Below, one piece after another: positions 1-64,000 of a stretch of 64,000 bases of DNA. The stretch comes from Candidatus Krumholzibacteriia bacterium (GTDB lineage Bacteria > Krumholzibacteriota > Krumholzibacteriia > JAJRXK01): contig JAOZPE010000001.1 of assembly GCA_029932915.1 (NCBI GenBank), positions 96,222-160,221 of the forward strand, in the 5' to 3' direction. A model generated the notes under the pieces. That model was given only the letters and a program-made list of their open reading frames with translations. It was not told where the DNA came from and ran no database searches. The position numbers and the translations under genes are program-made. Every line of letters begins with the position of its first letter. The first letter of the stretch is position 1.

Positions 1-588
1 CAGCTTCCGCCGCAGCGCCCGCACCTCCTGGGGAGAGGAGACCAGGCCGGTGGCGCCTTCGCGGATGGCGGCCCGGGCCAGGCGTTGCACCAGATGGGCC
101 GTCGAGTGGGGTTTCTGGGCCCACCATCGTCCCAGTGTGCCCTCCGCCCGCAGTTTCTCCCTTCCTCCCAGCAGCCGCTGCAACTCGCCCTCCTCGAAGC
201 TGGTGAGGACCGTCACCGCCAGCACGCCCACCGGCGGATTGTGGCGGGCTCCGGCCTCGGCCGCCGCGGCGACTCCCCGGCCCGCCGCCGCGTGGACCGT
301 GCACAGGCTGGCGCCCATGGCCGCTGCGCTGGCGACGGCGCCGGCCATGGTGGCCGGGATGTCGTGGAACTTCAGGTCGAGGAAGACCTTCAGACCGTCC
401 CTGCGCAGACGCTGGACGAGGGACGGACCCTCGGCGGTGAACAACTGCATGCCCACCTTCACCCACCGCAGCTCGTCGTGCAGTTCCTCGACCATCCGCA
501 GGGCCTCGTCGGCCGACGGGAAGTCCAGGGCCAGGGCCAGACGATCGCGGACGTCGTCCCGCCGGAAGAGGGGAGGGGAACTCGTCAT
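1..588 (-). CDS. pyrF: Orotidine 5'-phosphate decarboxylase (partial, runs off window start)
   Basis: Reverse-strand translation starts MTSSPLFRRDDVRDRLALALDFPSADEAL and contains VKVGMQLFTAEGP and KVFLDLKFHDIPATMAGAV, typical OMPDC motifs. Confidence 0.92.
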   Translation of the reverse strand, partial: MTSSPPLFRRDDVRDRLALALDFPSADEALRMVEELHDELRWVKVGMQLFTAEGPSLVQRLRRDGLKVFLDLKFHDIPATMAGAVASAAAMGASLCTVHAAAGRGVAAAAEAGARHNPPVGVLAVTVLTSFEEGELQRLLGGREKLRAEGTLGRWWAQKPHSTAHLVQRLARAAIREGATGLVSSPQEVRALRRKL

Positions 589-707
589 GGCTGAGATGAC
601 CTCTTGCTTGGGTGGACCACCCTCGGCTAGCTTGGGCGGCGGGGAAGTCCCGTCGGCGTGTTGATACCCTACCGCTGCCGCCGGTGCAACCAACACGAGG
701 AGAGGCC

Positions 708-1976
708 GTGCTCGATCGTCGATTCATCCGGGAAAATCTCGAGCTCGTGGGGGAGGCCATCGCCGCCAAACGGGAATCGGCCGACCTGGACCGCTTCGTC
801 GAGCTCGATCGCCGTCGCCGGGAGCTGTTGGGGGAGATCGAGACGCTCAAGGCCCGGCGGAACCAGGCCTCGGCGGCCATCGGTGAGGCGAAGAAGCGCG
901 GCGAGGACGCCCAGGAGGCGATCGCGGCGATGCGGGAGGTCTCCTCGCAGATCAAGGAGGGCGACGAACGCCTGGCGGAGTTGGAGGCCGAGCTCCTCCA
1001 GGAGCAGTTGCGCATCCCCAACCTTCCCGACCCGGACGTGCCGCGCGGCGGCGAGGAGGAGAACGAGATCGTGCGGAGCTGGGGCGAGCCGCGCCATCTG
1101 GAGTACGCCCGGCCGCACTGGGAGATCGGCGAGTCCCTGGGCCTGCTCGATCTCGAAGCGGCTTCCCGGATGAGTGGAAGCGGCTTCACCGTCCTCAAGG
1201 GGGACGGCGCGCGCCTGGAGCGGGCGCTCATCAACTGGTTCCTCGATGTGCATGTCGAAGGGCAGGGCTACGTCGAGGTCAACGCCCCCTACCTGGTCCG
1301 CAGCGAGGCGGTGCAGGGAACCGGTCAGCTTCCCAAGCTCGCCGACGACATGTACCGCACCACCACCGACGGACTGTGGCTCATTCCCACCGCCGAGGTG
1401 TCGGTGACGAACCTGCACCGGGAGACCATTCTCGGGCCGGACGAGATTCCCCGCCGTTACGTTTCCTTCAGCCCGTGTTTCCGGAGGGAAGCGGGCAGCG
1501 CGGGCAAGGACACCCGTGGGATGCTGCGGGTGCACCAGTTCCACAAGGTCGAGATGGTGCGCTTCGCCCGTCCGCAGGACAGTGAGAAGGAACTCGAGGA
1601 ACTGGTGAACGACGCCGCCGTACTGTTGGAGGGACTCGAGTTGCCCTACCGCGTGGTGAAGCTGGCCTCGGGCGACCTGTCCTTCGCCGCTGCCAAGTGC
1701 TACGACCTGGAGGTCTACAGTCCAGGGGTGGACGCCTGGCTCGAGGTGAGCTCGTGCAGCAATTTCCGCGACTTCCAGGCCCGCCGCGCGAACATCCGCT
1801 GGCGGGCGGAGAAGGGAAGCAAGCCCATCCATCCGCACACCCTCAACGGAAGCGGGCTGGCTCTGCCGCGGGTGCTGGTGGCCATCCTGGAGAACCACCT
1901 GACCGGCACGGGCAAGGTGCGCATTCCCGAGGTGCTGCGTCCCTACATGGGCGGCCGCGAGTACATCCACTCTTGA
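708..1976 (+). CDS. serS: Seryl-tRNA synthetase
   Basis: GTG start, MLDRRFIRENLELVGEAIAAK coiled-coil arm, class II motifs (FRREAGSAGKDTRGMLRVHQFHKVE; LEVSSCSNFRDFQARR; HTLNGSGLALPRVLVAILEN). Confidence 0.97.
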   Translation: MLDRRFIRENLELVGEAIAAKRESADLDRFVELDRRRRELLGEIETLKARRNQASAAIGEAKKRGEDAQEAIAAMREVSSQIKEGDERLAELEAELLQEQLRIPNLPDPDVPRGGEEENEIVRSWGEPRHLEYARPHWEIGESLGLLDLEAASRMSGSGFTVLKGDGARLERALINWFLDVHVEGQGYVEVNAPYLVRSEAVQGTGQLPKLADDMYRTTTDGLWLIPTAEVSVTNLHRETILGPDEIPRRYVSFSPCFRREAGSAGKDTRGMLRVHQFHKVEMVRFARPQDSEKELEELVNDAAVLLEGLELPYRVVKLASGDLSFAAAKCYDLEVYSPGVDAWLEVSSCSNFRDFQARRANIRWRAEKGSKPIHPHTLNGSGLALPRVLVAILENHLTGTGKVRIPEVLRPYMGGREYIHS

Positions 1977-1989
1977 GGGGAGGCCGGCG

Positions 1990-3282
1990 ATGACGCCCCG
2001 GGGCGTGTTGCGGGGACCCACCGTGCGGGCTCTGCTGAAGAGCTACATCCTCGTCGGCCTGGCTCTCATCGTCGTCGGCATCGTGGTCTTCTCCCTGGGA
2101 CTCAACGCCGATGTCGAGCGGCAATCGCGACTGACCACCCGTCTGCTGGCCGATCTGGCGGCCGAGCGTCTGCTCTCGGAGAATCCCTCGCAATTGCAGC
2201 AACTGAAGGAAGCGCTCGACGCGCTCGCCGTTCCGGTGATCCTCACCGACGCCTCGGGCCGGCCGGTGTTCTGGAACGCCAACCAGGTGGGCATTCCGCT
2301 GCCGTCGGATCCGAGCATCTTCGAGAGGGACGATCCTCTGGCCCCCCACGATCCCGTGCTGGCGGAGTTGATGGCGAAGGTGAAGATCTTCGACGCCCGC
2401 CGTTCTCCGCTGCCGGTGCGCGCCCCCGACGGAGGACCGGTCCTCTTCTACCTGCACTACGGCGAGAGCGAACTCTCCCGCCGCCTGACGGTCATGCCCC
2501 TGCTCGAGGCCGCATTGATCGTGGCCTTCATGGGCGTCGCGCTGTTCGCCTTCCGCAACCTCAAACGCAGTGAGGAGCGCAGCCTGTGGGTGGGCATGGC
2601 CAAGGAGACCGCGCACCAGATGGGCACGCCGCTGACCAGCATGAGCGGATGGCTCGCCCTGCTGGCCGAGGACGAAGGAAGGAAGCCCCCGGAAGCTCCG
2701 CCCTCGTCCACTCTCGAGGGGGTCGGGATCGATCGCCAGCAGGTGCTGGCCGAACTCCAGAGGGATCATCAGCGTCTGGCCAAGGTCTCCGCCCGTTTCT
2801 CCCAGATCGGAAGCCGCCCGAAGCTCGTCTCGGCGCGGGTCGATGAACTGGTCGAGAGCGCCTGCGCCTACTTCGACCGCCGCCTTCCCCACTTGAAGAA
2901 GCACGTGACCATCGTCACCGAGGTGGAGGAGACGCCGCTGGCTCCGATCAATCCCGACCTGCTGGAATGGGCCCTGGAGAACCTCATCAAGAACGCCCTG
3001 GACGCCATCGACAAGGACCCGGGCCTGGTGAAGGTGGCTTGCCGTTACGATCCCAGGACCCTGTCGGTGGTGATCACCGTGACCGACAACGGCAAGGGAA
3101 TGAGCGCGGCGGTGCAGCGCCGGATCTTCTCGCCGGGCTTCAGCACGCGGGAAGGCGGTTGGGGTCTGGGGCTGGTGCTCGTGCGGCGGATCATCGACGA
3201 GTATCACGGAGGGAAGGTCGATGTGGCCTGGAGCGAGCCCGGCCGGGGCTCCACCTTGCGGGTGCGGCTGAAGACACGCTGA
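1990..3282 (+). CDS. Sensor histidine kinase, PorY-like
   Basis: N-terminal TM, H-box GMAKETAHQMGTPLTSM, N-box ENLIKNALDAI, G-box GWGLGLVLVRRIIDEYHGG; directly upstream of a PorX-like regulator. Confidence 0.88.
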   Translation: MTPRGVLRGPTVRALLKSYILVGLALIVVGIVVFSLGLNADVERQSRLTTRLLADLAAERLLSENPSQLQQLKEALDALAVPVILTDASGRPVFWNANQVGIPLPSDPSIFERDDPLAPHDPVLAELMAKVKIFDARRSPLPVRAPDGGPVLFYLHYGESELSRRLTVMPLLEAALIVAFMGVALFAFRNLKRSEERSLWVGMAKETAHQMGTPLTSMSGWLALLAEDEGRKPPEAPPSSTLEGVGIDRQQVLAELQRDHQRLAKVSARFSQIGSRPKLVSARVDELVESACAYFDRRLPHLKKHVTIVTEVEETPLAPINPDLLEWALENLIKNALDAIDKDPGLVKVACRYDPRTLSVVITVTDNGKGMSAAVQRRIFSPGFSTREGGWGLGLVLVRRIIDEYHGGKVDVAWSEPGRGSTLRVRLKTR

Positions 3283-3320
3283 ATAGGGTATGTGAACATC
3301 GGTGCATGGCAGGAGAAGAC

Positions 3321-4877
3321 ATGAATTCCAGGACCATCCTCTGGGTCGACGACCAGATCTCCGAACTTCGCAGCCAGATCCTCTTCCTGGAGTCGAAGGG
3401 CTACGAGGTCATCGGGGTCAGCAACGGTGACGACGCGCTCGAGCAACTGAGGAATCGGCGTTTCGACGCCATCCTCCTGGACGAGATGATGCCCGGGCGC
3501 AACGGGATGGAGACCCTTCAGGGAATCCGCGAGATCGACGGCACCGTGCCCGTGATCATGATCACCAAGAGCGAGGAAGAGGAGCTGATGGATCGCGCCC
3601 TGGGTCGGCGCATCAACGACTTCCTGGTCAAACCGGTGAATCCCAACCAGATCCTGCTCTCCCTGAAGAAGACCCTGGACGAGACGGCCATCCTCGAACG
3701 CCAGTTGAGCCAGGACTACCTGAAGGTCTTCCAAGCTCTCAGCCAGGAGCGCATGGAGGCCTCGACACCGGAGGAGTGGAGCAGCATCCATGAGCGGATG
3801 GTGGACTGGGAGATCAAGCTCAGCGGTCTGTCGGACACCTCGCTGGTGCAGAGTCACCGCGAACAGGTGCGTGACGCCAACGCCAACTTCGGGCGTTTCG
3901 TGGAGAAGAACTACCGTCGTTGGATGCAGGGGGAAGGCCGGCCTCCCATGAGCACCGATGTCCTGGAACGCTGGGTGGCGCCTCACCTTCGTGCGGGCAA
4001 GAAGGTCTTCTTCTTCGTGATCGATTGCATGCGCCTCGATCAGTGGCGCCAGCTCGTGGGCTTCCTCGAGCCCATGTACCGGGTGCAGGAGGATCTCTAC
4101 TACAGCATCCTGCCCACGGCCACGCCCTTCGCGCGCAACGCCATCTTCTCGGGAATGATGCCTTTGGAGATCGCCCGACGCCATCCCCAGTGGTGGCGGG
4201 GGTCGGCCCAGGAGGAGCGCAGCAAGAACGCCTTCGAAGCGCAACTGTTGGGGGATCAGTTGAAGCGCATCGGCCTGGGCAAGATCGCCTACAAGTACTT
4301 CAAGACCTTCAACATCGAAGAGACCGAGTTGATGGCCAAACAGATCCCCAGTCTGGGGGACGTCCCGCTGGTGGTCGGGGTCATCAACTTCCTGGACATC
4401 CTCGCCCACGGCCGTTCCACCAATGAGCTGTTGATGGAACTGGCTCCGGACGAGGTGGCCTTCCGCAGCGTCATGCGTTCGTGGTTCCAACACTCGGCGC
4501 TGTACGAGTTGCTGCGTTCGCTGTCGGAGAAGAAGGGCAATGTGGTGGTCATCACCACCGACCACGGTTCGGTGCAGGTGCGCAAGGCCGCGAAGGTCAA
4601 GGCGAAGCGGGAAGCGTCGACGAACGTGCGCTACAAGTACGGGGACAACCTGGTGGTCGACGAGCACGCCGCCCTGATCATGAAGAACCCGGAGGAATAC
4701 GGCCTGCCCCAGGACAGCCCCATCCAGAACTACATCTGTGCCAAGGAATACCACTACTTCGTGTATCCGACGAACTTCCACGAGTACGAGCGTCAATACC
4801 GCGGCTCATTCCAGCACGGCGGCATCTCCATGGAGGAGATGATCATTCCCTGCTGTACCCTGACGGTGGACGAGTGA
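3321..4877 (+). CDS. porX: Response regulator with C-terminal PglZ (alkaline phosphatase superfamily) domain, PorX-like
   Basis: Receiver domain (ILWVDDQ...ILLDEMMPGRNGMETLQ...PVIMITKS...FLVKPVNPNQIL) followed by PglZ domain (KVFFFVIDCMRLDQWRQL...TATPFARNAIFSGMMP...VVVITTDHGS). RBS aggagaag before ATG 3321. Confidence 0.9.
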   Translation: MNSRTILWVDDQISELRSQILFLESKGYEVIGVSNGDDALEQLRNRRFDAILLDEMMPGRNGMETLQGIREIDGTVPVIMITKSEEEELMDRALGRRINDFLVKPVNPNQILLSLKKTLDETAILERQLSQDYLKVFQALSQERMEASTPEEWSSIHERMVDWEIKLSGLSDTSLVQSHREQVRDANANFGRFVEKNYRRWMQGEGRPPMSTDVLERWVAPHLRAGKKVFFFVIDCMRLDQWRQLVGFLEPMYRVQEDLYYSILPTATPFARNAIFSGMMPLEIARRHPQWWRGSAQEERSKNAFEAQLLGDQLKRIGLGKIAYKYFKTFNIEETELMAKQIPSLGDVPLVVGVINFLDILAHGRSTNELLMELAPDEVAFRSVMRSWFQHSALYELLRSLSEKKGNVVVITTDHGSVQVRKAAKVKAKREASTNVRYKYGDNLVVDEHAALIMKNPEEYGLPQDSPIQNYICAKEYHYFVYPTNFHEYERQYRGSFQHGGISMEEMIIPCCTLTVDE

Positions 4878-4879
4878 CC

Positions 4880-5401
4880 ATGGACCGCGTCGTCGAAGCC
4901 GTCAGCCGCTCGTTGGAGGACACCGCGGCCCTGGGGGCCTTGCTCGCGGCGCAACTGGAGCAGGACGAGGCGGTGTGTCTGGACGGTGACCTCGGTGCGG
5001 GCAAGACCACCTTCGTGGCGGCCCTGGTGAAGGCCCTGGGTGGGGACGAGATGGCGGTGAGCTCGCCGACCTTCACCCTCGAGAACCGCTACCCGCCGCC
5101 GGCGGGGCCGTTCACGGAAGTGGTCCACGCCGATCTCTACCGCATGGACGGGGGATTGGATGAGGGGCTGGTCCTGTCGCTGATGGAGGCGCGGGAGATG
5201 GGAGCCCTGGTGGTGGTCGAGTGGGCGCGGCCGGTGACCGGGATCCTGCGCCCGTGCTGGGTGGTGCAGATCCGCCTCGACCGGGGTGAATGGGCGGCGC
5301 CGGCGGACGAGGTGCCCCGGGTGTTCGCACTCGCGCACTCGGACCATGCGGTCGAGGAGACCCTGGCCGCGAAGTGGAGACGGGTGGGAGTGGCGGGATG
5401 A
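4880..5401 (+). CDS. tsaE: tRNA threonylcarbamoyladenosine biosynthesis ATPase TsaE
   Basis: LDGDLGAGKTTFVAALVKALG, VSSPTFTLENRY, HADLYRMDGG; adjacent to tsaB and rimI. Confidence 0.95.
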   Translation: MDRVVEAVSRSLEDTAALGALLAAQLEQDEAVCLDGDLGAGKTTFVAALVKALGGDEMAVSSPTFTLENRYPPPAGPFTEVVHADLYRMDGGLDEGLVLSLMEAREMGALVVVEWARPVTGILRPCWVVQIRLDRGEWAAPADEVPRVFALAHSDHAVEETLAAKWRRVGVAG

Positions 5402-5432
5402 TTTCCTCCGGCTCGATCGAGGTGCACAGAAG

Positions 5433-6194
5433 GTGAAGCTGATCCTGGCATTGGACTCGTCGCAGCGTCTGGGTGGATCGGTGACCCTGCTCGCCGAGGA
5501 CGGCCGCAGGGCGGAGGTCTTCCACGACCGCGACCAGGGTTACGCCGAGTCGTTCTTCGCCCTCGTCGACGAGGGGCTCGAACGCCTCGGCTCACGGATC
5601 GAGGAGGTCGGGGCCATCGTGGTCATCCGCGGGCCGGGCTCGTTCACCGGGCTGCGCATCGGGGTGATGACCGCCAAGAGTCTGGCCTTCGCGCTCGACC
5701 GCCCCTTGTACGCGGCGGGGAGTCTCCAGATGCTGGCTCTGGCCGCCGGGGCGGAAGACGGATCGCCGCCGTCGCCGGATGGGGCGGGCAGCGTCCTCGC
5801 TCTGCTCGACGCCGGGCGGGGCGCCGCCTATGCGGCCGCCTGGTCCTTCTCCGCGGCCGCCCGCGAGGCGATCGCCGAGCCGCAGCGGCTCTCCCTGGAC
5901 GAAGTCGCCGCCCTGGCTTCCCGGCTCGGGCCTGCCCGCAGGGTGGTGGCCCTGGGCGAGAACGTCGCTTCCTTGGCCGAGGAACTCGCCGGCGGGGGCT
6001 TCGAGCCGGTGGTGGTGTCCTCTCTGGCGTCGATCGCGGCGGCGGCCTGCCGGAGGGGAGATCCCTGGTGCCCTTCGGTGGAACCCTCCACCCTCCTTCC
6101 GGTCTATCTGGGTCTGAGCCAGGCCGAGCGGATCCACGGAATCGATCTGGGCGACGAGGTCCACCGTCTCCGCCCACCCCGGCCGGGGAAGTAG
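5433..6194 (+). CDS. tsaB: tRNA threonylcarbamoyladenosine biosynthesis protein TsaB
   Basis: LILALDSSQRLGGSV...GPGSFTGLRIGVMTAKSLAFALDRPL motif; operon context. Confidence 0.92.
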   Translation: MKLILALDSSQRLGGSVTLLAEDGRRAEVFHDRDQGYAESFFALVDEGLERLGSRIEEVGAIVVIRGPGSFTGLRIGVMTAKSLAFALDRPLYAAGSLQMLALAAGAEDGSPPSPDGAGSVLALLDAGRGAAYAAAWSFSAAAREAIAEPQRLSLDEVAALASRLGPARRVVALGENVASLAEELAGGGFEPVVVSSLASIAAAACRRGDPWCPSVEPSTLLPVYLGLSQAERIHGIDLGDEVHRLRPPRPGK

Positions 6195-6196
6195 GA

Positions 6197-6694
6197 ATGG
6201 CAGGAGAAGGAGTGAACATCCGCCGGGCCCGGCCCGAGGATCTCCAGCTCCTGCTGGGCCTGGAGAGGGCGATCTTCCCCCATCCGTGGAGCCGCGCCAT
6301 GATCGAGGCCGAGATCGGGGGCGAGCCCGGGCGGATCTCACTCGTCGCCGAGACGGACACGGAGGCGGTGGGTTTCGCCTTCTGCTGGCGGGTGGCCGAC
6401 GAGCTGCATCTGGTGAATCTGGGCGTCCTGCCCGGCCGCCGGCGCCACGGGATCGGACAGGCGCTGCTCAAGGCGATCCTCGATCAGCCGGAGGCCGCCG
6501 GCGCGACGATCATGACCCTGGAGGTACGCCGCAGCAACCGTGAGGCCCTGTCCTTCTACGAACGTCATGCCTTCCGGGCGGTGGCCCTGCGGCCCCGATA
6601 CTACCCGGACGGCGAAGAGGCGGTGATCATGATCCGGCCGTTGGAACGGCCGCCGCGGAAAGAGCCATTGTCGGATCCCGCCGGTGGGGCCTAG
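6197..6694 (+). CDS. rimI: Ribosomal protein S18-alanine N-acetyltransferase RimI-like GNAT
   Basis: NIRRARPEDLQLLLGLERAIFPHPWS...LHLVNLGVLPGRRRHGIGQALL...LEVRRSNREALSFYERHAF. Start may be GTG 6212. Confidence 0.9.
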   Translation: MAGEGVNIRRARPEDLQLLLGLERAIFPHPWSRAMIEAEIGGEPGRISLVAETDTEAVGFAFCWRVADELHLVNLGVLPGRRRHGIGQALLKAILDQPEAAGATIMTLEVRRSNREALSFYERHAFRAVALRPRYYPDGEEAVIMIRPLERPPRKEPLSDPAGGA

Positions 6695-6723
6695 ATTGGA
6701 AGCCGTGCAACAGGAGGAAGCCC

Positions 6724-7641
6724 ATGCCATCGTGGCTCAAGCGCGCCCGCAAGGGACTCGATCTGCTTCGCAAGGACGGCACCCCCCCGCGCCAGCGCCT
6801 GGAGGTGCCCGAGAACCTGTGGACCAAGTGTCCCGCCTGCGGCGATCTCATCTACCACAAGGAGCTGGAGGCGAACCTCTGGGTCTGCTACCAGTGCGGG
6901 CACCACATGCCCATCACCACCGAGCAGTATCTGGAGCTGCTGGTGGACGAGGGGAGCTTCCAGGAGCGGCACCGCGGTCTGGTGAGCGCCGATCCCCTGA
7001 ACTTCAAGGACTCCAAGCGTTACCGTGACCGGATCAAGGCCTACCGCGCCAAGACCGGCAAGGAGGACGCGGTCATCACCGGCCTGGCCCGCATCGAGGG
7101 CATCGAGGTGGCCCTGGCGGTGATGGACTTCTCGTTCATGGGCGGGAGCATGGGCTCGGTCGTCGGGGAGAAGATCGCCCGTTGCGCGAAGGACAGTCTC
7201 AGCAACCGCCTGCCGCTGGTCATCCTCAGCCGCAGCGGCGGCGCGCGGATGCAGGAGTCGGTGCTGTCGCTCATGCAGTTGGCCAAGACCAGCGCCATGC
7301 TCGCGCGGCTGTCCGAGGAGAGGCTGCCCTTCATCTCCATTCTCACCCATCCCACCACCGGAGGCGTCACCGCCAGTTTCGCCATGCTGGGCGATGTCAT
7401 CCTGGCCGAACCCGGGGCACTCATCGGCTTCGCCGGGCCGCGGGTCATCCAGCAGACCATCAACGCTGAACTCCCCGAGGGATTCCAACGCAGCGAATTC
7501 CTGCTCGAGCACGGCATGATCGACCGCATCGTCGAGCGCCGTGAACTCAAGCGTGAAGTCTACGAAGCGCTCCGATTCCTCACTCGATCCACGGGGTCCA
7601 GTCAGCAGGAGGAGTCCGATGCGGCCGGCGCCGGGGCTTGA
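6724..7641 (+). CDS. accD: Acetyl-CoA carboxylase carboxyltransferase subunit beta
   Basis: Zn ribbon CPACGDLIYHKELEANLWVCYQCGHHMPI and carboxyltransferase motifs (FMGGSMGSVVGEKIAR, LPLVILSRSGGARMQES). Confidence 0.97.
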   Translation: MPSWLKRARKGLDLLRKDGTPPRQRLEVPENLWTKCPACGDLIYHKELEANLWVCYQCGHHMPITTEQYLELLVDEGSFQERHRGLVSADPLNFKDSKRYRDRIKAYRAKTGKEDAVITGLARIEGIEVALAVMDFSFMGGSMGSVVGEKIARCAKDSLSNRLPLVILSRSGGARMQESVLSLMQLAKTSAMLARLSEERLPFISILTHPTTGGVTASFAMLGDVILAEPGALIGFAGPRVIQQTINAELPEGFQRSEFLLEHGMIDRIVERRELKREVYEALRFLTRSTGSSQQEESDAAGAGA

Positions 7642-9031
7642 CGCTCTCGATCTCGACGCGCTCGACCCTCCCTTCCACGCCCGAGACGAGGCCCAACGCT
7701 GGCTGTTCCAGTTGCATCGTCTGGGCATCAAACCCGGTCTGGAGCGCATCGAGGAACTCCTCGATCGCCTGGGCAATCCCCAGAGGGCCCTGGAGAGCGT
7801 GGTGGTGGCCGGGACCAACGGCAAGGGCAGCGCGGCCATCTACTTCGACGCCCTCTCGCGGGCGGCGGGTCTGCGCACCGGCCTGTACACCAGTCCCCAT
7901 CTGCTCGACCTGCGCGAGCGCATCCAGGTGGACGGTGCTCTCATCTCCTCTTCGTCACTGGCCGCCCTGGTGAAGCGCTGCCGCAGGGACATCGAAGAGA
8001 GCGGGGCCACCTTCTTCGAGGCGATGACCGCCATGGCCCTGCTGCACTTCGCCGAGGAGGGTGTCCGCCTCGCCGTCCTGGAGACCGGGCTGGGGGGGCG
8101 ACTGGACGCGACCAACGCCGTGGGGGCCCGCGCCGTCCTGCTCACCTCCGTCGGCGAGGACCATCAGCACATCCTCGGAGGCAGCCTGCCGGAGATCGCC
8201 CGCGAGAAACTGGGCCTGGCCCGGCCGGGTGTTCCCTTCTTCCTGGCTCCACTTCCGGCGGAGATCCGCGAGCTCGCCCTGGACTTCCTGCAGCGGAAGC
8301 GGGCGGAGGTCTTCGACCTCGGAGCGATCGGCTCGCACGATGCCTCCCCGGCGGACACGGCGGATGAGCCGGCGCCGGGGCCGCACCGTCAGGTCCTGGC
8401 CGCGGTGGTCGAAGCGGCCTGGGCCGAGCTGGCCGGGTGCTACGGATGGCCGCCGGTGGAGGGGGCGGGAGACGTGCTGGCCCGCACCCGTCTTCCCGGG
8501 CGTTGGGACCGGGTGGGGCAGCGGCCGCCCCTGATCGTCGACACCGCGCACAACGCCCCGGCGCTGGAGAGCCTCCTGCAGCGGTGGATGGAGTGTGGAC
8601 GGCGGGAGGATCGCATCCTGGTGATCGGGGTCATGCGCGACAAGCAGGTGGACCGGGTCCTGCCGCTGATCCGCCGTTCGGCGGGGACGATCCTGGTGAC
8701 GGCCCCCCGCTGGTACCGCTCGCGTCCGGCGGCCGAACTGGCCGAGGCGCTGCGCAGCGTACCCCACGGCGGATCGAGTCCGGTGGAGCCCACGGCGAGC
8801 GTGCGGGAGGCCCTGGAACGGGCGCGCGAGCTCGCCCGGGGAATCGCCCGGCAGGGGGGTTCTCCTTCGATCCTGCTGACCGGCTCGAATTTCACCGTGG
8901 CCGAGGCTCTCGACCGCCTCGGCATCGACGAGATCCACCGTCCACCCCATTCCCTTCGATGGGAGAAGGGCGAAGCCCTGCGCCGCCGGCCGAGGATCGC
9001 CGGGCCGCTTGACCGGGAGGTCGATGCATGA
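7619..9031 (+). CDS. folC: Bifunctional folylpolyglutamate synthase/dihydrofolate synthase
   Basis: VVVAGTNGKGSAAIYFDALSRAAGLRTGLYTSPHLLDLRERI...LETGLGGRLDATNAV...DTAHNAPALESLL. Confidence 0.94.
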   Translation: MRPAPGLDALDLDALDPPFHARDEAQRWLFQLHRLGIKPGLERIEELLDRLGNPQRALESVVVAGTNGKGSAAIYFDALSRAAGLRTGLYTSPHLLDLRERIQVDGALISSSSLAALVKRCRRDIEESGATFFEAMTAMALLHFAEEGVRLAVLETGLGGRLDATNAVGARAVLLTSVGEDHQHILGGSLPEIAREKLGLARPGVPFFLAPLPAEIRELALDFLQRKRAEVFDLGAIGSHDASPADTADEPAPGPHRQVLAAVVEAAWAELAGCYGWPPVEGAGDVLARTRLPGRWDRVGQRPPLIVDTAHNAPALESLLQRWMECGRREDRILVIGVMRDKQVDRVLPLIRRSAGTILVTAPRWYRSRPAAELAEALRSVPHGGSSPVEPTASVREALERARELARGIARQGGSPSILLTGSNFTVAEALDRLGIDEIHRPPHSLRWEKGEALRRRPRIAGPLDREVDA

Positions 9032-10005
9032 AGACCCTGGTGGGAGTCGATGTGGGAGGAACGGCCTGCAAGACCGTGCGGATCACGCCGGAGGGCGAGC
9101 TTCTCCAGGAGAAGGTCTTTCCCACCCGCGGAGAGGAGGGGCGGGCGGCATTCGTCGAGCGCCTGGCCTCGGAGATCGAGCCGTGGATGATCGGCGAAGA
9201 CGGAGCCGAGGCCCTGGGAGTGGCCGTGGCCGGCCTGGTGGATGAGACCGGAACGGTGGTGGAGGCGCCGAACCTGCTCGACTTCGAGGGCTGGAAGGTG
9301 GCCGAGGAACTCTCCCCGCGCCTGGGTGGGGTACTGGTCGAGGTGGCCAACGACGTCAATGCCATGGCCTGGGGTGAACGGATCCTGGGAGCGGCCCGTG
9401 GTGCCTCCAACGTCCTCCTGCTGGCCCTGGGAACCGGGGTCGGGGGCGCGATCATCATCGACGGCAAACTGTACCGGGGAACTCACGGGGTGGCCGGGGA
9501 GTTGGGACATGTGACCCTGCAGGTCGATGGTCCCCCGTGCAGTTGCGGTCAGTCCGGCCACGTGGAGGCCTACCTCGGTCAGAAGGGGATCGCGGTCCTG
9601 GCCGGGGGACGTCTGGACGCGGCGACGGAAGAGGAGAAGGAGAAATTGCTGGAGGCCTGCCGCGAGGAGGGGGAGTTGAACACCCGGGCGGTGGCCCGGG
9701 CCGCCGAGGCCGGCGATCCCCTGAGCCTCTCCATCCTCCAGGACGTCGGGCGTCTGCTGGGCCTGGTCTGCGCGAACTACGTCAACATCTTCAACCCCGA
9801 GGTCATCGTGATCGGGGGAGGAGTGGCGCTGAGCGGCGACCTCCTGCTCGCCCCGGCCCGGCGGAGCATGAAGGAGCGCGCCATGAGGGCGACCCAACGT
9901 GGGGTGAGGCTGGTCCGCGCCGAGCTGGGTCTGTCGGCGGCCGCGATCGGCGCGGCCCTGCTGGCCCAGGGTGCGCTTTCCGAGAGCGGGGAGATGGAGT
10001 CCTGA
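9028..10005 (+). CDS. ROK family sugar kinase (glucokinase-like)
   Basis: GVDVGGTACKTV, LGTGVGGAIIIDGKLYRGTHGVAGELGHVTLQVDGPPCSCGQSGHVEAYLG. Confidence 0.92.
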   Translation: MKTLVGVDVGGTACKTVRITPEGELLQEKVFPTRGEEGRAAFVERLASEIEPWMIGEDGAEALGVAVAGLVDETGTVVEAPNLLDFEGWKVAEELSPRLGGVLVEVANDVNAMAWGERILGAARGASNVLLLALGTGVGGAIIIDGKLYRGTHGVAGELGHVTLQVDGPPCSCGQSGHVEAYLGQKGIAVLAGGRLDAATEEEKEKLLEACREEGELNTRAVARAAEAGDPLSLSILQDVGRLLGLVCANYVNIFNPEVIVIGGGVALSGDLLLAPARRSMKERAMRATQRGVRLVRAELGLSAAAIGAALLAQGALSESGEMES

Positions 10006-13000
10006 GTTGAGCCGTTGTCCGGCGTCCTCGTCTCCTGATCCGGCCGCGGCAACGCCCGGCCGCCGTCGGCCTGTGTCCTGGCCGCTCGTCCTCTGTGCAG
10101 CGGCGGCGATGGCGGCCGCCGTCCTCCACGGCGGAGGGATCTCCCGTGCCCAGGACGACTCTCCTTCGCCTGCGTCCGCTCATCTCTACTACGAGGCCGA
10201 GGAGGGCCGCCGGCGCCTGACGCCGGACGGCCCCGTGGTGTTCCTGGAGGGGAAGGTCCGCTTCACCCGCCAGGGAATGACGCTGACCGCCCAGCGCGCC
10301 CGCTACTACGAGCGCCAGCGCTTCGCCTGGATCAACGGGGAGGTCCATGCCGTCACCGAGTCGCTGGAGGTGTGGGCCGATTCGGTGCGGGTGGAGGAAC
10401 TCACCAACACCGCGTGGCTGTACAGCCGCGTTCGCCTGGAGACCTTCGACGGTATCCTGGGCAAGGGCGACCGTGGTGTCTTCTGGCGCGACCGCGATTG
10501 CATGGCTCTGGCCGGATCGGCCCGCATCATCGACTCGACCTTCACCCTGGAGGGCGACAGCCTCTTCTTCGACCGCCGGGGGGACATGGTGGAGGCCTTC
10601 GGCACGGTGAAGGTGGTCGATACCGAGGCGCAGACCATGGTCACCGGCGAGCACGGCCTGATGTACCGGAGTACGGGCATCGCCTATGTCGATTCGCTGC
10701 CCCGTTTGAACAATCGCAGTGAAGAGGGAGCGACCGCCACGGTCCGCAGCCGATGGATGAGCTTCGATCGTGAACACGATCACAGCCGGGCCGTCGGCGA
10801 TGTCGATTTCCACCAGGGTGAGACGGTGGCCCACGCCGACACGGCCGATTTCCATGGGCGGGATCTGCTGATCCTCACCGGCACTCCCCAGGTGGAACAG
10901 GGGCGGCGCCGGATGAGCGGACGCGAGATCCGCTTCCACTATCGGCAGGGTGAGCTCCACACCATCGAGATCTTCGGTGGGGCCGCGCTCATCGATTCCA
11001 CCCCGGATTCCCTTTCCAGGTCCTTCACCGGCATTCCCCTGGCGAACGAGCTGCACGGTGACAGCCTGCGGATCGATTTCGAGGAAGGGGAGATCCGCCG
11101 CACCCGGATGGCCGGGCATGCCCAGAGCATCTACCTGCCGGAGGACCAGAGCGACGTGGTCTCCGTCAACGAGGCCGAGGGCGACTCCATCCAGATCGAG
11201 TTCGTCGGCGGGCAGGTGGACCGCGTGTCGGTGATGGGCCACACCCTGGGGAACTACCACTTCCTCGAGCGGGAGACCATCCTCCGCGTGCGGGCACGAA
11301 GCGATTCGCTCAGCCGGATGAGGAAGGCACGGCTGGACAGCCTGGCCGCGGTCGAAGGCGTCGATCTGGACAGCTTGATGGCGGTGGAGAGCATCGGGGA
11401 GGAAGGCGAAGGGGAGCTCATCGACTACGAGCACATGGCCGACAGCGTGCACTACGAGGGCGGCAGCACCGCGTTCCGGGTCAAGGTGGGCCGGATCCAC
11501 ATCCACGGCAATGCACTGGTGAGCCATGCCGAGCTGACCCTCACCAGCGACGACATCTACTTCGACACCAACGAGCGGGAGATGATCGCCGAAGGCAGCC
11601 CGATGATCATCGACAACAGCAGCAAGCTGGTCGGCAAGAAGATGGGCTATCTCTTCGACTACAAGACCGGTGCGGTCGAGGACGGGATCACCCGTTACGA
11701 GGATGGGTTCTACTACGGGAAGAAGGTGCGCAGGATCGATGACGAGACGCTGCTGGTGAACGACGGATCGTACACCTCGTGCGACCTGGCGCACCCCCAC
11801 TATCACTTCAGCGCCAGGAAGATGAAGTTGAAGATCGGCGAGAGCGTCGTGGCCCGCGATGTCACCGCGTACGTCAGTGACATGCCGGTCTTCGTCTTCC
11901 CCTTCTTCTTCAAGAAGATCGATTCGGGCCGGCATTCGGGCATCATCTTTCCCAATATCAACCTGGGGGTGAGCAGCCGGGAGGGCCGCTACATCCGCGA
12001 CATGGGTTACTACTGGGCGACCAACGACTACACGGACTTCACCTTCAAGGGTTCCTACAATGAGCGGCGTGATCTCTCATTGCGGATCAAGAACCGCTAC
12101 AAGGTGCGTTACGGTTTCGAGGGCGGGGTCGAGTTCACCTGGACCAATTCCCTGTCGGATGACCAGAAGGGAACCGAATGGAAGTTCCTGGCCTATCATC
12201 GGCAACCCCAGCTCTTCGACGCCTGGAACCTGACCACGAACGTGAATCTCACTTCGAACAACATCACGAACATCGATCCGATCACCGGCAATTCGAACGA
12301 CCTGCTGCCGACCGAGCTGCGCAGCAATGTCACCATGAGCCGGGGCTTCGAATCGGGGATGCGCCTGAACACATCGGCCAGCCGGACGCAGTACGTGAAC
12401 GCCACCGATGACGATCCGACCACCGACAATCTGCTCTACCGGCAGACCCTTCCCAAGGTGTCGCTCAGTTTCAAGAGTCGTCCGCTGCTGGGTCCTGCCC
12501 GCCGGCGGGGAGAGGGCGGAGGACTGGAGCAGATCCTCCGGGACATGACCTTCGGTCAGAGCTACAGCGGCGATGTCCAGATGGAACGGAGGGAAGTCGG
12601 CAAGACCGATCAGCTCAGCGCGGCGGGGAACTGGTCGCTCAGCTACAACCCGCAGTACCGGATCGGTCCCTTCAACTTCACCTCATCGGCGGCCTTCTCC
12701 GAGGCCTACCGGCGCAGTGATCGGTATCAGGAGACGTGGGAGGCGGTCCAGGACACCCTCAAGGACGTCAACGGCGATCCCATTCTCGATCCCAACGGCG
12801 ATCCCATCGTCGAGGAGAGGGCCGAGCTGGTCGACGTGGTGGACGAGACCCTGGAGGAGACCACGCCCAGTCTCTCCTGGCGCAACTCCCTCAACACGAA
12901 TCTCTACGGCATCTTCAACACCCGCATCGGAGCCCTCAGGGGGATCAAGCACAAGTTCTCCTTCTCTGCGTCCTACTCGTGGAGACCACGTCTGGGAGAG

Positions 13001-13870
13001 AAGCAGTTGGCCAGCCAGACCATCGGTCTGAGCGTGGGCAACGAGCTGAGTTTCAAGTATGCCACCCGCTCCCATGGCGGGGGCGGAGGTGAAGGTGCGG
13101 AGAGCGGCACGGGGACGGATGGGGAGGTGGACGGGTCGGCGCCGGTGGAGAAGGAACAGTTCAAGAAACTCGAGAGGTTGTTGACCTGGAACCTGCGCAC
13201 GTCCTACCGGCCGGACAAACCGACCGGCCAGAACTGGGACAACATCAGTTCGACCATCCGCATCAGCCCCGGCTTCACGCGGGTCATCGACTTCACCATG
13301 AGCCAGACCGTCGACCCCTACCGCTTCGACGTCCTCTCGACGAGCGTGAACACCAACCTGCGTCTGGAGGGAAAGGTCGATTTCGGCGGGGAGATCCTCG
13401 AGCGCGAGGAGCCTCGCAACGCGGTGGTGGAGAAGCTGGGGTCGCCGCCGGACACCACCGCGACCACCCGTCCGGAGAATCCGTGGTACTCGGGGGTACC
13501 CAAGGCCCAGCCCCTGCAGCGCAGCGGCGAGGAGAACAGCATGCCGTGGCAGCTGCAGACCCGCGCCAGCATCACCAATACCCAGGGTCAGCCGACGCGG
13601 GCGAGCATCTCGGTGCGGGGAAGCGTGATGCTGCCCATCTCCTGGAACCTCGAATATTCATCCAATTTCGACATCGAAACCGGGAATTTCAACAATCAGG
13701 CCTTCAGCCTCAGCCGCGACATCCACTGCTGGCGGGTCGAGTTCCGGCGGACGGTCACCGACGCCACCGACTTCTCCTTCCGCATCTACCTCAAGGGCAT
13801 GCCCGATGTGCAATTCCGGCGGGGGAACCAGAGCGCGGGTGGCTACTTCAACCAACTGGGCTCCTACTGA
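10006..13870 (+). CDS. lptD: LPS-assembly/OstA-like outer membrane protein (LptD family)
   Basis: OstA-type beta-jellyroll repeats (GKVRFTRQGMTLTAQRARYYERQRFAWINGEV...) and long C-terminal barrel. TTG start overlaps the ROK stop. Confidence 0.85.
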
Positions 13871-14019
13871 GCCCGGCAGGTGAGCGCTCAGGGGCGGCCC
13901 GCCGGTCCCCAGGAAATGGGTGGTCTCAGGTTCCCGAAAAATCGGCGGTTCCCGGGCATTTTGCATTGACAGCCCCCGTGGTTGGGGGCTAATGGGAGGT
14001 CTGAAAGGAGGTCTGTCGC

Positions 14020-14319
14020 ATGAACAAGACCGAGTTGACCGCGAAGTTGGCCAAGAAGACCGACCTGTCCGGCCGTCAGGCCAAGGCGATCATCGACCTT
14101 CTCTTCGATACCGATCCGAAGAAGGGCATCATCGCCTCGGAGCTGACCCGGGGCCGCAAGGTCCAGATCACGGGTTTCGGTACCTTTGAGAGCCGCAAGC
14201 GGAAGAAGAGGATGGGCCGCAACCCCCAGACGGGTGCGACCATCACCATCCCTGCGAGCCGGGTTCCCGCCTTCAGCGCGGGCAAGGCTCTCAAGGATCG
14301 CGTGAACAAGCGGAAGTAG
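14020..14319 (+). CDS. HU/IHF family DNA-binding protein
   Basis: MNKTELTAKLAKKTDLSGRQAKAIIDLL...GRKVQITGFGTFESRKRKKRMGRNPQTGATITIPASRVPAFSAGKALKDRVN; RBS aggaggt. Confidence 0.96.
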   Translation: MNKTELTAKLAKKTDLSGRQAKAIIDLLFDTDPKKGIIASELTRGRKVQITGFGTFESRKRKKRMGRNPQTGATITIPASRVPAFSAGKALKDRVNKRK

Positions 14320-14375
14320 CCCTTTCGCCGTTCGCGGTCCTGGATCCGCCCCTCCTGTGCCCAGATCCACATTCG

Positions 14376-14406
14376 ACGGGGCCTCCGCACGCTGCGGGGG
14401 CCCCGT
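14376..14406 (+). terminator. GC-rich hairpin terminator after HU gene
   Basis: ACGGGGCCtCCGC-ACGC-TGCGGgGGCCCCGT inverted repeat about 57 nt after the HU stop. Confidence 0.6.
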
Positions 14407-14707
14407 TCTGGTCGGGGTGTCCCGTCTTCCAGGCTCGTCTCCTTCGGGTGCCCGCGCGGCCGGCCCGCGCAGCGCCCCGCGTGTCCGCCGCCTTCGGCCG
14501 CTCCCTTCCTCTCCATGCCGCAAGGCAGGTGGAACCCCATCCGCCGGGCGGTGTTGAAGAGGAGAATGTGCCCGGCGTCGGGGGGTTCACCGGGTGGTGG
14601 GCGACGACGGGGCCGAGTTGCCGATTGCCAGGGAGGAGGCGTTCTTGCTAAGATGCTGCCGGACCCGGCTGTGGCCGGGTTCTCCCGTTACCTCCTGGAG
14701 GATGATC

Positions 14708-16066
14708 ATGCACAGATGGTGGATGCCGGCAAGCTGGCTCGCTCTGGTGGCAGCGTTGGCGCTGTCGACGTCTTCGCCCGGGGCGGAGGATTTCGTCGAC
14801 CTGACGTTGACCTTCCAAGGCGCGGTGCACGGTGAGATCGCGCCCTGTGGGTGAAAATCGAAACCGATGGGTGGGCTGGCCCGGAGGGCCGCCATTTTCC
14901 AGTTGATCGCCAAGGATCATCCCCATGTCCTCCACCTGGACGCGGGGAACATGTTCGGCCGCCGCACCGAGGCGGCCAGGGCCCAGACCGTCTTCCTCCT
15001 CGATGAGGTCGAAAAGCTCGGCTACGAGGTGCTGGGCGTCGGCCAGTGGGATCTCAACTACGGACTGGACTTCCTGAGGGAACAGGCCGCCAAGCACGGC
15101 TTCCACTACGTCTGCGCCAATCTCCACCTGGGGGACGATTCCGAGCTCCTCTTCGATCCCTATGCAGTGGTGAAGGTCAACGGCATCCGGGTGGGCATCA
15201 TCTCGGTGCTCGGCCAGAGCAACGACCAGCGCTACAAGATCGTCACGATGTCGCCGAAGGTGGACGACTTCGTGGTCGACTCTCCGCGGGACGCGCTCGA
15301 GAAGTACGTCCCCGAGTTGCGCAAGAAGTCCGATCTCGTCGTGCTCCTGTCCAACGCCAACGCGCGGGACACCCGCCAACTGCTGCTCGACCTGGGGCCG
15401 GAGGCCGCGGTGGACATCTGCGTGGAGGGAGCCGATTCGAAACAGTATCGCCGCCTGAACAAGGTGGGCGACACCTATCTGGTCTCGGCCAATCCGCAGG
15501 GCAAGTATCTCGGCCAGCTCGACCTGATGCTCAGCCATGACGGGAAGATCCAGGATGCGGTGCTGAAGATCCACGAGTTGGGGAAGCAGGCGCCCGAGGA
15601 CGAGACGATCAAGAAGCGGGTGGACACCTTCCTGGAGGCCAACAAGCAGAAGGGCCACACCGCCCGGCTGAAGCCGACGCCGACCATGGGCGACCCCAAC
15701 GAACACTTCCTGGGCGTCCAGCGCTGCGCGAACTGCCACAAGAAGGAATACGAGGTGTTCCGTACGAGCGCGCACGCCAAGGCCTGGCAGACCCTGGTGT
15801 CGAAGGGGCAGACCAACAATCCCGAGTGTGTCGCGTGTCACGTCACCGGCTGGAACTGGTACGGAGGCTACGATCCCGGCGTGGCGACCGACGGCCGGAA
15901 CATTCTCTTCAACGTCCAGTGCGAGGCCTGTCACGGGTACGGGAGTGAACACACCCGCGACGGTCAGTGGGCCAAGAAGGCGAAGGACTCCTGTGTGCAA
16001 TGCCACACCGAGAAATTCGATCCCGACTTCGACTACGAGACCCGCTGGTCGGCCATCGCCCACTGA
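14708..16066 (+). CDS. Probable selenoprotein: UshA/5'-nucleotidase-like N-terminus + tetraheme cytochrome c554-like C-terminus; in-frame TGA (Sec) at 14852-14854
   Basis: ORFs 14594-14854 and 14867-16066 share frame. Read-through gives MHRWWMPASWLALVAALALSTSSPGAEDFVDLTLTFQGAVHGEIAPCG-U-KSKPMGGLARRAAIFQLI...; signal peptide, RBS-like tggagg, and four CXXCH motifs (CANCH, CVACH, CEACH, CVQCH). Confidence 0.82.
14852..14900 (+). promoter_or_regulatory. Candidate bacterial SECIS element
   Basis: TGA then GGC-(T bulge)-GGCCC-GGA-GGGCC-GCC hairpin (14874-14893), closed by GAAAAT(14853-58)/ATTTTC(14894-99). Apical loop begins 28 nt after the TGA, with G first. Confidence 0.72.
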
Positions 16067-16092
16067 TCGACCGGTCCCCTCCGGTTCAGTCC

Positions 16093-16119
16093 GCGCCCGG
16101 GGATGCCATCTCCGGGCGC
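16093..16119 (+). terminator. Hairpin terminator downstream of the multiheme gene
   Basis: GCGCCCGG...CCGGGCGC 8-bp inverted repeat followed by gccggcgtttt. Confidence 0.55.
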
Positions 16120-16147
16120 CGGCGTTTTCCCCCGGTGAAGGAGCATC

Positions 16148-16924
16148 GTGATGCGTCCCGTGCTGCCCTTGCTCTTGGTGCTCTTGCTGTGGCCGGCGGG
16201 ATCGTCCGCCCAGGAGGTGTTCTCGTGGTGGCGGCGTGGGCTCATCGATCTCGACCTGCGGGCCGGCTCGTGGGTCGAGGTGGTCGATGAGGAGATGGCC
16301 GAGGGGGAGCTCTCCACCCAGCGGATCCGGGTGACCGTCCTGGCCGACGCCGCCGAGGGGGGGCATTGGATCGAGCTGTGGTATCCCGAACAGGGAGAAG
16401 GCTATGTCCTTCGGGTGGGCGACGAGGAGGAGCTTCGCACGGCGGAGATCCTCGACGGCCTGCAGGAGATCTACCACCTCCTGCCGGCCGGTGCGGTGAA
16501 GAAGGAGGACGTGGGGAAGGTGAGGGAGCAGCGCCTGCTCCGCCGCCAGTTCGAGGATCCCTTCCTCGCGCCGGCCGTCACCCGCCGCGCGATGTCCGAC
16601 ACGGTGATGGCGGGTCAGCGGCTCTCCCGCGAAGAGGTTCGGCTCAGCGAGACCCGGCGGGACACGGTGGACATGGGGCGCCGGCGCCTGGTCTACCGCA
16701 ACGAGATCGAATCGGTGGCCGAGATCTCCCCGCAGATCCCGGTCTTCGGCCTCCTTCGCGCCCGCACCACCACGGTCCTGTCGGCCGAGGGGGAGGGCCG
16801 CGACACGCCGCCTCCGCTGGTCACCCGAAGGGAACTGCGCTGCGTCGACTTCGGGCGGAAGGTGCCGGCTCCGGGCCTTCCCGACGGGGTGCGTGCGCTG
16901 CGTTCCCCGCCCGAGGGGCCGTGA
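16148..16924 (+). CDS. Secreted hypothetical protein
   Basis: 258-aa ORF with N-terminal signal peptide (MMRPVLPLLLVLLLWPAGSSAQ); no family recognised. Confidence 0.6.
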   Translation: MMRPVLPLLLVLLLWPAGSSAQEVFSWWRRGLIDLDLRAGSWVEVVDEEMAEGELSTQRIRVTVLADAAEGGHWIELWYPEQGEGYVLRVGDEEELRTAEILDGLQEIYHLLPAGAVKKEDVGKVREQRLLRRQFEDPFLAPAVTRRAMSDTVMAGQRLSREEVRLSETRRDTVDMGRRRLVYRNEIESVAEISPQIPVFGLLRARTTTVLSAEGEGRDTPPPLVTRRELRCVDFGRKVPAPGLPDGVRALRSPPEGP

Positions 16925-16979
16925 TCTGTGTTACAATTGGGTTCCTTTCCTCTTCCGGTGATCGACCACGGAGAATCCG

Positions 16980-17810
16980 GTGGAATCCAGCCTCGAACTT
17001 CGCAGGGAAGATCTGGAGAGTCTGCGCCGCCGCGCGCAGGCGTATTTCCTGCGGGTGAACCGTCCGGTGGCGAGCCAGGAACTGGCCCGGCATCTCTTCC
17101 GGCTTCGGCCGAACGAATCCATCTCTCCTCTGCTGATCCGGACCCTGCTGGGGCGTGACCGTCGTTTCCAGCGGACCCACCGGGAATTCTGGGAGCTGGC
17201 CCGCTCTCCCTATCGCTACCTGCGTCTGGAGGACGCCACCTTCACCGTGGTCGATCTGGAAGCCACCGGCAGTTCGGTCGCGGCCGACCGGATCATCGAG
17301 GTCGGAATGGTCAGGATCGAGCGCAAGCGGATCCAGAGGCGTTTCTCCAGTCTGGTGAACCCTCTTCGTCCCGTTCCCCGGTGGATCCGTCATCTCACCG
17401 GGATCGAGGATGCCATGCTGCAGGACGCGCCGCGCTTCCACCAGCTCGCACCGAGGATCCTCGAGCTCATGGACGGAAGTATCTTCGTCGCCCACAACGT
17501 CGACTTCGACTACCCCTTCCTCCACCGGCAACTCGAGCAGGCTGGCCATCGGCTCGAGCCCATGCCTCAGCTCTGCACCGTTCGGCTCTCCCGCCGTCTG
17601 CATCCGGAGTGGGGCCGCTTCCGTCTGGAAGCGGTGGCGCGTCGCCTGTCCATTCCCATGTCCACCCGTCACCGGGCGCTCTCGGACGCGACGGCCACCG
17701 CCTGGGTCCTCCTGGAGGAACTCGAGGAGATGGAGCGCGCGGGTGCGGCGACGGTTGGGGAGGCCCTGGCCATGGCCTGGTCTGCGGCTCCGTCGGCATC
17801 GAGGAGCTGA
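16980..17810 (+). CDS. DnaQ-like 3'-5' exonuclease
   Basis: TFTVVDLEATGSSVAADRIIEVGMV (ExoI), FVAHNVDFDYPFLHRQ (ExoII), HRALSDATATAWVL (ExoIII). Confidence 0.88.
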   Translation: MESSLELRREDLESLRRRAQAYFLRVNRPVASQELARHLFRLRPNESISPLLIRTLLGRDRRFQRTHREFWELARSPYRYLRLEDATFTVVDLEATGSSVAADRIIEVGMVRIERKRIQRRFSSLVNPLRPVPRWIRHLTGIEDAMLQDAPRFHQLAPRILELMDGSIFVAHNVDFDYPFLHRQLEQAGHRLEPMPQLCTVRLSRRLHPEWGRFRLEAVARRLSIPMSTRHRALSDATATAWVLLEELEEMERAGAATVGEALAMAWSAAPSASRS

Positions 17811-17958
17811 GCTGCATCCAACCCACTTCCTTCTCCCCGGCCGTTCCTCCCTCGGGGTGGGGCGGTTGACGCGGACCTTTCCGAGGTGGTAGCGTGCGGC
17901 CGCAGCCACGCCGCACCCATCGTCGTGAAAGGAGCCAGGGCCCGACGGCCCGCCGTCC

Positions 17959-18993
17959 ATGAGTACCCAGGAAGGAAGCCGCGATCTGCGGGTCTACGAA
18001 GTCATCACCGATGCCATCGGCCATACCCCACTGGTGCGTCTGCACAAGTTGCCCGATCCCGATGGGGCGAAGGTCTACGTGAAGGTGGAGATGATGAATC
18101 CCGGCGGCAGCGTGAAGGATCGGATCGGTGCCTCCATGCTCGACGCGGCCGAGAAGGAAGGACTGCTGCGTCCGGGCGGAACGGTGGTGGAATCGACCAG
18201 CGGGAACACCGGGGTGGGCCTGGCGCTCTCCTGCGCGGTGAGAGGATACAAACTCATCTGCACCATGCCGGACAAGATGAGCCAGGAGAAGATCGATCTG
18301 CTGAGGGCCATGGGCGCCGAGGTCATCGTGACGCCGACCGCCGTCGCGGCCGACCATCCCGACAGCTACTACTCGGTGGCCAAGAGGATCGCCGAGAGCA
18401 CCGAGAACTGCTACTGGACGAACCAGTACTTCAACGACGCCAACCCCCGCGCGCACTACGAGACGACCGGCCCGGAGTTGTGGGAACAGACCGAAGGCAG
18501 GATCTCCGCCTTCGTGGCCGGGATGGGCACCTGCGGCACGGTCAGCGGAACCGGTCGTTACCTGAAGGAACAGAACCCGAAGGTGCGGATCGTCGGGGTC
18601 GACGCCGTCGGCAGCGTGCTCAAGCAATGGTTCGACACCGGTGAGATGGGTGACGCCCACCCCTACAAGGTGGAAGGGATCGGCGAGGACCTCATTCCCA
18701 GTGTGTTCTACCGGGATGCGGTGGACGAGGTCCGTCAGATCGACGACAAGACCTCGTTCCTCACCACTCGCCGTCTGGTGAAGGAAGAGGGAATCTTCGC
18801 CGGTGGTTCGAGCGGGGCAGCGGTGGCGGCAGCCATCGATGTCGCGCGCGAGATGAAGCCCGATGACATCGTGGTTGCTCTGTTGCCCGATTCGGGTAGC
18901 AAGTACATCTCGAAGATCTTCAACGACGAGTGGATGCGTGAGAACGGTTTCCTCGACGAAGAGGAAGGGAAGTCGGCGAGTGGAGCCGAGTGA
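17959..18993 (+). CDS. PLP-dependent cysteine synthase / cystathionine beta-synthase family protein
   Basis: IGHTPLVRLHKL...MMNPGGSVKDRIGASMLDAAEKEG...VESTSGNTGVGLAL...GTCGTVSGTGRYLKEQNP...GGSSGAAVAAA. Confidence 0.94.
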   Translation: MSTQEGSRDLRVYEVITDAIGHTPLVRLHKLPDPDGAKVYVKVEMMNPGGSVKDRIGASMLDAAEKEGLLRPGGTVVESTSGNTGVGLALSCAVRGYKLICTMPDKMSQEKIDLLRAMGAEVIVTPTAVAADHPDSYYSVAKRIAESTENCYWTNQYFNDANPRAHYETTGPELWEQTEGRISAFVAGMGTCGTVSGTGRYLKEQNPKVRIVGVDAVGSVLKQWFDTGEMGDAHPYKVEGIGEDLIPSVFYRDAVDEVRQIDDKTSFLTTRRLVKEEGIFAGGSSGAAVAAAIDVAREMKPDDIVVALLPDSGSKYISKIFNDEWMRENGFLDEEEGKSASGAE

Positions 18994-19113
18994 CTTGACG
19001 TCACGGCCCCGCTTCCGTATGATCGGCCCTGCCGTTGGTTGCTTCTGTGTGTTCAGCTTCCTGAGCAACGGTGACGTTCGAGGTAAGTGATGATTCAGTC
19101 TCAGGGAGGGAAG

Positions 19114-19299
19114 ATGACGAAGTCGGAAGACTCGACCCTGGTCAAGGAAAAACGCTTCGTAAGGTATGATCAACTCATTGCAAAGGCTGAACGAGAGGGA
19201 CGGATCAACGGGAACTACCGGTGCCTCGTTTGCGGAATGCGTTACCACACCAAGGAAGAGGCCGAGGACTGCTGCAAGATCGTGGGCACATCGCGGTAG
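19114..19299 (+). CDS. Small CxxC/CC zinc-finger-like protein
   Basis: ATG 19114; MTKSEDSTLVKEKRFVRYDQLIAKAEREGRINGNYRCLVCGMRYHTKEEAEDCCKIVGTSR. Confidence 0.65.
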   Translation: MTKSEDSTLVKEKRFVRYDQLIAKAEREGRINGNYRCLVCGMRYHTKEEAEDCCKIVGTSR

Positions 19300-19329
19300 G
19301 ACTCGTCATCCCGGGAAGATCGATCACCC

Positions 19330-19716
19330 ATGTCGCCACAGGACACTCTGATGCGCCAATACTGCTCGGTGTGCAAGGACCACCTCGAGATGACGGTGGT
19401 GAGCGACACCAGCGAGGACGGTGTGATCTGGCTGAAGTGTCCACGCTGCAAGGGAATCCTGCCCTACATGGAAGACGTGGAGGGGGAAGAGGATGCCGCC
19501 TCCGGTGCCGAGGACGCACTCGACGAAATCGACATCAGCCGGGCCGTGCCCTATGACCCTTCGCGCGACTACGAGGTGGGCGATGTGGTCCACCATCGGG
19601 GGTGGGATGACTACGGAGTGGTCATCGAGAAGGTGACGCTTCCGGGAAATCGGCAGACCATCCGGGTTCGCTTCAGTGAACACGGTGTGATCCAGCTCAT
19701 CGTCGGCGAGAGTTGA
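19330..19716 (+). CDS. Zinc-ribbon protein with C-terminal small beta-barrel (CarD/DUF3553-like) domain
   Basis: CSVCKDH...WLKCPRCKG ribbon, then YEVGDVVHHRGWDDYGVVIEKVTLPGNRQTIRVRFSEHGVIQLIVG. Confidence 0.7.
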   Translation: MSPQDTLMRQYCSVCKDHLEMTVVSDTSEDGVIWLKCPRCKGILPYMEDVEGEEDAASGAEDALDEIDISRAVPYDPSRDYEVGDVVHHRGWDDYGVVIEKVTLPGNRQTIRVRFSEHGVIQLIVGES

Positions 19717-19757
19717 TCCTCCCGCACGGCTCCTGGCCCCCACCGGGGGAATGACAG

Positions 19758-20600
19758 ATGAACACCCTCGTTCGGGTCGCGGTGACCGTTCTGCTTCTGT
19801 CGTCCGCCGCGGGAGGGACCCGTGCGGCCGTCGGTGTGCATCAGCCGCTCATGCCCCCGGTGCCTTTCGATCCCCTCGACTTCCCCGATCGCTCCAGTCC
19901 CATCGATCTGCAGGCGTGTGTCTACCGTCTCGGCGACGGCACCCGGGCGGAGTGGTACCACCTCAACGGGTGGACGCGGCTGACCTCGCGGGTCTCCCTG
20001 GGCGGCGGGATCAGCTATACGATGCTCGAGGAGGACGGTGAGGTGGGCAACGGGGGTGCGCCGGCCTGGGTGGCCCTGTCCACCCATCTGGGTGGCCCAG
20101 GACGCTTCGGCCTGGCCTTCGACATCGATGGCACCGTTCCCTTCGGCGACGACGACCTCTACCCCGTCTCCAGTGATGCAGCCTCGGTGGGGCTGCGTGT
20201 ACGCCTGTCGCCGGGGTGGGTGGCCGGGGGGCGAAGCTGGATTGGCTGGAGGACGCGCCGGGTGTCGCCTCCGAGCAAGGGGAATCGCCCCGATGGGCGT
20301 CCGGGGGAGGATTGGCCCTCGGGCAGCGCTCTCGTGGCCGGCTGGCACACGGTGACCCCGCGCTGGGACGGGGCACTCATCATCCGCTACGACATGGCCG
20401 GCCTGCCCGAGACCTTCTGGTACCAGGGAGAGGCCACCTGGTATCCCACCGGGGATCTGGGCCTGAGGGTGGGGGCTGCGGCCACCAGCGGTCCCGCCGA
20501 GCATCGCCCCATGGACTGGTCGTGGCTGGTCGGGGTCCGGTGGCGGCCGGCGGCGGTCCACGCCGTTCCGGGGGCAGGAGACCTTCCTGCCGGAAAATAA
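19758..20600 (+). CDS. Putative outer membrane/secreted protein (DUF3187-like)
   Basis: Signal peptide MNTLVRVAVTVLLLSSAAGGTRA and alternating beta-strand pattern (LGGPGRFGLAFDIDGTVPFGDDD...). Confidence 0.55.
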   Translation: MNTLVRVAVTVLLLSSAAGGTRAAVGVHQPLMPPVPFDPLDFPDRSSPIDLQACVYRLGDGTRAEWYHLNGWTRLTSRVSLGGGISYTMLEEDGEVGNGGAPAWVALSTHLGGPGRFGLAFDIDGTVPFGDDDLYPVSSDAASVGLRVRLSPGWVAGGRSWIGWRTRRVSPPSKGNRPDGRPGEDWPSGSALVAGWHTVTPRWDGALIIRYDMAGLPETFWYQGEATWYPTGDLGLRVGAAATSGPAEHRPMDWSWLVGVRWRPAAVHAVPGAGDLPAGK

Positions 20601-20651
20601 ATTTACGGACGATAACTTGTTTTCTGCCTTGAAGATGGCGTAGAGTCACAA

Positions 20652-23600
20652 ATGGAACCTGCGTGGGGCGGGATCCATCTGCCGGAGGCGGACATGGACG
20701 AGAGTCTGGTGGCGCATCGTTTCCAGCGCCTGGTGCCCTTGCACGAAGACGAGGACCTCCGTCTCGACCTGGCCCGCGATGTGGCCTCCGATACCCTGGG
20801 CTCCTTGCTGACGGTGGGCTCGAAGGCCGACAGCACCGGAGAACTGTCGCTGCGGATCCGGCTGAAGTTCTTCAAGTCGGGCCGTCTGTTCCGGCCCATG
20901 CGTCCGGTGGCGGTCGTCGCCAGCGACGAGGGACTCCATTTCCTGTTGCCGGCGATCGAGGCCCATCCCTGGGAGAGCCACCTGCTGGCCTCCGATGGAG
21001 AGGTGGCACTGCGGGACCTGAGGGCCATCCGTGACGGTCTGAACGAGCACGAGAAGGGGGGCTTCCCCGCCGGGCGTCTGCGGCTGGATACCCTGTATCG
21101 TGACGAACAGGGCCCCTTCTTCCTGCCGGTCGCCTACGTGTTGCCGTCCGCCTCGAGTTCGTCCTATCACGATCCGGTCCTGTGCCGTCAGGAGTGCCGG
21201 GAGCTGCGCGAGGAACTGGCCGGCCTGTGCCGGCGCTACCTGAAGATGGCCGGTACGCGGCTGCCCGAGGAACAGCGGGCCGAGGTCGAGGCGATCCAGC
21301 ACGAGCTGGTGCAGGAGCGGCCGGAGGCGCCGACCGCCCGTCATCTACGTCCGCTGGTGCAGACCCTCGATGTGCTTCGGGAGGAGGGTGGGGCCCTCCT
21401 GGTCAAGGGGAGCACCGCCAGTCTGCTGGAGGCGGCCGAGGTCGTCGTCTCCTGGGCGCGCACATCGGAGCGGAGATTGGCGATCCTTCGCCCCCACACC
21501 TGCTCCCCCATCCAGCGGATGCGCCGCGGTGGCGTTCAGGAACACGGCCCGCTCATCCTGCTCCACGGCTTCTCCTCCTACCCGTCCTTCGCCCAGGGGC
21601 TCCAGTATCTGCGTTCGGCGGGTTGGCTGAATTCCCGGGCGATCGTGGTGGTCCTGATCGAGGGTCCCCTGGACGGCGAGGCCACCCGTCTCTTCCTGGA
21701 CGGTCTGCGCGGCAAGGGGTCCGACCGGGGCTTCGAGTGGAACCTGCCGGGCAACGGCTCCTCGCCGCCGGCGGTGATCGATGCCGGCTCGGGACTATCG
21801 GGCCGGATCCTCGAGGCGCTTCAGATCGCCGGCCGGCCACTGGCGGCGGACTTTGTCTGCCGGGCCTTCTCCATCACCGACGATGAGCTGGCCGACGCAG
21901 TAGGGGAGCTTCAGGAGCGGAAGAAGATCGAATGCCTGTACGGCATGGCGGACGACACCGGCTCGCAGCGGCGTCTGCTGGTGAGCTTGCCGATGAACGT
22001 GAAGGTGGAGGTGGGAAGGGAGCGCGAGAGGGAACTCTCCGGTCTGCTGTCCTCGACCCTGGACGCTGCGAAGGGGCGCATGGGTTGGGGACGACTGTGG
22101 CTGCACCTGCAATCGACCCTGCAGGGCGATTCCTCCCGGGCTCCCCTGCTGGTCCGCCAGATCGTCGAACAGTGTGAGAAGGACGATGAGCAGCTCCTGC
22201 AGTACGCCGCGTACGAGTACCTGCTGAAGAGCCCGGAGGGAAGGAAGCAGTCGAAACTGGAGGACCGGGCGCGTGCCGCACTGGTCATGGGCCGGATCCA
22301 CAGCGAGATGGGGGAGACCGACCGGGCGATGGAGATCCTCCGGGAAGCCCTGGACGAAGTGGAGGAACAGGGGGCCCCGGCCAATCCCAAGCTGGTCCTC
22401 CTGGCGGTCGAACTCACCCTGGCCTTGACCGCCATCCACACCAAGCGAAGCGCCTATCTGGAGATCAACCGGCTGGTGCGCGAAGCGCTCGAACGCTATG
22501 AGGAGGACCTCAGTGCGCTTCCCCGCTGCCGTCTGTACCTCGATCTGTCCTGGGCGCTCTTCCGGCTGGGCAGGACGCGCGAGGCGGCGCGCTACTCGGA
22601 ACTGGTGCTGAAGATCCTCGATGCCGAGCACAATCCGCTGGAGGTGGCGCGGGCCTACAACCAACTCGGCCTTCTGCAGTACGAGGAGAGCAATTACTCC
22701 CAGAGCCTGATCAACCTCGAGCGCGCGCTGGTCCTGCGCGAACAGGCGGGCGATTCGATCGCCGTGGCCCGCAGCTACAACAACCTCTCGCTGGTCTACC
22801 GCGCGCTGGGGCGCCTCCTGGAGGCCGAGCGCTGTCTCCATCGCAGTCTCGAGGTGAAGACCAAGGCCGCCGATACCGCCGGTGTGGCGAGCGCGCAACT
22901 CAATCTCGGTTTGCTCGCCATCGTCCAGGGTGATTTCGAGAAGGCGCGGACCTGTGCGGCCGAGTGTCTGCACGCCGCGCGCAGTTGCGGTTCCCTGCGG
23001 CACGAAGCCGAGGCGCATGGGCTGCTCGGCGAGGCGGCCATGGAGGAGGGCAAGTGGGAGGAGGGCCGCGACTACCTGCTTCGCGATCTGGAGATCTGCC
23101 GCACCATCCATCACGACACCGAGCGCCTGGCCACCCTGCGCCGGCTCATCCGGGCCCAGCTCGAGCTCGCTGAATTCGATGAGGTGCGCCAGAGTCTCCG
23201 CGAGGCCCGTGAACTGCTGGACATGGTGCCGTCGCGTTTCGAGGCCTCGATGCTCGATGTCTACGAGGCGCAACTCCTGCGCGGAGAGGGTGAAGCGGAG
23301 AAGGCCCTGTCGCTGCTGGCCAAGGCGGCGCGGAACTTCGGGGCGATCCGCCGCTTCGATCTCCAGGTGGACAGTCTCGCGCGCAAGGTCGACCTGCAGT
23401 GGGAACTCAAGAAGGTCGCCGAGGCGCGGGCCACGCTCCGTCAGGCCCGTGAGATCGCGGCCCGGCAGGAGATCCATCGTCTGCCCGAGCTCTTCGTTCA
23501 ACTCGAGACACGGGTCGGGGGCCACCCGGTCTCCAGCGAGGGCGCCGTCGATCACCACCTGGAGAGTCTGGCCGATCTGCTCGCCCCGGGCGGCGATCTG

Positions 23601-25019
23601 CAGGGCGGCCGGCTGGAGGGCGTGTTGCGATCGATCGCGGCCACCCTGGGCGCCTCGCAGGTGCACCTGATCCATTCCTCGCCCCAGCGGGCGATCAGCT
23701 GGGTGGAGACGGAGATCGTCCGCGACTCGGTTCCCGACGAACTGGAGAAGATCCTGGCCCAGGGGAGGACCGAACCCCTCGACGGCGATGGAGATGTCGA
23801 GCCCTGGCGGATCGTGCGGCTCTGGGGCCAGGAGCCGGGCTGGCTGTGTGTGAAGCGCACCCGGCCCTTCGACGAGAAGGAATTGGCCTTCCTCGCCACG
23901 GTGGCCGGTGTCCTGAGTCTGGGGAGGCAGTCCCCGGTCGTCCAGGCGGTTCCCCACCACAGCCTGGTCGAGGAGCCCGATGCCCAGCCGGGGGCCGCAT
24001 ACGGGATCATCGGAACCAGTCCGGAGATCGTGGGCGTCCTGCGGATGATCGAGATGGTCAAGGACAACGACGTGACCATTCTCATCCTCGGCGAGAACGG
24101 GACGGGCAAGGACCTGGTGGCGCGGGCCATCCACAATGCAGGGGTCCGGTCGAAGAAGGAATTCGTGGCGGTCAACTGTGCCTCGATTCCCTCTTCCCTG
24201 CTGGAGAGCGAACTCTTCGGACACGAGAAGGGGGCGTTCACCTCGGCGGTGGATCGGCGCATCGGGATCTTCGAGCGGGCCGAGGGTGGCAGCGTCTTCC
24301 TCGACGAGATCGCCGAGATGCCTCTGGCCATGCAGGCGAAGCTGTTGCGGGTGTTGCAGGACAAGACCTACACCCGGGTGGGAGGCAGCAAGACCCTTCA
24401 CAGTGACGTTCGCTTGATCGCGGCGACGAACCGCGATCTGTCCCAGGAAGTCGAGCAGGGGCGTTTCCGGATGGACTTGTTCTACCGGCTGAACGTCATC
24501 ACCATCCATCTGCCTGCGCTGCGCGAACATCGCGAGGACATCCGCCCTCTGGTCCATCACTTCCTGCACTCGTTCTCCGAGGAATTCCACCGGCCGGTGC
24601 GGGGCATCACCGACGAGGCCATCGAACGGCTCATGGATTACGACTGGCCGGGCAACATTCGCGAGCTGGAGAACGTAATCAAGAAGGCCATCGTCTTCGC
24701 CAGCCACGATCTGCTGCGGGTGGAAGACATGCCGCGTCTGGGTTCGCGGTCGTTGTCGACGCGACCCCGGGCCGGAGTCGCCGAAACCGTGCGGAGTCTG
24801 GTGGAGGGACGGGATTTCTCCGAGGACCGTCCCCTGATGCCGCGCCTGGAGCTGGAGTTGGCCTGGGAACTGGTCCAGGCGGTGGGCAACAAGACCAAGG
24901 CCGCCCGTCTGCTGGGCATCACCAAGCCCACGCTCTACAGTCGTCTACGACGGTACCAGGAGCTGGGTGAAGGGGATGTGGCCCGTCTGCGCTCGAAGAG
25001 TGGGCGGGGGGGAAAATGA
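20652..25019 (+). CDS. Very large sigma54-dependent transcriptional activator with TPR repeats and AAA+/HTH (Fis-type) output
   Basis: TPR-like segment 530-850; AAA+ YGIIGTSPEIVGVL, GENGTGKDLVARAIH, GAFTSA, GSVFLDEIAEMPLAMQAKLLRVLQ; C-terminal HTH ELAWELVQAVGNKTKAARLLGITKPTLYSRLRRYQEL. Confidence 0.9.
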   Translation: MEPAWGGIHLPEADMDESLVAHRFQRLVPLHEDEDLRLDLARDVASDTLGSLLTVGSKADSTGELSLRIRLKFFKSGRLFRPMRPVAVVASDEGLHFLLPAIEAHPWESHLLASDGEVALRDLRAIRDGLNEHEKGGFPAGRLRLDTLYRDEQGPFFLPVAYVLPSASSSSYHDPVLCRQECRELREELAGLCRRYLKMAGTRLPEEQRAEVEAIQHELVQERPEAPTARHLRPLVQTLDVLREEGGALLVKGSTASLLEAAEVVVSWARTSERRLAILRPHTCSPIQRMRRGGVQEHGPLILLHGFSSYPSFAQGLQYLRSAGWLNSRAIVVVLIEGPLDGEATRLFLDGLRGKGSDRGFEWNLPGNGSSPPAVIDAGSGLSGRILEALQIAGRPLAADFVCRAFSITDDELADAVGELQERKKIECLYGMADDTGSQRRLLVSLPMNVKVEVGRERERELSGLLSSTLDAAKGRMGWGRLWLHLQSTLQGDSSRAPLLVRQIVEQCEKDDEQLLQYAAYEYLLKSPEGRKQSKLEDRARAALVMGRIHSEMGETDRAMEILREALDEVEEQGAPANPKLVLLAVELTLALTAIHTKRSAYLEINRLVREALERYEEDLSALPRCRLYLDLSWALFRLGRTREAARYSELVLKILDAEHNPLEVARAYNQLGLLQYEESNYSQSLINLERALVLREQAGDSIAVARSYNNLSLVYRALGRLLEAERCLHRSLEVKTKAADTAGVASAQLNLGLLAIVQGDFEKARTCAAECLHAARSCGSLRHEAEAHGLLGEAAMEEGKWEEGRDYLLRDLEICRTIHHDTERLATLRRLIRAQLELAEFDEVRQSLREARELLDMVPSRFEASMLDVYEAQLLRGEGEAEKALSLLAKAARNFGAIRRFDLQVDSLARKVDLQWELKKVAEARATLRQAREIAARQEIHRLPELFVQLETRVGGHPVSSEGAVDHHLESLADLLAPGGDLQGGRLEGVLRSIAATLGASQVHLIHSSPQRAISWVETEIVRDSVPDELEKILAQGRTEPLDGDGDVEPWRIVRLWGQEPGWLCVKRTRPFDEKELAFLATVAGVLSLGRQSPVVQAVPHHSLVEEPDAQPGAAYGIIGTSPEIVGVLRMIEMVKDNDVTILILGENGTGKDLVARAIHNAGVRSKKEFVAVNCASIPSSLLESELFGHEKGAFTSAVDRRIGIFERAEGGSVFLDEIAEMPLAMQAKLLRVLQDKTYTRVGGSKTLHSDVRLIAATNRDLSQEVEQGRFRMDLFYRLNVITIHLPALREHREDIRPLVHHFLHSFSEEFHRPVRGITDEAIERLMDYDWPGNIRELENVIKKAIVFASHDLLRVEDMPRLGSRSLSTRPRAGVAETVRSLVEGRDFSEDRPLMPRLELELAWELVQAVGNKTKAARLLGITKPTLYSRLRRYQELGEGDVARLRSKSGRGGK

Positions 25020-25137
25020 TTCCGGAGTCGGGCGAAGAATCTGCGTTTGGGGGATTCCCAGATGGCGCAGAATTTCGTATAGTGTCTTGGGGTGGTGTCG
25101 GTGGATGTGGGGGATCTCGGCAGTTCGATTCTTCTCG

Positions 25138-25512
25138 ATGAAAGGTTCGTTGGTGTCACGCATTGGCCTTTTCGCTGCCCTGGCGCTGCTTGTCGCCGTG
25201 TTGCTCTCTGTCGTGGTGCAACCGGTCGAGGCGGCCAATACCCTGAGATTCACCCTGGAGGCGGGCCGGCACGAGGTGCGGGTCGACGACCAGACGCTGA
25301 TCATCGAGACCAACCGGGATCTGGTCGTGCGCATCCAGGCCGAGGACGGGTTCATCGAAGGTGTCATCGAAGCGGCCCGGGCCTCCGATGTGGCCCATGT
25401 CGTCATCACGCTGGTGGGCCCTCCCGATCGGGTGATCTTCGGGGGCGATGTCTCCGGCCCGACCACCTTCGACTCGAGCAGTCCAGAGGAGACAGGCGCC
25501 TCGGACGAGTAG
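25138..25512 (+). CDS. Small secreted hypothetical protein
   Basis: MKGSLVSRIGLFAALALLVAVLLSVVVQPVEAANTLRFTLEAGRHEVRVDDQ...; signal peptide. Confidence 0.55.
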   Translation: MKGSLVSRIGLFAALALLVAVLLSVVVQPVEAANTLRFTLEAGRHEVRVDDQTLIIETNRDLVVRIQAEDGFIEGVIEAARASDVAHVVITLVGPPDRVIFGGDVSGPTTFDSSSPEETGASDE

Positions 25513-25671
25513 AGCCTCGGTTTCAATCCGTTAAAATTCATTACGGACCCGTAAATGTTTTTTCATGTTTTGCGGGAGGGAGTCTTCTTTCCCCTCTTGG
25601 CCCCTGTGTCTATTTCCTTGTTTCCCAGTGAGTTGAGCGATCCGCCGGGGCCGGCGATAGCCGATCGTGAC

Positions 25672-25688
25672 TTGGCACGCCTCATGCT
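25672..25688 (+). promoter_or_regulatory. Sigma54 -24/-12 promoter
   Basis: TTGGCACGcctcATGCT; GG-N10-GC spacing exact (GG 25674-75, GC 25686-87); -24 element is a perfect YTGGCACG. Confidence 0.72.
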
Positions 25689-25707
25689 TTCGTATGATGT
25701 CGGATAG

Positions 25708-25871
25708 GCAAACAGGCCAAGTTTGCTGGCTCAGGGCGGTCGGAGGTGTGTCAGGAATACGAGGGGCTTCCGCCGCCTGGCCAGCAAAGACTCCGGCATG
25801 AGACGCCGTCCGTTCGATCGCGAATCTCGTTGTGCTACCGGGCGCCGGGTTCCTGCAAGGGGGGCCCGGCG
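25708..25871 (+). ncRNA. Structured 5' leader / candidate cis-regulatory RNA
   Basis: TTTGCTGGC-t-CAGG (25722-25735) pairs with CCTG-GCCAGCAAA (25776-25788); competing GCAAAC/GTTTGC hairpin (25708-25726); further CGCCGGG/CCCGGCG hairpin (25843-25871). Confidence 0.45.
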
Positions 25872-26061
25872 TCCGTACGTTCCGGCCCCTCTGGACGGTC
25901 CAGTCTCACATCGACAGGGCCGGGGGCCTGCGCTACCTTGGATCCACCGGGCCGTATCTGGCGGCATGGGCTGACGTTTCCCCGGCCATCGGGGACAGGA
26001 CCTTCCGAAGAGGCGTCACGCATCGGAGGAAGGGGTATCGTGGGAAAGGTTCGGGTCGAAG

Positions 26062-26898
26062 GTGTTCCTGCGCTGGCTGCTCGCTCCACTCTCCTCTTGC
26101 CAGGCTGCATCCGGGGCCCGAGGCATCGGCCTCGCCGTCCTGCTCGCCGTCTCCGTCCTGGGCGGGATCGCCTCGTCTCCAGGAATGGCCAGGGCGGGAG
26201 ACCTGAGCGGGCTGCCCCGCCTGGAGGTGGCTGAGCGTGAGATCGTTCCCCTGCCGACCGATGGGGTGCGGGGTCTGATCGTCTCGGGCTCCTCGCTGAT
26301 CCTCCTCGCCGACGACCACCGCGGGCTCTCGGCGCCGGACTCGTCCTATCTGGCCCGTCTGCTGCGTTTCCAGCCGTCCACCGGTGAAGTGGAGCTCCTG
26401 GCCGCCCAGCGCGACGCCTTCGAGACCGGCCTGACCGGAGACGGCCAGGCCTGGTGGAGTTGCGGCAGTCTGTTGGGGGCCGACGGAGGGATCTACCGGA
26501 TCTCGCCGGAGGACGGATCGATCCTGTCGAGCCTGCCCCTTCCCGGTCATCATCCCGGCGGGATCGCCTTCGATGGCAGCTATCTGTGGGTCGTCGACTG
26601 CGATGCCCGCAAGCTGCTGCGCGTGGAGGTCGAGGAGGGTCTGATCTCACGCAAGGTGGCGACGCCCTCGCTGTATCCCACCGGTCTGGCCTACGACGGC
26701 TATCACTTCTGGTGCGCCGATGCCACCACGGGCCGGATCTACCGTCTGAAGGGCTACAACGGGCGCGTCGATGCCGTTCTCTCCCGCGAGGCATTCTACC
26801 GTCCGGGCGCGTTCGTCAGCCTGGCGTGGGGAGCAGGGGCGCTCTGGGCGGTCACGGCTTCGGATTCCTTCGCACTGCGGATGAAGCTCGCGCGCTGA
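26062..26898 (+). CDS. Secreted beta-propeller-like (NHL/SMP-30-like) protein
   Basis: Signal/TM N-terminus and repeated GIAFDGSYLWVVDCDARKLLRVE / GLAYDGYHFWCADATTGRIYRLK blades. Confidence 0.7.
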   Translation: MFLRWLLAPLSSCQAASGARGIGLAVLLAVSVLGGIASSPGMARAGDLSGLPRLEVAEREIVPLPTDGVRGLIVSGSSLILLADDHRGLSAPDSSYLARLLRFQPSTGEVELLAAQRDAFETGLTGDGQAWWSCGSLLGADGGIYRISPEDGSILSSLPLPGHHPGGIAFDGSYLWVVDCDARKLLRVEVEEGLISRKVATPSLYPTGLAYDGYHFWCADATTGRIYRLKGYNGRVDAVLSREAFYRPGAFVSLAWGAGALWAVTASDSFALRMKLAR

Positions 26899-26943
26899 GC
26901 CGTGAACTTGACGAGCGGGCGTGGGGGAATCTACATTCCCGTT

Positions 26944-26958
26944 TGAAAATGGATTTCA
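26944..26958 (+). promoter_or_regulatory. Fur-box-like palindrome upstream of tandem-Fur gene
   Basis: TGAAAATGGATTTCA, 5-bp perfect outer arms, 53 nt upstream of ATG 27011. Confidence 0.45.
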
Positions 26959-27010
26959 TCTTCAGCTTCCGGCCCTTCGCGACCGGGCTCGTCCGAGAGG
27001 GTGGCCTCCG

Positions 27011-28060
27011 ATGTCGTCCCCCCCTGTGATGCCCGACTCCTCTTCGGCGGAGCCACTGGTCGAAGCCTTCCGCTCCTACCTGTCCCGGGAGAAATTGAAG
27101 GCCACCCGCCAGCGGGACCTCATCGTCCAGGTCTTCGCTTCGGTGTCGGGACACGTCAATGCCCAGGAACTGTGGGCGGAGGTCACGGCTCGCGACCCCT
27201 CCATCGGCTACGCCACGGTCTACCGTACCCTGAAGCTGCTGGCCGCCGCCGGTCTGGCCATCGTCCATCGTTTCGGCGATGGCCAGACCCGCTACGAGGT
27301 GCAGAGGGCCGGCCACCACGATCACCTCATCTGTCTCGAGTGCGGACTCATCCTCGAGTTCCATTCCCGACGACTGGAACGTCTGCAGGAAGAGGTGGCC
27401 CGCCGGCACCATTTCCACGTGGTACGTCACCGACACGAACTCTTCGGGGTGTGCGAGGCCTTTCTCTCGGGCCGGACTTGTCCCTATCGCCGGGATGCTG
27501 CCCATCAGTCGGGCCGCCTGCACACCTCGTCCTCCGGCGTCGACCGCGGCTTCATCGAGGAGATCCCGCCGGTCGATCAACTGCCGGCGGCCTTTCGCTC
27601 CTATCTCCTGCGCCGCAAACTCAAGTCGACACGTCAGCGGGAACTCATCGTGGAGGTCTTCGCCACGATCGATGGACACGTGACGGTCGATGAGCTGTTG
27701 ACCGCCGTACGGCAGCGTGACGTGAGGGTGAGTTATGCCACCGTCTACCGGACCTTGAAGATCCTGGTCGAGGCCGGGCTTGCCATCGAACGGGAATTCA
27801 GCGAGGAGCGGCATTGCTATGAGCGGCGCAGCCGGGAACATCACGACCACATGATCTGCGAACGCACCGGGACGATCATCGAATTCCATGACGACGAGAT
27901 CGAGGCATTGCAGGAGAAGATCGCCCGCGAGCGGGGCTTCCGTCTCTTCCGGCATCGCCACGAACTGTACGGATACCTGGAGGAAGACGCGGAAGGTGGG
28001 CGGCGCCGGTCGGGAAGGACACGGTCGCCGGACCGCTCCCGAGGAGGTGATGCGCGGTGA
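27011..28060 (+). CDS. Tandem Fur-domain fusion regulator (two complete Fur/PerR-family repeats)
   Basis: Repeat 1 KLKATRQRDLIVQVFASVSGHVNAQELWAEVTARDPSIGYATVYRTLKLLAAAGLAIVHRF...HHDHLICLECG; repeat 2 KLKSTRQRELIVEVFATIDGHVTVDELLTAVRQRDVRVSYATVYRTLKILVEAGLAIEREF...HHDHMICERTG. Confidence 0.93.
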   Translation: MSSPPVMPDSSSAEPLVEAFRSYLSREKLKATRQRDLIVQVFASVSGHVNAQELWAEVTARDPSIGYATVYRTLKLLAAAGLAIVHRFGDGQTRYEVQRAGHHDHLICLECGLILEFHSRRLERLQEEVARRHHFHVVRHRHELFGVCEAFLSGRTCPYRRDAAHQSGRLHTSSSGVDRGFIEEIPPVDQLPAAFRSYLLRRKLKSTRQRELIVEVFATIDGHVTVDELLTAVRQRDVRVSYATVYRTLKILVEAGLAIEREFSEERHCYERRSREHHDHMICERTGTIIEFHDDEIEALQEKIARERGFRLFRHRHELYGYLEEDAEGGRRRSGRTRSPDRSRGGDAR

Positions 28061-29208
28061 GTCGAGCCGAACCCGGAATGCAGTGGATCGAGGTGGACAC
28101 CGCCCGGCTGAGGGACAACCTGCGCTCCTTCCGGCAGGTCCTGCCCGAGGGCGCCGAACTCGCGCCGGTGCTCAAGAGCAACGCCTACGGCCACGGATTG
28201 TCGATCGCCGCGAGAGCCTTCGCCCGCGCGGGCGCGCAGTGGTTCTGCGTGCACTCCTTCGCCGAGGCCGAGGCCCTCGACCAGCTCGGTCTCGGTCTGC
28301 CCATCCTCATCCTCGGCCCCCTGGGCCGGGCGGAAGTGGAGGGGGCCGTCGAGCGGGGGTTCCACTGTACGGTGTACGACGCCGTGCGCCTGGAGGAGAT
28401 GGCCGAGGCGGCGCAGCGCCTGGACAAGACCGCACGGGTGCATCTGAAAGTGGAGACCGGGACCTGGCGCCAGGGGGTGACCGGGGCGGAATTCCTCGAG
28501 TGTCTGTCGGTGATCAAGAGGCATCCCCGCTTGGGGCTGGAGGGCCTGCACAGTCACTACGCCAACATCGAGGACACCACCGACCATTCCTATGCGGACG
28601 CCCAGAGGCGGGCCTTCGAGGAGGCCCTGGCAACGGTTCGCCAACAGGGACTGCAGCCTCGCCGGGTCCACATGAGCTGCAGCGCGGCGGCCATCCTCTT
28701 TCCCCGGCGGCACATGGACCTGGCCCGCATCGGGATCGCCGCCTACGGCTACTGGCCCAGCGCGGCCACCCAGGTCTCGGCCGGCCAGATGCGGGCGACC
28801 CCCATGGACCTCTCTCCGGCCCTGCAATGGAAGGTCAAGGTCGCCCAGGTGAAGCGGGTGCCGGCCGGCTCGTACATCGGTTACGGCTGCACCGACAAGG
28901 TGGAGATCGACACCCGCCTGGCGGTCCTGCCCGTCGGCTACGCCGACGGCTACGATCGGGGCATGGGCGGGCAGGCGCACGTCCTCCTGCATGGCCGCCG
29001 CTGCCCGGTCCGGGGGCGGATCTGCATGAATCTGATGATGGTGGACGTGAGCCACCTGCCGCAGGTGGCGGTCGGGGATGAAGCGGTCCTGTTGGGCCGT
29101 CAGGGAGAGGAGGAGATCGATGCGGAGACCCTGGCGCGCTGGGCCTCCACCATCCACTACGAGATCCTGGCCCGCCTGCGGGTCGACCTGCCCCGGATCG
29201 AGGTCTGA
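28057..29208 (+). CDS. alr: Alanine racemase
   Basis: QWIEVDTARLRDNLRSFRQ...APVLKSNAYGHGLSIAARAFA...VLPVGYADGYDRGMGGQAHVLLHGRRCPVRGRICMNLMMVDVSHL; GTG start overlaps upstream stop. Confidence 0.95.
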   Translation: MSRAEPGMQWIEVDTARLRDNLRSFRQVLPEGAELAPVLKSNAYGHGLSIAARAFARAGAQWFCVHSFAEAEALDQLGLGLPILILGPLGRAEVEGAVERGFHCTVYDAVRLEEMAEAAQRLDKTARVHLKVETGTWRQGVTGAEFLECLSVIKRHPRLGLEGLHSHYANIEDTTDHSYADAQRRAFEEALATVRQQGLQPRRVHMSCSAAAILFPRRHMDLARIGIAAYGYWPSAATQVSAGQMRATPMDLSPALQWKVKVAQVKRVPAGSYIGYGCTDKVEIDTRLAVLPVGYADGYDRGMGGQAHVLLHGRRCPVRGRICMNLMMVDVSHLPQVAVGDEAVLLGRQGEEEIDAETLARWASTIHYEILARLRVDLPRIEV

Positions 29209-29363
29209 GTGAGGGCGGCGTGCGCCGCCGGGCAGCTCGAGCACCCCGCGCTACCGGAGAAATCGGTGTCGGCGACGGAGAACTGCCGCAGCAGATGACG
29301 GACGGTGACCACTGCCGAAGCCGCCACCAGGGCGATCACGATTGCCCACTGCACGATCTGCAT
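29157..29363 (-). CDS. FeoB-associated Cys-rich membrane protein
   Basis: MQIVQWAIVIALVAASAVVTVRHLLRQFSVADTDFSGSAGCSSC...; single TM plus CxxC immediately after feoB. Confidence 0.6.
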   Translation of the reverse strand: MQIVQWAIVIALVAASAVVTVRHLLRQFSVADTDFSGSAGCSSCPAAHAALTQTSIRGRSTRRRARIS

Positions 29364-29365
29364 CG

Positions 29366-31543
29366 TCACCCCCAGCCCAACAGTCGTCCGCCCTGATACA
29401 CGACGAAGGACGCCACCCATGCCAGGACGAACATGTAGGTCCACATGAAGAGGGGCCAGCGCCACGAATTGGTTTCCCTCTTGACCACCGCCAAGGTCGA
29501 CATGCATTGGCAGGCGAGGACGAAGAAGATGAGCAGGCTGGCCGCGACCAGCGGCGTCCAGACCGGTCGGCCGTCGGGGTAGCGGTCCCGCCGCATGCTC
29601 TCGATGAGCGAATGGCTCATGCCACCGCCTTCGGCCGCGGGGTCACCGCTGTCTCCCACGCTGTAGATGGTTCCCAGGGCACTGACCACCACTTCCCGGG
29701 CGGCGAAGGAGGAGAGCAGGGCCACCCCGATCTTCCAGTCGAAACCCAGGGGGCGCAGCATCGGTTCCCACACCTGTCCCGCGCGTCCCATGAACGACTG
29801 ACGCAACTGGCTGCCCGGATCGACCTGGCCGGTGAGCGGGTCGGCCGGGGCCTGCGGGAATGCGGCCAGTGCCCACAGGAGGATGCTCATGGCGAGGATG
29901 ATCGTGCCGGCGCGGGTGAGGAAGACCTTGACCCGTTCGGTCATGCGCCACGACACGTCGCGCAACCGTGGACGGTGGTAGGGGGGAAGCTCCATGAAGA
30001 AGGTCGATTCGGCCCCGTCGATGAGTTTGCGGCGCAGCACCCAGGCCGCGATCATCGCCGTCGCGGTGCCCATGACGTACAGGGCGAGCAGGGTGGCGGC
30101 CTTGTAGCTGATGAAGAGGATCCCGCCGGAGGGGACGAAGGCGGCGATGACCAGGGTATAGACGGGCAGACGCGCCGAGCAGGTGATGAACGGAGCCACC
30201 ATGATGGTGGTCAGCCGGTCCTGTTCGTTGTCCATGGTCCGGGTGGCCATGATGCCCGGCACCGCACAGGCGTAGGAGGAGATGAGGGGGACGACCGAGC
30301 GACCGCTCAGACCGAAGCGGCGCATGGGCCGGTCCATGATGAAGGCGACGCGGGCCATGTAACCGGTGTCCTCGAGCAATCCCAGGAAGAAGAAGAGCAG
30401 GAGGATCTGCGGAAGGAAGATCACGATCCCGCCCACGCCGGCCAGGGCTCCGTCCACCACCAGACTGCGCAGGATGCCCGGGGCCATCGCGCCCTCCACC
30501 AGGGTGGACAGCGAAGCCATTCCCTGGTTGATCCAGTCCATGAACGGCTGGGCCCAACTGAACACCGCCTCGAAGACCACGAGCAGCACGAGCAGGAAGA
30601 AGAGCGGCCCGAAGATGCGGTGGGTGAGGAAGGCATCGATGCGTTCGCTCAGGGTCCGGTGACTCTCCGCCCGCCGGTAGTGCACCACGCGCTTGGTCAG
30701 AGGGGTGATCCACTGGTAGCGGGCGATGATCTCCGCCTGTTCATAGAGGACGCCCTTCTTGCGCAGACGTTGCCGTGCCGCCTCCACCTTCTCCCAGAAG
30801 GGAGGGGAGTGATGGCTCTCGTAGCTCTTGGCCGTGGTGTTGACGATCGCCCGCAGGGCGTCGGCGAAGCGGGCGGTGGGACAGAGGTTGGGGATCTCCC
30901 TTGCCAGGTCTTCGGCGAGCTCGTTCACTTCCTTCTCGAGCTCGGGGGGGACGATCCAACGCCGGGGGGCGACCGGTGGCAGGGGGCCCTTCAGGGCCGC
31001 CTTCAGTTCGTCGATTCCCCGGCCGCTGCTCGCCGCCAAGGGGATCACCGGAACGCCGAGCTCCCGCGACAGTCCCTCATGGTCGATGAAGATGCCGTTG
31101 CGCTCGGCCGAATCGGTCATGTTCAACGCGACGATGGTGGGAATGCCCAGGTCGATCACCTGGCTCGTCAGATAGAGGTTGCGTTCGAGGTTGCCCGCAT
31201 CGACCACGCAGACGATGAGATCGGGACGGCGGTGATCCCCCATTTCCCCGACCAGGACGCGGTAGGCGATCTCCTCGTCCAGGGAACGGGGATTGAGGCT
31301 GTAGGTCCCGGGCACATCGACGATCTCCACTGCCGGACCGCCGTTGGCCGGGAGCAGGCCGGTCTTGCGCTCGACGGTCACACCGGGGTAGTTGCCGACC
31401 TTCTGCCGCATCCCGGTGAGCTGATTGAAGACCGTGGTCTTGCCGACGTTGGGATTGCCCGCCAGGGCGACGAGGCGCGGCGGCTGGGTCGAGGTGGCCG
31501 ACGAGAGGGCCGCTTCGCCTGGCTGGGACGAGGAGGTGGACAT
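29366..31543 (-). CDS. feoB: Ferrous iron transport protein B
   Basis: VALAGNPNVGKTTVFNQLTGMRQKVGNYPGVTVERKTG...VDVPGTYSLNPRSLDE; GTPase plus C-terminal TM segments. Confidence 0.97.
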   Translation of the reverse strand: MSTSSSQPGEAALSSATSTQPPRLVALAGNPNVGKTTVFNQLTGMRQKVGNYPGVTVERKTGLLPANGGPAVEIVDVPGTYSLNPRSLDEEIAYRVLVGEMGDHRRPDLIVCVVDAGNLERNLYLTSQVIDLGIPTIVALNMTDSAERNGIFIDHEGLSRELGVPVIPLAASSGRGIDELKAALKGPLPPVAPRRWIVPPELEKEVNELAEDLAREIPNLCPTARFADALRAIVNTTAKSYESHHSPPFWEKVEAARQRLRKKGVLYEQAEIIARYQWITPLTKRVVHYRRAESHRTLSERIDAFLTHRIFGPLFFLLVLLVVFEAVFSWAQPFMDWINQGMASLSTLVEGAMAPGILRSLVVDGALAGVGGIVIFLPQILLLFFFLGLLEDTGYMARVAFIMDRPMRRFGLSGRSVVPLISSYACAVPGIMATRTMDNEQDRLTTIMVAPFITCSARLPVYTLVIAAFVPSGGILFISYKAATLLALYVMGTATAMIAAWVLRRKLIDGAESTFFMELPPYHRPRLRDVSWRMTERVKVFLTRAGTIILAMSILLWALAAFPQAPADPLTGQVDPGSQLRQSFMGRAGQVWEPMLRPLGFDWKIGVALLSSFAAREVVVSALGTIYSVGDSGDPAAEGGGMSHSLIESMRRDRYPDGRPVWTPLVAASLLIFFVLACQCMSTLAVVKRETNSWRWPLFMWTYMFVLAWVASFVVYQGGRLLGWG

Positions 31544-31550
31544 CGCCCGA

Positions 31551-31772
31551 TCAGAGAGGCCGGACCTCGATGAGGCCGGCTTCCTGTCGACGGAGGGAGA
31601 GGTGATACCCCCGGACCCGCACGTCGATGGGATCGCCCATGGGGGCGGTGCGGATGATCTCGAGCTGCGTTCCCTGGAGAATGCCCAGCTCCAGCAGGCG
31701 ACTGGGAGGCTCGGGGCTGGTCCAGCCGGTGACGATGCCGCGTTCTCCGGGTTTGAGCTGATCGAGGGTCAT
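31551..31772 (-). CDS. feoA: Ferrous iron transport protein A
   Basis: MTLDQLKPGERGIVTGWTSPEPPSRLLELGILQGTQLEIIRTAPMGDPIDVRVRGYHLSLRRQEAGLIEV. Confidence 0.93.
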   Translation of the reverse strand: MTLDQLKPGERGIVTGWTSPEPPSRLLELGILQGTQLEIIRTAPMGDPIDVRVRGYHLSLRRQEAGLIEVRPL

Positions 31773-31865
31773 GGGGGTCCGCATCCTTCGCATGGGTGTA
31801 CACGAGAGCCGTCCGGCTGGGCCGAAGACCGGCACGGGGGCCCAGGATCAAGGTACTCGAAATCA

Positions 31866-31888
31866 GTGAAATTGCAAATCAATTTCAC
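31866..31888 (-). promoter_or_regulatory. Fur-type operator upstream of feoAB
   Basis: GTGAAATTG-CAAAT-CAATTTCAC, 9-bp perfect arms, about 95 nt upstream of feoA. Confidence 0.6.
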
Positions 31889-32092
31889 TTGGATCCGAGC
31901 CCCCCCGGCTCGACTGCGACTCTATTGTAGGCAAGGACGCGCGGCTTGACCAACGCGAATCGCCGTCCGGCTGCGCCCGCTTCCATCTCCCATCGGAGGC
32001 CGGGGGATCCGGCTGCCGGCGCTCGGCGGCCGGAACGACGCGCTGCGGCACGCCGGCACCGTGCTGAGCCGCCGTCGAGAAGGGGGAAGGGG

Positions 32093-32836
32093 CTAGTTCG
32101 TCTTCGGTGGGGAAGGCAGGACCGCGGGCAGCTCGGCGAGCGAGTCGATCCGCCAGTCGGCTGTGTCCAGCTCGCCGGGCCGGGCGAAGCCCCAGCTCAC
32201 CCCGGCGGTGCGGGTTCCCAGTCTGCGGCCCGCTTCGATATCCTCTCTTCGGTCTCCGACCATCACCGCCTGCCGGGGCTCGGTGGACAGGGCATGAAGC
32301 GCGCGTTGAACGAGCACCTCCTTGCCGCCGGCCGACTCCGGTGGAAGCTGTTCGTGACACTCGCGGTGGTCGATGAGTGGATCGAGGTCGAGGTAGTGCA
32401 GGGCGGCGACGAAGTACGGTTCCTGCGCATTGCTCACGATCGCCAGGAGGAAGCCCTCGTCCTTGAGCTTGCGCAGGGTGTCCGCGACTCCGGGATACAG
32501 GCGTCCCCTGCCCTCGGCGAGCGAGCGCACCTCCTCATCGGTGGAGGCGCTCTGGACTTCGGCTGCCAGGTGTGACAGTTCGGGGGGGAGGATGCGGCGG
32601 TAGTATTCCGAGGGCGGAAGTCCCATGGCGTCCATGATGAGGTTCCGGTCGGCGCGAAGACGATCGAAGCCGTGTCGGCGCAGGACGGCTTCCATTCCCG
32701 CAGCCACTGCGTCGACCACTGCCTCGCGGGAATCGACCAGGGTTCCGTCGAGATCGAAGATGACCGTGGTGATGATGGATGGGGGAGGGTTCAACGGGAC
32801 ACCTCTGGTGGTGGGGTTGACGTTGGGTGTCGGCAT
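32093..32836 (-). CDS. HAD-superfamily hydrolase (phosphoglycolate phosphatase-like)
   Basis: TTVIFDLDGTLVDSREAVVDAVAAGME...AIVSNAQEPYFV...VMVGDRREDIEAGRRLGTRTAGVSWGF. Start uncertain. Confidence 0.88.
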   Translation of the reverse strand: MPTPNVNPTTRGVPLNPPPSIITTVIFDLDGTLVDSREAVVDAVAAGMEAVLRRHGFDRLRADRNLIMDAMGLPPSEYYRRILPPELSHLAAEVQSASTDEEVRSLAEGRGRLYPGVADTLRKLKDEGFLLAIVSNAQEPYFVAALHYLDLDPLIDHRECHEQLPPESAGGKEVLVQRALHALSTEPRQAVMVGDRREDIEAGRRLGTRTAGVSWGFARPGELDTADWRIDSLAELPAVLPSPPKTN

Positions 32837-33075
32837 TCGTAAGTTGAATACAAGAAGACTCCGAAGTCTCGGGACTGTTTGCCTATCCAACGACATCTCC
32901 GCTGGCTCGGAGCCTCAAGGCAACACGGGAGTCCGAAACCTCCATCTCGCATCTCTCGCTGTCACCCTCCTGAGGTCTCTGGACGCGTTCCCGCAGAACA
33001 TACCCATGGCCGTTGGTCCGCGTCATCGTCGAATTCGCCGTATGACGCGGTAGAGCCTTCCGGAACCAGGAATCT

Positions 33076-33111
33076 CGGTCCTGCTCTTCCATGGTCTGGT
33101 AAGCAGGACCG
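33076..33111. other. Long perfect inverted repeat in intergenic region
   Basis: CGGTCCTGCT-N16-AGCAGGACCG. Confidence 0.6.
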
Positions 33112-33279
33112 GCTGAGGTGCACGGACATGCTTCAGATTCGATCCCAGAGGTGAAGCCAGGCGACGAGGGTCCCTCGTACGACTGACACGCTCTCGGCGT
33201 CAGCCGCCACCCTCCAACCCCGGCGCAGGTCGAACTTCGTGGAGTGTGAACACGACACAGTCGGCTGGTCCTGCTTCCC

Positions 33280-35307
33280 CTATTTCACCAGCGTGATGTG
33301 CTGTCCCTGCCGTGCTCCCGGGGTTTCGATGATGACCGTGTAGACGCCCGAGGCCACCCGCCTTCCCTGGTCGTCCTTCCCCTGCCACTGCCATTCATGC
33401 AGCCCGCCCGAGAGCACCGCGCTCAGCGCATGGCGTACGGTGCGGCCGCGTGCGTCGACGATGCGCAACTGGACGGGAAGCTCACCGGGGGCGACGAAGC
33501 GCAGGGTGGTGGAGGGATTGAAGGGGTTCGGCGTATTGGGCAACAACTGCAGGGAATAGCCGTCCAGATGCGGGGTCGAGGTGACCGTGTCGTCGGTCTG
33601 GTTCCACCGCAGCACCCATTCATCGGGGTCGAGGCGCACGTCGAGGGGCTCGGCGTGCACGAGGAAGGAGGTCGTCTGGTAGGCCCCGTCGTTCCACACG
33701 GTGAAGGTCTCGCTGCCCGCAGTGGTGTCCACCACGAAATCCAGCGGCATGCGGTAGATCTCGCTGTCCTGCACCTGTTCGATGGAGATCGTCACCCGGT
33801 AGTCCTCTCCTTCCGGCTGACTGTGCCAGGTGACGTCGTAGTCGGGGCGCCCGATGCGATACAACCACTCGTCGAAGAACCAGCTCAACTCGGTGGAGCT
33901 GACGTCCTCGGCGATGCGGATGAAGTCGTCGAAGGTGGCCGCGCCGAAGCGCAGCGTGGGATCGGAGGTGTAGGTGCGCAGGATCTCGAAGAAGTCGTTG
34001 TCGCCGACCATGTGGCGCAGCATGTGGAGGATCCACGCCCCCTTCTGGTACACCGTGTCGCCGAAGAGGGGGGTCGGCGGACACACGGGACCCCAGAAGC
34101 CAATCTGGTAGGCGGAAATCGAACGCATGTAATGCCGCATGGCGGCGAAGCCGCTCTTGTGTTCGATCCACAGCGCCTCGGCGTAGGTGGCGAAGCCCTC
34201 GTGCAGCCACACCTGGTCCCAATCCTTCACCGTCACCAGGTTGCCGAACCACTGGTGGGCCATCTCGTGGCCGACCAGCCGCTCGAAGAAGCCGTCGCCG
34301 GTGACGAGCTCCTGCCCGTAGCTGGTCATGGTCTGGTGTTCCATGGCCCCGTCGTAGATGAACTCGGCCATGCCGTACTTCTCGTCGACGAAGGGGTACT
34401 CGCCGAAGAGGACCGAATAGAGGTCGAGCATGTCCCGGGTAGCGGCCCAGTCGACCAGCGCCTTCTCCAGATCCTCGGGGAAGACCTTGTACTCGAGGGT
34501 CATCTGCTTGCCGCTCGGCGCCGTCCACGTCTCGGTCCATCCCACGTAGTTGGTGACCGCCACGGAGATGTTGTAGGCGCTGATGGGATAGCTCTCCTCC
34601 CAGGTGAAGAGCGTGCGTCCGTCGGGCATCTCCTGCTGCTCGGTGAGCACACCGTTGCCCGCGCAATAGTAGCCTTCGGGGGCGAGCAGGCGCAGACGCA
34701 TGGTGGCCTTGTCGTCGGGGAGATCCTTGCACGGCCACCACGAACGCGAGTAGTAGGGTTCGCTCAAGGTGGCCAGGATGGGTGTCCCATCGTGTTCGAG
34801 GAATTGCATGCCCAGGAAACCGGCCGGTTCGGGTGTTCCCTCGTAGTCGACGACGACGGTGATCGTGTCGCCCATCGCCAATGGGGTCATCAGTTGCAGG
34901 ATGACCAGGTCGTCCTGGTGGGTGAAGCTCAAGGGCCGGTGCAGGCCATCGTGGGCTCCGGTGGCCTCGAGGTCCTGGAATAGATCCAGATCGACCTTGT
35001 CGAGTCCGTCCGCGAGACTGGAGAGCTTGATGCAGACCGTTCCCTGGATGCTCTTCTCGCCGAAGTCCGGTTCGAGATACAGGTCGTAGTGCTCGATGTC
35101 GTAGAGCAGTTGGTTGGGTGTGGCGACCTTGGTACTGGTGGTCTTGGACGAGGCGGAGAAGTCGAAGTAGGGATGCTCGCCGTGTGCCGAACGGGGGACG
35201 GGAGAGGACACACCTCCACCCTGGGCCGAAAGAGGCGCGAGGACACAGAACATACATGCGGCGATCGCGGTCAACCAGACCCGCCGCGGGCGAGATGAAG
35301 GAATCAT
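33280..35307 (-). CDS. M1-family aminopeptidase with C-terminal T9SS/FlgD-Ig-like domain
   Basis: HEMAHQWFGNLVTVKDWDQVWLHEGFATYAEALW (HExxH...E) and C-terminus LLPNTPNPFNPSTTLRFVAPG...GVYTVIIETPGARQGQHITLVK. Confidence 0.93.
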   Translation of the reverse strand: MIPSSRPRRVWLTAIAACMFCVLAPLSAQGGGVSSPVPRSAHGEHPYFDFSASSKTTSTKVATPNQLLYDIEHYDLYLEPDFGEKSIQGTVCIKLSSLADGLDKVDLDLFQDLEATGAHDGLHRPLSFTHQDDLVILQLMTPLAMGDTITVVVDYEGTPEPAGFLGMQFLEHDGTPILATLSEPYYSRSWWPCKDLPDDKATMRLRLLAPEGYYCAGNGVLTEQQEMPDGRTLFTWEESYPISAYNISVAVTNYVGWTETWTAPSGKQMTLEYKVFPEDLEKALVDWAATRDMLDLYSVLFGEYPFVDEKYGMAEFIYDGAMEHQTMTSYGQELVTGDGFFERLVGHEMAHQWFGNLVTVKDWDQVWLHEGFATYAEALWIEHKSGFAAMRHYMRSISAYQIGFWGPVCPPTPLFGDTVYQKGAWILHMLRHMVGDNDFFEILRTYTSDPTLRFGAATFDDFIRIAEDVSSTELSWFFDEWLYRIGRPDYDVTWHSQPEGEDYRVTISIEQVQDSEIYRMPLDFVVDTTAGSETFTVWNDGAYQTTSFLVHAEPLDVRLDPDEWVLRWNQTDDTVTSTPHLDGYSLQLLPNTPNPFNPSTTLRFVAPGELPVQLRIVDARGRTVRHALSAVLSGGLHEWQWQGKDDQGRRVASGVYTVIIETPGARQGQHITLVK

Positions 35308-35686
35308 GATGATGTCAAGCCAACGCCACTCTCAAGTTGCCATGAAACTCCTGGAGATCCGCAGGTGGGGATGGTGGAGAGGGGTACCATCCCTTTCGTC
35401 GATTATGGGCTTCCGGGAGGCGCTTCGTCAAGGTGCCCGAAGCTGGACGCGCCAGGAGGGTTCGACCGGTCCCACCGGGGGGACGATCCGGACCCCTCGA
35501 CTGTACCTGGCTCGCCAGGGTGTACGTGAGGGTACGCCCGGAGGGTCTTCCCCGATCCTTCGCGGAATCTCCATCTGTTGGCTTTCCAAGGACTTGCGCC
35601 AAACCGGATCGTACGGTCCCTCCTTTGCTCCTTCCCGGGCGAGCCTACCATCGGGCCGGAAGGAACCGGCCGAACCCGGGAGGAGA

Positions 35687-36802
35687 ATGTCCATGAGATT
35701 TGCGACCCTTGTCCGCTGGGGTGTCGTGGCCCTGGCCGCGGCGCTGCTGGTGTCCGGCTGTGGCAACGATGCCGATCCTCTATCCACTTCGTCCGCCGTG
35801 GTGGGCGGAGACAACGCGATTGATCAGATCGACCTCGACGAGGCCTACGGCGGCCTCGCCTTCACGGACGAGCCGACGGCTTTCGGCGACGAGGAGCTCC
35901 TGCGGGAGTCCCTGACCATCGATCAGGATCTGTCGATCGAGGACGATGAGAACAGCATTCTCCACCATGATCCGCGGGCGCGGAACCATCGCGAGATGAA
36001 GCGCACGATCGTGCGGATTCTCTGGGGACGGCTCGATGGCCTCAGCGATTCCACCGAGTGGAATCCGCAGGACATCGTGGACTGGACGGGCCAGTTGGAG
36101 GTCAGCGAGGGCGTCGTCGCCCTGAAGCGCACGATTCTCTTCGAGACCCCGATCGATCACATCCTGCCGCGTGAGGATCGCAGTATCCTGGCCTGGCAGA
36201 GCTTCACCGGTCCCCACTTCGACGGGATCCTGGTGAACGTGATCCAGTTCGCCGACAGCAACGGGGTCTATCCGGACGGAGAGTTCCGCTTCCGTACCGG
36301 CCCGTACAGCACGAGCTTCTCCCTGGCCCAACTCGACAGCGTCCAGTTGCTCGAAACCGTCGACGAGTTGGGCAATGCCGTCTCGATCGAGGCAATGCCG
36401 GTTGACCTGCCGTGCCCCCGCGGTTTCGTGCGCGGCCATTGGGCCCGGACACCCGGTGAGGAAGGCGGGATCTTCGAGGGGATCTGGATCAGCCGCTTCG
36501 CCGCCGCCACCGGTTTCGTCCGGGGACGTTGGGGTGTCAACGCTGCCGGAGAGCGGGTGCTGGCCGGCAAGATCATCGGGCGGGACGGCGAGATCCGGGG
36601 GCTCATGGAAGGCCGATGGGAGCTCCTCGACGACGGCCGCGGCGTCTTCCGTGCACACTGGGCCGGCAGCTCCGGTGCGGTCGAGGGATTCCTCCGCGGG
36701 GAGTTCCGTTGCCGCCACGATGGCGACCTGGGCTTCTTCCGGGCCCGTTGGCGTGCCCGGTGTGGGGGGATGCCTGTCGACGGTCCCGACGGCGGCGACT
36801 GA
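35687..36802 (+). CDS. Lipoprotein with repeated G-x-x-(R/E)-G-x-W units
   Basis: Lipobox LLVSGC; GFVRGHW, GIFEGIW, GFVRGRW, GLMEGRW, GVFRAHW, GFLRGEF, GFFRARW; RBS aggag. Confidence 0.65.
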   Translation: MSMRFATLVRWGVVALAAALLVSGCGNDADPLSTSSAVVGGDNAIDQIDLDEAYGGLAFTDEPTAFGDEELLRESLTIDQDLSIEDDENSILHHDPRARNHREMKRTIVRILWGRLDGLSDSTEWNPQDIVDWTGQLEVSEGVVALKRTILFETPIDHILPREDRSILAWQSFTGPHFDGILVNVIQFADSNGVYPDGEFRFRTGPYSTSFSLAQLDSVQLLETVDELGNAVSIEAMPVDLPCPRGFVRGHWARTPGEEGGIFEGIWISRFAAATGFVRGRWGVNAAGERVLAGKIIGRDGEIRGLMEGRWELLDDGRGVFRAHWAGSSGAVEGFLRGEFRCRHDGDLGFFRARWRARCGGMPVDGPDGGD

Positions 36803-36873
36803 TCGTCGCGTCTTCCTTGTGCTTCGTCCTGGCCCTTCCCGGCCGGATGGGCACGCGTTCGACGACACGGAAG

Positions 36874-36898
36874 GAGGGCGGCCCCTGGGGCCGCCCTC
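36874..36898. terminator. Bidirectional terminator between convergent genes
   Basis: GAGGGCGGCCCC-T-GGGGCCGCCCTC nearly perfect hairpin, then TTCTCT. Confidence 0.8.
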
Positions 36899-36962
36899 TT
36901 CTCTCGTCGACGAACGGTTCGCTCGGGAGGGCGATGTGCGTCGGTCGCTCCTGGCCGGGACC

Positions 36963-38663
36963 TCAGTCGCCCCGGAACTTGTGCTTGAGTGCCTCCAGGG
37001 CGTCCTCGAAGGGCATCTTGGTGACGTCCTGCTTGACCTCTTCCTCCGGAGTGGAGGAACGGTGATGATGGATGGAGTCGTCCGCTTCCTCGCCGCCGGG
37101 CCGCCCGCGACGGGGCGGATGACGGTGGTGCACCATCTCCGATTCCTCCTCGCTGAGCAGGCTCAGTGAGATCCTCCGCTGGTCGCGATCGACCCGCAGG
37201 ATACGCACCTCGACCTCCTGTCCCTTCTGGAGCTTCTCGCTGGGGTGCTGGATGCGTTCGGTGGAGATCTCGGAGATGTGGATGAGACCGTCGACGCCCT
37301 TCTCCAGCTCGACGAAGGCGCCGAAATCGGTCAGGCGTACGACCTTTCCCGCAACGGTGGCTCCTGGGGAGAAACGCTCTTCGATCTTCTCCCAGGGATC
37401 TTCCTCGAGTTCCTTCATCGACAGACTGATCCGGCGCTTGTTTCCCTCGCCTTCGAGCTTGATCACCTTCACCCGGACCTTGTCGCCGACCTTGAGCATG
37501 TCCTGGGGGTTGGTCACCCTGCCGTGGGAGATCTCGCTGACATGGACCAGGCCGTCGATGCCGCCGATGTCCACGAAGGCTCCGTACGGTTGGAGGCGAC
37601 GCACGACGCCGTCGAAGACTGCGCCTTCTGCGAGCTTCTCCAGGGTCTCCCCGGCCGCGGCCTTGCTCTCCTCCTGGAGCAGCTTGCGCCGGCTGAGCAC
37701 GATATTGCGTCCACCGCGCTCGAAGGTGATGACCATGAAGGGAAGTTTCTGTCCCACGTACTCTTCGGGATGGTCACAGTAGCCGAGCTGGATCTGGCTG
37801 AAGGGACAGAAGGCGCGCACTCCGTGCAGATCGACCTCGAAGCCGCCCTTGTTGGTCGACTTCACCTTTCCCTCCATGGGAACCTGTTGCTCGAACGCCT
37901 CCTTGACCTTCGCCAGATTCGCCGGCGCACGCCTGCGTCCGAGGGTGAAGACCGGCGTGTCGTCGAGTTTCCGCACCACGGCGTTGATCTCGTCCCCGAC
38001 GTTGTACTTGAGTTCACCCTTTTCGTTCTTGAGCTCGCTGGTGGCGATGGTCCCTTCGCTTCGTCCTCCGAAGTCGACGAAACTGTCTCGTTCGCCCACC
38101 TGGACGATGGTCACCTTCATCCGCTTGCCCACGCGCAGTGGCGGACCCACCGTGGCCGCCGAGTTCTTCAGGGCCTTGGCCACCTCCGGATCGGTCTTGG
38201 CCGGCTCGAGGGCCTGGGCTTCGTCGACGCCCTTCTCCTCGGTGGCCTCGTCCGTCGGCGCCGCGTCGGCGGATTCCGCCGTGGCGGCACTCTCCTGCGA
38301 GGCCATCTCCACCGCGGGTGCGGGTTCCTCCTCGCTGGGGGGAGTGATCTCCACCGCCGGAGCGGATGCTTCCTCGGGGGGCGCTTCCGCGTCGTCCGGC
38401 GGCTCCTCGGCCGCGGCGTTCTCCACTTCGGACGGCATCTCGGCGGCGGGGGCCGATGCTTCTTCCGCTGGGGAGGAGGGTTCTTCGTCCGAAGATCTCA
38501 TCTCCGCGGCAGAGCTGTCCTCGGCCGGAGCATCATGATCTTCCGGGGAAGGCTCTGCGGGAGTGGATGTCTCGGGGGTGGGGGTCTCGGATTCGGGCGC
38601 GGTGGGCTCCACAGGCGCCGCGGCCTCTTCAGGCCGCTGGGCCTCGTTGTCCTTCGGGGTCAT
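36963..38663 (-). CDS. rpsA: Ribosomal protein S1-like protein with four S1 domains and acidic low-complexity N-terminus
   Basis: S1 motifs GVVRRLQPYGAFVDIGGIDGLVHVSEIS and GKVVRLTDFGAFVELEKGVDGLIHISEIS; N-terminal P/E/A-rich region. Confidence 0.85.
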   Translation of the reverse strand: MTPKDNEAQRPEEAAAPVEPTAPESETPTPETSTPAEPSPEDHDAPAEDSSAAEMRSSDEEPSSPAEEASAPAAEMPSEVENAAAEEPPDDAEAPPEEASAPAVEITPPSEEEPAPAVEMASQESAATAESADAAPTDEATEEKGVDEAQALEPAKTDPEVAKALKNSAATVGPPLRVGKRMKVTIVQVGERDSFVDFGGRSEGTIATSELKNEKGELKYNVGDEINAVVRKLDDTPVFTLGRRRAPANLAKVKEAFEQQVPMEGKVKSTNKGGFEVDLHGVRAFCPFSQIQLGYCDHPEEYVGQKLPFMVITFERGGRNIVLSRRKLLQEESKAAAGETLEKLAEGAVFDGVVRRLQPYGAFVDIGGIDGLVHVSEISHGRVTNPQDMLKVGDKVRVKVIKLEGEGNKRRISLSMKELEEDPWEKIEERFSPGATVAGKVVRLTDFGAFVELEKGVDGLIHISEISTERIQHPSEKLQKGQEVEVRILRVDRDQRRISLSLLSEEESEMVHHRHPPRRGRPGGEEADDSIHHHRSSTPEEEVKQDVTKMPFEDALEALKHKFRGD

Positions 38664-38803
38664 GGAATCTGCTTTCTCGAACCATCGTGGGCTCGGGGGT
38701 GAGAGGACGGACGGTTGTCGGCCCCGGTCGCCGGCCATGGCCGGAGGACCAGGGACGCACAGTATAGCAGGATTGGCGGGGAAAAGGGCAAGCGAGCTTC
38801 TGA

Positions 38804-39466
38804 TCAGCTCTTCCGGAAGAAGGAGATGACCGCATCGACGGCCTCGTCCTCCTGTCCGATGAAGAGATGCCCGGCTCCCTTGACCACCTCGATCCGAGGG
38901 GGATGGGGCAGACCGCGGACGAATTCGGCCAGCTCGGGGGCTGTACCGAACTCGTCCATCTCCCCGTGGACGAGGAGCCAGGGGATCCGGATCCTCTCCA
39001 GGAAGGAGAAATCGTAGGGCAGCCGTACGGGCAGGCCCAGACCGGCCATCATCTCCACTCGGTGGTCATCGACCCCGGCCTCGAGGCCGACCATCGCGCC
39101 GAAGGAATAGCCGATCACGGCCAGGGGCAGGCCACGATAGCGATCGGCGAGCCAGTCGAGCGCCGTGTCGACATCGTCGACCTCGCCGCAGCCCCCGTCG
39201 TGCCGGCCCTCGCTCTTTCCACTGCCGCGGAACTGCAGCCGCAGGGCAGCCGTATCCGCTTCCAGGGGCAGACGCTTGGCGATCCGGTAGAGGATCTTGT
39301 TGTGCAGGGTTCCCCCGTAGAGGGGATGGGGATGCAGCAGGACCGCCGCGCGCCGTGGCGGGTGGTCCCGAGGGAGCGGCCGCAGACGTGCCTCCAGCCG
39401 CCCGGCTTTGCCCTGCAGGCTCAAGAACTCCTCGCGGGGAGGTGGGTCAGTGTCCGGGCTCGGCAT
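38804..39466 (-). CDS. Alpha/beta hydrolase
   Basis: AAVLLHPHPLYGGTLHNKILYRIAKRL...LPLAVIGYSFGAMVGLEAG...PWLLVHGEMDEF...GAGHLFIG. Confidence 0.88.
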   Translation of the reverse strand: MPSPDTDPPPREEFLSLQGKAGRLEARLRPLPRDHPPRRAAVLLHPHPLYGGTLHNKILYRIAKRLPLEADTAALRLQFRGSGKSEGRHDGGCGEVDDVDTALDWLADRYRGLPLAVIGYSFGAMVGLEAGVDDHRVEMMAGLGLPVRLPYDFSFLERIRIPWLLVHGEMDEFGTAPELAEFVRGLPHPPRIEVVKGAGHLFIGQEDEAVDAVISFFRKS

Positions 39467-39500
39467 ATCCGGTTTGCTCGGCTCGTCCTGCGTCGCCGGA

Positions 39501-40853
39501 TCAGGACAGGGGAAATCTCTCTTCCTCGAAGGCGATGCCGTTGGCCTCGAGTTCCTCGAGGATCGGTTCGTAGATGGAAGGATGCGTGGGAATCTGTGAA
39601 CCGATCAGGTTCAGTCTTCCCTGCAGGAAGAGTTTGGTCACGATGCCGGCGGGCATTCCCACCGTCTTGGACATGGCGGTGAAGCCGCCGATCTCGCCTT
39701 TGACGATCATCGTCGAGACGATGCGCTCGGCCGGCCGGCCGTCTTCGTACTCGACATCGAGTTGATGCTTGAGGATCACCATGTCCCGTTGTCCGGGCAG
39801 CAGGGGGAGTTTCTCCTTGAGGATGCATTCCATCATGCGGGCGGAGGTGTCACCTGGACACCCGCACGGACGGGTGTCGAAGAGCCCGAGCCAACGCATG
39901 TTGTCCATCACCCGGCCGGTGCGGGAGATCCCCAGGGTGCGGGCGACACGGTCCTCGATGTCGGCCACATCACCTTCGATGTTCAGGGGAAGGAACATCT
40001 CCACGACTTCCTTGGGACTGCGCTGGGCCAGATCGGGGATGCGGAGGGTCTCGTTGGGAAGGCCCAGGTGGACGATCGCCGACCAGGTCTCGCTCCATCC
40101 CGGATAGCGCAGGGTACCGCGGATCATGGTGTGCACGTCGTCCAGGCCGAAGAGTTTCATGTAGGAGAGCGAGTCGCGGTTGGCGTAGGCCTCCAGGGTG
40201 CCCAGTCCCTTCACCTCGACTGGCCAGGTGCGATCGAAGACACGGTGGTATGGGGTGAGCTTGATGCGTCCCTTCTCCAGGTACTGCGCGCCCGCCTCGC
40301 CGGCCATGACCACGTTTCTCGGATTCCAGGTGATGAAGTAGCGCAGCGGATTCATCTCCTGATCGGGCGCGGGGATTCCGCTTCCGTACGAACAGAAGCC
40401 CACGACCTTGCCGCCGTCCTCTCCGATCCGGTGGATCAGACGCATGGCCGACATGTGGTCGATGCCCGGATCGAGGCCCATCTCGCACAGGACGAGCACC
40501 CCATGCCGCTTGGCATCGCGGTCGAGATCGCGGATCTCCGCGCTTCGGTAGGAGACGGAGATCATGGGTCGCTTCAGGCGCACGCAGTCCACCGCCAGCA
40601 TCGACTGGAAGATCGGAGGCATCATGCACAGGACCACATCGGAATTCTCGATGAGGGTCTGCCGGAGTTCGGCGTCATTGACATCGAAGTAGACCGCTTC
40701 GGCCCGTTCGGAATGTCCAACCCTCGTGTGTGCCAGTTCCTCGTCCAGATCGCCCACGGTGACGAACCAGTCCTCCTGGGCCGCGTGCTCCAGCAGATAG
40801 TGGATGAGGTAGGGCGCGCTCTGGCCGGCCCCCAGTACGAGAATTCTCTTCAT
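39501..40853 (-). CDS. Saccharopine dehydrogenase family protein
   Basis: MKRILVLGAGQSAPYLIHYLLEHAAQEDWFVTVGDLDEE...CEMGLDPGIDHMSAMRLI. Confidence 0.88.
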   Translation of the reverse strand: MKRILVLGAGQSAPYLIHYLLEHAAQEDWFVTVGDLDEELAHTRVGHSERAEAVYFDVNDAELRQTLIENSDVVLCMMPPIFQSMLAVDCVRLKRPMISVSYRSAEIRDLDRDAKRHGVLVLCEMGLDPGIDHMSAMRLIHRIGEDGGKVVGFCSYGSGIPAPDQEMNPLRYFITWNPRNVVMAGEAGAQYLEKGRIKLTPYHRVFDRTWPVEVKGLGTLEAYANRDSLSYMKLFGLDDVHTMIRGTLRYPGWSETWSAIVHLGLPNETLRIPDLAQRSPKEVVEMFLPLNIEGDVADIEDRVARTLGISRTGRVMDNMRWLGLFDTRPCGCPGDTSARMMECILKEKLPLLPGQRDMVILKHQLDVEYEDGRPAERIVSTMIVKGEIGGFTAMSKTVGMPAGIVTKLFLQGRLNLIGSQIPTHPSIYEPILEELEANGIAFEEERFPLS

Positions 40854-40920
40854 CGATCCTTCCTTCGCTGTGACGGCGTTCGATGGTGACCGGGCAACTC
40901 TCGTCCGGTCGGATCCGGAA

Positions 40921-43065
40921 TCAGTCTTCCCGCGGAAACAAGAGGTTGCGCGAGAAGTCCCGGGCATCCCAGGGAGCCGGGTCTCCACCGAGGTATTTCG
41001 CGAACCACCTCAGGTGCTCGTTGTAGTAGAAGGCCATTTCATACCAGCTCGGCCAGTGCCCGGCCCGGGGGAAGACCACCAGGCGGCTGGGCACGCCCCG
41101 GCGCTTCAGAGCGGTAAAATAGGAAAGACTCTGGGTGTAGGGAACCCTGAAATCCTTTTCACCGGTGATGACCAGGCAGGGGGTGCGGAAGCGATCCTCG
41201 AAGTTCGAGGGAGACCACTTCTGGTAAAGCTCACTGGTCCAGGGGGTTCCCTCGAGGTCGTGCTCGGGGAACCAGAGTTCCTCCGTCCCTCCGTAGAAGG
41301 AATGCAGGTCGTAGAGCCCCATCATCGAGACGGCCGCCTGGAAGCGGTCGGTGTGTCCTTCCATCCACATCACCATGTAGCCGCCGAAGGACCAGCCCAT
41401 GAGCCCCATGCGGGTGGAGTCGACGTAGGAGAGAGCGGCGAGCTGGTCGGTGACCTTCATGACGTCCCGGTAGACCCGGCCGCCCCAGTCGCCCTCGATG
41501 GCGTCGGTGAAATCCTGTCCGTAGCCCGATGATCCGGTGGGATTGGGCATGGCGATGACGTAGCCCTTGCCCGGGTACACCTGCCAATCCCCGCGCCAGT
41601 TGTCCGTCCACTGTCCCTGAGGGCCTCCGTGGACGTTGACGATCAGCGGATACTTCTTCTGGGGATCGAAGTCATGGGGCTTGATCACCAGGACGTGCAC
41701 CTTGTAGTCGCCGGCGCCGTCCAGCCACATCTCCTCCGGCGGACGCAGATCCACCTCTTCCTCGAGTTGCCGGTTGAAGAAGGTGAGCCTCTCGTTCTTG
41801 CGTCCGTTGGTCCGTACCCGATAGATCTCCAAGGGTCGGACCATGGCCCGTTGGTTGTAGATGATGGTGCGCCCGTCGGGGGTGAGGCTGAAGCCATGGA
41901 TGAGGTGTTCGCGGTGGATCTCCTCGATCTGCGCGTTGCCCAGATCGATGCGGAAGAGGGCGTTGCGCGCGGGTACCGCACCGAGGAAGTAGATCGAGTG
42001 GCTGTCGGGCGACCACCGGAAGTCGGAGATCCAGTTGTCGAAGTTCTCCCGGTCGGTGAGCACCCTCCGCTGTCCGCTGCTGCGGTCGTAGAGCATGAGA
42101 CGGTAGAGATCGCTCTCGTAGCCGGGGGTCTCCTGCGAGAGATAGGCGATGTAACGGCCGTCGGGCGAGTAGAGGGGGCTGCCGTCGAAACCGTGGTTGT
42201 CGGCGGTGATGTTGACCGCTTCACCACTTCCGTCGAAGGGGACGATCCACAGGTCCGAGTTGGTGGAGATGGCGGCAACGGAGTCGTGATTGCTGACGAA
42301 ACACAGTTCATCGCTCTCGGGAGCCAGGGCAAAGCCCCGGCCACCCAGCGAGAAGGTAGGGGCATCCCATCGGCCAGGGGTCAGGTCGCGGACGATCTCG
42401 CCGCTCTCAGCGTCGACGAGCAGGATATGGGTGTAGAGTCCGTCCCTCCACGAGGTCCAGTGGCGGAAGAGCAGTTCGTCGGCCACATGGACCTCGAGCT
42501 CACCGTCTTCGCGCGCCTTGCTGATGTGTTCGTGACAGTCGCCGTCCACTCCGCATTCGGGGTAAACCTCACTTACCGCCACGATCCACCGTCCGTCGTG
42601 GCTCCATTCGGCGTCCCACAGGCCGGCGGGGAAATGGGTGAGCTGGCGCGCCTCTCCACCGGCGGTGGGCATCACGAAGAGCTGTTGGACGTCCTCGCGG
42701 TCGCTGACGAAGAGGAGGTGTCTTCCATCGGGCGAGTAACGGGGGTGTTCGTCGCTCTTGTGCAAGTGGGTGATCTGATGGACGTCCCCGGTCTTCAGGT
42801 CGAGGGTCCACAGGTCGGACCATTTCTCCGCCTTGGGCAGATCGGTGCATTCGACGGTGAAGACGGCCGTGCGTCCGTCCGGACTCAAGGCTGGTTCACC
42901 TGCGTTGCGGCTGCGATAGTAGTCGGTGATCTCGAACGCGCGCTTCTCGCTGGCATCGACGTTGCGGATGGCCTCGGCTCGGGTCGAACCGGCCGGCAGG
43001 AGCAGGAGGAGAAGGAGGAAGGCCCCCTTCACGGCAGAGCGCAGAGGAAACGGCGAACGGTTCAT
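40921..43065 (-). CDS. S9-family peptidase (prolyl oligopeptidase / acylaminoacyl peptidase-like)
   Basis: WD40-like propeller plus catalytic GLMGWSFGGYMVMW, HGGPQGQW, GEKDFRVPYTQS, RAGHWPSW. Confidence 0.92.
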   Translation of the reverse strand: MNRSPFPLRSAVKGAFLLLLLLLPAGSTRAEAIRNVDASEKRAFEITDYYRSRNAGEPALSPDGRTAVFTVECTDLPKAEKWSDLWTLDLKTGDVHQITHLHKSDEHPRYSPDGRHLLFVSDREDVQQLFVMPTAGGEARQLTHFPAGLWDAEWSHDGRWIVAVSEVYPECGVDGDCHEHISKAREDGELEVHVADELLFRHWTSWRDGLYTHILLVDAESGEIVRDLTPGRWDAPTFSLGGRGFALAPESDELCFVSNHDSVAAISTNSDLWIVPFDGSGEAVNITADNHGFDGSPLYSPDGRYIAYLSQETPGYESDLYRLMLYDRSSGQRRVLTDRENFDNWISDFRWSPDSHSIYFLGAVPARNALFRIDLGNAQIEEIHREHLIHGFSLTPDGRTIIYNQRAMVRPLEIYRVRTNGRKNERLTFFNRQLEEEVDLRPPEEMWLDGAGDYKVHVLVIKPHDFDPQKKYPLIVNVHGGPQGQWTDNWRGDWQVYPGKGYVIAMPNPTGSSGYGQDFTDAIEGDWGGRVYRDVMKVTDQLAALSYVDSTRMGLMGWSFGGYMVMWMEGHTDRFQAAVSMMGLYDLHSFYGGTEELWFPEHDLEGTPWTSELYQKWSPSNFEDRFRTPCLVITGEKDFRVPYTQSLSYFTALKRRGVPSRLVVFPRAGHWPSWYEMAFYYNEHLRWFAKYLGGDPAPWDARDFSRNLLFPRED

Positions 43066-46000
43066 GAAGACTCCTGGGTCGTAGTTGAAACTCGGTCGGA
43101 ACCGGCGGGAGGCAGGTGCAGGATCCGCCGAAGCCCTCGTTTCATCGGATCGAGCGAAGAGTACATCACCGGCACCACGATGAGGGTGAGGAAAGTCGCT
43201 ACGGCAAGCCCCCAGATCACCGCCACTCCCATGGGGCCCCACCACTGGCTGCTCTCCCCGCCCAGCACCACCGCACGGCGGAAGTGGCCCTCGAAGAGGC
43301 GCGCGAAGTCCAACGAGAAACCGGTGGTGAGAGGGATGAGACCGAGAATGGTGGTGATCGCGGTGAGGATGACCGGCCGGAAGCGGGTCTTGCCTGCTTC
43401 GATCAGGGCCTGTTGCTTGGCCATTCCACGGCGGCGGAGCTGTTCGACGTAATCGAGCAGGACGATGGCGTTGTTCACCACGATGCCCGCCAGGGAGATC
43501 ACTCCGACTCCGGTCATGATGATGCCGAAGGGCAGGCGCGTGATCATCAGGCCGAGAAAGACCCCCATCAGGGAGAAGACCACGCTGGCCATGATCACCA
43601 GAGGTACGGTGACCGAGTCGAACTGGGTGATGAGGACGACGAAGATGAGCATCAGGGCGATGGTGAACGCCTTCGACAGGAATGCCTTCGATTCCTCCTC
43701 ATCTTCGTTCTGCCCCTTGTACTGGATGTGGTAGCCGGCCGGCAACTCCATCTCGGCGACTCGCCTCTGCACCTCGCTGAGGATCCGGTTGGCATTGTGG
43801 CCCGCTGCCACGTCGCCCAGGACGTTGACCACCCGCTGATTGTCGATGCGCTGGATCTCGGCGATTCCACTGGCGTAGGAGACGGTGGCGAAGGCGGTGA
43901 GGGGAATGCTTCGGCCCTCGTAGAAGACGGTCAGCTCTTCGAGTTTCTCCACGTTCTGCCTCGAGGGCTGGTCGTAACGGACGATGATCTCGTACTCGTC
44001 CTCGCCCTGGCGGTACTTGGAGACCTCCACTCCCTTGATGGCGGTCTGGATGGTCGCAGCGATGTCCATGGTCCGCAGACCATAGCGCGCGGCCTTCTCG
44101 CGGTCGGGACGTACGACGATCTCCGGCCGTCGTCGATCGATGTCGTCGTGGAGATCGACGAGGCCGGGGATATCGCGGATGAGATCCTGGATGTCGGTGG
44201 AGAGGGCGGACATCACGTCGAAATCGTCGCCCTGGATCTGCACGTCCACCGGAGCGCCAACCGACGGTCCCATGCTCTGCTTGTCGATGGTCAGTTCGGC
44301 GCCGGTGAAGCGGCTGAGTCTCTTGCGGAGATCTTCCAGATACGCACGGGTGCTTCCGTGCCGGTCCTCCGAACGGAGGAACTCGATGTCGACGCGTGCC
44401 AGATTCGACGGCGCCTTGGTCGGATCGCCGAAGTTGTCCGAGGAGACGCCGACTCCCGTCAGATAGGCCTTCAGATCGGGCAGCTTGGAGACCTCCTCTT
44501 CGAGGCGCCGGGCGTAGCCGTCGCTCACCTCGATGCGGGTGCCCGAGGGGGCCTTGGCCTGGACGTAGGCGAAGGTGGGGTCGATGTCCGGGAACAGTTC
44601 GATACCGGTGTTGAACAAGCCGAAGGCGAAGAGGACCAGGACGAAGAGTCCGGTCATGCCCAGCAGGGTCCACGCGCGATGTTCGAGCGTCCATCGCAAG
44701 GTGGGTTCGTAGGTGCGCAGCCCGAAGTCGAGGAGACGGTCGCCGAATTTCCGGCGGTCCGAATGGCCGACCCGCATGAAACGGGAACAGAGGACGGGAT
44801 TGAAGACCAGCGCCACCAGGAGCGATGCGGTGAGGGTGATGATGACGGTGATGGGCAGGTACTTCATGAACTCGCCCATGATGTTGGGCCAGAACACCAT
44901 CGGCGCGAAGGCACACAGGGTGGTGATGGTCGAGGCGGTGACCGCCACCCCTACTTCGTTCGAACCGAAGATGGCTGCTTCATCCGCTCCCTTGCCCAGG
45001 GTCCGGTGACGGTAGATGTTCTCGACGATGACGATGGCGTTGTCCACCAGCATTCCCAAAGCGAGGATGAGGCTGAACAGAACCACCATGTTCAGGGTGA
45101 TCCCGGTCGCCTGCAGGACGACGAAGCTGATGAGCATGGAGAAGGGGATGGCCATACCGACGAAGATGGAATTGGTGAATCCCAGGAAGAGCAGCAGAAC
45201 CACGACCACCAGGAGCAAGCCGCTGAGGATGTTGTTCTGCAGCTCGTTCACCAGGTATCGGATATCGGTGGACTCGTCCGATACGATGGCCACCTTCGTG
45301 CCCTGGGGGAAGTTCTCCTTCCAGCGGTCGACGGTCCGGTGAACCTCGTCGGCGATGTGGATGACGTTCTCCCCGCTGCGCTTCTTCACCGAGAGGGTGA
45401 CAGAGGACTTTCCGTTGAGGCGGCTGATGGTGTCCAGATCCTTGGTTCCGAAGCTGACGCGGGCCACGTCGCGGACATAGACCGGGGTCTTGGCCTCGGG
45501 ATTGAGGACCAGATCGTTGATCTCCTCGTAGCTGTCGAAGTCGCCGGGGACCCGCACCTGGTATTCGTAGGTACCCAGGGGGATGTCTCCGCCGGGCAGG
45601 GTCACGTTCTCCAGGGCGATGGCGTCTTCGACGTCCGCCAGGGCCAGCCCGTAGAAGCGCAGACGGTCGGGGTCGACCTCCACCTTGACCTCCCGCTCGA
45701 TTCCTCCGAGCAGGTCGACGCTCAGGACGCCGTGGATCTGCTCGAGATCCTCCTGGAGGTCTTCGGCGACCTGCTTCAGTTTCCACGGGTCGTAGTCGGC
45801 CGAGAGGACCACCTGCATGATGGGCCACTGTTCGGAGGAGATCTCCTGCACCACCAGGTCGTCCTTGACCTTCTGGGGCAGGTCGGGCTTGGCCATCTCC
45901 ACCGCGTCGCGCACCTTCTGCAGGGCGTCGGACATCTCCACGTCGGAGGTGAACTCCAGCACGATGGTCGACGCGCCCTCGCTCGAATGGCTCGTCATCT

Positions 46001-46235
46001 CCTTGAGCTTGTCCAATCCCTTCAGTTGCTTCTCGAGCTTGCGGGTGACGATGTTCTCCATGTCCTGCGGTGAGGTTCCGTAGTAGGGGGCGAACACCAT
46101 CACATAGGGAATCTTCACGTCGGGGCTGCTCTCCCGGGGCAAGCTGACGTAGGAGGCGATACCCAGGAGGCTGACCACGACCATCAGGGCCAGGGTCGTC
46201 ATGTGTTTGCGGACCGCGAGCTGGGTGATCTTCAT
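43062..46235 (-). CDS. Efflux RND transporter permease
   Basis: MKITQLAVRKHMTTLALMVVVSLLGIASYVSLPRESSPDVKIPYVMVFAPYYGTSPQDMENIV; AcrB-like architecture. Confidence 0.95.
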   Translation of the reverse strand: MKITQLAVRKHMTTLALMVVVSLLGIASYVSLPRESSPDVKIPYVMVFAPYYGTSPQDMENIVTRKLEKQLKGLDKLKEMTSHSSEGASTIVLEFTSDVEMSDALQKVRDAVEMAKPDLPQKVKDDLVVQEISSEQWPIMQVVLSADYDPWKLKQVAEDLQEDLEQIHGVLSVDLLGGIEREVKVEVDPDRLRFYGLALADVEDAIALENVTLPGGDIPLGTYEYQVRVPGDFDSYEEINDLVLNPEAKTPVYVRDVARVSFGTKDLDTISRLNGKSSVTLSVKKRSGENVIHIADEVHRTVDRWKENFPQGTKVAIVSDESTDIRYLVNELQNNILSGLLLVVVVLLLFLGFTNSIFVGMAIPFSMLISFVVLQATGITLNMVVLFSLILALGMLVDNAIVIVENIYRHRTLGKGADEAAIFGSNEVGVAVTASTITTLCAFAPMVFWPNIMGEFMKYLPITVIITLTASLLVALVFNPVLCSRFMRVGHSDRRKFGDRLLDFGLRTYEPTLRWTLEHRAWTLLGMTGLFVLVLFAFGLFNTGIELFPDIDPTFAYVQAKAPSGTRIEVSDGYARRLEEEVSKLPDLKAYLTGVGVSSDNFGDPTKAPSNLARVDIEFLRSEDRHGSTRAYLEDLRKRLSRFTGAELTIDKQSMGPSVGAPVDVQIQGDDFDVMSALSTDIQDLIRDIPGLVDLHDDIDRRRPEIVVRPDREKAARYGLRTMDIAATIQTAIKGVEVSKYRQGEDEYEIIVRYDQPSRQNVEKLEELTVFYEGRSIPLTAFATVSYASGIAEIQRIDNQRVVNVLGDVAAGHNANRILSEVQRRVAEMELPAGYHIQYKGQNEDEEESKAFLSKAFTIALMLIFVVLITQFDSVTVPLVIMASVVFSLMGVFLGLMITRLPFGIIMTGVGVISLAGIVVNNAIVLLDYVEQLRRRGMAKQQALIEAGKTRFRPVILTAITTILGLIPLTTGFSLDFARLFEGHFRRAVVLGGESSQWWGPMGVAVIWGLAVATFLTLIVVPVMYSSLDPMKRGLRRILHLPPAGSDRVSTTTQESS

Positions 46236-47329
46236 CGAGGCGCACCTTCCCGCACCACGTCCGGGTCGCTGGGGATGCTTCCGTCGGGGGCGGTCGCCGT
46301 CTCCTGGATCACCACCGGTGCGCCGTCGCTGAGGTCACGTTGTCCGCGGACCACCAGCTTGTCCCCCGGGCGAAGGCCCTTCCGTACCAGGACCATCAAG
46401 CCCTCGTCCGGTCCGAGCTCCACCGGGCGTTCCACCGCCCGGTCTTCTTCCACCACGAAGACCACGAGCTTGCCGGGCCGCTGAACCACCGCGTCGCGGG
46501 GAATGACGACTGCGTCGTGGTAGACGGTCTTGAGGACCCGGGCCCGGGCCACCACGCCCGGGCGCAGGCGCAGATCGGGATTGTCGATGCGGATCTCGAC
46601 GGGGAACTTCCCCGTCGTCTCCGATGCCTCCATCCCGATCCAGGAGACCGAGCCCTTTGCGGTCATGCCGCCATCATCGAGGAAGATCTCCGCTTCGGCA
46701 CCTTCCTTCAGATAGGCGATGTCCTTCTCGGTCACGCCGCCGTCGAGTTGCAGGGTGAAGGGGTCGACCACGCGGGCCACCTTCTGTCCGACGACCACCA
46801 GCTGACCGGGCTCGACCATCCGTGCGGTGACGATGCCGTCGAAGGGAGCCTTGATGGCGGCTCTCTCGTAGCGGATGCGCGCGATCTCCTCGGCGGCCTT
46901 GGCGTTCTCAAGCTGGGTGTGGGCCAGGAGCATCTCCTGCTTGCTGACCGAGTTCTCCTCGAAGAGCGATCGGGTGCGTTCCTCGTTGTAGGCCTTCATC
47001 TTGCGATCGGCCCGGGCCGCCGCGAGCTGGGCGGCCAGCAGCTCTCTCTTCAGCAGGACGATGACGTCGCCTTTCTTCACCCTCGAACCCTTGTCGTGCT
47101 CGATGGAGGCCACCGTTCCCGCTTCCTCCGTGCTCAGATCGGTGGCCCGTACCGCCCGCAGGGGCCCGGAGATGTTGAGATATTCCCTCAGGTCGCGGGG
47201 TTCGATCACGAGCACCCGGACGTTCTTGGACGCTTGCTCCTCGCTCGTTCTCTCGGCCTCGGCCGTCTGGCGGGCGCAGGCGCTCAGGACCAGGACGGCC
47301 AGCAGGACGAACGGAATGAGGTGTTTCAT
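46232..47329 (-). CDS. Efflux RND transporter periplasmic adaptor subunit
   Basis: Lipobox LVLSAC; IKAPFDGIVTARMVEPGQLVVVGQKVARVVD. Confidence 0.92.
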   Translation of the reverse strand: MKHLIPFVLLAVLVLSACARQTAEAERTSEEQASKNVRVLVIEPRDLREYLNISGPLRAVRATDLSTEEAGTVASIEHDKGSRVKKGDVIVLLKRELLAAQLAAARADRKMKAYNEERTRSLFEENSVSKQEMLLAHTQLENAKAAEEIARIRYERAAIKAPFDGIVTARMVEPGQLVVVGQKVARVVDPFTLQLDGGVTEKDIAYLKEGAEAEIFLDDGGMTAKGSVSWIGMEASETTGKFPVEIRIDNPDLRLRPGVVARARVLKTVYHDAVVIPRDAVVQRPGKLVVFVVEEDRAVERPVELGPDEGLMVLVRKGLRPGDKLVVRGQRDLSDGAPVVIQETATAPDGSIPSDPDVVREGAPR

Positions 47330-47391
47330 CGTTCGCGTCTCCTTCGCCGGTCCCATCGAGTGCATCCCATCGAAGATCGCTCGGGCGTTTC

Positions 47392-49017
47392 TCATGGCTG
47401 GATTTCCTTCAATGATGACAGCGCCTGGGTGGGCCGCATTCCCATGGCCCGCTTGAGGGTGGCGGTCCAGGCCAGCACGTCGTGGTAGGCCTGGATGAGG
47501 TTGCTGCTCGCGGTGAAACGCGCCGCCTGTGAATTGAGGATGTCCAGGTACCCGGCCTTGCCCAGTTCATAACGGCGGTTCGTCTGGGCCAGGGCCTTGT
47601 CGGCCTGTTCCAGATTGATGCGCGCCACTCTCAGGTTCTCCCGGGCGATGGTCACCTCTCCCAGGGCCGACAGGACCTCCTCCTCGGCGCTGTGCCGCAG
47701 GCCGGAGGTCTGATGCTGGGTGCGCCGGATGGAGGCGTCGCGTTCCTGGACCCGTCCCTTGGTCAACCACCCGTCGAAGACCGGAATGGTCAGAGCGACA
47801 CCGGTACGCCAGAAATCATGTCCCCGGTCGACGAACTCGTCGATCTTGCGGGTAACGTAACCGTACTGGGCGTTCACCGTGAGGTAGGGATGCATCTCAC
47901 TCTTGAGGGTGTCCCGTTCACGGTGGAGGTATTCCTCATTCATCTCCGACTGTTGGACATCGGGGCGTCTCAGGGCCAGAGCCACCGCCTTGGACGCATC
48001 GATCTCGTCGAGTTCCACCTGGAAGCGGGCCACCAGGGTGAGGGGGGTGCGGGCATCCCGTCCCATCTGGACATTGAGGGCCCGGCCCGCGTTCTCCACG
48101 TCCTGTTCGGCGCGTCGCAGCTTCGGCAGCAGATTCATCATCTGCACCCGCGCTTGCAGGGTGTCCAGACCGGTGGCCATGTCGAGGAAGTACCGGCGTC
48201 GGGTGATGTCGAGGAATTCCTTCCGCGCCTGCAACTCGGCATCGATCGAGCGAGCCAGGGCGTGTGCCGCCAGCACCAGGTAGTAGTTGTGCATCGTCTG
48301 TTCGATGGTGCGATTCTCGGTGTCGACGATGGTCAGGCTCTGCTGGTCGATGGCGATGTTGGCCGCCTTCAGGGCGTAGATGACCCGGGTGGGGTGGAGT
48401 TCCCAGTAGAGATCGGCGCTCGCACGCCAGAAGGTCTGCGCGGGGATGTCCTCCGGTGGAGGGATGAAACTCGTTCCCCCGAAGAGCTGTCCCATGGCGG
48501 TGGTGAACAGCGAGTCGAAGACCGCATTGCCGGTGTCGATGTCGCCTCCGAATCCTCCGCTTCCGCTGAAGGTGGAATCGAAGGCGAAACTGGGGTCACG
48601 CCCGCGGTCGAAGCGTCCAACGAGGTTCAGGCTGGGAAGGCCGTCGGCCCGGGCCTGGACCTTCTGGGCCCGCAGTTCGGCCAGGCGGTTGCGCTGGGCC
48701 TGGAGTTGGTCGTTGGCGTCCAGGCTCGCGTCGATGCAGTCCTGAAGGGTCAGGGCCCGTTCCACCTGCCCCGGGACGGCAGTGATCAGGCTGTCCTGGG
48801 CGGTCACCGTGATCGGAGCCGGGCTGATCCGGGAAACGGCGTCCGGAGGCGGGGGGGTGGAGCCGGCGCGGGCATCCGTGCCCGCCCAGAGCAGCAGAGC
48901 GACCAGGGTGAGTGCTGTCATCCATCCCGCCCGGGCGACGGGTCGCGTCGGCGCAGTCGGGCCCACTGCTGCGGGCAAGGCATACGCCCGGCCGTTTCGG
49001 CGGTCGGTGACGAACAT
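47392..49017 (-). CDS. TolC-family outer membrane efflux protein
   Basis: LTLQDCIDASLDANDQLQAQRNRLAELRAQKVQARADGLPSLNLVGRFD...ANIAIDQQSLTIVDTENRT; operon with adaptor and pump. Confidence 0.9.
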   Translation of the reverse strand: MFVTDRRNGRAYALPAAVGPTAPTRPVARAGWMTALTLVALLLWAGTDARAGSTPPPPDAVSRISPAPITVTAQDSLITAVPGQVERALTLQDCIDASLDANDQLQAQRNRLAELRAQKVQARADGLPSLNLVGRFDRGRDPSFAFDSTFSGSGGFGGDIDTGNAVFDSLFTTAMGQLFGGTSFIPPPEDIPAQTFWRASADLYWELHPTRVIYALKAANIAIDQQSLTIVDTENRTIEQTMHNYYLVLAAHALARSIDAELQARKEFLDITRRRYFLDMATGLDTLQARVQMMNLLPKLRRAEQDVENAGRALNVQMGRDARTPLTLVARFQVELDEIDASKAVALALRRPDVQQSEMNEEYLHRERDTLKSEMHPYLTVNAQYGYVTRKIDEFVDRGHDFWRTGVALTIPVFDGWLTKGRVQERDASIRRTQHQTSGLRHSAEEEVLSALGEVTIARENLRVARINLEQADKALAQTNRRYELGKAGYLDILNSQAARFTASSNLIQAYHDVLAWTATLKRAMGMRPTQALSSLKEIQP

Positions 49018-49180
49018 GCGGCATCTTCCTCCCGACGAAGAGAATGGTGACCAGTGGGGGAAATCGTCCCCCGGTGGGGGGATGGCGATTCTGCAGGTGT
49101 GGGAGGTGGCTCGCCGGCTCTGCGGCTGGGGGACCGGCCCATGGCTCGTTCACGGGCCGGTCCCCGATCTGCCTGTTCGC

Positions 49181-50164
49181 TCAACCGAGGAGGTCGGAGA
49201 CGGTGTCCCTTTCCTCGATGAGTTCGTTCACCGACGCCTGCAGGCGTTCCCGACTGAAGTCGTTCATCTCTACGTCGAGAACGGGGGTCGGGGTTCCACT
49301 TCCATCGCAGGTGACCGGGACGGAGCAGATGAGACCCTCCGGAATGCCATAGTTACCCGTACTGGGGATGGCCATGGAGGTCCACCGGTCCTTGGGGGTT
49401 CCCTGGTACAGCTTGCGGGCGTGCTCGATGGCGGCGTTCGCCGCACTCATGGCCGAGGAATGCCCCCGGGCGGCGATGATCTCCGCTCCACGCTTCTGCA
49501 CGTGGGGGATGAAGGTCTCGCGGAACCAGGATTCCTCGATCAACTCGCTGGCCGGCTTGTCCTTCACCATCGCATGGTGCCAGTCGGGGTACTGGGTGGA
49601 CGAGTGATTGCCCCAGATGATCACGTTCCGTACGTCCCGGCTCTGGACACCGGCCTTCTTGGCGATGGCGCTCTGGGCGCGGTTGTGATCGAGCTGCGTC
49701 ATGGCGCTGAAGCGATCGCGGGGGATATCGGGCGCATTGGCCATGGTGATGAGGCAGTTGGTGTTGCAGGGGTTGCCGATCACGACGACACGGACCTCGC
49801 TTCCGGCCACCGCCTGGATGGCTGCACCCTGGGACACGAAGATCGGGCCGTTCTCGCGGATGAGATCCTTGCGCTCCATACCCTTGCCGCGGGGCTTGGA
49901 TCCCACGAGCAGGCAGAGATCGGCGTCCTTGAACGCCACCTTGGGGTCGTCGGACAACACGATGTCCTCCAGCAGGGGGAACGCGCCGTCGTCCAACTCC
50001 ATGGCGACCCCCTCGAGGGCCTTCATCACGGGCGGAATCTCGAGACACTGGAGAATCACCGGTTGATCCTTGCCGAAGATCTCGCCGGCGGCGATGCGGG
50101 GGAGAAGGCTGTAGCCGATTTGACCGGCGGCTCCGGTCACGGCCACGCGCATGGGCCTGTCCAT
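49181..50164 (-). CDS. mdh: Malate dehydrogenase
   Basis: [90 protein letters not shown]. Confidence 0.96.
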
Positions 50165-50518
50165 GATCACTCCTACCTGAGGGTTTGGGGTTGACTCCAC
50201 TTCGTCGATCAGATCCAGCGACGGGTTGGAGTTCTCGAAACGAACGACACAACCGTCTGCAGATTGGAATCCTGACCTATGAACATCCTCTCCCGATCGA
50301 AGGGTGTCAAGCGCAGCGGTGTCTCGCAGGGTGCGAGGCCCGTTCTCGTCGGCGACGACGCCGGCACCGCCTCCATGGGTAAGGGAAGGGAGTGGGGAGA
50401 AAGGAGGGGTGATCCTGAGGTGCAAGTCGGCCCCTTGAGACATCCAACCTGAAGTAGGCAAAGAAGTTGCTGCGACGCGCGCGGGGGCGGCACGGCAGCT
50501 CAGCCAGGGGAGAACATC

Positions 50519-51271
50519 ATGGCTCGCGCAGCACTGGCAATGTACCTGGTCCTGGTCCTGGCCGGGTGCTCGGCTTCCAAGGGAGGGGTCCAGCACGATC
50601 CTGCCGAGGTCGAAGGTGCCACCACGCTCAGTGGAGTGACCAGTGATTACAGCATCCGGCTGGCCGAACTACCCCGATACGAGGAGCTCGGCCCGCGCTC
50701 ATCCATGCTCGAGGGACTGGTGGCCGGAGACAAGACGGTCCACGTCGCCGTCGCTGCCTTCGAGGTGACGCCCTATCTGGCACTGGATCTGATCGTGAAC
50801 AATCTGCAGAACATTCCCCTGCGGATCGATCGCTCCGACGTGCGCCTGGTCGATTCGAAAGGACAGTGGATGAGTCCCGTCGACGATTTCCCCGGCGCAG
50901 AGAAATACGGCCTGCGGGGCCGCTCGTATCGTCCCGATCCCACGGTTCCCTACGATGGCCTTGGTCTGTACGATCCGGAGACCACGCCCGACGCCATGGG
51001 CTATGCGTCGTCGCCGTCGACGGGAAAGGGAAGTCAGAATCTGCCGGCAGCCCAGTCGTCCAGGGTCAATGACAGCGGCCCCGTCTATCTCGGTTGGAAC
51101 GAACAGGCACCGACGGCTCCCCCGACCCTGAAGGTTCCCGGAGGAGAAGGCAGGGCCTGGTGGGTGTATTGGCGATACGAAGAGGAGCCGGTGTTTCCCC
51201 TGACCGCATTCGTGACGGTCGAGGGCCGGCACATGATCTTCGTCTTCGACGAGGCTGGCGCCTCCCGTTAG
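50519..51271 (+). CDS. Hypothetical lipoprotein
   Basis: [23 protein letters not shown] lipobox. Confidence 0.65.
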
Positions 51272-51550
51272 AAGATCCGGGGAGAATGCACCCCCCCGTC
51301 CATGAAGGGGGATGATCCGGACCCGATCGTTCCTCTGGACACCCCGAGAACAGCAAGATGGGCAGTGAACTGGTATGGGAGGGAGCGGTTCCCGGCGAGA
51401 GCAGATCGGTCGGTGTGAAAGTCGAATGCGATCTGTGATGGGGGTTTCCCGCCCTTTCCCGAATATCCGTTGCAATCCTGGTTCTTTGGTGGATCCTCGA
51501 TGGGCGGGGATATGTCCGTGGACCTGTCGACCAGAGATCAAGGAGTTGTC

Positions 51551-52096
51551 ATGACGGATACCACCGAATCTGTACTGGAAAGCAGCAAGTCGTGGAAGTG
51601 GGTCTTCGCCCTTGGGGTTCTGCTGTTCCTGGGCGGATTGCTGTGCGTGGGGAACCCTCTCTTTGCCGGCATGGCCGTGTCGATCATCTTCGGGTGGGTT
51701 CTGCTTCTCAACGGCGGGATGTACTTCATCAACTCGTTCGCGGCCATCAATACCGGACAGACCTTCTTGAGATTGATCATGGGAATCATCTACGCAGTGG
51801 CCGGAATCTGGTTGATCGTCCAGCCGGGGCTGGGCCTTGCGATGCTCACCCTCATCCTGGGGATCGCTCTGCTCGCCGAGGGAATCGTGACCTCGATCTA
51901 TGCGTTCTCGCTTCCGGCGTTCGTCGGGAAGGGGATGATCATCCTCAGCTCCATCCTGGGAGTCATCGCGGGCATCATCATCCTGGTCCACTGGCCGAGC
52001 AGCTCGATCGTGGTGATCGGCCTCATCCTGGGTCTGCGTCTTCTCTTCGCCGGCTTCAGTTTCCTCTGGCTGGGTTGGGCGATCAAGAAGCTGTAG
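51551..52096 (+). CDS. HdeD-family (DUF308) membrane protein
   Basis: Repeated TM pairs (FALGVLLFLGGLLCVGNPLFAGMAVSIIFGWVLLLNGGMYFI...); RBS aaggag. Confidence 0.85.
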   Translation: MTDTTESVLESSKSWKWVFALGVLLFLGGLLCVGNPLFAGMAVSIIFGWVLLLNGGMYFINSFAAINTGQTFLRLIMGIIYAVAGIWLIVQPGLGLAMLTLILGIALLAEGIVTSIYAFSLPAFVGKGMIILSSILGVIAGIIILVHWPSSSIVVIGLILGLRLLFAGFSFLWLGWAIKKL

Positions 52097-52166
52097 AGGG
52101 GGAGACGGCAGGTCGGGGATACCGACGTGCCCCGCTTGTTGGTGAAAAAGGGTGGAGAGCGACTGG

Positions 52167-52205
52167 AGGCCGGCCTGTGCAGCGATGACTGCAACAGGCC
52201 GGCCT
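52167..52205. terminator. Bidirectional terminator between convergent genes
   Basis: AGGCCGGCCTGT-GCAG-CGATGA-CTGC-A-ACAGGCCGGCCT. Confidence 0.75.
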
Positions 52206-52230
52206 GCAGGGATGCCCGCAGGGAGCCGAC

Positions 52231-55200
52231 CTACAGAGACAGCTTCATGAACCCGGCGATGGTTCGCGTCCAACCGCCCGGTGGCGGCAGGTACTCATTG
52301 AGTTCTTCTGGAGTGTCCATCCATTCGCACAGGCCGGGCAGCATGAGGAAGTCGAGGAATCCGTAGAGCGCCTGCCAGTGGCTGACGAGGGTCATCACCT
52401 CACCGTCCATGACCATGCTGCGGTAGTCCATGTTCACACTGCCTACGGTGAAGTAGTACATGAGCTGCTCACGCTCCCGAGGTGTCGATTCCTCGAGGAT
52501 GTTGTGGATGATCTTCATCCACACCTCGGCCAGGGCCTGGGGGAACTCGCGAAGATCCCGGGCTTCCTCTGCTTCATGGACTGCTTTGCTCTGTTCAGCG
52601 AGGTACTGCAGGTAGGTACGCAGCAAGGCGGGAAACTCCGGCCGGTTGCCGAGTTTGTTCCACGCGACGGGAGAGGCGAAGAAATTCGCCTTCAAGTGCA
52701 GCTTCGGCTTCACCACCTCGCCTTCCTGCGTGAAGTACCTCACCTTGTATCCAATGGAATCGAGGAAGGCCGGCGCGTGTTTGGCGAACTCGGTCACTTC
52801 GGGGTGGTCGAAGAACACGCGACTCTTCCACGGCACGCGGGTATTCGCAGCCTGCTGAAACCGTCCCGCCCAATCTCCAACTCCCTGCTTCGGTGCATAT
52901 AGGCCCACCTTCAGCAATCCTCCGTGGCGGAGCATCTCCGGATCCATGGTGTTGGAGAAGACGATCAAGCGGCCCATCAATCCGTGGGCCCGGGCCATCG
53001 TCGGCGCAGCGGCGCTGGGCGCCGATTCCAGGGTGGGGGCGATGATCAGCGCCCGGCAGCCGCGCAGTGCGCTGCCGGCGAGCAGGGAGGCGTAGAGATA
53101 GTCCTGCCACAGCGAATCGGGGATGTTCAGCACCGATCCCGCCGGCATGAGGTTGTACAGCACCGCCTTGGCCACATCGATGGGCTTGGGATGGAAGCCG
53201 GTCTCGTTGTGGAGCTGGATGACCTTGCCCCGGTCGTCGAGCCACGAGGGAGCCGTGGCACGATATTCGGCCAGCCGATTGGCATAGGAGTCGGGGAAGG
53301 GACGAGCTCGCAGTGGATAGGGGATCTCGTCATCTTCGAGACCCTGGGCCACGAGCAGCTCGCGCGCCGCGGTCTTCACCGCCAGGGCACCCGGTCCCCG
53401 GATCAGGATGGCCCGATCCTCCCAGTTGGGTCCGGTGTAGTGCTCACCGATTCCCATGCCGGTGAACGCAGCCAGGCCCCGGTAGGGATCGTCCTCGGTG
53501 ATGTCGTAGAAGAAGATCTTGCGGTGATCACGCATCAGAGCGTCGGGGACGGGGAAGATACCCATCGAGTGCATGCTGCGGAACGATGGATCAGCCGGAT
53601 TGGTGATGTTCACGTGGACCTTGATCAGATTCTTCAGCCAATCCTCTCCATATTGGGAGCGCCCCAGGGAGAGCAGCAGTGATTGATCGACTGCATCGCG
53701 CAGCTCGTCCTGGGCCGCCTGGAGCCGGTTCTCCCATTCGGAGAATTCCTTGGGCAGGGAGACGTGTTCATCGAGGGGCTTGGTGAGCAGGCGTAACCAC
53801 AGACGTCCCTTGTTGAGTTCGAAATAGTGCTGGTCGAGCAGGATGAGATACATGGGCATCTTGCCCGTGTGGTCGTAGGCCAGCGCCCGTTCGGTCAATG
53901 CCTGCAGGTAGTTGAGGGTCTGTTCGAAGGCCACTCGGTCGGGTTTGCCCTCGGCCGTCTTTCCGCGATAATCGTGGATCCACAGGACATGGTAATCCTC
54001 GGCGAGGCGGACCGAGCTGGCGAATTCGTACTGGAACTGTTCGTTGATGACATACCACACCCGGTTCTCCGGCGTGAGTCGGCGCTTCAGGGCGCATTCG
54101 ATGATGTGGTCCATCTCCTCCTGGGTGTCGCATTCCTCCGGTGTGAAGCCATACTGCAGGGGAAGCCATACGAAGCGGGAGTCCTCCCAGCGCTCCTTCA
54201 GCTCCGCCCGCGTCTTCTCCAGGTCGTCGCAGAGGGTCTGGAAGACGAGCCAGATCAGATCGATCCTCTCGTTGTCCAGGTTCATGTCGATGGCGGGATG
54301 TTGCAGCACCCACGATCCGAATTCGGTCTGGGCGATGGCGATCATTCCGGTCAACGAATCATGGGTCTTGCGCTGTCCGAGCAGGCGGTTGTAGGGGAAG
54401 ATGACGTCGTCCAGGAGAATGCGTCGGGCCACCGAGCTCGCCTCACGGCCCTGATCGGTGAGGCCCGGGGCGGCTCCGCCAGAGGGGTCGGTGGAGGAGG
54501 ACGCGCCGAAGGCAAGGGAGAACGCGCGGGCGAGACTCTCGTGGTACGCGGTGATCTCCGACGGGAGATCGTGTCCGTGGGGGAAGTCTGCATCGGTGCT
54601 GTCGATGTGGGCGAGAATGGGATCGAGATAGGGCTGCATCGCCCGCACCGGGTCGGCTCCGGAATGTTCAGCGAAGGGTTGGGTGAGCCAGGCCACCCAA
54701 TGCATGCGCTCGGCCAGGTTCTTCAGTTCGCTTTCCAGTTCAGGCGGAAGCGTCGGCATCTCCAGGCGCTCGGGCCGGCGGTCGTCGAGCTTCACATTGT
54801 CCCTCTTGGGACGGGTGGCGCCGAGGTTGCGCCCCCATAGAGGAGCGTTGATTCCCAGGCTCAGGGTCTGCTCCCTCGCCGGCAACCAGCGGAAGGTCAA
54901 GGTGGTGGCCCGCCCCAGGATGCCTCCTCTTCGGATGGGCAGATCCAGCCGGAAGAGGGCGACGATATCGCCGTCGGTGGCGTTCCAGTCGGCTCCTACT
55001 CCAAGTCCCAGATTGGGCATGAGGAAGTTCGCCCGGGCCCCACCGTCAATTGCGGTTCCACGGACCCCGCCGTAGCCTTCGAGGCTCAAGGCGGCGATCC
55101 CGATGATCGGGCTGCCCAGGTCTTTATAGACCCCCGCGTTGAGGAAGGCGGCGAGTTCGGTATAGGCGTTCGAGGTGCGGAACGATTGCATCTCGAAGCC

Positions 55201-55377
55201 GGAGAAGCCCTTGTACACCGGAGGCATGCCCAGAGAATAGGTGAGGCCGCCCTTCTCGGGTGGATAGTCGAAGTTTCCTCGCGCGTAGACCGCCGCGTTC
55301 CAGGAGACGGCCATCAGTAAGGTGAGAGCCAACGCGGTGAGCGAGGCGAACAGAAGGCGTCGGGAAGTCGAGTTCAT
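52231..55377 (-). CDS. Exported protein: beta-barrel-like N-terminus with phospholipase D/cardiolipin-synthase-like domain
   Basis: Signal peptide MNSTSRRLLFASLTALALTLLMAVSWNAAVYA; HRKIFFYD (HxKx4D), later HLKANFF and GSVNMDYRSMVMDGEV (GSxN...RS). Confidence 0.75.
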   Translation of the reverse strand: MNSTSRRLLFASLTALALTLLMAVSWNAAVYARGNFDYPPEKGGLTYSLGMPPVYKGFSGFEMQSFRTSNAYTELAAFLNAGVYKDLGSPIIGIAALSLEGYGGVRGTAIDGGARANFLMPNLGLGVGADWNATDGDIVALFRLDLPIRRGGILGRATTLTFRWLPAREQTLSLGINAPLWGRNLGATRPKRDNVKLDDRRPERLEMPTLPPELESELKNLAERMHWVAWLTQPFAEHSGADPVRAMQPYLDPILAHIDSTDADFPHGHDLPSEITAYHESLARAFSLAFGASSSTDPSGGAAPGLTDQGREASSVARRILLDDVIFPYNRLLGQRKTHDSLTGMIAIAQTEFGSWVLQHPAIDMNLDNERIDLIWLVFQTLCDDLEKTRAELKERWEDSRFVWLPLQYGFTPEECDTQEEMDHIIECALKRRLTPENRVWYVINEQFQYEFASSVRLAEDYHVLWIHDYRGKTAEGKPDRVAFEQTLNYLQALTERALAYDHTGKMPMYLILLDQHYFELNKGRLWLRLLTKPLDEHVSLPKEFSEWENRLQAAQDELRDAVDQSLLLSLGRSQYGEDWLKNLIKVHVNITNPADPSFRSMHSMGIFPVPDALMRDHRKIFFYDITEDDPYRGLAAFTGMGIGEHYTGPNWEDRAILIRGPGALAVKTAARELLVAQGLEDDEIPYPLRARPFPDSYANRLAEYRATAPSWLDDRGKVIQLHNETGFHPKPIDVAKAVLYNLMPAGSVLNIPDSLWQDYLYASLLAGSALRGCRALIIAPTLESAPSAAAPTMARAHGLMGRLIVFSNTMDPEMLRHGGLLKVGLYAPKQGVGDWAGRFQQAANTRVPWKSRVFFDHPEVTEFAKHAPAFLDSIGYKVRYFTQEGEVVKPKLHLKANFFASPVAWNKLGNRPEFPALLRTYLQYLAEQSKAVHEAEEARDLREFPQALAEVWMKIIHNILEESTPREREQLMYYFTVGSVNMDYRSMVMDGEVMTLVSHWQALYGFLDFLMLPGLCEWMDTPEELNEYLPPPGGWTRTIAGFMKLSL

Positions 55378-55392
55378 CAGCTGCTCCTCGAG

Positions 55393-55655
55393 CGGACAAC
55401 GATGTGTCCGAACCGCTTCCAGCCAGTGGAATCCGGGTCCATGGCCGGGGGAGTCAAGATCTGGGGGAAGAGATGGGTATTCACCTTGGGCATGGTATCC
55501 CTGGGACCGAGATTTCGTCCAGCGCCGGTCTGCGGATGTGTCCGGTGTCCCGGTTTCCGGACACCCGCCCATTTCAGCTCGGTAACCCCTGGTTCTTGTA
55601 AGTAGGGGAGGGTTTCGGATTCTTGGAGCCTGGATGTGCCCGGCTTGCCGGACAC
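55393..55655. repeat. Three related GATGTGYCCG/CCGGACA palindromes
   Basis: CGGACA-N6-TGTCCG (55393-55410), GTGTCCGG-N11-CCGGACAC (55538-55564), GTGCCCGGC-TT-GCCGGACAC (55636-55655). Confidence 0.6.
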
Positions 55656-55851
55656 TTCATCAAGATGCCCATCTTCGTTGAAAACCGTGCGAACTACCGC
55701 AACAACAACTCCTTAGATGTGAACTCATACTGGCCATATTCCCGGCATGAGCCATGCCTTGGGTACAAGTAAAGGTTTGAAGAGATGCCTCCTTCGTAAT
55801 CGATCTCGCCGGAACGATTGCGCCACCCTCTCTCGCCAAGGTCACAACAGA

Positions 55852-56364
55852 ATGCCACCGACTGGAAAGGAGCTGGACAAGAAAGCTGTTCATGGAGCGA
55901 TTCTATTCTTGATCATTCTTGGTCTCGCAGCATGTGCCACGGAAAACGACGATGGAACAACACCATTACAACCTGGTGTTTCAGTATCGATCACGGCGAA
56001 GCTGGTCTTGTGGAATGTCGATACAGGCGCGGACAGGACCCTGTTTGTCGAGAAATCTTCCACCGTTTCTCGTCTCTTGCAGGAGATTCCCGATGAGTGG
56101 GAGGCACAAGTCCAAGACGATGGGATTACGGTACTCCCGACCAGTGATGAGCAAGGAGATGTCTTCCTCGCCAATATCAGCGATCTCCTGGGTGGGGAAG
56201 GGTTCCCTGCAAAGGTCCATCTGCTCGAGATAGACCTGAATGGATATAGATCCTTGGCCTCGAAAGTTCAGATTGCAACCCCCTGTGAGCCGTGTGACAC
56301 CTGGGGAGAGCTCAAGACCTGCTATACGGACAACCCGGCGTTCTGTTGTGGCTGTATGAAGTAG
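55852..56364 (+). CDS. Small lipoprotein with Cys-rich C-terminus
   Basis: KKAVHGAILFLIILGLAACATENDDG lipobox; C-terminus TPCEPCDTWGELKTCYTDNPAFCCGCMK (6 Cys). Confidence 0.6.
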   Translation: MPPTGKELDKKAVHGAILFLIILGLAACATENDDGTTPLQPGVSVSITAKLVLWNVDTGADRTLFVEKSSTVSRLLQEIPDEWEAQVQDDGITVLPTSDEQGDVFLANISDLLGGEGFPAKVHLLEIDLNGYRSLASKVQIATPCEPCDTWGELKTCYTDNPAFCCGCMK

Positions 56365-56373
56365 GAGGCGCAA

Positions 56374-57252
56374 ATGGAACACAAGACATGGATACGTAGC
56401 AAAGTGCTCTCGTCCAGGCTGTTTCAGATACGAAGCAGTTCGACGGCGTTGTTTATCGGCCTGGGAATCTTCTTTGCACAGGCAGTTCTCTGGGCTCAGG
56501 TACCTATCGATGCAGCAACCGATTCCTCCGGAAGGGTGACGCAGACGGTGGGACGTGAGTCGATTTCAGTGACGGGCAGGGTGATTGTGAACGGGGTGAT
56601 GCACGAAGATCCGGTGATCAGCCGGGTAGGAATGCAGATCTTCGTGGATGGCGTTCTGGCAAAGAAGATCATGACCCATGCGGAGGAAATGGCACGGAAG
56701 AAGAGAGCTGAGGACAGGAACTTTGCACAGTACGTCATCGATTCCTCATCTGAGGCAGCGGCGCATGTAGCATGCAGTGGGGGAAGTGTCGAAGAGATCC
56801 AAGAAGCGTGGCTCAAGACCTTTCGCGAGAAGATTGAGAAAGGCCCAGGTCAGCGCAGACCGGCCACTCTGGAGGTAGTGAACGTTGATGGTCTTAAGAT
56901 TTCGGTTCGAATCAGTCGCGAGGGAGAAAAGCCCTATGTCAATGAGTGCATTTTGTTGAGTCCTGAGGAATGTGAGCATGCCCCTCCTCTCAAGAGCGAC
57001 GAAGAACGAGCACATGAGCGTTTTCTCTGGCTTGTGAAAGATATCGAATCGAATGATCTCGTTGTGATCACCCATAACTTCGTGTCGACCTCCACGGGTG
57101 AAGTAGCAATGGAGGAATATCGCTACATTCAAGAGGTCAAACGCAAGCTCCGCGATGGGAAGAAGGTTACCACCGAAGACTACATGTTCAAGTTGCCCGA
57201 AGGGCTCGTCGACGATCTGAAGCGTCTCCATGAGAAAGGAGCTTTGAAATGA
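56374..57252 (+). CDS. Secreted hypothetical protein
   Basis: 292-aa ORF with hydrophobic N-terminus; overlaps next gene by 4 nt. Confidence 0.6.
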   Translation: MEHKTWIRSKVLSSRLFQIRSSSTALFIGLGIFFAQAVLWAQVPIDAATDSSGRVTQTVGRESISVTGRVIVNGVMHEDPVISRVGMQIFVDGVLAKKIMTHAEEMARKKRAEDRNFAQYVIDSSSEAAAHVACSGGSVEEIQEAWLKTFREKIEKGPGQRRPATLEVVNVDGLKISVRISREGEKPYVNECILLSPEECEHAPPLKSDEERAHERFLWLVKDIESNDLVVITHNFVSTSTGEVAMEEYRYIQEVKRKLRDGKKVTTEDYMFKLPEGLVDDLKRLHEKGALK

Positions 57253-58487
57253 AGTTCCTGAAAACCCGTATTGCTCTCCTTCTGATGTCGATGGCTTTCT
57301 CCAGTGTGTCCGTAGCCGGTGAATTCCAATGGAAGGGTCAGCGTACGGTGGTGGAAGGCGTTGTTCACGTGTCCAATCCTTCTGAGCCGGTGGAAGGCAC
57401 CCATGTGATGAGAACGCAGTTGGTGTGGAGTGTGGGGGAGGAAGATACCGGTGATGTGGTCTTCGGCGACATCATATCGGCCGCGCGCGACCGCGCGGGA
57501 AACACCTATCTCCTGGATGAGCAGCAGGCGAAGGTCTACGCGATCGCGCCCGGCGGTGGGTTTCTCGGCACGAGGGGAGGGCCAGGAGAAGGCCCCTCCG
57601 AGTTCGATCCATCCTGCGGCCTGACGGTTCTCGAGGACACCCTCTTGTGCGTCACCCAGATGATGCCGCCCCGTGTGGTTCTCATGAATCTCGATGGAAG
57701 ATCCGCCGGAGACTATCCTCTCTCCCATGAACTGGACGCGGTGGTGATTTTCGGAAGTGCACCCTCCCGTGGAGGGTTGGCGCTGTTTCTTGGGGAATAC
57801 ATCCAGAAAGTGGAAGAGCATGCGATCGGCATGCGCTCGTTCATTTGTCAGGTCGATCGGAAGGGAGATCCCCTTCCGGCCTGTTGGGAGATGATGCAGG
57901 AATCCGATCTCACCGACATCGAATTCAACGAAAAGATCGACGGGCCTCCGGTGTGGGCGGTGAGTCCAGCAGGAAGAGCTTTCGTGAGCAAGGATTGGGA
58001 CGCCTACGAAATCGAATCCGTGGACGTCGATGGACAGAACCGGATGGTCTTTGGACGAGCCTATCAACCCATTGCCCGGGCGCAGTGGCAACTGGAGTTG
58101 AATGGAAAGCGCATCGAGAAGAAGGAAATGTCTCCGGACACCAGGTTGAGCGAGACCGGCCGGACGATCGTACAGATCTTCCCTCGTGACGATGGGGGGA
58201 TCTGGGTACTGAGCGATCGGGGGGAAAACGGCGTTGCCGACGGTGTCGTGGCCGAATTCGATGTCTTTGACCCCGAAGGGCGGTTCGTGCGCAGAGAGCG
58301 AGTGCCGGGGGAATACCAAGCCGGACGAGATCGCTTGTTTCTGGTCGACGACTACCTGTATGTCGTTGTCAACGGGGGGGAACTCGGTGGCGATCCGATC
58401 TTCTCCAGCGGCGGGGAAGCATCCGATACGATGGAGGTGCAGTGCCTGGCACTGGAGTTTCCGCAGAGAACCGCTGGGGCAAGATGA
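57249..58487 (+). CDS. 6-bladed beta-propeller-like secreted protein
   Basis: Signal peptide, DIISAARDRAGNTYLLDEQQAKVYAIAPGGGFLGTRGGPGEGPSEF typical of the family. Confidence 0.72.
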   Translation: MKFLKTRIALLLMSMAFSSVSVAGEFQWKGQRTVVEGVVHVSNPSEPVEGTHVMRTQLVWSVGEEDTGDVVFGDIISAARDRAGNTYLLDEQQAKVYAIAPGGGFLGTRGGPGEGPSEFDPSCGLTVLEDTLLCVTQMMPPRVVLMNLDGRSAGDYPLSHELDAVVIFGSAPSRGGLALFLGEYIQKVEEHAIGMRSFICQVDRKGDPLPACWEMMQESDLTDIEFNEKIDGPPVWAVSPAGRAFVSKDWDAYEIESVDVDGQNRMVFGRAYQPIARAQWQLELNGKRIEKKEMSPDTRLSETGRTIVQIFPRDDGGIWVLSDRGENGVADGVVAEFDVFDPEGRFVRRERVPGEYQAGRDRLFLVDDYLYVVVNGGELGGDPIFSSGGEASDTMEVQCLALEFPQRTAGAR

Positions 58488-58582
58488 AGTTCTTCGCCCC
58501 GTTGGATTGCCCCTGGCCTTCCATGCAATACGGACTGCGGTAGCCGGGCTTCCCGTGTGTGCGTACGCCGAGCGGTCCCGAG

Positions 58583-58945
58583 TCAGTCAGGCCACACGAA
58601 GCGGACCGGGCGGATGACCTTTTCCCCGAGGCTTTGGTATACCGGAGAAGTCAGAGCAGCCTCTTCGATGATCTGGCGCTGCTCGGCTGGAAGATCACGG
58701 GGCATGGTGATCGTACAGTCCAGGCTGGCGATACGGCGGTAGGGATCGGCGATCATCTCCTTGATCACCTTCGCCCGGGCTCCGATGATATCGATGTCGT
58801 GATCGCGGGCGGCGATGCCCATGATGGTCAACATGCACGAGCCCAGCGCGGTGGCCACCAGGTCGGTGGGGGAGTAGGATTCTCCCTTGCCCTGGTTGTC
58901 GACGGGAGCAAGACGAAGTGGACTGGAGAAATCCCGGTGAGCTGC
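58583..58945 (-). CDS. OsmC-family protein (N-terminal boundary unresolved)
   Basis: APVDNQGKGESYSPTDLVATALGSCMLTIMGIAARDHDIDI...LDCTITMPRDLPAEQRQIIEEAALTSPVYQSL; no clear start codon in frame near the expected N-terminus. Confidence 0.75.
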   Translation of the reverse strand, partial: AAHRDFSSPLRLAPVDNQGKGESYSPTDLVATALGSCMLTIMGIAARDHDIDIIGARAKVIKEMIADPYRRIASLDCTITMPRDLPAEQRQIIEEAALTSPVYQSLGEKVIRPVRFVWPD

Positions 58946-59016
58946 AGAACAGGTCCTCGGACCTGAGGAACTCCGGAGAAATGGCCGGAACCGCAGGAGA
59001 CCACAGGAAGAGAGAC

Positions 59017-60261
59017 GTGAACACCTTGCATCCGGCCCCTCAGGAAGATCACAGCGATGGCATCCTTCGCCGTCGAGAGCATCTGCGGGAACTGCTCGAT
59101 GCCCATGTTCCGGCCGACGAAATCGAGGCCACTCATCTGCGGCGGATGCGCGAGCTCCTGGAGAACGACGACGATCCATTCTCCCGCTCGCACTTCCATC
59201 CCGGCCACTTCACCGCCAGCGCCTTCGTGCTCGATCCCGAGCAACGCCGCCTGGTGTTCATCCACCATCTCCAGCTTCAGCGTTGGCTTCAGCCCGGAGG
59301 CCACGTCGACCCCACGGACCAAGACGTACTGGCTGCCGCCCGGCGCGAGGTGAAGGAGGAGTGCGGTCTGGTCGATCTGCGTCTGGTCGGCGAAGGTCTG
59401 CTCGATGTCGACGTGCATCGGATTCCGGCTCGTGCGGCCGGCAAGGACCGCCTGGCCGAACCCTCCCACGAGCACTTCGATCTGCGCTTCGTCTTCCACT
59501 CGCGCAAGACGCGCCTGCGGCCGGCCAGCGACGCGGTCGACGCGCGATGGATCCCTTTCGACGAGGTGGACCGGCTCGGTGCGGGTGAGTCGCTGCGACG
59601 GGCCGTCCGCAAGCTGAAGGAACGTCCATGGCGTTACCCCCACTACTGGCGGGCCCAGTTCGTCGACGGACACTACCCCTGGGAGCTGGGAGAGCCTTCG
59701 CCCACACTCCTCGAATTGGCCCAGGACCATCTGCCTCACCCCGAACGCGGAGAAACCCCGGCGCGGGTCCTCGTGCCCGGTTGCGGACGGGGAGACGATG
59801 CACTGGCCCTGGCCCGCCTGGGGCACCGCGTCTGTGCGCTCGACTGGTCGGCGACGGCGCTGAGGGAACTCACCGCACGCGCCGAGGAGGAAGGTCTGAC
59901 GGTGGAGATCCACGAGGGCAGTGCCTTCGATCTGCCTGCTTCCTTTCTCGGGGCCTTCGACGCCTGGGCCGAACACACCTTCTTCTGCGCCGTCGATCCC
60001 GACGAAAGGGCGCGCTACGCCGTGGCTGCGGCCCGTGCCCTGCGGCCGGGCGGTCTGCTGCTGGGGGCGGTGTTCCTGGGCGAGAATCCCCCACAGGGCT
60101 CCTCGTACGCGGCGAACCGCCCGCCGTGGCTCACGCCCCGCGGCGAATTCGAAGCGCTGTTTGCCCGTGACTTCGAGATCGTGGCCCTGTGGCCTTCGGC
60201 GGTGGCGCCGGCCCGGCGCAGCAAGGTCGAGTGGGGGGCGGTGTTGAGGAAGAAGGGGTGA
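59017..60261 (+). CDS. NUDIX hydrolase fused to TPMT-like SAM methyltransferase
   Basis: NUDIX box GGHVDPTDQDVLAAARREVKEECGL; methyltransferase VLVPGCGRGDDALALARLGHRVCALDWSATALREL, TFFCAVDPDERARYAVAAARALRPGG. Probable GTG start 59017. Confidence 0.88.
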   Translation: MNTLHPAPQEDHSDGILRRREHLRELLDAHVPADEIEATHLRRMRELLENDDDPFSRSHFHPGHFTASAFVLDPEQRRLVFIHHLQLQRWLQPGGHVDPTDQDVLAAARREVKEECGLVDLRLVGEGLLDVDVHRIPARAAGKDRLAEPSHEHFDLRFVFHSRKTRLRPASDAVDARWIPFDEVDRLGAGESLRRAVRKLKERPWRYPHYWRAQFVDGHYPWELGEPSPTLLELAQDHLPHPERGETPARVLVPGCGRGDDALALARLGHRVCALDWSATALRELTARAEEEGLTVEIHEGSAFDLPASFLGAFDAWAEHTFFCAVDPDERARYAVAAARALRPGGLLLGAVFLGENPPQGSSYAANRPPWLTPRGEFEALFARDFEIVALWPSAVAPARRSKVEWGAVLRKKG

Positions 60262-60311
60262 CGGCACGGCTGAGCCCTGAGTGGCAAAGCGTCCCCGGTT
60301 CCTTCCCCTGC

Positions 60312-63300
60312 TCACTGCAACAACTCCACCTTCTCGGCGGTGAGGGTAAGGCTACCGTGGTCGTCCTCCACCCGGCCGGTGACCAGGTAGGGCCCGCGGG
60401 TGAGCAGTACGTGTCCCCAGCGTCGGTAGACGCGCGGAAACAGCGTCACCTCGATGAGATCGGTCTCGTCTTCGAGACTCAGGAACTTCATCGGCTCCCC
60501 GCTGCGCTGGACGGTGGTGCTCTTGGCGGCGATGAGGATGCCCGCCACTCTCACCCGCCGGCCCACATGATGGACGAGTTCGCGGGCGGGCAGCACACCG
60601 CGGCCGTCGAGATGGGCGCGCAGCATCCCCATCGGGTGCAGGCTCGCACTCAGATCGAGCCCTTCCTGTTCGAGGCGCAGCCGTTGGCGGGCGCTCCAGT
60701 CGGGGATGCGCGGGACGATGGAGGCATCTTGGCTCGTCCCCATCTCGCTTTCGGGAAAGAGGGAAGCGAGCCCGCCTGCGCGGGCGACGGGGTGGGCCGC
60801 AGGCGCTCGGTGATGTCGCTGCTGCCGCCGCAGGATCTTGTGTTTCCACAGCAGTTCGGGCCGGCTGAGTTCGAAGCCGTCCATCGCTCCGACGCGGATG
60901 AGGGCGTCGATCTCATTCTCACTGGCCTCCCTCACCCGGTGTAGCACGTCGCTCAGGGAGACGAAGAAACCCCGGCTCTCCCGTTCACGCACGATGGCCT
61001 GCATGGTCGCGGTGGAAAGCCCTTTCACTTGCATGAGCCCCATGCGCAGCTCGCGGTCTCTTCCGGTGAAGACGATCTCGCTGTGGTTGATGTCGGGAAG
61101 GAGGATCTTCAGGCCGAGCCTTCGCGCCTCCTCGAGGTAGGCGCTCGCATGGTAGTAGCCGCCCTGGTTGCTCAGGACCGCGGCCATGAACTCGGCCGGC
61201 CAGTGGACCTTGAGGTAGACGGCCTGGAAGCTCACCACCGCGTAGGCGGCCGAGTGCGCCTTGCAGAAGGCGTAGCCGGCGAAGCTCTCCATCTGCCGCC
61301 AGATCTCCGTGGCGACCGCGTCGTCGACACCGCGCCGGCGGGCGCCATTCAGAAACTTCTTCTTCAGCGAGAGAAACTGGTCGGTGGTTCCCTTGAAGCT
61401 CATGGCGCGGCGCATGAGATCGGCCTCGCCCAGGCTCAGCCCGCCGATGATGTGGGCCACCCGCATCACGTCCTCCTGGTAGACCATCACCCCATAGGTC
61501 TCGTCGAGAAAGGCCAGGTCAGGATGTAGGCGCTGAGGTGGCTCCAATCCCAAATGCGCCTGTACGTAGCGGCGCATCATGCCGCTGTCGCTGGGGCCGG
61601 GGCGGATGAGCGAGGAGGCGGCGACCACCAGGGGAAAAGTATCAGCCTGCAGTTTGCGCAGCAGGGCGCGCATGCCCGGCGATTCCACGTAGAAGCAGCC
61701 CATGGTCTCGCCGCGGCCCATGGCCCGACGGGTGGCCGGGTCATCGGAGTAGTCCTGTTGGAAGTCGATGCGCCGGCCGGTGTGGCGATGGACCGCCTCG
61801 ACCGTGTCGGCCACCACCGACAGCCCGCGCTGGGCGAGCAGATCGATCTTCACCAGGCCGATGTCCTCCATCGAGTACATGTCCAGCTGGCTGATGATGA
61901 AGCCCTTGCGCGACCACTGCAGGGGGAAGCGGTCGGTCAACGGCGTGCGGCCGATGACGATGCCCCCGGCGTGGGTGCCCATGTGACGGGGGAAGCCTTC
62001 CAGGGAAAGCCCCACCTCCAGGATGCTGCGCCAGGGTTCCTCGTGCAGGGGCAGCTCGCGGGCCTCGGGGATGCGCTCCTGCCAGCTCGCAAGGTCCTGC
62101 AGGCTGCGATGGGGGAGGTGGTCGGTGACCGGGGTGATCTCGCGATCGCTCAGACCGAGGGTCCTGGCCACCTCGCGCACACCGCTGCGCGCGGCGAAGC
62201 GCGCGATGGAGCCGATCATGGCGACACGGTCGGGCCCATAGCGTTCGTAGACGTAGCGCAGGACCTTGTCGCGGCGGCGCCAGCAGAAATCCAGATCGAT
62301 GTCCGGCGGGTTGACGCGCTCGGGGTTGAGGAAACGCTGGAAGAAGAGATCGTGGGCGAGAGGATCGATGTTGGTGATGCCCAGCACATAGCAGAGCAGG
62401 CTGTTGGCGGCCGAGCCACGGCCCACCACCGGGATGCCCTCCTCGTGGGCGAAGCGCGCGATGTCCCACACCACCAGCAGGTACTCGGCGAAGCCCAGGC
62501 GGGTGACCACCTGCATCTCCTCCTGGAGGCGCTCCATGGCCCGTGGCGGGATGGGCTGGAAGCGCCGGGCCAAACCGTCGAAGGCGATCTTCCACAGATG
62601 GCTCTCGGTGGTCTCCCCCGCTGGCAGGGGGAACTGGGGATAGCTCCACTTCCCCAGTTCCATCTCGAAGGCACAGGCCTCGGCGATGTCCGCGGTGGCG
62701 GCCACTGCCTGGGGGAATTCGTCGAAGAGGGTGACCATCTCCTCGGGCGGGCGCAGCCAGGCGCCCTCCGGGGCGAGATCGGCGGCGGCCACCCCGGCGA
62801 GGGTGCTGCGGGTGCGGATGGCGCTGAGAACACGTTGGGTGAGAAGGCCGTCGGGCTCGGCGAACCACACTTCGCCGCTGGCCACCGTCGGCAGATGGAG
62901 GCTTCGGGCGAGCTGATCGAGGTGGCGCAGACGGCGGCGATTGGGCACGCGCGGAGCGTGGCGCCAGATCTCCACCGCTTCCAGCGGTGAACGGGGGCCG
63001 GCCAGGCGCTCCGGATGGGGGATGCACTCCTGCCAGGCGAGGAGGACATGGAGGGGGGAGAGGCTGCTTTCGCCACGCGGCGTGCGGTTGCCCCCTGCTC
63101 CAGCTGTTCTCCGCGTCACCAGCGGCGCCCAGCTTCGCAGCAGATCGACATCGTCGCTCAGCACGAAGAGATCGTGGGGGTGTTCCACCAGGAGCTGGCG
63201 TACCGTCTGGCCGAGCTCGAAGTCGGGCCGCAGCTGCCGCAGGCTCACGGCGCGGCAGAGGGCGGCCCAGCCCTCCTCGTTGCGAGCGAGCAGCACCGCC

Positions 63301-63650
63301 CGCCTCTGGGCTCCGCGCAGGGGACCCGAGGGTACCCGGAAGGTGCCCTTGGCTTCACCAGCTGTGGTGCCCCCGGCTTCCCCGGTGGTGGTGCTCCCGG
63401 CTTCGCCCGGACCGCGCTTGCCGGCTTCGTTCTCCGCGCTGAGTTCGACGCCGTGGACGGGTGTGATGCCGGCGGCGGCACAGGCCTTCTGGAACACCAC
63501 GTTGCCCCACACCCCGTTCCGATCGGTCAGGGCCAGGTGGCTCTGGCCCTGCCGGGCCGCGCGCTCGACCAGATCGGCCACGGAGGAGGCGCCCGCGAGC
63601 ATGCTGTAATGACTGCGGACATGCAGATGGACGAAGGAGGCGTGGGGCAT
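60312..63650 (-). CDS. DNA polymerase III alpha subunit (DnaE/DnaE2-like)
   Basis: PHP domain VHLHVRSHYSMLAGASSVADLVERA; VVGRGSAANSLLCYVLGITNIDPLAHDLFFQRFLNPERVNPPDIDLDF; VMVYQEDVMRVAHIIGGLSLGEADLMRRAMSFK. Confidence 0.94.
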   Translation of the reverse strand: MPHASFVHLHVRSHYSMLAGASSVADLVERAARQGQSHLALTDRNGVWGNVVFQKACAAAGITPVHGVELSAENEAGKRGPGEAGSTTTGEAGGTTAGEAKGTFRVPSGPLRGAQRRAVLLARNEEGWAALCRAVSLRQLRPDFELGQTVRQLLVEHPHDLFVLSDDVDLLRSWAPLVTRRTAGAGGNRTPRGESSLSPLHVLLAWQECIPHPERLAGPRSPLEAVEIWRHAPRVPNRRRLRHLDQLARSLHLPTVASGEVWFAEPDGLLTQRVLSAIRTRSTLAGVAAADLAPEGAWLRPPEEMVTLFDEFPQAVAATADIAEACAFEMELGKWSYPQFPLPAGETTESHLWKIAFDGLARRFQPIPPRAMERLQEEMQVVTRLGFAEYLLVVWDIARFAHEEGIPVVGRGSAANSLLCYVLGITNIDPLAHDLFFQRFLNPERVNPPDIDLDFCWRRRDKVLRYVYERYGPDRVAMIGSIARFAARSGVREVARTLGLSDREITPVTDHLPHRSLQDLASWQERIPEARELPLHEEPWRSILEVGLSLEGFPRHMGTHAGGIVIGRTPLTDRFPLQWSRKGFIISQLDMYSMEDIGLVKIDLLAQRGLSVVADTVEAVHRHTGRRIDFQQDYSDDPATRRAMGRGETMGCFYVESPGMRALLRKLQADTFPLVVAASSLIRPGPSDSGMMRRYVQAHLGLEPPQRLHPDLAFLDETYGVMVYQEDVMRVAHIIGGLSLGEADLMRRAMSFKGTTDQFLSLKKKFLNGARRRGVDDAVATEIWRQMESFAGYAFCKAHSAAYAVVSFQAVYLKVHWPAEFMAAVLSNQGGYYHASAYLEEARRLGLKILLPDINHSEIVFTGRDRELRMGLMQVKGLSTATMQAIVRERESRGFFVSLSDVLHRVREASENEIDALIRVGAMDGFELSRPELLWKHKILRRQQRHHRAPAAHPVARAGGLASLFPESEMGTSQDASIVPRIPDWSARQRLRLEQEGLDLSASLHPMGMLRAHLDGRGVLPARELVHHVGRRVRVAGILIAAKSTTVQRSGEPMKFLSLEDETDLIEVTLFPRVYRRWGHVLLTRGPYLVTGRVEDDHGSLTLTAEKVELLQ

Positions 63651-64000
63651 GGAGGGCTCGTTTCGGTTTCAGCGATTCAGCCTCATGGTTTCGATCTTTG
63701 TTTGCCTGCAAAAAGGGCAAGGAAACCCCCTTTGCAGACAGACCGGATCTCCAACCCTGCCGAGGATTCAACGCCATCGTCGCCGGACAGCGACGTGCCC
63801 GGTGACGATGGAGGTCTTCATTTGTTCGGGGAGGTGGAATCAATCTACCACAAAATCCGTTTGGCTCAAGGAGAAAGATCACCCTCCGCAGGACAGGATG
63901 GAGGGAGCCGGTGAGGGGTCTCCTCGATCCACCATCTGCGCGCCCGGGCCGGTTTCGATGTGACGGCGGGTTTCGCTCCCATCGTGGGCGCTCTGCTGGC

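Follow-up and report, generated by a model that had tools for sequence, protein, structure and literature searches.

Fur is a textbook homodimer, so that any mutation in it strikes both subunits, and its structural Zn(Cys)4 site is not universal among Fur proteins. Functional Fur proteins that lack the structural cysteines exist (PMC11353095). The best match among canonical Fur proteins to the regulator described here is MgFur of Magnetospirillum gryphiswaldense (PDB 4RAZ, 4RB1-4RB3), a homodimer in which each of the two separate chains has about 145 aa. One MgFur dimer binds the feoAB1 operator, and two dimers bind a full Fur box (PMC4506495). Here, we describe a Fur protein from a Candidatus Krumholzibacteriia bacterium in which two FUR domains are fused into a single chain. 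This protein is like MgFur in its fold, in its metal sites 1 and 2, in the residues that contact DNA and, as predicted here, in its feoAB target and Fur-box operator, and MgFur, which has no CxxC, resembles the second of the two domains. Unlike MgFur, however, both halves reside in one chain, and only one of them has retained the structural Cys site.

The gene was found in a window of 64,000 nucleotides, by which we mean the whole stretch of DNA that was analysed. All positions below refer to this window unless stated otherwise.

26944..26964, + strand: predicted Fur box TGAAAATGGATTTCATCTTCA, 46 bp 5' of the fur start codon, predicted autoregulation (consensus ranking and motif scan)
27011..28060, + strand: tandem fur, 349 aa, two FUR domains in a single chain (open reading frame and Pfam)
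27056..27505, + strand: domain 1, about residues 16-165, containing the domains for DNA binding and dimerisation, the ligands of the sensing site and a putative Cys4 structural zinc site (alignment and Pfam)
27506..27571, + strand: linker, about residues 166-187, with low AlphaFold confidence at 165-182 and no in-frame ATG, GTG or TTG
27575..28015, + strand: domain 2, about residues 189-335, with sensing-site and DNA-contact residues present (alignment and Pfam)
28057..29208, + strand: alr, alanine racemase (identity from Pfam), with a 4-bp overlap (GTGA) between its start and the stop of fur
29366..31543, - strand: feoB, ferrous iron transporter (Pfam), predicted Fur target
31551..31835, - strand: feoA (Pfam), predicted Fur target
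31867..31887, - strand: predicted Fur box TGAAATTGATTTGCAATTTCA upstream of feoAB, with perfectly complementary arms TGAAATTG and CAATTTCA

The open reading frame at 27011-28060 runs unbroken from ATG to TGA. The 349-aa product matches FUR (PF01475) in two stretches with a total of 226.6 bits (curated cut-off 23.1), and a profile search of the whole genome returned these stretches at 1.7e-34 and 6.3e-34. The gene is the sole Fur-family match in its genome (G000; 2.92 Mb, 98 contigs, estimated 98% complete). In canonical Fur proteins a chain of about 140-170 aa holds a single FUR domain, a format from which the two domains and 349 aa of the tandem depart. Iron Fur models give the top NCBIfam scores, and the score against PRK09462 (160.6, cut-off 146) is a whole-protein score in which the two domains are summed. 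The original prediction of two Fur repeats in one polypeptide, made from the DNA letters, is thus borne out by the uninterrupted frame, by the two FUR domains and by their conservation in three genomes, and the motifs that it had named are found in the alignment, namely HHDH, CLECG and C-EAFLSGRT-C in repeat 1, and HHDH with ERTG in the place of CxxC in repeat 2. The two domains are 52% identical as proteins, while the similarity of their DNA is patchy and clearly diverged, so that the halves are neither a recent copy nor the product of repeat-driven misassembly. Between codons 147 and 214 there is no in-frame ATG, GTG or TTG, and domain 2, which starts near residue 188, therefore has no nearby start codon of its own. 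Separate translation of domain 2 is disfavoured for this reason; the GTG at codon 147 is a possible start, without an obvious ribosome-binding site.

Residues of the two domains in the three known tandems were compared using the numbering and roles given for MgFur (PMC4506495). The sensing site 1 (H33, E81, H88, H90, and E101) and site 2 (H87, D89, E108, Q111, and H125) are invariant across all six domains. The same is true for the DNA-contact residue Arg57, and Tyr56 is likewise kept, while Lys15 is either K or R. In each of the three tandems, the structural-site CxxC is present in domain 1 and lost from domain 2. Domain 1 of G000 has four cysteines (CLECG...C-x8-C), the second pair being unusual, and its domain 2 has ERTG and is missing the C-terminal Cys pair. 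The C-x8-C lies at 27449-27485, where relatives have C-x2-C or C-x5-C. The asymmetry of metal sites that had been proposed for this protein accordingly holds for the structural Cys4 site, where it is conserved in three genomes, but not for the sensing sites, which are intact in both halves.

A fold search returned Fur structures, with the MgFur-feoAB1 complexes first. In the AlphaFold model of the tandem both domains are folded (mean pLDDT 81.4, pTM 0.57) and are joined by a disordered stretch at residues 165-182. This model, which had been suggested as a check, folds each domain but does not fix the mutual arrangement of the halves (pTM 0.57), on which it is uninformative because all homologue rows were aligned to domain 1. 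Counted from the sequences, the stretch between the final FG of domain 1 and the first Phe of its partner domain measures 48 residues in G000, and 32 in each of the other two tandems. Judged by this spacing, a linker of 32-48 residues would seem to allow the halves of one chain to pair.

Among 58 relatives and 80 genomes of the phylum, open frames that hold a second FUR domain are present only in the family of the source organism, in G000 and in G002 (L106/L153) and G003 (L107/L154), which belong to another genus of that family and have the tandem at the same fur-alr locus. Like the G000 protein, the latter two have CxxC only in domain 1; unlike in G000, their linker is 32 rather than 48 residues long, no Fur box was found before the gene and feo was not found beside it. 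The fourth family member, G001 (Candidatus Krumholzibacteriota OFTM315, locus L001), has a single Fur of 163 aa. This protein is 54-56% identical to each domain of the tandem, and it shares the fur-alr locus, has a full Cys4 site and is accompanied by a Fur box before feoB. It differs from G000 in having one domain, and in that its genome has two further Fur-family genes. Tandems were not seen in the remaining 76 genomes of the phylum (Krumholzibacteriota) or in the best 80 homologues from public genomes (0 tandems). Nor were there any among the matches listed for partial samples of the groups G081 (148), G080 (198), and G083 (119), 465 genomes together; as these matches were limited by E-value and length, rare or weakly matching tandems could escape. 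A full-length protein search across 297 genomes (E<=1e-43) gave single-domain matches only. At least 80% of the query is covered by three plasmid records, of which the best two (H1 and H2) cannot hold two FUR domains, since these matches are shorter than 560 bases. A Fur-Fur protein was not found described or characterised among the open-access papers that were searched; many characterised proteins of identical architecture had been named beforehand as a finding that would overturn the prediction. The regulator itself is known but this architecture of it is new, a lineage-restricted single-chain Fur.

In the phylogenetic tree, the six tandem domains and the single Fur of G001 form one group (support 97/90), within which the domains 1 of G002 and G003 pair together (100/96), as do their domains 2 (100/98), with a long branch for domain 2 of G002. 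This pairing places the duplication in G002 and G003 before their split. For the tandem of G000, the sequences are compatible both with a shared duplication and later loss in G001 and with an independent fusion, neither of which is rejected by AU tests (p 0.21 and 0.31). Under independent fusions, CxxC would have been lost from domain 2 in parallel. In each of the four family members the fur gene lies immediately before alr, and the fusion therefore most likely took place where the ancestral fur gene already stood. Two other genes upstream of the tandem in G000 have counterparts in G002 (L153). One of these (20652-25019) encodes a 1455-aa protein with TPR repeats, a sigma-54 activator domain and a Fis-type HTH, a homologue of which lies upstream of the G002 tandem. 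The other, directly upstream of fur (26062-26898), is a 278-aa open reading frame without Pfam match, which has a 52% identical homologue in the same place (L153:5312-6136).

Beyond alr, feoB and feoA are oriented convergently towards it. The tandem had been described as adjacent to feoAB, which is correct with one gene, alr, in between, and a regulatory link to feoAB is supported by a predicted Fur box. All 21-mers of the window were ranked on both strands against the classical 21-bp Fur consensus, and the two top-ranked are the sites before fur and feoA, which a separate symmetry scan returned as the only AT-rich 21-bp dyads in the window. A motif built from the two boxes matched only those two places in the 2.9 Mb genome with at most three mismatches (control 0), a scan that is partly circular because the motif derives from these sites, so that the consensus ranking alone is independent. 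A Fur box at an iron-uptake target was taken as a mark of Fur sensu stricto, as opposed to Zur, PerR, Mur, and Nur, and the predicted boxes stand before feoA and fur only. Comparable boxes precede feoB at two feo loci of G003, which bears the tandem, and at one locus of G001, which has a single Fur, and on the basis of these similar sites the tandem appears to use an ordinary Fur operator. The motif scan of G002 gave zero matches. Fur-box-like sites at L145:1501, L143:1501, and L149:1501 lie before a class II DAHP synthase gene (G001) and two separate feoB loci (G003).

We consider it probable that the Fur of this organism is an iron-dependent repressor and acts in the form of a covalent pseudo-dimer, one half of which has the structural zinc; this is the most economical reading of the tandem. 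The usual homodimer would then be made as a single chain, the halves of which would pair via their dimerisation domains, and each half would take Fe(II) at the sensing site that joins its DNA-binding and dimerisation domains. The metal-loaded pseudo-dimer would bind a 7-1-7 inverted repeat, and each of the 21-bp boxes found before fur and feoAB, as two overlapping repeats, would take two chains, a number predicted from the binding of the full Fur box by two dimers of MgFur. When iron is plentiful, feoAB and fur, together with the downstream alr, would be repressed. The overlap of the alr start with the fur stop and the conservation of the gene pair in all four genomes suggest that alanine racemase may come under iron control via fur autoregulation. 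Domain 1 would hold the structural zinc, and its loss from domain 2 could perhaps be explained if the covalent linkage relieves the need for zinc-assisted assembly of the dimer.

A different arrangement, which we regard as unlikely, is a domain-swapped or tetramer-like assembly of two chains, in which each domain pairs with its counterpart in the other chain (1 with 1, 2 with 2), so that four DNA-binding domains would fill the 21-bp box at once and the fusion would serve to build the two-dimer complex. Both boxes are 21 bp long with dyad symmetry, and such a site takes two Fur dimers in the crystal of MgFur with the Fur box (PMC4506495); moreover, tetramers in solution have been described for some Fur proteins (PMC11353095), and the halves of G002 and G003 have stayed different since before these genomes split. 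However, the single-Fur G001 has boxes of equal length, which means that a 21-bp box does not require a tandem, and the linker of 32-48 residues is no hindrance to pairing within one chain.

Far less probable still is a reading in which domain 2, a copy in decay, has no regulatory role and is appended as a tail to a domain 1 that forms an ordinary Fur homodimer. The missing Cys4 site in domain 2 of all three tandems and the long branch of G002 would fit such decay, but the sensing ligands, Tyr56, and Arg57 are retained in this domain in three diverged genomes. Functional Fur proteins without structural cysteines are known (PMC11353095), and MgFur has no CxxC in the alignment, so that domain 2 need not be dead. 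An error of assembly or binning could have joined two neighbouring fur genes, and such an assembly error had been named beforehand among the outcomes that would overturn the prediction; this explanation can be set aside almost entirely. Although the draft genome is in 98 contigs, the same fusion is found at the same fur-alr locus in another genus (G002 and G003), a collapsed repeat would not show halves as diverged as these and the frame of the linker is open; the orthologous tandems make this explanation not credible.

If the tandem is indeed a pseudo-dimer, its halves could also have specialised, although we hold this to be doubtful, with domain 1 as a zinc-stabilised scaffold and domain 2 as its zinc-free partner in an obligate asymmetric dimer that would not exchange subunits with paralogues and would set the iron-response threshold of the whole genome. 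In a natural single-chain Fur, each metal site and each half-site contact could be mutated separately. This would make it directly testable how many metals are needed per dimer and whether both sides require the structural zinc. The family also offers a global regulator that was most likely fused in place, together with an unfused relative (G001) at the same locus.
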